Source: a virus
Strand: one strand, 5' to 3'
Length of the DNA: 27,551 nt
IMG/VR virus record: IMGVR_UViG_3300044953_000093
Location: 1-27,551 of that record
A program made the translations under genes and the position numbers. Below, piece by piece: positions 1 to 27,551 of this stretch (positions are counted from its first letter, which is position 1; every line of letters begins with the position of its first letter). The notes under the pieces are model-generated. The model was not told the origin of the DNA. It made no database searches and worked only from the letters and a program-made list of their open reading frames with translations.

Positions 1-1
1 T

Positions 2-2377
2 TCATCTACTATTCCAGTTTATACAAATAGCGGATCTCAATTAATTACAACAAACAATGTTGGTATTGGTACAACTAGCCCCACTGCATTACTCGATGTA
101 TCATATGGAGACTATCAAAATGCAGGAGCAATTAGAATTGGTGCAAATTTAGGAACAAATACTTCACGTACAAACGCAACTCGAAAATGGGGATTGATCA
201 CCGGGTTTAATTATACAAATGCATCTGCTGCAATTCCAATAATTGGCTACGATTCGAATAATACATATAATGGACTTCATATCGGCGGCGGCACAGACCA
301 GATTGCAGCAAGCTTCAACTTCATGGCTTTTCATATAAATACTAATCCTAATACATATGGAATAGAAAAACTGCGCATCGATTCTAATGGGGTTGGTATA
401 GGAACAAATGTTCCAGCAAATTCATTAACTGTTAGTGGTTCTGCAAGTATTGGTAGCACAACATATAATACAAGTGCACCAACAAATGGATTAATAGTAG
501 AAGGAAATGTTGGTATTGGTAGTGCTGCTCCTATAAATCGTTTAGATGTTGCTGGTAACATTAGTGCAAGTGTTATCACTGCAAGTTTATTTAGAGGTAG
601 TGTATCTGGTAGTGTTTTTGGTACAAGCAGTTGGGCAAGTAATGCGTTGACCGCATCTAATTTAACAATCGGTAACAGTTATCAAATAACTAATTTAACC
701 GCAAGTAATATTAGTGCAAGTGGTACAGTTAGCGCAAGTAGATTTGCTGGAACACTTACTGGTAGTGTTTTTGGTACAAGCAGTTGGGCAAGTAATGCGT
801 TGACCGCATCTAATTTAACAATCGGTAACAGTTATCAAATAACTAATTTAACAGCAAGTCGTATAAGTGCTAGTGGACTAATAAGTGCAAGTATATTTTC
901 TGGTCCTCACACTGGTAGTACGTTTGGTACAAGCAGTTGGGCAACAAGTGCAAGTTTTATTTCACCTAATGGCAATGCATTTGTTCAAGGAGGTAATAGT
1001 TTTGGAACAACCGCTATATTAGGAACAAATGATACTAACGATTTAATATTTAGAACCGGTGGTTCGTCAAGATTGGCGATTGATACAACAGGTAACGTTA
1101 TTGTGGGAGGCACTTCGGATGCAGATAGTCCTTTAACTTTGTCTGATAACAAACGTTTTTCAATAGGAACTAAGGCAGCGCATCATAATATTTATTTAGA
1201 AAAACCAACGGCGGCTGGATCAAATTATCACCGACTTCATTTGGGCTCACGTTGGTATTGGGATCATAGTAATAATGTATGGACATCTTCAATGAAACCA
1301 AATTCTGATAATCCAGATTGGATTGCAATTGATTCACCGGGACATTATTTAAGTTTTAAAGTTGGCAGTATCACAGGAAGTACTACATCATTATCCACCT
1401 CAAGTTATGATGCAAATGAACGTTTACGAATTACGACTGGTGGGGTTGGTATCGGAACAACTTCACCGGGACCATTTTTGCATGTACATACTGGATCAGC
1501 TACACCAACGTCTATTTATCAAGTTGAAATTTCAGCAGCGGGTCCAAAACGAATTTTATTTTTTGCAAATGCTTTGAGTGGTTCATATAACCCAATTGTA
1601 ACACTGGGTGCTAGCGGAATTATATTCTTAAGTGGATCTGATGGAGCTGGTCAAAACTTCTTTATTGCTCCTTGGAATTCAACTATTGGTGGGCTTATGA
1701 TTAGTGGCAGTGGTCAAGTTGGTATAGGAACAAATGTTCCAACAAATCCATTAACTGTTATTGGTGCTGCAAGTATTGGTAGCACAACATATAATACAAG
1801 TGCACCAACAAATGGATTAATAGTAGAAGGAAATGTTGGTATAGGAACAACTGCTCCTGCTGCTAAAGTTCAAATAAGTGGTTCGGCTAACAGTGTATTG
1901 TTGAATGTTAAGTCTCCAATAAGTGGAAATATAGTGTATGTAAGTGGAAGTGGTGCAGTTGGTATCAACACTACAACACCTGCTTTTACGTTACAAGTAA
2001 ATGGTAGTTTTGCTGCTACAACCAAGAGTTTCGTGATTGACCATCCAACCAAACCAGGCAAAAAGTTGGTTTACGGTTCTCTTGAAAGTCCTTATCATGG
2101 TATAAGACTGACAGGTAGAGATACTCTTGTTGAAGGAAGATGCGTGGTAGATTTGCCTGATTATATCAGTAACTTAATTGTGCCTGAAACAGTTAATATT
2201 CAAGTTACAGGTATTAAATGTAATAAAACTTTGTATATAGATGAAATTAATATCCCTGACAATAATTTTGTGATTCAATATGATAAAGGAACATTCGAAT
2301 CGTATGAGGAGTATGACTTCTTCTGGGATTTCACAGCAGTCAGAAGTGATGTTCCTGAGTTACAAACAGAAGTTTAA
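2..2377 (+). CDS. Tail fibre / appendage protein, 5' end outside window
   Basis: The frame is open from base 2, so the N-terminus lies left of the window; the first candidate start inside it (TTG at 194) is in mid-domain and is not a real start. The protein is built of low-complexity Gly/Ser/Thr/Ala/Asn repeats. Seven copies of a VGIGTxxP-type motif followed by an LxV segment mark beta-rich fibre repeats. Between them are blocks of the type GTSSWASNALTASN, common in fibre proteins of environmental T4-like phages. The last 120 or so residues, starting near TTKSFVIDHPTKPGKKL, differ in style and resemble the C-terminal head domain of other phage fibres (a HPTKPG...LEGP-like signature). That domain probably caps or trimerises the fibre, or binds receptor. 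It is not the classical S74 chaperone peptidase. The role as a virion appendage is inferred from repeat style and neighbours; which T4 fibre it replaces is unknown. Confidence 0.85.
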   Translation, partial: SSTIPVYTNSGSQLITTNNVGIGTTSPTALLDVSYGDYQNAGAIRIGANLGTNTSRTNATRKWGLITGFNYTNASAAIPIIGYDSNNTYNGLHIGGGTDQIAASFNFMAFHINTNPNTYGIEKLRIDSNGVGIGTNVPANSLTVSGSASIGSTTYNTSAPTNGLIVEGNVGIGSAAPINRLDVAGNISASVITASLFRGSVSGSVFGTSSWASNALTASNLTIGNSYQITNLTASNISASGTVSASRFAGTLTGSVFGTSSWASNALTASNLTIGNSYQITNLTASRISASGLISASIFSGPHTGSTFGTSSWATSASFISPNGNAFVQGGNSFGTTAILGTNDTNDLIFRTGGSSRLAIDTTGNVIVGGTSDADSPLTLSDNKRFSIGTKAAHHNIYLEKPTAAGSNYHRLHLGSRWYWDHSNNVWTSSMKPNSDNPDWIAIDSPGHYLSFKVGSITGSTTSLSTSSYDANERLRITTGGVGIGTTSPGPFLHVHTGSATPTSIYQVEISAAGPKRILFFANALSGSYNPIVTLGASGIIFLSGSDGAGQNFFIAPWNSTIGGLMISGSGQVGIGTNVPTNPLTVIGAASIGSTTYNTSAPTNGLIVEGNVGIGTTAPAAKVQISGSANSVLLNVKSPISGNIVYVSGSGAVGINTTTPAFTLQVNGSFAATTKSFVIDHPTKPGKKLVYGSLESPYHGIRLTGRDTLVEGRCVVDLPDYISNLIVPETVNIQVTGIKCNKTLYIDEINIPDNNFVIQYDKGTFESYEEYDFFWDFTAVRSDVPELQTEV
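392..532 (+). repeat. Long direct repeat in fibre gene, copy 1
   Basis: About 140 bases beginning at a VGIGTNVP block are repeated nearly exactly at 1718-1858. Only a few substitutions are visible, mostly near the start and the end. Both copies are in the same reading frame, so this is a duplicated fibre module. Confidence 0.85.
606..699 (+). repeat. 94-base exact direct repeat in fibre gene, copy 1
   Basis: This stretch, encoding the GTSSWASNALTASN block, is identical to 759-852. The copies are 153 bases (51 codons) apart, so frame is kept. A weaker third copy of the GTSSWA part follows near 926. Confidence 0.9.
759..852 (+). repeat. 94-base exact direct repeat in fibre gene, copy 2
   Basis: Identical to 606-699. 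Base identity, not just protein identity, suggests a recent duplication or ongoing gene conversion within the fibre. Confidence 0.9.
1718..1858 (+). repeat. Long direct repeat in fibre gene, copy 2
   Basis: Near-identical partner of 392-532, about 1.33 kb downstream in the same gene and frame. Recombination between the copies would remove the intervening fibre shaft while keeping the frame. Confidence 0.85.
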
Positions 2378-2379
2378 TT

Positions 2380-2703
2380 ATGGCTATACAACACGCAAAT
2401 AGAGGTATTGTAAAAAGCAACTTGCAGTTATACTATAATAGAGAGTTCTCCAAAAGTTTTCGTGGAGAAGCTGCTGCAAATTTAATTGGAACTTATGGAG
2501 TAGCAGGAATAAATTCTTACCCATCATCAGGAAACAATTGGGGAACTTATAGTGATAGACTGTATAATGGTGGTGCATATGCTTCGATAGGAGTTGTTTT
2601 TTGTTTGGATTATGATGAAGTTGCCGCGACAGGCGTTTGGGAGTTTCCTGGTGCGAAGTGGTCAAAATTTAAAGAAGAACATATGATAGAAACAATGAGA
2701 TAG
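2380..2703 (+). CDS. Short fibre-like protein, probably a truncated remnant
   Basis: The ATG follows the fibre stop by two bases and is preceded by AATT with no Shine-Dalgarno. The first 70 or so residues (NLQLYYNREFSKSFRGE, then AANLIG and NWGTYSDRLYNGG) resemble the N-terminal part of large fibre proteins that carry LamG-like segments, as in environmental T4-like phages. Those proteins run for hundreds of residues; this one stops at 107. After about residue 75 the sequence no longer looks like a fibre and ends at a TAG (2701-2703). The same frame stays open for 39 more codons, to a TAA ending at 2823, overlapping the end of the opposing glycosyltransferase gene. It is either a decayed fibre gene or one with amber readthrough; decay seems more likely. 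Confidence 0.6.
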   Translation: MAIQHANRGIVKSNLQLYYNREFSKSFRGEAAANLIGTYGVAGINSYPSSGNNWGTYSDRLYNGGAYASIGVVFCLDYDEVAATGVWEFPGAKWSKFKEEHMIETMR

Positions 2704-2805
2704 TGTTATCATAATAGAGATAAAGTAAAAGAAAAAGGCGTGATATCAAGTAAGGATGTGTGTGAACTATCAAACGATGTCTTTATTGGTAACCTACTAA
2801 ATTGT

Positions 2806-3462
2806 TTAGGTATAAATTTTTAATTTTTCATGACCAACCACCACGGTGGGGTCAATCATCACTTTGTATCCTAGTTTGGTAACTTCTCTACACCAAGCGA
2901 CATCTTCCATTGTAAAGTCTTTTGCGCCTCTGATATCAACAAATTCGGGTTTAAACCACGGATATTTCATGCTTTCAAACACACCTCGTTTTACTAACAT
3001 GAAACCAAATCCTGTGTAAACTACCGGATACTTTCCCCATTTTTTATAATCTGCCAACATTTCATCATTCATAAATCTGAATGTTCCGTTTTGTTGAAAA
3101 TAATCTTCCTCCCAATATGGAACTGTCGCATAATGTGTTCCGCCATCCATTTTATACAACCCACTGATAATATCTTCTTTGTGATCCAATAATTTCTGGA
3201 ATTGTTGTGGTGTAAAAATGATATCACTATCTAACCACATCATATAATCGTAATCAACTTTTCCTCCGAATGGTATCTGATTTTCTCCTGCCAAAATGTT
3301 TCCGCCTAAACACATGTTTCTAGCGTAATAAATGTTGCAACTATATTTCTGGTTGTAAATAATTTGGTAGCCCTTGTAATGACAATATGAAACCAGATTC
3401 GTCCAAGATTGCAAAAAGTTCCCACTAAATTCTCTGCCGGGTAAACAAAATAAAATTTTCAT
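2806..3462 (-). CDS. Glycosyltransferase-like protein (GT-A fold, family 2-like)
   Basis: 218 residues on the strand opposite to the structural genes. It begins MKILFCLPGREFSG, typical of a Rossmann-like first strand. A DSD motif at residues 78-80 (MMWLDSDIIF) fits the metal/nucleotide-sugar binding DxD of GT-A enzymes. Downstream are a YTGFGFMLVKRGVFE segment, an acidic pair in MEDVAWCREV that could hold the catalytic base, and VVVGHEK with His211 near the end. No signal peptide or membrane segment is seen, so it should act in the cytoplasm. Phage enzymes of this type modify phage DNA, virion proteins or host surface sugars; the substrate cannot be read here. Its place between fibre genes is compatible with fibre or receptor glycosylation, an inference only. 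Confidence 0.75.
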   Translation of the reverse strand: MKILFCLPGREFSGNFLQSWTNLVSYCHYKGYQIIYNQKYSCNIYYARNMCLGGNILAGENQIPFGGKVDYDYMMWLDSDIIFTPQQFQKLLDHKEDIISGLYKMDGGTHYATVPYWEEDYFQQNGTFRFMNDEMLADYKKWGKYPVVYTGFGFMLVKRGVFESMKYPWFKPEFVDIRGAKDFTMEDVAWCREVTKLGYKVMIDPTVVVGHEKLKIYT

Positions 3463-3533
3463 AAAATAAAATAACTAATTTTTCTTATTCAAAAATATAT
3501 ATTATTGTTACAATTAGAAGGGATATTTTAATT

Positions 3534-3734
3534 ATGGAAAATCAGTTATCTAGGCTTAGTATTACAGAAATAAAAGCCGCCGTTTATGACGAACTCGCCA
3601 AAGCGGAACAAGCTCAAGCCAATATTCGTATTCTCAATCAAGAGTTGCGTAATAGACTTCAACCGCAGGGTGCAAATCAAGACGGAGGTGCGACAACTGT
3701 AACTCAGTCTGACTTCAACCCACCATCACTATAA
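3534..3734 (+). CDS. Small hypothetical protein, helical
   Basis: 66 residues, unrecognised. The first 45 residues are rich in Ala, Glu, Gln and Leu and should form one long helix (ITEIKAAVYDELAKAEQAQA); the tail is Gln/Gly/Thr-rich and probably disordered. The ATG is preceded by AATT, and a possible AAGGG lies about 12 bases upstream. It starts a two-gene unit with the next gene, one base apart, divergent from the glycosyltransferase gene. It could be a small structural or assembly factor, but the sequence does not show this. Confidence 0.7.
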   Translation: MENQLSRLSITEIKAAVYDELAKAEQAQANIRILNQELRNRLQPQGANQDGGATTVTQSDFNPPSL

Positions 3735-3735
3735 T

Positions 3736-4014
3736 ATGTCAGATCCAATCAAATTAAAACAAGAAGAACTTGATGGATTGAAACAAATCCAATCAAAGTA
3801 TCAAGAAAAGATATATCTGTTTGGACAGTTTTATTTAGAACGTGTTGCGCTTGATGAAAAAATAAAGCAGCTTGCTGATGCAGAAGCTAAAGCCCGTGAA
3901 GAATATGCGGAGATCCAAAAAGAAGAACAATCTTGGGTTAATAAGATTGCGGAGTCATACGGCGATGGTAATTTGTCGCTCGCTGATGGAACATTTGTTC
4001 CTGCTAAAAAATAA
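3736..4014 (+). CDS. Small coiled-coil hypothetical protein
   Basis: 92 residues, very rich in Glu, Lys and Gln. Residues 5-70 have a heptad-like spacing of Leu/Ile/Ala consistent with a coiled coil; a short ending, GNLSLADGTFVPAKK, follows. Similar small proteins occur in environmental T4-like phages without assigned function. It begins one base after the upstream stop without its own Shine-Dalgarno, so coupled translation is likely, and a strong terminator follows. Confidence 0.75.
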   Translation: MSDPIKLKQEELDGLKQIQSKYQEKIYLFGQFYLERVALDEKIKQLADAEAKAREEYAEIQKEEQSWVNKIAESYGDGNLSLADGTFVPAKK

Positions 4015-4034
4015 TCTTATTTTAGAATTACACT

Positions 4035-4067
4035 AACCGCAACATTCTTTATATGTTGCGGTTTTTT
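4035..4067 (+). terminator. Rho-independent terminator after the two small genes
   Basis: A perfect 11-bp stem (AACCGCAACAT pairing with 4053-4063), a 7-base loop and a run of six T (4062-4067) lie 20 bases after the stop of the upstream gene. The 156 bases that follow, up to the HAD gene, are AT-rich and hold no gene I can support. Confidence 0.9.
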
Positions 4068-4223
4068 ATTTATATAAGCAATCGCAATTTATAATATATA
4101 ACCGCAACAAGCATAACTGAAGAATATTAATTACTATTAAACTAAGCGCTTATTGTGCTCTTATAATTATGGTTATTATAATTCTTTGTCAAGATAAATA
4201 AATTCCTACTATTTATTATATGT

Positions 4224-4856
4224 ATGATTAGATTAGAATCACTATTGAAAGAAATCCATGATGCCAATTTATTGGAACAACAAGAAATTGTTACGTTATA
4301 TCTTGATATGGATGGTGTATTAGCTGATTTTGAATTGCAATTTGAACAACTTACCAACGAAACTCCTTCGGTATTTGAAAGAAAAAGGGGAACAAAAGCA
4401 ATGTGGGCTGCAATCTTCGAAGAAGGAATCCCTTTTTGGAGTGATATGCAACCAATGGCAGATTTTCATATTTTAAGAGAATTTCTATTACGATTAAAAT
4501 CCAATCCTAAAATTAAAATTGAAGTATTGACAAGCACAGATGCAGAACAGATTGGGGTAAATTTTCCTGAAAAGGCTAGGGAATATGTTCAAAATATAGA
4601 AAAGGGTAAGGCGATATGGATAAATAAATATTTAACTGGATTAAAAATAAACTATGCGGTATCAGGAACAGATAAAGCCAGATGGGCCACAAAATCATCA
4701 ATACTCCTAGATGATTTATATAAGAACGTAGAACAATTTATCGCTTCTGGTGGAGAAGGTATCGTATATAGAAATGCTGATCAAGCTAAAAAGGATATCG
4801 AAACCGCTGTAGGTGTAATTAAAGAAACTTGTGAATATAGCTGGTCCAATATATGA
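4224..4856 (+). CDS. HAD-superfamily phosphatase, 5'-nucleotidase-like
   Basis: 210 residues. The HAD motifs are in order: motif I LDMDGVLADF with Asp28 (nucleophile) and Asp30; motif II VLTST with Thr103; motif III Lys151 in DKARWA; motif IV ILLDD with Asp163/Asp164. This layout and length fit the 5'(3')-deoxyribonucleotidase (NT5C-like) branch, which removes phosphate from nucleoside monophosphates, but the substrate is not proven. The first 20 residues precede the catalytic domain. MIRLESLLKE resembles the ten-residue capsid-targeting peptide of T4 internal proteins (MKTYQEFIAE), with a hydrophobic residue at 8 and Glu at 10. If cleaved like those, the enzyme would be packaged in the head. 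The stop overlaps the next start (ATGA). No Shine-Dalgarno is visible; TATTTATTATATGT abuts the start. Confidence 0.8.
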   Translation: MIRLESLLKEIHDANLLEQQEIVTLYLDMDGVLADFELQFEQLTNETPSVFERKRGTKAMWAAIFEEGIPFWSDMQPMADFHILREFLLRLKSNPKIKIEVLTSTDAEQIGVNFPEKAREYVQNIEKGKAIWINKYLTGLKINYAVSGTDKARWATKSSILLDDLYKNVEQFIASGGEGIVYRNADQAKKDIETAVGVIKETCEYSWSNI

Positions 4857-5533
4857 AGTATAGAATATACAATACACAATTGAATCCTGATATTTGGAAT
4901 GGTTTGGTCCTTAACAAAAAAGTTAAGGATAAATTGATTCAAGTTGCAAATGACTTTTATAAAGACACAGAATTAACCGCTCCAATAATTGATATTTTAT
5001 TTGTAGGCAGTTTAGCAAATTATAACTGGTCTAATTATAGTGATTTTGATCTTCATATTGTTATCAATTTTAAGAATGTAGACGACAACTCAGAATTGAT
5101 TGAAAAGTATGTAAATCAGTTAAAGTCTTCATGGAACAAGGATCATGATATTCATATAAATGGATATAACGTCGAGGTATTTATACAAGATGTAACCAAA
5201 CAAAACAGATCAAGTGGGGTTTATTCACTATTAACTGGGAACTGGATATCAAAACCAAAATACGAAAACTTTAGTGTGGATAATAATCTTATACAAAACA
5301 AATATAACGACGTGGTATATAAGATAAACTGTGCTATTAAAGAATCCAATTTAGAGTTATTAAAAACCACACTCAAAGATGTATATGATATGCGTCAAGC
5401 TGGATTAGATAGAGGTGGAGAATTAAGCACGGAAAACTTAGTATTTAAAATATTAAGAAGTAGAGGTCATTTAAAAAAACTCACAAACGCTATAACCTCT
5501 ACTTACGATAAACAAATTTCAATGGATAAATGA
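4853..5533 (+). CDS. Nucleotidyltransferase-fold protein (Pol beta/MNT type)
   Basis: 226 residues. The signature is FVGSLANYNWSNYSDFDLHI: Gly52-Ser53 followed by Asp64 and Asp66, with the likely third acidic residue Glu108 in NVEVFIQ. This is the catalytic layout of the Pol beta nucleotidyltransferase fold, which transfers an NMP to a protein, RNA or small molecule. A conserved-looking C-terminal helical block (DMRQAGLDRGGELSTENLVF) follows and resembles the same region in other T4-like phage copies. The target is unknown. Its ATG overlaps the HAD stop by four bases, so the two are probably made together. Its 3' end overlaps the convergent homing endonuclease by 15 bases. Confidence 0.8.
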   Translation: MKYRIYNTQLNPDIWNGLVLNKKVKDKLIQVANDFYKDTELTAPIIDILFVGSLANYNWSNYSDFDLHIVINFKNVDDNSELIEKYVNQLKSSWNKDHDIHINGYNVEVFIQDVTKQNRSSGVYSLLTGNWISKPKYENFSVDNNLIQNKYNDVVYKINCAIKESNLELLKTTLKDVYDMRQAGLDRGGELSTENLVFKILRSRGHLKKLTNAITSTYDKQISMDK

Positions 5534-7027
5534 TATAAAATATTTGGAATTGCCACAATCCCATATTCTATCATATCCGTTGTTTTTCATGTTTTCCCAT
5601 TCACTCAAGCTTGAGTCATATATTTTCAACAATTTACTCAACTTATGTTTTTGAAAACTCATTCTGTGACGCAAATCTTTATAATTATTAATAATATAGT
5701 AATAATTCATAGGTGTAAAGTCTACGAAGCTAAATCCTAGTTTTTCATATATCTTGCCACTGAAGTATCTTCTATCACTATATGTTACTATATTATTAGG
5801 ATTATAATTGTTTATGAAGCAACTAAACAGTTTGCTAGCAGAACCGTTAACTATAGTATTTATTTTGTTACAGAACCGCACCAATTCCCATTCGCTAGTG
5901 TTATCAAATCTTGAAGTTTTTCTAAAAGTCATTACACTCACAAGTTCGCCTTTGTTAAACAGACCAATCTTCACGGACGATTTATCTTCTCCTTGCAAAT
6001 GATTGTCATTTAAAAAAGAATTTTTCACTGATTCCTTTATTTCCGAAACCAGACAGTCCCTTCCATTTATTTTTGTTATATCAGATGAACAGTTAATAAA
6101 ATTTTTAATAATTGATTTTACAATTTCTTTTTTGTTAATCCATTCATTTTCAAATATATGAATCAAATGTATGCCATGATTCATACAACTCTTAGTTTTA
6201 TTAAGATGATAGTGTTTATTTATGCCGCCAGCATTTTCGCTGTGCCAATAAAGACCGTTGATTTCAATTGCAAAATTCTTTGACGGAACATAAAAATCCA
6301 GTTCTTTACCATTTAAAACAGTTCTGTCGTTTCTTTTGATAATTTCTTCTTTTTTAAGAACTTCAATCAAAAATTTATAAATTTCATTTTCTACGGTAGT
6401 AACCCTATCCGGATGACAATAATCACAAAAAATATTATTTAAGTTGTAAACAGTGCTTTCAAATGTTTTATTACAAACTTTACAGTTAAAATTATACTTA
6501 TTCGAAAAATGATAACCCTTATATTCATCGTATTCACATAACCACACCAAATTTGATTCTTCAAAATGTTTTTTCAAAAAAGCATAATGGTTTTCTTTCT
6601 TCGTATTTGAAGTTTGTTCCTTTACACTTTTGATTTTTTGTGAATTGTCAACTCCATATCGTTCAATCAATGTTGATTTTATTTTTTCCAAGTTTGTATA
6701 TTTTTCATCACCATATCTCTCAAACTTGGTTTTCTTTGCCTTTTCGTTATAATCACTATGTTTGCTATAATGTTCTACACCATATTTTTCCAATAAAGAT
6801 TTTTTAAGGTTTTCCTTGGTTTCAACTGTAGTCATTGGATGACCGCCATATTTCTCTAAACACGTTTGTTTTGTTTTGTTCACACGAAGTGCGTTAATAT
6901 CAACGTCATTTGTTGAACATTTTTTACTACAATATATCCTTTGACGAGAAACCCTACACTCAAATGACTTTTTACAAATTTTACATTCTACGTTCAACCA
7001 ACGCGAATTATCTCTTTTTCTTGGCAT
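5519..7027 (-). CDS. Homing endonuclease, Vsr-like, with zinc fingers
   Basis: 502 residues, opposite to the surrounding genes. Order of parts: an N-terminal Cys4 finger (CKIC at 15-18, then YCSKKCS); several degenerate EKYGxxx repeats between about residues 55 and 135, likely DNA-binding; a second Cys4 element (CKVC...CDYC, about 180-205); a nuclease core around ELDFYVPSKNFAIEINGLYW and LIHIFENEW, matching the Vsr-like (EDxHD-type) homing nuclease pattern; and a C-terminal acetyltransferase-like domain ending near WENMKNNGYDRIWDCGN. Such free-standing enzymes cut a related phage genome so their gene is copied into it. It looks intact. AAAGGA five bases before its ATG gives a good RBS on the minus strand. 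Its 3' end overlaps the nucleotidyltransferase gene. The target site is unknown, but the neighbouring tail tube gene is a natural candidate. Confidence 0.85.
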   Translation of the reverse strand: MPRKRDNSRWLNVECKICKKSFECRVSRQRIYCSKKCSTNDVDINALRVNKTKQTCLEKYGGHPMTTVETKENLKKSLLEKYGVEHYSKHSDYNEKAKKTKFERYGDEKYTNLEKIKSTLIERYGVDNSQKIKSVKEQTSNTKKENHYAFLKKHFEESNLVWLCEYDEYKGYHFSNKYNFNCKVCNKTFESTVYNLNNIFCDYCHPDRVTTVENEIYKFLIEVLKKEEIIKRNDRTVLNGKELDFYVPSKNFAIEINGLYWHSENAGGINKHYHLNKTKSCMNHGIHLIHIFENEWINKKEIVKSIIKNFINCSSDITKINGRDCLVSEIKESVKNSFLNDNHLQGEDKSSVKIGLFNKGELVSVMTFRKTSRFDNTSEWELVRFCNKINTIVNGSASKLFSCFINNYNPNNIVTYSDRRYFSGKIYEKLGFSFVDFTPMNYYYIINNYKDLRHRMSFQKHKLSKLLKIYDSSLSEWENMKNNGYDRIWDCGNSKYFISFIH

Positions 7028-7144
7028 AAATATCCTTTGATTCGAACATTGTATAATTATTATAAAAAATTAACAAAAAGTCAAAAAATTTTATTATTTC
7101 AAATATTTATTATAAACACATAAACGTGTATAAAATTAAACAAT

Positions 7145-7153
7145 AAAAGGAGA
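7145..7153 (+). promoter_or_regulatory. Strong ribosome binding site of the tail tube gene
   Basis: AAAAGGAGA lies seven bases before the ATG at 7161. It is the clearest Shine-Dalgarno in the window and fits a very abundant structural protein. The AT-rich leader upstream (7103-7137) has TATAAACA- and TATAAAAT-like elements that could be a T4-style late promoter, but this is weak. Confidence 0.75.
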
Positions 7154-7160
7154 CACTAAA

Positions 7161-7652
7161 ATGGCAGATCTACTAAATAGCAACGAAATATTTTTTACGA
7201 ATTTCGAAACAAAGACAAAGAACCGTTTCATTTTATATTGTGACGGTATTCCATCTTTTCTTGTAAGAAAAGTAAAGAGACCAACCGTTAAGAGCGAAAA
7301 GAAGACTCTTGACCACATCAACATCCAACGTTACTACAAGGGTAAAACCACTTGGGACGATATCACAATGGAATTGTATGACCCAATTGTTCCTTCCGGT
7401 GCTCAAGCAGTAATGGAATGGGTTCGTTTGAGTCACGAATCCGTGACTGGTCGTGATGGCTATTCGGACTTTTACAAAAAAGATTTAACCATCAACGTTC
7501 TCGGCCCCGTTGGCGACAAAGTTGAAGAATGGACACTCAAAGGCGCATTTATTACGCAAGCTGATTTTGGCGAAGGCGAATGGGCCGATAGCGGCGAGCC
7601 GCTCATAATTGGAGTCACACTCAGCGTAGACTATTGTATATTGCAGTTTTAA
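7161..7652 (+). CDS. gp19: Tail tube protein (T4 gp19-like)
   Basis: 163 residues, the same length as T4 gp19. The protein forms the hexameric rings of the inner tail tube through which DNA passes. Typical features of the family are the N-terminal NRFILYCDGIPSFLVRKVKR strand pair, the WDDITMELYDPI segment, MEWVRL and the C-terminal VTLSVDYCILQF strand. The gene stands alone, with a strong RBS in front and a terminator behind, as expected for a subunit needed in many copies. It is flanked by an intact homing endonuclease on the left and the ruin of another on the right. The 3' half (about 7500-7610) is visibly richer in G and C than its surroundings. Confidence 0.93.
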   Translation: MADLLNSNEIFFTNFETKTKNRFILYCDGIPSFLVRKVKRPTVKSEKKTLDHINIQRYYKGKTTWDDITMELYDPIVPSGAQAVMEWVRLSHESVTGRDGYSDFYKKDLTINVLGPVGDKVEEWTLKGAFITQADFGEGEWADSGEPLIIGVTLSVDYCILQF

Positions 7653-7683
7653 ATATACAATAATCGACAAAAACAATCAGCTT

Positions 7684-7712
7684 ACCCTTCTCTTCAAAAG
7701 GGAGGGTTTTTT
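7684..7712 (+). terminator. Rho-independent terminator after the tail tube gene
   Basis: ACCCTTCT can pair with GGGAGGGT (two G-U pairs) across a short A-rich loop, directly followed by TTTTTT, about 30 bases after the gene's stop. Confidence 0.8.
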
Positions 7713-7760
7713 ATTGATTTTTTTCAAGAATGGTTCATACTCATATATGAAAGTGTAAGT

Positions 7761-7883
7761 ATGAACGTAGAAGATATAATTAAAATAACAGAATCACATC
7801 CGGATAGTTATGTTCAGATAATGAACTACCCATCCGCTAAAGCAGGTGGGTTTCCGTTCCAACCAATTGCCCATTATTTCTAA
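7761..7883 (+). pseudogene. N-terminal stub of a homing endonuclease-type gene
   Basis: The ATG at 7761 opens a 40-codon frame. Its first 21 codons, MNVEDIIKITESHPDSYVQI plus Met, look like the usual N-terminus of phage endonuclease-type proteins, in which an NPxxY-like helix begins the chain. From about 7824 the reading runs into the right end of the IS200/IS605-type remnant and the sequence loses all resemblance before stopping at 7881-7883. The matching C-terminal part lies at 8293-8472. An inverted repeat (TTCATAC 7734-7740 with GTATGAA 7759-7765) surrounds the start and could hide it in the mRNA. That the two stubs came from one gene is inferred. Confidence 0.5.
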
Positions 7884-8292
7884 CAGGTCTTACATCAGGA
7901 CAAACGGCTAACTTGGTCGTTCCGACCATTAAATTATTCAATCCTTGTCTCAGTATATTTTGCGAGACATTCCAATCTCTATCCAATTTCTCTTAGCATC
8001 GGGGACAATCCCATTCTCGTTGGTCTAATGCCAGACCATCGTTAATGTATCCACAATGAGAGCAAGTCTTGGATGATGGAAAGTATCGGTCAATTTTAAC
8101 AAGTTTCCGTCCACACCAATCTGCTTTATAGGTTAGTTGTCTCACCAGTTCTCCCCAAGAAGCATCTCTAATGAATTTAGACAAATAATGATTTTTCATC
8201 ATATTCTTCACAGACAAATCTTCCAGACAGATTACTTGGTTTTCGTTAATCAGCTTGGATGTAATTTGATGAAGGTAATTATTACGAATGTT
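7822..8292 (-). mobile_element. Degraded IS200/IS605-type (TnpB) element
   Basis: About 470 bases between the two halves of a broken endonuclease-type gene. The minus strand encodes the C-terminal half of TnpB and ends at a hairpin (7828-7851) of the kind found at the right end of this insertion family. No TnpA (HUH) transposase gene, no N-terminal TnpB and no left end are present. This fits a 5' deletion that also took the middle of the host gene. The exact ends cannot be set from this sequence alone; these families leave no target duplication to guide the call. Confidence 0.7.
7828..7851 (-). repeat. Right-end hairpin of the IS200/IS605-type remnant
   Basis: An imperfect palindrome: ACCCA/TGGGT outer stem, one C-A mismatch, a CTGC/GCGG inner stem with one G-U pair, and a TTTA loop. 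It covers the TnpB stop codon and lies just before the junction with the endonuclease stub. In live elements this region is both the transposition end and the 3' part of the guide (omega) RNA scaffold. Confidence 0.6.
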
Positions 8293-8295
8293 GGC
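7837..8295 (-). pseudogene. tnpB: TnpB (IS200/IS605 OrfB) C-terminal fragment with a nonsense codon
   Basis: Read on the minus strand from 8295, the frame gives ANIRNNYLHQITSKLINENQ and then VICLEDLSVKN, where the Glu of CLEDL is the RuvC-II catalytic residue. Next come ADWCGRKLVKIDRYFPSSKT, the zinc ribbon pair CSHCG and CPRC, a TAA stop (7993-7995), and in the same frame EKLDRDWNVSQNI, which holds the RuvC-III Asp. The frame ends with a TAG at 7837-7839. The RuvC-I part and the N-terminus are absent, and the TAA sits right after the last zinc cysteine, so no active RNA-guided nuclease can be made. TnpB is the ancestor-type relative of Cas12. The frame upstream of 8296 is cut off by the endonuclease C-terminus on the other strand. 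Confidence 0.85.
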
Positions 8296-8472
8296 AATTT
8301 ATACAAAATGTTAGGGTTTACTAAAATTAAAGACACAAAACCAAGTTATTGGTATTTTCAACTTGGTAAGGACACTAGATGGCACAGATATGGGTTTGCA
8401 AAGCATACGCTCTTAAATAAATTAAAAAATATGAATGGTTTAAAAGAAACTAATATATTTATTAACACATGA
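8293..8472 (+). pseudogene. C-terminal stub of a homing endonuclease-type gene
   Basis: From codon 8293 the frame reads GNLYKMLGFTKIKDTKPSYW and continues with YFQLGKDTRWHRYGFAKHTL to a TGA at 8470-8472. This matches the end of the C-terminal domain in the intact minus-strand endonuclease (YEKLGFSFVDFTPMNYYYI and LRHRMSFQKHKLSKLL), with the same spacing of YxxLGF, P-x-Y-Y and RxHRxxFxKH elements. The frame also stays open to the left, but those codons lie opposite TnpB and have no meaning. There is no start codon that would make a sensible protein. The stop overlaps the next ATG by four bases. Confidence 0.7.
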
Positions 8473-8762
8473 ATAACGAGAACGTAAGATTATTTGTTAG
8501 ACGAATTCTTAAACAGTTACAAGAAGGAGATGCGGTTAAAGCTGAAAGAGACAGAGTAGAACAAGATTTATTAAGACTTAGAAGAAAAGAGTTAGGAGTG
8601 GCAAATAAGGAGGTATCAGATAAAAAGAAAGAACTGTCAACTGCAATCATGTCAAAAGACCCAGACAAAAGAGATGATGCTGAACAAAAGGTAAAAGACG
8701 CGGAATTAAAACAGAAAAAAGCCGAAGATAATGTTAGGGCTGCCAGAACCACTCGTTTTTAA
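8469..8762 (+). CDS. Small charged coiled-coil protein, function unknown
   Basis: 97 residues, nearly half Lys, Arg, Glu and Asp, with heptad-like spacing from about residue 8 to 90, so it is very likely one long helix or coiled coil. I do not recognise it. It lies between the tail tube region and the baseplate genes, which suggests a structural or assembly role. LQEG at residues 17-20 has the L-x-E form cut by T4-type prohead proteases, though further in than usual. No Shine-Dalgarno; ATATTTAT sits just before the start, which overlaps the stop of the endonuclease stub (ATGA). Confidence 0.7.
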   Translation: MNNENVRLFVRRILKQLQEGDAVKAERDRVEQDLLRLRRKELGVANKEVSDKKKELSTAIMSKDPDKRDDAEQKVKDAELKQKKAEDNVRAARTTRF

Positions 8763-8819
8763 AATAAAATAATTTAAAATTTAGTCGGTCAAATATATAT
8801 TGTTATATAATATAAAGTT

Positions 8820-9644
8820 ATGGATGATAATCTAATAGTTCCAATTTCAAGAAAATCAACTGGTTACTCTCAACCAAAAAAAGAAACAACGTATCCAACA
8901 GAGTTGATTGATTTACCAAGTGGTGGGTATTTTTATCAAACGGGTCACCCATTGAGTGAAGGTCATATTGAAATGAAGTTGATGACTGCGAAAGAAGAAG
9001 ACATTTTAATGAATCAAAATCTCATTAAAAAAGGAATTGTGTTGGATGCTCTTCTTGAAAGTTTAATCATCAATAAAAACATAAAATTGGACGACATTTT
9101 ATTGTGTGATAAAAATGCTTTATATATTGCTGCTCGACGATTGGCATATGGTGACGTATATGGTCCGTTAGATATCAAGTGTAATAAATGTGGAGAAAAA
9201 AACGATCCGTCTGCAAATTTGGGTGAAATCAAAATAAAAGAAATAGATTTTACAAAGTTTGTGAAGGGTGAAAATAAATTTGAATTTTTTCTTCCATATT
9301 CAAAGAAAACAATTACATTTAAATTATTAACTCATCTTGATGACCGAAAAGTTGATGTTGAATTAAAAACCGCTGCTAAATTATATAAAAACTCTAACTC
9401 ATCAGAATTAACTACCAGATTAAAATTTATAATTACATCCGTCGAAGGAAACACAGATACTGCTGAAATACGAAAATTTGTAGACAATGAACTCACTTCA
9501 AGGGATAGTTTGGCATTAAGAACATATATAAAAGAGATTACTCCTGATGTGGACTCTTCTTTCAATTTTACATGTGAACACTGTGGTCATGAAGAAAGGA
9601 TGGGTATACCGATTACGGTATCCTTTTTTTGGCCTAACACCTAA
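8820..9644 (+). CDS. gp26: Baseplate hub assembly protein (T4 gp26-like)
   Basis: 274 residues. The order of elements fits the T4 gp26 baseplate family: an N-terminal YPTELIDLPSGGYFY segment, an MTAKEEDILMNQNLIKKG helix, a zinc-binding pair with CNKC near residue 121 and CEHCGHEE near 251, and the ending IPITVSFFWPN. T4 gp26 is needed to assemble the baseplate hub; many phages carry an equivalent just before the tape measure gene. The two Cys pairs could share one zinc across the sequence. The ATG is preceded by AAGTT with no clear Shine-Dalgarno. The 3' end contains TTTTTTT (9624-9630) and overlaps another frame holding the next conserved small protein, suggesting a programmed frameshift. 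Confidence 0.85.
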   Translation: MDDNLIVPISRKSTGYSQPKKETTYPTELIDLPSGGYFYQTGHPLSEGHIEMKLMTAKEEDILMNQNLIKKGIVLDALLESLIINKNIKLDDILLCDKNALYIAARRLAYGDVYGPLDIKCNKCGEKNDPSANLGEIKIKEIDFTKFVKGENKFEFFLPYSKKTITFKLLTHLDDRKVDVELKTAAKLYKNSNSSELTTRLKFIITSVEGNTDTAEIRKFVDNELTSRDSLALRTYIKEITPDVDSSFNFTCEHCGHEERMGIPITVSFFWPNT

Positions 9645-9843
9645 TTATAAAGTTCATCTTCACGAACAAATATTTAGTCTTGCATATTACAGCGAAGGAT
9701 CTTTTACACAAGATATAGTGTATAATCTACCTGTTCATCTAAGAACATTCTATCTGAATCTTTTGTTAAAAGCAAAAGAAAAAGAACAGGAACAAATCGA
9801 GAAATCGTCTCCGTCTTCTTCTAAAATAAGACCCAAAAGATAA
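9547..9843 (+). CDS. Small baseplate/tail assembly protein overlapping gp26, possibly made by frameshift
   Basis: The well-formed part begins after the T7 run: NYKVHLHEQIFSLAYYSEGS, then an IVYNLPVHLRTFYLNLLLKA segment, then a Lys/Glu/Ser tail. This resembles the small protein found directly after gp26-type genes in other T4-like phages, just before the tape measure gene, where tail chaperones also sit in other phages. The frame is open upstream to ATG codons at 9547 and 9589, but those residues overlap gp26 out of frame and look meaningless. The protein is therefore either started there or fused to gp26 by a +1 or -2 shift at 9624-9630. It may be equivalent to T4 gp51 by position only; I could not confirm this from sequence. 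Confidence is good for a real product, low for its start. Confidence 0.65.
   Translation: MWTLLSILHVNTVVMKKGWVYRLRYPFFGLTPNYKVHLHEQIFSLAYYSEGSFTQDIVYNLPVHLRTFYLNLLLKAKEKEQEQIEKSSPSSSKIRPKR
9624..9630 (+). promoter_or_regulatory. Candidate slippery site (seven T) for gp26 frameshift
   Basis: Seven T cover two Phe codons plus the T of TGG in the gp26 frame. Moving +1 (or -2) from here enters the frame of the small downstream protein and skips the gp26 stop at 9642-9644. A -1 shift would not join the two. Phage Mu uses a -2 shift in the equivalent tail genes. Confidence 0.4.
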
Positions 9844-9874
9844 TTGTTCATATATTTATATTATGTATTAATAT

Positions 9875-12724
9875 ATGGCAAATACCATTTCCACAAAAGA
9901 ATTAGAAAAAGCAAAAGAATTGCTTACGGATATTGGATCGCAACTAAGCCAAGTTGTCAAAGATTTGCAAGACAATATGAATAATATTGTTGACACTTCC
10001 GGTCAACTTTCAAATCAATGGCAAAAGGCAGTAACAGATGCCGAGGGTTTAAATAACAAAGCACAAAAATATGTTGCTTTAGAGTCAGCTGCATCTATTT
10101 TAAGAGAAAAAATAAATGAGTTGAAATCAAAAAGTTTAGTTTTAGATGCATTGGGATTACAAGCAAAAATAAATGAAATTAAAATTCAAAACCAATTATT
10201 GCAAGCACAAAAAACTTTTATTGAAAATAAATCGAAGGCTGGTAAGGTTCAAAAGCAATTAATCGCTGAGATTGACAGAGAAATATTAAAAAATGAAGCA
10301 TTAGCGGAGGCGTATAGCGTAGTTGGAGGTGCTCAAAACGAGACAATCGACACGTTACAGAAAGAGTATAACAAATTGATAAAGAAAATGGAAACGGTAA
10401 ATAACGAACAGTCAGGTTTTAACATTTTGTTATCGGTTACTAATAAACTTCTAGGATTTCAGATCAAAGAGTTTTTTACCTTTTTTCACATATCTAACGT
10501 TCTAGCAACTATTGCCGATGCTTTTACTTCTGTTGAAGATGCTTCATTTGACGTAAGAAAAAACCTTGGGTTAATTAGAAACGAAGGTGATAGAGTTAAA
10601 ACCTTAATAGCAGACTCATATTTAAAATTTGCAAACTTAGGTGTAACCGCTAGCATTGTAGGAGGGACAATAAATAGTATCGCAAACGGTCTTGGTAGTT
10701 CATTGTTGATCACACAACAAATGGTGGATAATTTTTCTATAATAGAAACGAGTTTAGGTATTGCGTCTGAACAATCTGTAAAAGTTGCTAGAACATTTGC
10801 TGGAATTTCAAAAAGTAGCACAATGTCACAATCATCAATGATTGGTTTTGTAAAAGAACTATCCAAAGCGGCTGGAACAAGTTTTGCGAAAATAATGGAA
10901 GATCTCGCAAATTTAACAGAATCTGTAAGATTGACTTTTAGAGGAACAACAGTTCAGTTGGTAAAATCTACTGTAGAAGCCAGAAGATTGGGATTATCAA
11001 TCGCAGATGTTGGCGCAGCAGCAGAAAAACTTTTAGATTTTCAAGAATCAATAAATGCCGAAATCGAAGCTAGTGTAATGCTGGGAAAGAATATATCTTT
11101 TAATGAAGCTAGAGTGTTGGCATATAGAGGAAATATATTAGGCGCAACAAAACAAATATTAGATACTATAGAGAAAAGTGCCGATTTAAATCAATTAGAT
11201 TATTTCACATTAAAAGCAATTGCTGTGTCAACCGGATTGACTGTAGATAAATTACAAGAATCTCTTCAACTTAGAAAAGATTTAAGACTTGTGGAATCTA
11301 TGGGAACAGAAGAAGCCAGAAAACAAGCCTCGTTGTTTAAGTCTTTGAATAACATGTCAGATAGTTTTGCCAAAAGTGAAGGTGAACGAGCAATTGAAAA
11401 TTTAAAAAATACAAATAATCTTGCACTTCAAAAACAACTTCAAACTGAATTAAATGGATTGATATTGCAATTAGGACAAGCAGTTTTACCTGTTTTAAAA
11501 GCACTTGGATATATATTACAAATTTTTACTTACATTAATACTGGGTTAAGAACCATAATAGGAGAAACTGGTGCCAACTGGGTATCTGCTATAGGGTTGG
11601 TTTCTATTAGTGTTGTCGCAATGAAAGCCAAATGGGGCGAATTATTCAGCATGATGTTAGGTAAATGGCCAAAAATTCAATCGATGCTTAATTTTTTCAC
11701 TGGAGCAACCGCAGCTCCAGGTGCGGCTGGAGCTGGGAAAATGTTTGGTAAAGGCGCAATGTTTGCTGGAATTGGAAGTTTTCTTAAATCTTTAGGAGCT
11801 GGCGTAACATTAATTGCGGCAGCGGTTTCACTACAACTTTTGGCACAAGCACTAAAAGAATTTCCAACAGATTTAGGAGGACTTTCTATAGGAGAATTTA
11901 TGAAAGATATGGCAGGCGGTATATTATATCTTACATTGGCTTTCGGCGGGGCCGGCATTGCCTGGGAAGCCGCACTGATCGGCGCGGGAGTATTAGCAGC
12001 AATGTCTTTGGCATTAGGGATACTTGGAGAAGCATTACAGTCGATAGCAAATCCAATAAAAACATTAACAGATTTAGGAGGACTTTCTATAGGAGAATTT
12101 ATGAAAGATATGGCAGGCGGTATATTATATCTTACATTGGCTTTCGGCATGGCCGGCATTGCCTGGGAAGCCGCACTGATCGGCGCGGGAGTATTAGCAG
12201 TAATGTCTTTGGCATTAGGGATACTTGGACGTGCATTACAGTCGATAGCAAATCCAATAAAAACATTCTCAGATTCTTTTGCAAAATTGACCGAAAATTT
12301 AAATATTGACAATTTATCTAAAATAAAAGACGGAGCGGTAGCTGTAAAAGAGGCAATGTCGGAAATCCGCGGAGAACTTAATAAATTTAGCAAAGACGAT
12401 CTTAACGTTCTTGATAAACTCGGAAATTTAAAAGCAAGTATAACGACTAATAAATTTAGCGAAGACGATCTTAACGTTCTTAATAAACTCGGAAATTTAA
12501 AAGCAAGTATAACGACAGGTATTAAAGGAGAAAACATAACCAATAAGGAATCTGCAAATGTGGTTATGTCAGAAAATATTAAATCTGCAATTATAGAGGG
12601 TATGAGGCAAGTAAAAATAACTATAAATCTAGATGGTAGATCAGTTGGAATGGGAGTTGCATCATCGATTGCAATCAACGAGCCTTCTAGTGTTTACGAC
12701 ATTGTAACTAGACAAGCTAGATAA
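9875..12724 (+). CDS. Tail tape measure protein
   Basis: 949 residues. Residues 1-190 are largely helical and coiled-coil (repeated Lys/Gln/Glu/Leu), and 190-580 form an Ala/Ser/Leu-rich helical body. Residues 600-800 are strongly hydrophobic, with membrane-like stretches such as ILYLTLAFGGAGIAWEAALI, and the C-terminus is short and basic. This build, the length and the position behind gp26 and before the baseplate genes define a tape measure protein, which sets tail length and is thought to form a channel in the host membrane. Two in-frame tandem duplications lie in the C-terminal third: 67 residues (from about 665) and 23 residues (from about 836). Family-level homology to T4 gp29 is likely by place but not obvious in sequence. 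No Shine-Dalgarno is seen; the start follows TATATTTATATTATG. Confidence 0.85.
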   Translation: MANTISTKELEKAKELLTDIGSQLSQVVKDLQDNMNNIVDTSGQLSNQWQKAVTDAEGLNNKAQKYVALESAASILREKINELKSKSLVLDALGLQAKINEIKIQNQLLQAQKTFIENKSKAGKVQKQLIAEIDREILKNEALAEAYSVVGGAQNETIDTLQKEYNKLIKKMETVNNEQSGFNILLSVTNKLLGFQIKEFFTFFHISNVLATIADAFTSVEDASFDVRKNLGLIRNEGDRVKTLIADSYLKFANLGVTASIVGGTINSIANGLGSSLLITQQMVDNFSIIETSLGIASEQSVKVARTFAGISKSSTMSQSSMIGFVKELSKAAGTSFAKIMEDLANLTESVRLTFRGTTVQLVKSTVEARRLGLSIADVGAAAEKLLDFQESINAEIEASVMLGKNISFNEARVLAYRGNILGATKQILDTIEKSADLNQLDYFTLKAIAVSTGLTVDKLQESLQLRKDLRLVESMGTEEARKQASLFKSLNNMSDSFAKSEGERAIENLKNTNNLALQKQLQTELNGLILQLGQAVLPVLKALGYILQIFTYINTGLRTIIGETGANWVSAIGLVSISVVAMKAKWGELFSMMLGKWPKIQSMLNFFTGATAAPGAAGAGKMFGKGAMFAGIGSFLKSLGAGVTLIAAAVSLQLLAQALKEFPTDLGGLSIGEFMKDMAGGILYLTLAFGGAGIAWEAALIGAGVLAAMSLALGILGEALQSIANPIKTLTDLGGLSIGEFMKDMAGGILYLTLAFGMAGIAWEAALIGAGVLAVMSLALGILGRALQSIANPIKTFSDSFAKLTENLNIDNLSKIKDGAVAVKEAMSEIRGELNKFSKDDLNVLDKLGNLKASITTNKFSEDDLNVLNKLGNLKASITTGIKGENITNKESANVVMSENIKSAIIEGMRQVKITINLDGRSVGMGVASSIAINEPSSVYDIVTRQAR
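11867..12066 (+). repeat. 201-base tandem repeat in tape measure gene, copy 1
   Basis: This block, encoding the hydrophobic LGGLSIGEFMKDMAGGILYL module, is followed at once by a near-identical copy at 12068-12267, with only a handful of base changes. The centre (about 11945-11990) is much richer in G and C than the rest of the gene. Confidence 0.95.
12068..12267 (+). repeat. 201-base tandem repeat in tape measure gene, copy 2
   Basis: Offset from copy 1 by exactly 201 bases (67 codons). Visible differences include GGG to ATG in the GC-rich centre, a GCA to GTA change and GGAGAA to GGACGT near the end. Confidence 0.95.
12380..12448 (+). repeat. 69-base tandem repeat in tape measure gene, copy 1
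   Basis: Encodes the 23-residue NKFSKDDLNVLDKLGNLKAS unit (plus ITT), followed directly by a second copy with two visible coding changes (K to E, D to N). Confidence 0.95.
12449..12517 (+). repeat. 69-base tandem repeat in tape measure gene, copy 2
   Basis: Second 23-codon unit (NKFSEDDLNVLNKLGNLKAS plus ITT). Together with the 201-base repeat it lengthens the tape measure protein by 90 residues. Confidence 0.95.
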
Positions 12725-12740
12725 CTAAGGATACTCAAAC

Positions 12741-15044
12741 ATGGCAAACGAAAATAACATAGACGGATTGATATCCACAAACAATACGCAAATACAATCG
12801 AGTGGTCTTGTGATTCCTACCGGATTCAATGACACACGATCACCAAATGAACTATCAAGATTGTTTAAGGCAAATTCTACATTGTTATACACTAAATATA
12901 GTTATTATACTGCCGATGGGTATGGCAAAAATGCTGCATCCCAACAGCCTTTCTTTGCGGTAAATCCTGGTAATTTGCAAGTAGGTGCGTTAAAATCAAA
13001 CTCTGCATTAAATACAAAAAAGAAAACGGATAGCAGAACATCTCCTTTTATTTCTTCGGATGAAGACGTAATTAGAATACGAAAATTTTTAGGAACGTCC
13101 GCGGGAACAAAATTTACAACCACACAGTTTTTGTTGCAAGGATTTCAACCATTTAATGAAACCAAAATATATAATCCGTTAATGCCTATTATAGCATCTG
13201 CTAGACCAGGCACACTTAGACTTATATCCAGACCCAATAGATTCGTTGAATTAAATGCAAGTGGTATTTTTGGAGCATTAGGATTAAAAGCAGTCTCTAC
13301 TGTATTATTTGGTAACTCTAATCCAACTCCTCCGCCAGGAACAGCAACTGGTCAACCTGCCACTTTTTTCAATAGTATAAATCCTTTTAGTTCAAGACTG
13401 CCCGGTGCGTTGCCCGTAAACAGACAAGATGGTGGAAAGGGATTAACAAGAGGTAAAAGCGCAACTGATGCTTATAAGAACTTTACAGATTATTGGTCAC
13501 CAACATCAAGAGGATTGGGCGGTAGGTTATTATCTGCTGTAGGAAATTATATTAGAGGGTCAACTGCTATAGGTGCATTAGTCCCAATTGGACAACCAAA
13601 AGGAACTAAATTTAAAGCAGATGAAAGTTCGTATGATTTAATGATACGTAATGGTGTAATAAAGAAATCATATTCTAGACCTGGAATATTTGACAGAATA
13701 AAGAATTTTTTTGTTGGATCTTCACCTTCCATTCCTAGATTTGTTTGGACAGATGTAAACGGAAATCAACAATATGGGTTGAGACAAAAATGGGCTGGTG
13801 GGTCAATAGAAGGAATGACAAAGTATAGATACGTAACTTTAGACGACTTCACAACTGAAGGACTTGAATCTGAAATATTGCAGAACTACGGTGATTACAT
13901 CGATAACGTAAGAGTGCGACCAAGTTTCAAAGCAGGGATGGGTGTATATCCAACCAAATTAGATGGTCTACAAAATTCATCAATTCAATTAGGGTTGGGG
14001 GGAGGGTCAAACAACTGGGAAACTCTTAAAAAACAAAAGACAACTCGACTTATATACGGACAAGCTAACAAGGAAAAACAATCTAAAATATTGGCGAACT
14101 ACAATGATTACATCAATAACATAAGAGGGCGACCAAGTAGCATAACAGGACCGGGTGTATATCCAACCAAATTAGATGATCCACAAAATTCATCAATTAA
14201 ATTATTAAACTTTCAATTAGGGTTGGAGAGAGAGTCAAACAACTGGAAAACTCTTAAAAAACAAAAGACAACTCACCCAGGTGACCGGCTACAACCAAAA
14301 TCAGTTTCTGTTATTGTCGATGACGAAAATAGTTTTACGTATCTAAATAGATTTAAAGATAAATTATTAAAAAAACAACTTTTGGAACATTTGGATGGAA
14401 AAGAACTGAGGACAGACGTTCTAGATCCAATAAACACGTCAACCCCAACCGAAAACGATAGTTTATTTAAAGATAGAGATTTGGTAAGATTTTGGTTTTA
14501 CGATATTGCGAATAACAAATATATTCCATTTAGAGCTACAGTAAAGGCAATAAATGAAAGATATACAAGCGACTGGGATAATTTTCAATATGTCGGAAAT
14601 GCAGATAAAGTTTACAATTATAAAGGGTTCACACGTTCATTGGGATTTAGTTTTTCGGTGGTTGCTATGTCCGTTTTAGAACTTAAACCTATGTGGACAA
14701 GAATAAATTATTTGTTGGGATTATCAAAGCCTGCAAAATATTTTGATGACGAGTTCATAGTTCCTCCCCTTGTAAAAATGACAATTGGTGATATGTATAA
14801 AGATCAACCAATTATTATAACAAATATGAGCTTGTCGATTCCTGATAATGCAACTTGGGAAACCTTACCACAAGAAACGAACCAATATAATTATTCCCAT
14901 AAATCGATAATTTATAATAATGTACAAATTGCTCAATTTCCTATGGAAGCCGATTTAACAATAGATTGTAATTTATTGGAAATTAATAAACCGCAGGTTA
15001 TGAATACAAATAATTTTGGATGGAAGGAATTAGTAACATCATAA
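12741..15044 (+). CDS. Baseplate / tail-tube-initiator-like structural protein
   Basis: 767 residues. Residues 1-380 are low in recognisable motifs and rich in Ser, Asn, Gly and Pro. Residues 382-435 and 453-511 are an imperfect duplication of one module. The last 230 or so residues look like a tail-tube-type beta domain: LVRFWFYDIANNKYIPFRAT, ERYTSDWDNFQYVGNADKVY, YKGFTRSLGFSFSVVAM and VKMTIGDMYKDQPIIITNMS. T4 places its tube-initiation proteins gp48 and gp54 just after the tape measure gene, so this is likely the functional equivalent, although about twice as long. AAGGA nine bases before the ATG is a fair RBS. The protein is cytoplasmic until assembled and no signal peptide is seen. The structural role is well supported; the exact T4 counterpart is inferred. 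Confidence 0.75.
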   Translation: MANENNIDGLISTNNTQIQSSGLVIPTGFNDTRSPNELSRLFKANSTLLYTKYSYYTADGYGKNAASQQPFFAVNPGNLQVGALKSNSALNTKKKTDSRTSPFISSDEDVIRIRKFLGTSAGTKFTTTQFLLQGFQPFNETKIYNPLMPIIASARPGTLRLISRPNRFVELNASGIFGALGLKAVSTVLFGNSNPTPPPGTATGQPATFFNSINPFSSRLPGALPVNRQDGGKGLTRGKSATDAYKNFTDYWSPTSRGLGGRLLSAVGNYIRGSTAIGALVPIGQPKGTKFKADESSYDLMIRNGVIKKSYSRPGIFDRIKNFFVGSSPSIPRFVWTDVNGNQQYGLRQKWAGGSIEGMTKYRYVTLDDFTTEGLESEILQNYGDYIDNVRVRPSFKAGMGVYPTKLDGLQNSSIQLGLGGGSNNWETLKKQKTTRLIYGQANKEKQSKILANYNDYINNIRGRPSSITGPGVYPTKLDDPQNSSIKLLNFQLGLERESNNWKTLKKQKTTHPGDRLQPKSVSVIVDDENSFTYLNRFKDKLLKKQLLEHLDGKELRTDVLDPINTSTPTENDSLFKDRDLVRFWFYDIANNKYIPFRATVKAINERYTSDWDNFQYVGNADKVYNYKGFTRSLGFSFSVVAMSVLELKPMWTRINYLLGLSKPAKYFDDEFIVPPLVKMTIGDMYKDQPIIITNMSLSIPDNATWETLPQETNQYNYSHKSIIYNNVQIAQFPMEADLTIDCNLLEINKPQVMNTNNFGWKELVTS
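13884..14045 (+). repeat. Imperfect direct repeat in baseplate gene, copy 1
   Basis: Encodes NYGDYIDNVRVRPS through GVYPTKLDGLQNSS to NNWETLKKQKTT. Similar in bases and protein to 14097-14273, about 213 bases downstream. Confidence 0.85.
14097..14273 (+). repeat. Imperfect direct repeat in baseplate gene, copy 2
   Basis: Encodes NYNDYINNIRGRPS through GVYPTKLDDPQNSS to NNWKTLKKQKTT, with a few extra codons (LLNF region) compared with copy 1. The copies have diverged more than those in the tape measure gene. Confidence 0.85.
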
Positions 15045-15047
15045 AAT

Positions 15048-15341
15048 ATGAATAGATATGATTATACAACCAAAGGTAAACGATGGGATGGTAAGCCTGT
15101 TTATAAAACATTGATCTACCCTCCTATACCGGTATCAGACACAGATTTATATATTACTGTATCTGAAAGCGATTATCTTGACTCATTAGCATTTAAATAT
15201 TATAAAGATACTAGTTTATGGTGGATTATCGCGGTGGCGAATAATTTAGGAAAGGGAAAAATAAGTGTGGATGTTACTAAACAACTTAGAATTCCTATCA
15301 ATATAACAACAATATTACAAAATTTTAGATTAACAAATTAA
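15048..15341 (+). CDS. gp53: Baseplate wedge protein with LysM-like fold (gp53-like)
   Basis: 97 residues. The core, YITVSESDYLDSLAFKYYKD and then LWWIIAVANNLGKGKI, is the phage baseplate version of a LysM-like domain, in which a DxxxSLAxKYYxD helix and a WWxIAxxN helix pack together. The ending QLRIPINI is also typical. Proteins of this kind join the wedge to the tube in T4 (gp53) and P2-like (gpX) tails. It is half the length of T4 gp53, so only the core is present. The gene starts three bases after its neighbour and is followed five bases later by the hub gene, so it is in the same operon. Confidence 0.8.
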   Translation: MNRYDYTTKGKRWDGKPVYKTLIYPPIPVSDTDLYITVSESDYLDSLAFKYYKDTSLWWIIAVANNLGKGKISVDVTKQLRIPINITTILQNFRLTN

Positions 15342-15346
15342 TAATT

Positions 15347-17998
15347 ATGTCAGCCGAAAGACCATGGGAAGCAGGTCCATTTTCAAAATGGGTCATTGAA
15401 GAATTAAATAACAGAGTAAATAGTTTATCATTTGGTATAAATCAAACTCGCAGCGCAAATAATGGGATGGAATATGTCTCTGGGCCAAGAAGACATTGGA
15501 TCAGGGTTTTTTCAAATGGTGTCAATAAAAAAGCAGGCGAAGACAGTGAGGATAAGTGGGGATTGATTCTTAAAAGCCCGGACCGTTCACCTGACATATT
15601 TTCAAGCAGATACGGAATTTCTCCAGCGAACCAAATATATGGATACAATAATTGTAATGAGCCAAAATATATCCGTGAAAATCGATATAGAATAAATGTC
15701 CCCGAACCAGGAATCGTATCGTTTACTGTTGATGTTCAAAAAAATTTCTTTGCCACTGCAAAAATAAATTGGGTTTGTCATTCAATCGATCAACTCAATG
15801 CGATCACGCCTTATTTTTTGACTCCATTGACAACAGTATTTGTTGAGTGGGGATGGAACAATTTCGATCTTCAATCATTAATAAATTATAGATCCGTTGA
15901 TAATTTAAAAGAAATAGTAAATAATCATTTTAAACATTATGTTAATAAAGTTCCCCCTTCAAAAGGAAATTATGATTTTATAGTTGGTGACATAACAAAT
16001 TTTGAATACGGTTATGAGGATAATATTATCAAGGGATTCACCGAAATAAAATCGAGACAAATGTTATATAGCGGATATAATATCCGAGGCGAAAAACTCG
16101 TTAATACCGATGGCGCCGAATCGCCCGCATTAGGATTTAGAACTGTATATGAACAGGTATTGAATTCTTTGAAATATTATACCGATAATCAAACAAATAA
16201 ACCATCTTCGAATGATCCTAAGGGTTCCAATGATGAAGTTGAGATTCTTAAGAAAATGTTGCCGTCTAAAAAATATGGAAATGAGTTAGAAAATTTATCA
16301 GGTTATATATACAAATATGTAACCAAAGAAAAAACATCAGTGTCGGCAACTCAGGGCGGAAACAATCAAAATTTTTCATTATCGGACATTTACATTACTC
16401 TTGAATTATTTGTTGATATAATGAATTCTTTGAAAAATAAAAACGATGAAAACTCATTTCTTAAAAATTATTATGAAGTTGATGTTATAAATACTAAAGC
16501 GGGATATCATAAAAATTTGATTTCTACAACCAGAAATGTTTTGATTCCAAATCCGAATGCTCCTAAATTCAATGGTAAGGGTTCCTTGCCATATGGACAA
16601 TATAAAGATGAAAATACTACGTTTGTCGGAGATCAGATTTTTAGAAGTGAGTCAATACCTGTTCCTTTTTCACTCCCTACTCGCAAAGGACAATTTTTAG
16701 ATAATAAATCTATGAAAAAGGAAGAGATCAGTTCCAACATAAATTTAAATAATTACAAAACAAAGAAGCCAGATCCAAATATACAACTCAAATTGTTAGT
16801 ACAATACAATTCCGACGTAGTATATAGAAACGATTTGGATTTTGTTTTGAATAGATACGATCGATTTGCACCCCAAACCCAAACTAGAACAACAACAGCA
16901 TTTAATGAGGAGGGTTTATTAAAAAATGTATATATAAATTTAGAGTTTATAAGGGAATCAATTGTGGTTGATAAAGATATGATCGATATGAAATCGGTAT
17001 ACGATAAAATTTTAACCGAATTAAATGAGTCAGTATGTGATTTTTGGGGTCTTGAACTCGTAAATGTAGAACGTGCTGTCGTAAATGAAAACCCTAATGC
17101 TAACATATCGAATACGTCCGGAAGCAGATTGCAGATTACAGATATGAAATTCAGCCCATTAAATGTAAATAACCTCCTTGTCCACGAGATATTTACGTTT
17201 GATTATGGAAATAATAAATCGATAATAAAGAAAATAAATTTTACAACTTCTCTTACGAACGCAATGGCAAATCAAATATTGTATAGATCGTTTGGAGAAA
17301 CGTCTCTTTCATCAAATAATTTGTTAGATTTTTCACATGGAGACATGTATGTTGATAAAATAAAAGGTTCATATAGAAATGCGGCTCTCCGGCCGCCACC
17401 GTCGCAAACACTGCTTACTTTTTTGGATATAATTAAAAAATATTTAACTTTTGATCCGTCCGATCCAAACGCTAATTTTTTGATGCGGGTTCAAGTATTT
17501 CTCACTACTATTACTGATAAGAAGCGTCCCGGCGTTCGTATTCCGTCCAGTTTTTTTATTTTCCCGGAAGAGCTCGTGGCCGGCCTGTTCAATTTCCGCA
17601 CCGAAACCTTAGGGCCGCCGAAACCTGAAGAATTTACACAATGGAATATTGTTGATCTGTGTATACCTGATAAAGAAGCACTTGTATATTTATTGAATGA
17701 CAATGACAAAAAGAACAATACAAATGTGTATTGTGCTCCTATAAGAAACGTAGAAATAGAAATTTCGTTGATGGGCATTGCGGGCATACAAGTATTTCAA
17801 TATTTTAAAATACGAAACCTACCTCCACCTTTTACAGACGATGTTGTCGTGTTTCAAGTCAGAGATGTAAATCATACGGTTGATGAAAATGGATGGGAAA
17901 CCAGAATTAAAGCATCATTACGGCCCGCTTATAATTTATCTAGTACATTATTTGAGGGCGATGTGATTATTAACCCAACGGTTCAAAACTTGGCATGA
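15347..17998 (+). CDS. Large baseplate hub-like structural protein
   Basis: 883 residues. The N-terminal half has segments such as PRRHWIRVFSNGVNKKAGED and ITPYFLTPLTTVFVEWGWNN. The C-terminal part contains VEIEISLMGIAGIQVFQYFK, LPPPFTDDVVVFQVRDVNHT and VDENGWETRIKASLRPAYNL, resembling the beta-barrel ending of hub proteins of the gp27/VgrG-like class. In those proteins a GxxGI strand, an FxVxxVxH strand and a GWxTxI strand close the barrel. Position after the tape measure and gp53-like genes agrees. A GC-rich patch (about 17385-17410 and 17520-17630) breaks the otherwise AT-rich gene and encodes a Pro-rich stretch. The stop overlaps the next start (ATGA). Structural role is confident; gp27 equivalence is tentative. 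Confidence 0.75.
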   Translation: MSAERPWEAGPFSKWVIEELNNRVNSLSFGINQTRSANNGMEYVSGPRRHWIRVFSNGVNKKAGEDSEDKWGLILKSPDRSPDIFSSRYGISPANQIYGYNNCNEPKYIRENRYRINVPEPGIVSFTVDVQKNFFATAKINWVCHSIDQLNAITPYFLTPLTTVFVEWGWNNFDLQSLINYRSVDNLKEIVNNHFKHYVNKVPPSKGNYDFIVGDITNFEYGYEDNIIKGFTEIKSRQMLYSGYNIRGEKLVNTDGAESPALGFRTVYEQVLNSLKYYTDNQTNKPSSNDPKGSNDEVEILKKMLPSKKYGNELENLSGYIYKYVTKEKTSVSATQGGNNQNFSLSDIYITLELFVDIMNSLKNKNDENSFLKNYYEVDVINTKAGYHKNLISTTRNVLIPNPNAPKFNGKGSLPYGQYKDENTTFVGDQIFRSESIPVPFSLPTRKGQFLDNKSMKKEEISSNINLNNYKTKKPDPNIQLKLLVQYNSDVVYRNDLDFVLNRYDRFAPQTQTRTTTAFNEEGLLKNVYINLEFIRESIVVDKDMIDMKSVYDKILTELNESVCDFWGLELVNVERAVVNENPNANISNTSGSRLQITDMKFSPLNVNNLLVHEIFTFDYGNNKSIIKKINFTTSLTNAMANQILYRSFGETSLSSNNLLDFSHGDMYVDKIKGSYRNAALRPPPSQTLLTFLDIIKKYLTFDPSDPNANFLMRVQVFLTTITDKKRPGVRIPSSFFIFPEELVAGLFNFRTETLGPPKPEEFTQWNIVDLCIPDKEALVYLLNDNDKKNNTNVYCAPIRNVEIEISLMGIAGIQVFQYFKIRNLPPPFTDDVVVFQVRDVNHTVDENGWETRIKASLRPAYNLSSTLFEGDVIINPTVQNLA

Positions 17999-18375
17999 TA
18001 CAATATCCTGACAATAAAAGAAATATAAGATATCCTGAAATACAAACAGCGTATCCTGTATATAATAAAGTATCTCCACAACAAAGTGATTATGAATCTG
18101 GATATATCGATAGATATTTTGTTAAACGTGCGAACGACGTGTCAATATATGAAACGTCGAAAGATAATTATTTTGATATTTCTTCTAGATTATATATAAA
18201 AATTGTTATAAAGTGGAAATTGACGGGTAAAAGAAATGACATTTATCAAAACGGTATAAAAACGTATGAGGGCGTATACGAATATAACAAGAATCAAATA
18301 AATATTTATAAGAAAGTTGTGGTTGGTTTGGAAAATATTTTACGTGACCCTCTTGAATTTTGGAAACCAAGTTAA
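17995..18375 (+). CDS. Small conserved phage structural protein
   Basis: 126 residues. RYFVKRANDVSIYETSKDNY, YIKIVIKWKLTGKRNDI and the ending GLENILRDPLEFWKPS match the style of a small conserved protein found next to baseplate or neck genes in T4-like phages. It is probably a single beta-rich domain. Its function is not known to me. It is translationally coupled to the hub-like gene by a four-base overlap and ends the tail operon. Confidence 0.75.
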   Translation: MIQYPDNKRNIRYPEIQTAYPVYNKVSPQQSDYESGYIDRYFVKRANDVSIYETSKDNYFDISSRLYIKIVIKWKLTGKRNDIYQNGIKTYEGVYEYNKNQINIYKKVVVGLENILRDPLEFWKPS

Positions 18376-18376
18376 A

Positions 18377-18405
18377 TTGACAATCTTGAGTTTGTATAGT
18401 ATGAT
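18377..18405 (+). promoter_or_regulatory. Near-consensus sigma70 promoter before the polymerase gene
   Basis: TTGACA (18377-18382), a 17-base spacer and TATGAT (18400-18405). A transcript start six or seven bases on would fall at about 18411-18412, which is the A of the polymerase ATG. This suggests a leaderless or nearly leaderless mRNA unless a later start is used. Confidence 0.65.
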
Positions 18406-18411
18406 AGTATA

Positions 18412-19764
18412 ATGGTTATAAAGTCAGAGTCAGATTATAGACTTTTTCTACAAAATAATAAAGATAACGATTTGATTTGCGATGCGGTGCAGGTCGATGA
18501 ACGACTTCACCCATGCGTGTCAGACGTAAGTTTATTATTTGTATATAATGTCCAAAAGCAATCAACATATGTGATTTCGGTAAATCACCGTGATTGTGTT
18601 TTCAAGATACAAAAAGACCAATTAATCGAAAATTTTAAAAATTTTACCGGAAAAATTTGGGTTTTTGACAAAAAGAAGTTTCATCATCTTTTGCCGATTG
18701 GTCGTTTAAATGATATAAATATTATATTTTTTATTTCTGATGGTAAGGTAGAAGATTATTCTGAATGTGATACAAAGACACATTCTTTTTATAAACAAAA
18801 ATACAACGGTTATTCGAATGTAAATAATGTAATCCCACTGACCATTCATCTTGAGAAATTTGAGACAATGTGCGTGGGATCCTTAAAAAGAATTAGAAAT
18901 ATAAGGCTGGATCAGAGTTTTAAGGAGTTGAATGGAACTATAACTGAAAATTTAGGTATTCTTGAGAAAAACGGATTGAAAGTTGATGTGGATACTTTTA
19001 ATCATTTTTTCGGAGACAAGAATGTCAAAATTGTTGATGGGTATGTATATACGCAATACAATCTTTATACATCCACGGGAAGACCAAGTAATAGGTTTGG
19101 AAATGTAAATTACAGCGCTTTAAATAAGGAAAATGGATGTCGTAACAGCTTTGTAAGTAGACATGGTAAGGATGGTATGTTGTTTATGATTGATTATAGT
19201 GCGTATCATCCACATTTGGTTGCGCAGTTAATAAATTACGATCTACCGTCTAATGCATATGAGTATCTTGGAGGATATTATTACAATAAACAAGAATTAT
19301 CTTCAGACGAGATAAAAACCGCTAAGAATATAACATTTCAATGTATGTATGGTAATATACCCGACGAATTGAAAGAAATACCTTATTTTAAGAAAATAAA
19401 TGAGTATATTACTCATAGATGGAATTTTTTCAATCAATATAGGTATGTTGAAACACCTGTATTTAAGAGACAAATTACAAAAAATCATATATATGATCCA
19501 AACCCAAATAAATTGTTCAATTATATATTGCAGGCAAGTGAAACTGAATTTGGAATCTATTCTCTCGCATCTATAAATGAATTCTTAAGAGATAGAAAAA
19601 CTAAGGCAATTTTGTATACATACGATAGTATTTTATTTGATGTCCACAAAGAAGACAAAAAACAAACACTAGTTCATATCAAAAATTTAATGGAAAACGG
19701 GAAATTTCCAACAAAGTGTTATATCGGAAATAGTTATAACGAAATGACAATCATACATCTATGA
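18412..19764 (+). CDS. Short divergent family A DNA polymerase
   Basis: 450 residues. Polymerase motifs in order: YTSTGRPSNRFGNVNYSALN (the T-GR element, about 220-238); motif A MIDYSAYHPHLVAQL with Asp261; motif B as AKNITFQCMYG with Lys305, Tyr313 and Gly314; motif C as YTYDSILFD with Asp405. In place of the classical DYSxIELR, motif A has AYHPH, so the usual Glu is missing. The first 170 residues may be a worn 3'-5' exonuclease domain but lack clear catalytic acids. The protein would copy DNA, but its length is about half that of Pol I. T4 uses a family B replicase, so this is either a replacement or an auxiliary enzyme. The gene has its own sigma70-like promoter and follows the tail operon. 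The start is the only ATG before the conserved core. Confidence 0.75.
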   Translation: MVIKSESDYRLFLQNNKDNDLICDAVQVDERLHPCVSDVSLLFVYNVQKQSTYVISVNHRDCVFKIQKDQLIENFKNFTGKIWVFDKKKFHHLLPIGRLNDINIIFFISDGKVEDYSECDTKTHSFYKQKYNGYSNVNNVIPLTIHLEKFETMCVGSLKRIRNIRLDQSFKELNGTITENLGILEKNGLKVDVDTFNHFFGDKNVKIVDGYVYTQYNLYTSTGRPSNRFGNVNYSALNKENGCRNSFVSRHGKDGMLFMIDYSAYHPHLVAQLINYDLPSNAYEYLGGYYYNKQELSSDEIKTAKNITFQCMYGNIPDELKEIPYFKKINEYITHRWNFFNQYRYVETPVFKRQITKNHIYDPNPNKLFNYILQASETEFGIYSLASINEFLRDRKTKAILYTYDSILFDVHKEDKKQTLVHIKNLMENGKFPTKCYIGNSYNEMTIIHL

Positions 19765-19810
19765 GAATTAATTCAAAATTTACATAAACATTTATATATT
19801 TATATACTAT

Positions 19811-20962
19811 ATGTTAACCGTAGAAGATGTATTACAAGAATACTTTTTAAATAGAAAAGACGGAGGTTCTGGCTTTAATGTCAAATCTCAAAAAGATTTA
19901 TATCACTTTGAATCGTTCCTAATAAAGAATGGTTATATTCAAATGTTTGATCGTAAAAAGTTAAATGAGTTATTTGAAGCCGACGATATTCCACAAGAGT
20001 CTTCTACAGAAGAACTTGTAAATTATGTTAAAAAAAGATACGTTACTTTCTTTAAAACACAACCTTCCGCACAAGATTTGGAATCGCTTGTTAATTATGT
20101 GCGTGAATTTAGAAAAACCAATCAATCTATTGAATCGGCTTTTCAGTTTTTAAAACAAAATCCTGCATTGGTTGTATACGAAAAAAATCAAATAGGTCAA
20201 GGAGAATTTGCTTTTTATTTATTATTGCCTGAGGCAAGGAAAATTGCTGGTGATAAAGGAGATATCTGGGTCGGTGATAAAAAATACGAAATCAAAAAAC
20301 TCAAAAAAGCCAAAGATACCATTAGATTCGGAACCAATATTGATTTAGATGCGATCAATTCTTTTAGATATGTGACTTTCGGTCTTAAGAAATTATTTAC
20401 TTCTAAAGAATATAAAGACGGTGAAAAGATAAAAGAAATGTCAAGTGCATATGATAAATTGATGGATGGATCAGAAGCGTCAGTGGCTGTAAATAAGTTG
20501 AATGCTTTCTATAAATTCATAGATCTATTGCGTGACTATGTGATTTTTGAAAAAACCCAAAAGAGTTTATCATCTGAAAAAACGGCAGGTAAGAATTTCA
20601 TTTTTAAAGCAAATGATGTTGATAAAGATGTATTTTTTAAGATTTCATTTGATGATCTCAAAAACGCATTAAAATCTGGAAAACAACAAACTACTGTAGA
20701 AAAAACAGAGGATAAACAAGATACCGAAGAACTAACATCATTCGCTGAAGAGGTTCAATCTATTTTGAATGGATTCTTAAATAAGTATCCAACTTCCGAA
20801 ACATTTCAAACGCAAATGGTTGCGCAATTGTATGAAAAATATAGAAGTGTGGGCGTTCATATAATGATCATTAATGAAAAAAATGAATTCTTGATAGATC
20901 CACCTAATTTTAAATTTAATGCAATAAATCAATTTGTAAGACCACAAGTCACCCTAGGTTAA
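19811..20962 (+). CDS. Unknown phage protein with internal-protein-like N-terminus and possible PD-(D/E)XK core
   Basis: 383 residues. MLTVEDVLQE at the start has the length and pattern of T4 capsid-targeting peptides (hydrophobic residue at 8, Glu at 10, L-x-E). The middle has GQGEFAFYLLLPEA with Glu132, then GDIWVGDKKYEIKK with Asp151 and Glu160-x-Lys162, a spacing like the E...D...ExK active site of PD-(D/E)XK nucleases. The rest is charged and helical, with a Thr/Glu/Lys-rich linker near 295-310. I infer a packaged or head-associated nuclease-like protein, but neither cleavage nor activity is shown by the sequence. TTTACA and TATACT spaced by 18 bases precede the ATG very closely. No Shine-Dalgarno. 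One base separates it from the next gene. Confidence 0.65.
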   Translation: MLTVEDVLQEYFLNRKDGGSGFNVKSQKDLYHFESFLIKNGYIQMFDRKKLNELFEADDIPQESSTEELVNYVKKRYVTFFKTQPSAQDLESLVNYVREFRKTNQSIESAFQFLKQNPALVVYEKNQIGQGEFAFYLLLPEARKIAGDKGDIWVGDKKYEIKKLKKAKDTIRFGTNIDLDAINSFRYVTFGLKKLFTSKEYKDGEKIKEMSSAYDKLMDGSEASVAVNKLNAFYKFIDLLRDYVIFEKTQKSLSSEKTAGKNFIFKANDVDKDVFFKISFDDLKNALKSGKQQTTVEKTEDKQDTEELTSFAEEVQSILNGFLNKYPTSETFQTQMVAQLYEKYRSVGVHIMIINEKNEFLIDPPNFKFNAINQFVRPQVTLG

Positions 20963-20963
20963 T

Positions 20964-21578
20964 ATGAATATACTATCAGATTTAATAGAAAGAGTTTGTC
21001 TTGATTCTCGCATAGATGACGGGATTTTTTCTTTGGAGAATAATCAACACTTGAACATTCTACAAGAATATCTCCAATCTGAATTTAACATAAATGAAGA
21101 ACAATCAATTGAATTAAGAAATGCTATTGTAGAAGGAAAATATCCTGACCGTCAAGCATATAATACAAATGGATTGCTTGTTACATTTCCTACATCTGAA
21201 TATAAACAAAGAGCGATTGCGAGAGGAACTCATTTTGAGGAAAATCCAAAGAAGGCTGCTGATGCAAATATTTTTGATCCTCAACAAGAACAACCATCTG
21301 CACAACAACCTCCCGTGGAACCTCAACCAACAACATCTGAACCAGAAGCTCCTTCCGAAAAAGACAAAGATGAGCCTGATTTGAGAACGCCAACTGAAAA
21401 ACAATCTGATGCTCAAGTAACTCAAAAGATTTTGACCACCGAATTCACGTTGGACGAGGCAAAATCTAATGGTTTTTATAATAAAGGATATGTTTGGTAT
21501 ACAAATGAAGGGGACGAAGTTGGAATTGCAAGATATGTTGAGGACTTGGGCAAAATAATCATACGTCCTAAAAAATGA
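20964..21578 (+). CDS. Conserved phage protein of unknown function with Pro-rich linker
   Basis: 204 residues. The first 90 residues (MNILSDLIERVCLDSRIDDG, then the EGKYPDRQAYNTNGLLVTFP and RGTHFEENPKKA segments) are of a kind common in environmental T4-like phages. A Pro/Gln/Glu/Ser-rich linker from about 98 to 145 is probably disordered. A short C-terminal domain (EAKSNGFYNKGYVWYTNEGD to the end) looks beta-rich. I cannot assign a function; its place beside the head-protein-like gene may mean a virion role. The next gene's ATG overlaps its stop by four bases. Confidence 0.75.
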   Translation: MNILSDLIERVCLDSRIDDGIFSLENNQHLNILQEYLQSEFNINEEQSIELRNAIVEGKYPDRQAYNTNGLLVTFPTSEYKQRAIARGTHFEENPKKAADANIFDPQQEQPSAQQPPVEPQPTTSEPEAPSEKDKDEPDLRTPTEKQSDAQVTQKILTTEFTLDEAKSNGFYNKGYVWYTNEGDEVGIARYVEDLGKIIIRPKK

Positions 21579-21964
21579 AAAAACAATTACTTTGCACATT
21601 TTCAACTATTTACGAATATAAATCGTCAATTGACAAACTCAGAAAATTTTATCAGGTTCAAAATAAACTTTTTTTATTTACTGATGTTAAAAACTCAAAG
21701 AGTGTTTTTATAACATATAATATTGAAGTATCAGATTCTGCACAATTTCCAAAATTTCCGAATACTATTGGTCTTCATAGGAAAAAACAAACCAACACGT
21801 TGTATACGTTGAATGCTATGAATAGACTGATAATGGAAGAGAATAATGGAGTATTCGATAATAAGTTTCAATTAAATTGGGAATTATATAATAACTGTCT
21901 TATTTTAACTGGTGAAGTTTCCGTTAAAATAATATCACTGAAACTTTTTGATATAATAAGTTGA
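21575..21964 (+). CDS. Conserved small phage protein of unknown function
   Basis: 129 residues. The beta-rich start (KQLLCTFSTIYEY), the middle FPKFPNTIGLHRKKQTNTLY and the ending with NWELYNNCLILTGE resemble a short hypothetical protein seen near gp32 or structural genes in many T4-like phages. No catalytic motif or membrane segment is visible. It is coupled to the preceding gene by ATGA. The gp32 promoter begins in its last codons. Confidence 0.75.
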   Translation: MKKQLLCTFSTIYEYKSSIDKLRKFYQVQNKLFLFTDVKNSKSVFITYNIEVSDSAQFPKFPNTIGLHRKKQTNTLYTLNAMNRLIMEENNGVFDNKFQLNWELYNNCLILTGEVSVKIISLKLFDIIS

Positions 21965-21989
21965 ACGATTTGTCATTGTCTGTTATAGT
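21961..21989 (+). promoter_or_regulatory. Sigma70-like promoter for gp32
   Basis: TTGAAC (21961-21966), a 17-base spacer and TATAGT (21984-21989). It would start a transcript near 21996 with a leader of about 78 bases, which holds two hairpins. It overlaps the stop of the previous gene. Confidence 0.5.
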
Positions 21990-22013
21990 TATATGTGTAT
22001 TAGTTATGAAGGA

Positions 22014-22060
22014 AAGTCCGTGTGGACTTATCGATTAATTAATTGACACTTAACAATTAA
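22014..22060 (+). promoter_or_regulatory. Two hairpins in the gp32 leader, possible autoregulatory operator
   Basis: AAGTCC pairs with GGACTT around the tetraloop GTGT (22014-22029). A second stem, TTAATTG with CAATTAA, lies at 22039-22060, ending 13 bases before the ATG, and an A/T-only stretch follows. In T4, gp32 represses its own translation by binding a folded leader and the unpaired A/T-rich bases behind it; the layout here is alike in kind, not in sequence. Confidence 0.45.
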
Positions 22061-22073
22061 CTATTAAATAATT

Positions 22074-22889
22074 ATGGCATTAGATATATCTAAGATTAAG
22101 AATCGTTTGAATTCTTTAACAAACACAAATCAAAAATCAAACTTGCTTTGGAAACCCAACCCTGGGAAGCAAGTAGTTCGTATCGTTCCCTACAAGTATG
22201 CTCCTGAGAATCCTTTTATTGAGTTGAAGTTTCACTACAACATCAATGACAAGACATACCTCTCACCTGACAGTTTTAACCGTCCAGATCCTATCGTCGA
22301 GTTTTCAAATCGTATGAAGAAAACTGGAAATAAGGAAGATTGGCAGATGGGACGTAAAATGGAACCAAAGATGAGAACTTATGTTCCAGTAATTGTCCGT
22401 GGCGAAGAAGACCAAGGCGTTCGTTTCTGGGGATTCGGAAAGAATGTATATCAAGAACTTCTATCAATCATCAGTGATGCTGATTATGGTGATATTACTG
22501 ATCCTGTAAATGGACGTGATATTGTTGTAGAATTCAGAACCGCTGAAGAATCTGGTAAGAGTTTTCCAGAAACTACCATCCGTGTCAAACCAAACACTTC
22601 CCTAGCAATTGAACCTGCTAAAAAGGATCTTCTTGGAAAACAAACAAATATTCTCGATTTGTTCCCAGAATTGACATATGAACAACTCAAGTCCGTCATG
22701 GACGCTTGGTTGAATCCAGAAACCGCAACTGAACCAGTTGTAAATGCGGTTTCAGATGAAGATGGAGACGTAGAAGCAGAATCTGCTGCTTCGGCTACAC
22801 CTTCTTCAAATAAATCGCCATCCGCAACTACAAGTAAAGCAAATACAGAAGACCTAACAAAGGTTTTTGATAATTTGTTTAACAGTTAA
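22074..22889 (+). CDS. gp32: Single-stranded DNA-binding protein (gp32-like)
   Basis: 271 residues. The basic N-terminal arm (MALDISKIKNRLNSL) is of the kind that mediates cooperative binding. The OB-fold core runs through LLWKPNPGKQVVRIVPYKYA, IELKFHYNI, TYVPVIVRGEE and VRFWGFGKNVYQELL. The C-terminus is acidic and then Ser/Thr/Ala-rich, ending in DLTKVFDNLF, the kind of tail that contacts replication and recombination partners. The protein contains no cysteine, so the zinc-binding site of T4 gp32 is missing. The role is to coat single strands during replication, recombination and repair. It has its own promoter and a structured leader and is followed by a hairpin that could attenuate transcription into uvsX. 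Start choice: the only ATG before the conserved arm. Confidence 0.9.
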   Translation: MALDISKIKNRLNSLTNTNQKSNLLWKPNPGKQVVRIVPYKYAPENPFIELKFHYNINDKTYLSPDSFNRPDPIVEFSNRMKKTGNKEDWQMGRKMEPKMRTYVPVIVRGEEDQGVRFWGFGKNVYQELLSIISDADYGDITDPVNGRDIVVEFRTAEESGKSFPETTIRVKPNTSLAIEPAKKDLLGKQTNILDLFPELTYEQLKSVMDAWLNPETATEPVVNAVSDEDGDVEAESAASATPSSNKSPSATTSKANTEDLTKVFDNLFNS

Positions 22890-22906
22890 AATAACTGGTT
22901 TGATAT

Positions 22907-22938
22907 GGGGTGATGGGATATATTACTGTCACCCCTTT
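22907..22938 (+). terminator. Terminator or attenuator between gp32 and uvsX
   Basis: GGGGTGA (22907-22913) pairs perfectly with TCACCCC (22929-22935) across a 15-base loop, followed by TTTAATTT. The T run is broken, so readthrough is likely. This would give more gp32 than UvsX mRNA. Confidence 0.55.
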
Positions 22939-22952
22939 AATTTCCTATTTTT

Positions 22953-24101
22953 ATGAAAAAGAAAACACATGTTACGCAGAATGATTCCCCACAAAGAGAC
23001 GAATTAGTTGAATTGTTGGCGAATGAATTGAATAAAGCAAATAAAGACGGTGGAAAAATTGCTTATTTCTTAGATGAACAAGAAAACCCTGCCGAAATTA
23101 GTGACTGGATTAGCACAGGTTCTTCTATTCTTGATTTGGCAATTAGTAACCGTCCACACGGTGGATTACCAGTCGGTAAAATGGTAGAATTAAACGGTTT
23201 GGAAGGAACCGGTAAGAGTCTAGTATCCGCACATATTTGTGCTGAAACTCAACGTAAGGGTGGGATCGCAGTTGTATTAGATACCGAAAACGCTGCCGCT
23301 CCAGAATTCTGGAAAAGCTTAGGTGTAGATTTAAAGAATCTTCTATATGTCCAAATTGACACTGTAGAAGATATTTTTGAAAAGATGGAACAAATGATTG
23401 GTATAGTGAGAAAGTCTAACAAGGATCGTATTCTTACGCTCATTGTTGATTCTGTAGCAGCAGCATCAACCAAGACTGAATTGGAAAGTGATCATGGTAA
23501 AGATGGTTATGCGACTGGTAAGAGCATCATTATCAGCAAGGCAATGCGCAAGATTACCATCATGCTTGGTAAGCAAAAGGTTCTCATCGTGTTTACCAAC
23601 CAACTGCGTCAGAATTTGAATGCTATGGCATTCGGAGACAAGTACGTGGTCAGTGGTGGTAAGGCACTTGCTTATCATTGCAGCGTTCGTGTGCGTTTGA
23701 ACAACAATGGCAAGCTCAAGAAAGGTGAATCAATCATCGGAAATGAGTGTAAGGCAGTAGTTGTAAAAAACAGAATGGGTCCGCCGCAGCGACAAGCTAA
23801 CTTTGACATCTACTTTGACAGCGGTATTGCTGATTATAGCAGCTGGATTAAAGTATTGAAGGAAAATAACATCATCAAACAAGGTGGTGCTTATTATACC
23901 TATAAAAAAGACGATGGCAGCGAATGGAAGTTCCAATCCAAGGACTTTGTAGCAACAATGCAGAATGATGTATCTCTCAAAGAAGAAGTTTATTTGAAGA
24001 TCTGTGATTCTGTTATTATGAAATATAAAGATCCTAATAGTCAAATTGTTGATGGCGTTGTAGTTGATACTGACGAAGAATCCGCTAGAAGTGAAGAATG
24101 A
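22953..24101 (+). CDS. uvsX: Recombinase UvsX (RecA family)
   Basis: 382 residues. Walker A is GLEGTGKS (residues 82-89), followed by VVLDTENAAAPEFW with the catalytic Glu region; Walker B is LTLIVDSVAA with Asp166. Later, VFTNQLRQNLNAMAFGDKYV and SGGKALAYHCSVRVRL match the RecA/UvsX L2 and core region. It forms filaments on single strands coated by gp32 and carries out strand invasion for recombination-dependent replication and repair. The acidic ending (TDEESARSEE) is typical. The start follows a T-rich stretch with no Shine-Dalgarno. The stop overlaps the start of the exonuclease gene by four bases. Confidence 0.93.
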   Translation: MKKKTHVTQNDSPQRDELVELLANELNKANKDGGKIAYFLDEQENPAEISDWISTGSSILDLAISNRPHGGLPVGKMVELNGLEGTGKSLVSAHICAETQRKGGIAVVLDTENAAAPEFWKSLGVDLKNLLYVQIDTVEDIFEKMEQMIGIVRKSNKDRILTLIVDSVAAASTKTELESDHGKDGYATGKSIIISKAMRKITIMLGKQKVLIVFTNQLRQNLNAMAFGDKYVVSGGKALAYHCSVRVRLNNNGKLKKGESIIGNECKAVVVKNRMGPPQRQANFDIYFDSGIADYSSWIKVLKENNIIKQGGAYYTYKKDDGSEWKFQSKDFVATMQNDVSLKEEVYLKICDSVIMKYKDPNSQIVDGVVVDTDEESARSEE

Positions 24102-25165
24102 GCAATTTGACTGACAGTGAGAAGAAAAAGTTGTTTAGTCTGTTCAATCATATCAAACCAACTGACCGAATTGAGGGTCTTAATCGGACCCTCGATTCGG
24201 ACGTTCTTATTATAGATTTCATGAATACTTTCATAAGAGCATTCATGGCAAGTCCATCATTAAACGCAAACGGAAACCACACGGGCGGTATTGCCGGATG
24301 TTTAAAGAGCATGGGATATGCAGTTAAATTGTTGAATCCAACAAGAATAATTGTTGTATCTGATGGTAATGGTGGCAGTATGAAACGTCGAAAAATCTAT
24401 CCACAGTATAAAAGTGGCAGAAAAACAAAAATAAGACTGAATAGAACTTATGAAGAGTTAAGTAATCCAGATTCCGAAGAAAAGAATCTAAAGATACAAT
24501 TAATCAAAACTGTAAAGTATTTGGATACGTTACCCGTTACAACAATGGCAATTGACCATATTGAAGCGGATGACACTATCGCATATCTTGCTACTCAATA
24601 TTTCAAAAATAGTAATGTTACTATTATGAGTGCTGATAAAGATTTCTTACAGTTAGCAAATGATAGAGTTAAAATTTGGAGTCCAACCAAAAAGAAATTA
24701 TATGGTTGTGCTGAGATATTGACTGAATACGGTATTAGTTGCAGTAACTTTTTGAACTATCGTATTATGGAAGGCGATGATAGTGATAACATTGATGGTA
24801 TTAATGGTGCTGGGTTAAAGACCATAATCAAATGTTTTCCTATTTTCACTGATGCAAATCAATATTCTCTACAAGAAATATACAATTATAGTGATACACA
24901 TAAAGGTAAATATAAACTATACAATACTATATTAGATAACAAAAACATAATGGAACGTAACTGGCAATTAATACAGTTACATGACACACAGATACAATCG
25001 TTTAGCCAACTCAGAATCAATGAGATTCTTGAGAAACCTCTGACTAAACTTGACAGATACAACTTCAGCAAATTGTTGTTGGAGGATAATATGCAGAATA
25101 ACTTTCCAACTAGCATGATTTGGTTACAAGAAGTATTCGGCAAGGTAAATTCATTTGTGGCGTAA
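24098..25165 (+). CDS. rnh: RNase H / 5'-3' exonuclease (FEN family, T4 rnh-like)
   Basis: 355 residues. The metal-binding sites of the FEN family appear in order: LIIDFMNTFIRAF, VVSDGNGGSMKRRKIYPQYK, IDHIEADDTIAYLA, IMSADKDFLQLA and YRIMEGDDSDNIDGINGAG. The last is the helix-hairpin-helix (H3TH) that grips duplex DNA. The enzyme removes RNA primers and flaps during lagging-strand synthesis. It is coupled to uvsX by ATGA. Length is slightly above that of T4 RNase H (about 305 residues). Confidence 0.9.
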   Translation: MSNLTDSEKKKLFSLFNHIKPTDRIEGLNRTLDSDVLIIDFMNTFIRAFMASPSLNANGNHTGGIAGCLKSMGYAVKLLNPTRIIVVSDGNGGSMKRRKIYPQYKSGRKTKIRLNRTYEELSNPDSEEKNLKIQLIKTVKYLDTLPVTTMAIDHIEADDTIAYLATQYFKNSNVTIMSADKDFLQLANDRVKIWSPTKKKLYGCAEILTEYGISCSNFLNYRIMEGDDSDNIDGINGAGLKTIIKCFPIFTDANQYSLQEIYNYSDTHKGKYKLYNTILDNKNIMERNWQLIQLHDTQIQSFSQLRINEILEKPLTKLDRYNFSKLLLEDNMQNNFPTSMIWLQEVFGKVNSFVA

Positions 25166-25190
25166 AATATTTTTGTATAAAAACAGAATG

Positions 25191-25206
25191 GGTGTAATAT
25201 TATACC
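25191..25206 (+). promoter_or_regulatory. Near-perfect palindrome before the helicase gene
   Basis: GGTGTAATATTATACC reads almost the same on both strands, with one G-T step off. It lies 22 bases before the helicase ATG in the 63-base gap. It could be a protein-binding site or part of a promoter; no good -35/-10 pair is seen around it. Confidence 0.3.
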
Positions 25207-25228
25207 TATAGGATACGTATTAAAAATT

Positions 25229-26617
25229 ATGAGCGAAATATATATTATAGATAATTTAAAGAAGTTTGGACCCGAGTTCCAAACCAAGTGCATCTCTGCA
25301 CTTGTAAGTGATAAAACATTCATTGAACGTATTAGCGATATTATTGAACCGCAATCGTTTGCGACAGATGCACATCAATTTATTGTAAAGGAAACAATAA
25401 ATTATTTCCTACACTATAAGGAACTGCCAACACTGGCAGTATTTAAAGTCAAAGTTGATAGTATTGAAAATGAACTGTTAAAGAAAACAGTCGTGGATCA
25501 ACTTAGACTTGTATATCAGAAGATCACTGATAATGATTTGAAATTTATTAAAGAGCAATTTCTCGAATTCTGTAAGAATCAGAAGTTGAAGAATGCTATT
25601 ATGGAAAGTGTTGATCATTTGAAGAATGGTCAATATGATAAAATTAAACACGTTGTAGATATCGCAATGAAGGCTGGTATGGAACGTAATATCGGTCATG
25701 AATATGATGTGGATATCGAAAAACGTATGAGTATGATGGCTCGTAAAACAACCAAGACCAACTGGACTGAAATTGACACTATTATGGATGGTGGATTGGC
25801 CGCTGGAGAGCTTGGAATTATTACGGCTTGTGCAGGTAGTGGTAAGAGTTGGGTTCTTGCTAAACTTGGTGCAGAAGCAATGAGACAAGGTAAGAATGTA
25901 TTACATTATACTCTTGAGTTAAATGAAAATTATGTGGGTCTACGTTATGACGCATGTTTTACTGGAATTGATTTCCAAAATATTCGTAATAACATTGATA
26001 CCGTAAAGAAAAAGATTTCTGAAGTTCCCGGCAAACTTATCATTAAGTATTTCCCAATCAAAACTGTGTCCGCTCATAGTTTGAAACTTCATGCAGAACG
26101 TATCCAAACCTTGGGAACAAAAGTAGATATGATTGTAGTCGATTATGCTGATATTTTACGTCCATCACAAAGTGAACGTAATAGTAACAGTTATAGTGAG
26201 GCTGGTGGCATCTATGAAGAACTTCGTGGTGTTGCCGGCGAACTTCAGATTCCAATTTGGACTGCAAGTCAAAGCAATAGAGCAGCTATGGATGAAGATA
26301 TTATTCAGGCAAATAACATCTCAGATAGTTATCGTAAAATCATGACTGCTGACTTTGTTATGTCACTTAGTCGTAAAGTAAATGACAAGGTAAGTAATAC
26401 CGCACGATTCCACATCATCAAAAACCGATTTGGCCCTGATGGATTCACATTCCCAAGTAGAATGAATGCCGGTTGTGGTGATATCCAGATATTCGCTGAG
26501 AATAGTAGAGAAGGTGTGGGAATCATCAATGAAATGAATCAAGGCGAAACTCTTGTTAAGAAAATGATGTCTGGAAAATGGAATGCACATATGAATGAGG
26601 AAGAAGATTCCGAATAA
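25229..26617 (+). CDS. gp41: Replicative DNA helicase (T4 gp41-like, DnaB family)
   Basis: 462 residues. The N-terminal helical domain (about 1-150) is of the kind that contacts primase. The RecA-like motor follows: LAAGELGIITACAGSGKSWV with Walker A near 200-207, VLHYTLELNENYVGLRYDAC, Walker B in MIVVDYADILRPS, an IPIWTASQSNRAA segment and MSLSRKVNDKVSNTARFHII with the likely arginine finger. It is a ring helicase that moves 5' to 3' on the lagging-strand template and opens the fork. The ending is acidic (NEEEDSE). A helicase loader (gp59) and primase (gp61) are not in this window. The start ATG follows AAAATT with no Shine-Dalgarno. Confidence 0.92.
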   Translation: MSEIYIIDNLKKFGPEFQTKCISALVSDKTFIERISDIIEPQSFATDAHQFIVKETINYFLHYKELPTLAVFKVKVDSIENELLKKTVVDQLRLVYQKITDNDLKFIKEQFLEFCKNQKLKNAIMESVDHLKNGQYDKIKHVVDIAMKAGMERNIGHEYDVDIEKRMSMMARKTTKTNWTEIDTIMDGGLAAGELGIITACAGSGKSWVLAKLGAEAMRQGKNVLHYTLELNENYVGLRYDACFTGIDFQNIRNNIDTVKKKISEVPGKLIIKYFPIKTVSAHSLKLHAERIQTLGTKVDMIVVDYADILRPSQSERNSNSYSEAGGIYEELRGVAGELQIPIWTASQSNRAAMDEDIIQANNISDSYRKIMTADFVMSLSRKVNDKVSNTARFHIIKNRFGPDGFTFPSRMNAGCGDIQIFAENSREGVGIINEMNQGETLVKKMMSGKWNAHMNEEEDSE

Positions 26618-26631
26618 AATTCATATCATGC

Positions 26632-26698
26632 TATCGGCAAAAACAGTCAAAAAAATTAAAATTTTGAAAATTATTTTTTGAAGTTATTTTTGCCGATA
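26632..26698 (+). promoter_or_regulatory. Long two-part hairpin between helicase and nrdA
   Basis: TATCGGCAAAAA (26632-26643) pairs perfectly with 26687-26698. Inside, TCAAAAAA (26647-26654) pairs with TTTTTTGA (26674-26681), and AATTTT/AAAATT form the tip. The structure reads alike from both strands and no T run follows it on the plus strand. It may be a bidirectional terminator-like or mRNA-stabilising element. Confidence 0.5.
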
Positions 26699-26731
26699 AC
26701 ATAGTTATTTATTACCTATTTTAAAAATTTT

Positions 26732-27551
26732 ATGAACAAAGAGATTTACATTAAAAAAAGAAACGGAAAAGTAGAAAAGTTTAATGCGGATAAAATAAAC
26801 AAAGTTCTACAGTGGGCAACGCAAGACATTAAAGGTGTTAGTTTTGAAGAAGTTGGAATGAATGCACATTTATCATTTTTCGATGGAATGTCATCTTCAG
26901 ATATACACAAATTATTGATTGAAGCGGCTGCCAACTTAATCAGCGAAGATAAACCAAATTATCAATATGTTGCTTCACGATTATTAAATTATCAATTAAG
27001 AAAACAAGTATGGGGAGGCAAAAACCCACCTAAATTGTATGATATTGTAAAAGAAAATGTTGTTAATTTAGTATATGATGAAAACATTTTAGAGTGGTAT
27101 AGTAAACAAGAATTTAATAAATTGGATGAATATCTGAAACATGACCGTGATTTTAATTTCACATATGCTGGTATCAAACAACTGTGTGATAAATATCTTG
27201 TTCAAAATAGATCAACTAAGAAGATATATGAAACTCCGCAGTTTGCATATATGTTGATTGCAATGACTTTCTTTAAAGATTATAAAGAAAATAGATTGGA
27301 ATATATTAAGAAGGCTTATAATTATTTTAGTAAGCATAAGATTAATCTTCCCACCCCAATTATGGCCGGTGTAAGAACTGTAATGAAGAGTTATGCAAGT
27401 TGTTCTCTCTTTACTGTTGATGATACCCTTAAGAGCATTTTTGCTAATAATAGTGCAGTAGGATTTGCTACTGCAAGTCGTTATGGTATTGGTTTGAATC
27501 TATCAAGATTACGTGCCACAAATGCTCCTATTCGTAATGGTGAAGTAATTC
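26732..27551 (+). CDS. nrdA: Ribonucleotide reductase large subunit (class I), 3' end outside window
   Basis: 273 complete codons are seen, to the right edge. Residues 1-90 form an ATP-cone: YIKKRNGKVEKFNADKINKV at the start and a SASDIH-like SSSDIHKLLIEAAANL later. The catalytic domain begins with ETPQFAYMLIAM and continues to INLPTPIMAGVRTVMKSYAS. Next is CSLFTVDD, whose Cys matches the first redox cysteine of NrdA, then SIFANNSAVGFATASRYGIG and GLNLSRLRATNAPIRNGE. It reduces ribonucleotides to deoxyribonucleotides for phage DNA synthesis, with a small subunit (NrdB) expected downstream. No Shine-Dalgarno; the ATG follows AAAAATTTT. The long hairpin before it may control its transcript. Confidence 0.93.
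   Translation, partial: MNKEIYIKKRNGKVEKFNADKINKVLQWATQDIKGVSFEEVGMNAHLSFFDGMSSSDIHKLLIEAAANLISEDKPNYQYVASRLLNYQLRKQVWGGKNPPKLYDIVKENVVNLVYDENILEWYSKQEFNKLDEYLKHDRDFNFTYAGIKQLCDKYLVQNRSTKKIYETPQFAYMLIAMTFFKDYKENRLEYIKKAYNYFSKHKINLPTPIMAGVRTVMKSYASCSLFTVDDTLKSIFANNSAVGFATASRYGIGLNLSRLRATNAPIRNGEVI

Follow-up and report, generated by a model that had tools for sequence, protein, structure and literature searches.

A divPolA1 family A DNA polymerase with histidine at the steric-gate position in a replication gene block of a T4-like phage

The window, by which we mean the whole stretch of 27,551 nucleotides analysed here, contains an open reading frame at 18412-19764 that begins with ATG, ends with TGA and encodes 450 amino acids. 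The initial annotation had taken its product for a small polymerase of family A and the phage for a T4-like one, and this reading holds: the product is matched by Pfam PF00476 DNA_pol_A (E 1.4e-9, above the curated cut-off) and by PHROG 17 'DNA polymerase' (E 1.8e-12), its predicted fold is that of Pol I, and T4-like virion genes lie upstream (Pfam T4_baseplate at 8820-9644, E 1.2e-13, and gp19 at 7161-7652, below the cut-off). Downstream, the polymerase gene is followed by genes for proteins of 383, 204 and 129 amino acids, a single-strand DNA binding protein (SSB), a UvsX/RecA-like recombinase, a 5'-3' exonuclease, a helicase and the start of the ribonucleotide reductase large subunit. The features are as follows, all on the plus strand, with Klenow residue numbers that we take to be the equivalents.

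17995 to 18375, plus: 126-amino-acid gene, function unassigned, upstream of the polymerase; present in 108 of 145 testable loci and also in LR756508
18412 to 19764, plus: divPolA1, 450-amino-acid family A DNA polymerase, probably accessory (Pfam, PHROG, AlphaFold model, VIA-align, hhalign)
18412 to 18900, plus: 3'-5' exonuclease-like domain at the N-terminus, about residues 1-163, with most catalytic acids gone (structural alignment to Bst Pol I; conserved columns)
18973 to 19083, plus: thumb stub, G188 to R224 (invariant columns)
19192 to 19215, plus: motif A, DYSAYHPH, D261 to H268; the H266 codon, CAT at 19207-19209, is at the Klenow E710 position
19324 to 19353, plus: motif B, K305 to G314 (K305, F309, Y313-G314), Klenow K758, F762 and Y766 positions kept; the R754 position is I301
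19615 to 19629, plus: motif C, YTYDS (Y402-T-Y-D405-S); D405 is at the Klenow D882 position and S406 at the E883 position
19811 to 20962, plus: 383-amino-acid gene, function unassigned, between divPolA1 and SSB; not widely kept (11 of 135 testable loci)
21575 to 21964, plus: 129-amino-acid orphan protein accompanying divPolA1; present in all 135 loci with 3 kb downstream
22074 to 22889, plus: gp32-like single-strand DNA binding protein (Pfam gp32, E 6.3e-14); 126 of 126 testable loci
22953 to 24101, plus: UvsX/RecA-like recombinase (Pfam RecA, E 1.8e-53; PHROG UvsX-like, E 7.9e-72)
24098 to 25165, plus: 5'-3' exonuclease of the Pol I N-terminal/FEN type (Pfam 5_3_exonuc_N, E 4.8e-29)
25229 to 26617, plus: DnaB-like replicative helicase (PHROG 19, E 1.3e-74); 67 of 67 testable loci

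Two minus-strand frames were also seen in the window. One, at 7993-8217 (74 amino acids), matches the domain TNB known from TnpB/Cas12f-like proteins (E 7.7e-17); it lies between tail genes and is possibly what is left of a transposon gene. The other, at 5519-7027, encodes a 502-residue protein matching DUF7487 (E 6e-21) among plus-strand genes, and our guess is that it is perhaps a mobile endonuclease-like insertion.

An AlphaFold model of the polymerase built with 56 aligned sequences had a mean pLDDT of 93.2 and a pTM of 0.89, and the best solved structures found with it by Foldseek were Klenow fragment and Pol theta. VIA-align superposed residues 1-446 on residues 302-876 of the Bst Pol I large fragment (Z 27.5, rmsd 3.7, 413 of 450 residues aligned), a superposition that gives residue ranges and not residue pairs. 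The register within the active site comes from hhalign against six regular PolAs (98.3% probability, E 1.2e-14), which placed DYSAYH under the DYSQIE of bacterial Pol I without a gap; phmmer gave the same register to Klenow, in a match that taken alone is not significant (E 0.17). Motifs A, B and C, which had been called recognisable, could thus be located at D261, K305-G314 and D405 on a chain that aligns along Bst Pol I, and by these range-level and register comparisons they do not fall off the Pol I palm. The catalytic aspartates D261 and D405 are present in 150 of 150 readable divPolA1 sequences. A palm of the T4 gp43 (family B) type was not indicated, as both profile and fold place the protein in family A; on the same grounds we set aside a likeness of DYSAYHP to motif A of family B. 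We conclude that the protein is, with near certainty, a family A polymerase and a member of divPolA1.

The gene family has been known as divPolA1 since 2024, when Yutin et al. named it (PMC11348598), and in the literature searched the name was found only in that paper and its preprint. In the text on this family, they describe an extra polymerase with conserved catalytic residues, a truncated thumb and an exonuclease inactivated by replacement of all three of its aspartates; they read it as active in polymerisation but dead as an exonuclease and as encoded beside replication genes, suggest that it has a part in replication itself, and give a range of 155-190 kb for the phages that carry it (PMC11348598). 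Among 50,697 phage records, the best matches to the window's protein (40 of the 314 matching records listed) were four of Flavobacterium phage immuto, the uncultured 484-kb LR756508 and Microcystis phage Mel-JY01. The immuto protein is 28.5% identical over 92% of the query (E 4e-49), LR756508 38% over 68% and Mel-JY01 27% over 88%. In a quick tree of 70 rows, a check that the initial annotation had proposed, all 20 divPolA1 rows, the window's and immuto's among them, lay on one side of a branch with a long stem (SH-aLRT 100), facing 50 regular PolAs; motif A columns were left in and some rows have long branches.

The window's protein thus agrees with divPolA1 as described in that paper in its homology to the named immuto protein, degenerate exonuclease, truncated thumb and retained catalytic residues, and likewise in having replication genes downstream and in occurring, in its relatives, beside another DNA polymerase. 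Our set is larger than the published one and adds LR756508, an unannotated record whose length exceeds the published range, and Mel-JY01 (PP395634.1), of which we found no mention in the literature searched. The Mel-JY01 protein is annotated as hypothetical and is missed by Pfam DNA_pol_A at E 0.01, so database counts of divPolA1 are probably low. Contigs with divPolA1 also occur in five bacterial metagenome bins (Flavobacteriales, Winogradskyella, Flavobacteriaceae, Rickettsiaceae and one unnamed), where they are probably binned phage DNA.

To describe conservation we used 169 loci collected by four scans and from annotated records, without refetched duplicates, loci identical to L020 and the fragment L028. 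They yield 150 distinct proteins which with the window make 151 rows; near-identical sequences remain among the 150, and the locus counts include near copies. Confirmed relatives in the scans numbered 336, 591 and 588, of which the 80 best were read each time, so that the counts describe the best-scoring members and the most distant ones stand outside them. No scan pattern covered motif A.

In all 150 readable rows the Klenow E710 position, H266 in the window, is occupied by His, as invariant as the catalytic aspartates; the remaining row is a fragment that lacks the region. His was likewise found in all 54 readable sequences of a set of 57 chosen through the 129-amino-acid neighbour gene, on contigs that are partly the same. 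Regular PolAs gave a different result. Glu stood at this position in every one of 80 relatives of the immuto replicase and in 86 of 86 readable members of 87 more diverse viral PolA loci, both sets chosen without motif A. The second of these combines a scan on motif B alone with a scan using a Twort-like PolA; three contigs occur twice in it, and Glu was read by script in 84 cases and by eye in two (L470, L482), the last sequence (L450) being incomplete. A further set, with Glu in 80 of 80, was kept out of the counts since motif A, Glu included, was part of one of the two patterns used to collect it. Among five bacterial PolA loci, Glu was present in the four that matched the motif search. Four of the 87 regular viral PolAs (L419, L453, L469, L472) have an apparent intein at motif A, with Glu after it as judged by eye.

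The initial annotation had described motif A as altered in its whole AYHPH stretch. The Glu to His change at the fifth position after the aspartate stands; the 'PH' that follows is ordinary, since the regular PolA of immuto has DYTSLEPH. E710 and Y766 have been called universally conserved in family A, and mutation of E710 to alanine in Klenow causes a loss of fidelity (PMC4882331). The residue has been tied to the exclusion of ribonucleotides (PMC9324360), and the steric-gate Glu has been studied by mutation, for example to alanine (PMC4882331, PMC9324360); entries for Bst E658A, the same Glu to Ala exchange, are in the PDB and were among our structural matches. The Glu typical of family A is thus replaced throughout the clade while profile and fold remain those of family A, and the departure bears on the universality of the Glu and not on kinship. 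We found no description of His at the steric gate of a family A polymerase in the literature searched. The main text of PMC11348598, to which our search of that paper was confined, has no mention of steric gate, histidine, glutamate or E710; Fig. 5 of the paper may nevertheless show the change.

An enzyme with altered sugar or base preference had been among the initial suggestions. Nothing was found in favour of an altered base preference. The suggestion about sugar becomes sharper, as the changed residue is the steric gate itself. His at the gate probably still blocks the sugar by size, and as it removes a negative charge the exclusion of ribonucleotides may be weaker. The stronger proposal, that divPolA1 inserts ribonucleotides through the changed gate and so makes primers or extends RNA, draws on the fact that precisely the residue tied to ribonucleotide exclusion (PMC9324360) has become His in every readable row. 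It seems to us improbable. His is bulky and the gate may still close, and its partner Y313 is invariant. Single-subunit RNA polymerases have a small residue at the E710 position where divPolA1 has His. In addition, profile searches gave a Toprim primase match elsewhere in four of seven records, passing the cut-off in immuto, G010 and G011 and falling short of it in Mel-JY01, with no match in the other three, so that priming by divPolA1 would not be needed there. We consider it similarly improbable that the gate has been rebuilt around His so as to accept ribonucleotides or RNA primer ends as its normal substrate, with the 129-amino-acid protein as a partner that replaces the thumb.

The initial annotation had noted the lack of clear exonuclease acids, and this is borne out, with the qualification that one frequent acid is left. 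H33, H59 and K88 of the N-terminal domain occur without exception in the rows that cover them and K87 (K or R) and D101 in most, while the exo II and III acids could not be recognised in the alignment of 151 divPolA1 rows. Residue 24 is often acidic (Glu in 106 and Asp in 26 of the 151 rows) and may or may not be the equivalent of Klenow D355, the equivalences in this domain being drawn from sequence and not from residue-level superposition. The thumb is reduced to a stub: between landmarks common to divPolA1 and bacterial Pol I there are 36 residues in place of 125 (G214 to R339 in the latter), and about 90 are absent.

Within the palm and fingers some positions have changed and others are fixed. 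At the E883 position 138 of 150 rows have Ser and the other 12 Ala, and Ser is also found there in a Twort-like PolA (VHDS). At the R754 position of motif B there is Tyr in 80, Ile in 53, Val in six, Leu in six and Arg in only four of 151 rows, with Lys common one residue further on; the replacement by Tyr, Ile, Val or Leu in 145 of the 151 may mean that activity is low. The putative H734 position is occupied by His in 81 rows and by Tyr in 68 of the 151. The D705, R668, K758 and D882 positions (D261, R224, K305 and D405) are constant in 150 of 150 readable rows, and the Y766 and Q849 positions (Y313 and Q374) in 151 of 151. These patterns bear on whether divPolA1 is catalytically dead, or nearly so, and serves as a DNA-binding scaffold for SSB, nuclease and helicase. 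A thumb that is mostly gone and an R754 position no longer kept would agree with a scaffold; the catalytic aspartates and the R668, K758, Y766 and Q849 positions, on the other hand, are invariant down to about 27% identity to the window's protein, which argues against a dead enzyme that would have no need of them, and we regard the scaffold as very unlikely.

The genes downstream form a conserved block. All 67 loci with 7.4 kb downstream keep the order seen in the window, 42 with a UvsX match and 25 without one. In immuto, divPolA1 lies at 1-1326; two hypothetical genes come next, then those for SSB, recombinase, 5'-3' exonuclease and helicase. In LR756508 (L057, 226336-257259) the divPolA1-SSB-UvsX-nuclease-helicase block is also present. 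The 5' nuclease was found in 85 of 86 testable loci, and nine acids, picked according to the motifs of FEN-type nucleases, are invariant in 95 of 95 distinct nuclease sequences. A UvsX match was found in 75 of 102 testable loci, a count that is too low because immuto was missed although a recombinase is annotated there.

Since the block also holds recombination genes, recombination-linked synthesis fits it as well, and divPolA1 could be a recombination or translesion polymerase that extends D-loops made by UvsX or bypasses lesions through an open active site. The UvsX/RecA and gp32 genes downstream in the window, the thumb stub and the want of recognisable proofreading acids are consistent with this, as is the fidelity defect of Klenow with alanine at E710 (PMC4882331). 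The association with UvsX is less constant than that with the 5' nuclease (75 of 102 against 85 of 86 loci, divergent recombinases being missed in the former), and we hold this role to be possible but doubtful.

A constant companion of divPolA1 is the 129-amino-acid orphan protein, which is encoded in 159 of the 169 loci. In the 50,697 phage records it occurs in only six, and these are the six best divPolA1 matches (among the 40 of 314 divPolA1 records listed). Conversely, 80 loci were found through the 129-residue protein, and of the 46 with at least 4.5 kb upstream 43 have divPolA1 and three, on short contigs, gave none by tblastn or profile. In immuto its counterpart of 151 amino acids is encoded immediately after the 441-residue divPolA1, and in the window two genes intervene. 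The protein has a conserved HRKK..NTLYT.NALN stretch and a confident model (pLDDT 94.1), for which Foldseek gave no match at E 0.001 and the best VIA score (Z 4.8) lies in the noise. The 129-residue protein of the window has no Pfam or PHROG match, and weak matches of single family members (best 0.0017) were taken as chance. The section on two novel PolAs and the discussion of PMC11348598 do not mention such a partner. Our guess is that it may be an accessory subunit of divPolA1.

The initial annotation had also offered divPolA1 as the main replicase. Its place in a core replication block with SSB and helicase would suit that function, and no other polymerase was found among the proteins scanned in the window, which makes up a complete virus record but is a 27,551-base fragment of a genome. 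Searches of relatives' records with PolA, PolB and PolC profiles point the other way: 12 of 22, including all five longer than 150 kb, carry another DNA polymerase gene, the other ten being fragments of 24-120 kb in which absence is not informative. In immuto the second polymerase is a 777-residue family A enzyme encoded elsewhere in the genome. A PolB match was found in eleven records (G001, G002, G004, Mel-JY01, G010, G011, G013, G014, G015, G019 and LR756508), two of which (G002 and G004) have identical divPolA1 sequences and are not independent; in G001, whose divPolA1 is 72% identical to that of the window, an 851-residue PolB frame lies about 44 kb away. With hardly any thumb and no recognisable proofreading acids, divPolA1 would in any case be an odd replicase, and we discarded this function as highly improbable. 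A family C companion was likewise rejected, as 21 records gave no PolC match and LR756508, the one that did, has PolB matches too.

Some of the PolB matches were irregular. In G010, G011, G014 and G019 the match is on a shorter frame (556-587 amino acids), with one internal TGA in G019, and in LR756508 it extends over two frames of 1022 and 625 amino acids. In G014, G019 and LR756508 a second frame matches the later part of the PolB profile, as if the gene were split, and the PolB genes of all five records may be split.

Building on the observed homology, range of fold, conservation and gene order, we infer a role for divPolA1, along with its activity, partners and sugar selectivity. The reading that we prefer, and to which we give about an even chance, is that divPolA1 is an extra family A polymerase beside a separate replicase, and that with the 5' nuclease it makes up a split Pol I for gap filling. 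The palm-fingers active site would be complete, the 3'-5' exonuclease domain is degenerate and the thumb nearly absent, and an enzyme so built should be distributive and lack proofreading. The 5' nuclease would remove RNA primers or flaps and divPolA1 would fill the short gaps left in lagging-strand maturation and recombination repair, so that the two together would restore the primer removal and gap filling that bacterial Pol I performs in one chain; the 129-amino-acid protein could serve as accessory subunit. H266, about as bulky as Glu, could still hydrogen-bond to the invariant Y313, and we would thus expect a DNA polymerase whose exclusion of ribonucleotides is altered and probably weaker. 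That the replicase family varies while the block stays fits a job independent of the replicase. Gene neighbourhood alone does not prove that divPolA1 and the nuclease act jointly. Of the functions proposed in the initial annotation, gap filling fits best, with repair included.

In comparison with the Pol I large fragment (Klenow, Bst, Taq), divPolA1 shares the whole-chain fold, motifs A, B and C, the catalytic aspartates and the R668, K758, F762, Y766 and Q849 positions. It differs in having the 5' nuclease as a separate gene of the block, in the large loss of exonuclease acids and of some 90 thumb residues, and in the exchanges of E710 for His, E883 for Ser or Ala and R754 mostly for Tyr or Ile. 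The Tt72 phage PolA, as described in PMC9324360, likewise has Ser at the E883 position; unlike divPolA1, it retains the Glu of E710 and proofreads strongly. DpoZ of vibriophage phiVC8 is, according to PMC8599892, also a phage family A enzyme in which an otherwise strictly conserved gate residue has changed (Tyr to Phe in helix O); divPolA1, by contrast, keeps the Tyr and changes the Glu, and DpoZ has an exonuclease catalytic site (PMC8599892). Neither the invariant gate His, in the literature searched, nor the 129-amino-acid neighbour, in the sections of the divPolA1 paper named above, was found in print.

Were ribonucleotides or RNA primer ends indeed a normal substrate, divPolA1 would be a case in which a whole lineage has naturally left the Glu-Tyr gate that family A DNA polymerases share. 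A large natural lineage with the gate fixed as His means that natural enzymes can be used to test the need for Glu against the need for bulk in sugar selection, and the constant 129-amino-acid neighbour is a lead for an accessory factor. With the polymerase and the Pol I-type 5' nuclease encoded together in a conserved block, these phages, which differ in replicase family, would offer a simple system in which to follow lagging-strand maturation.
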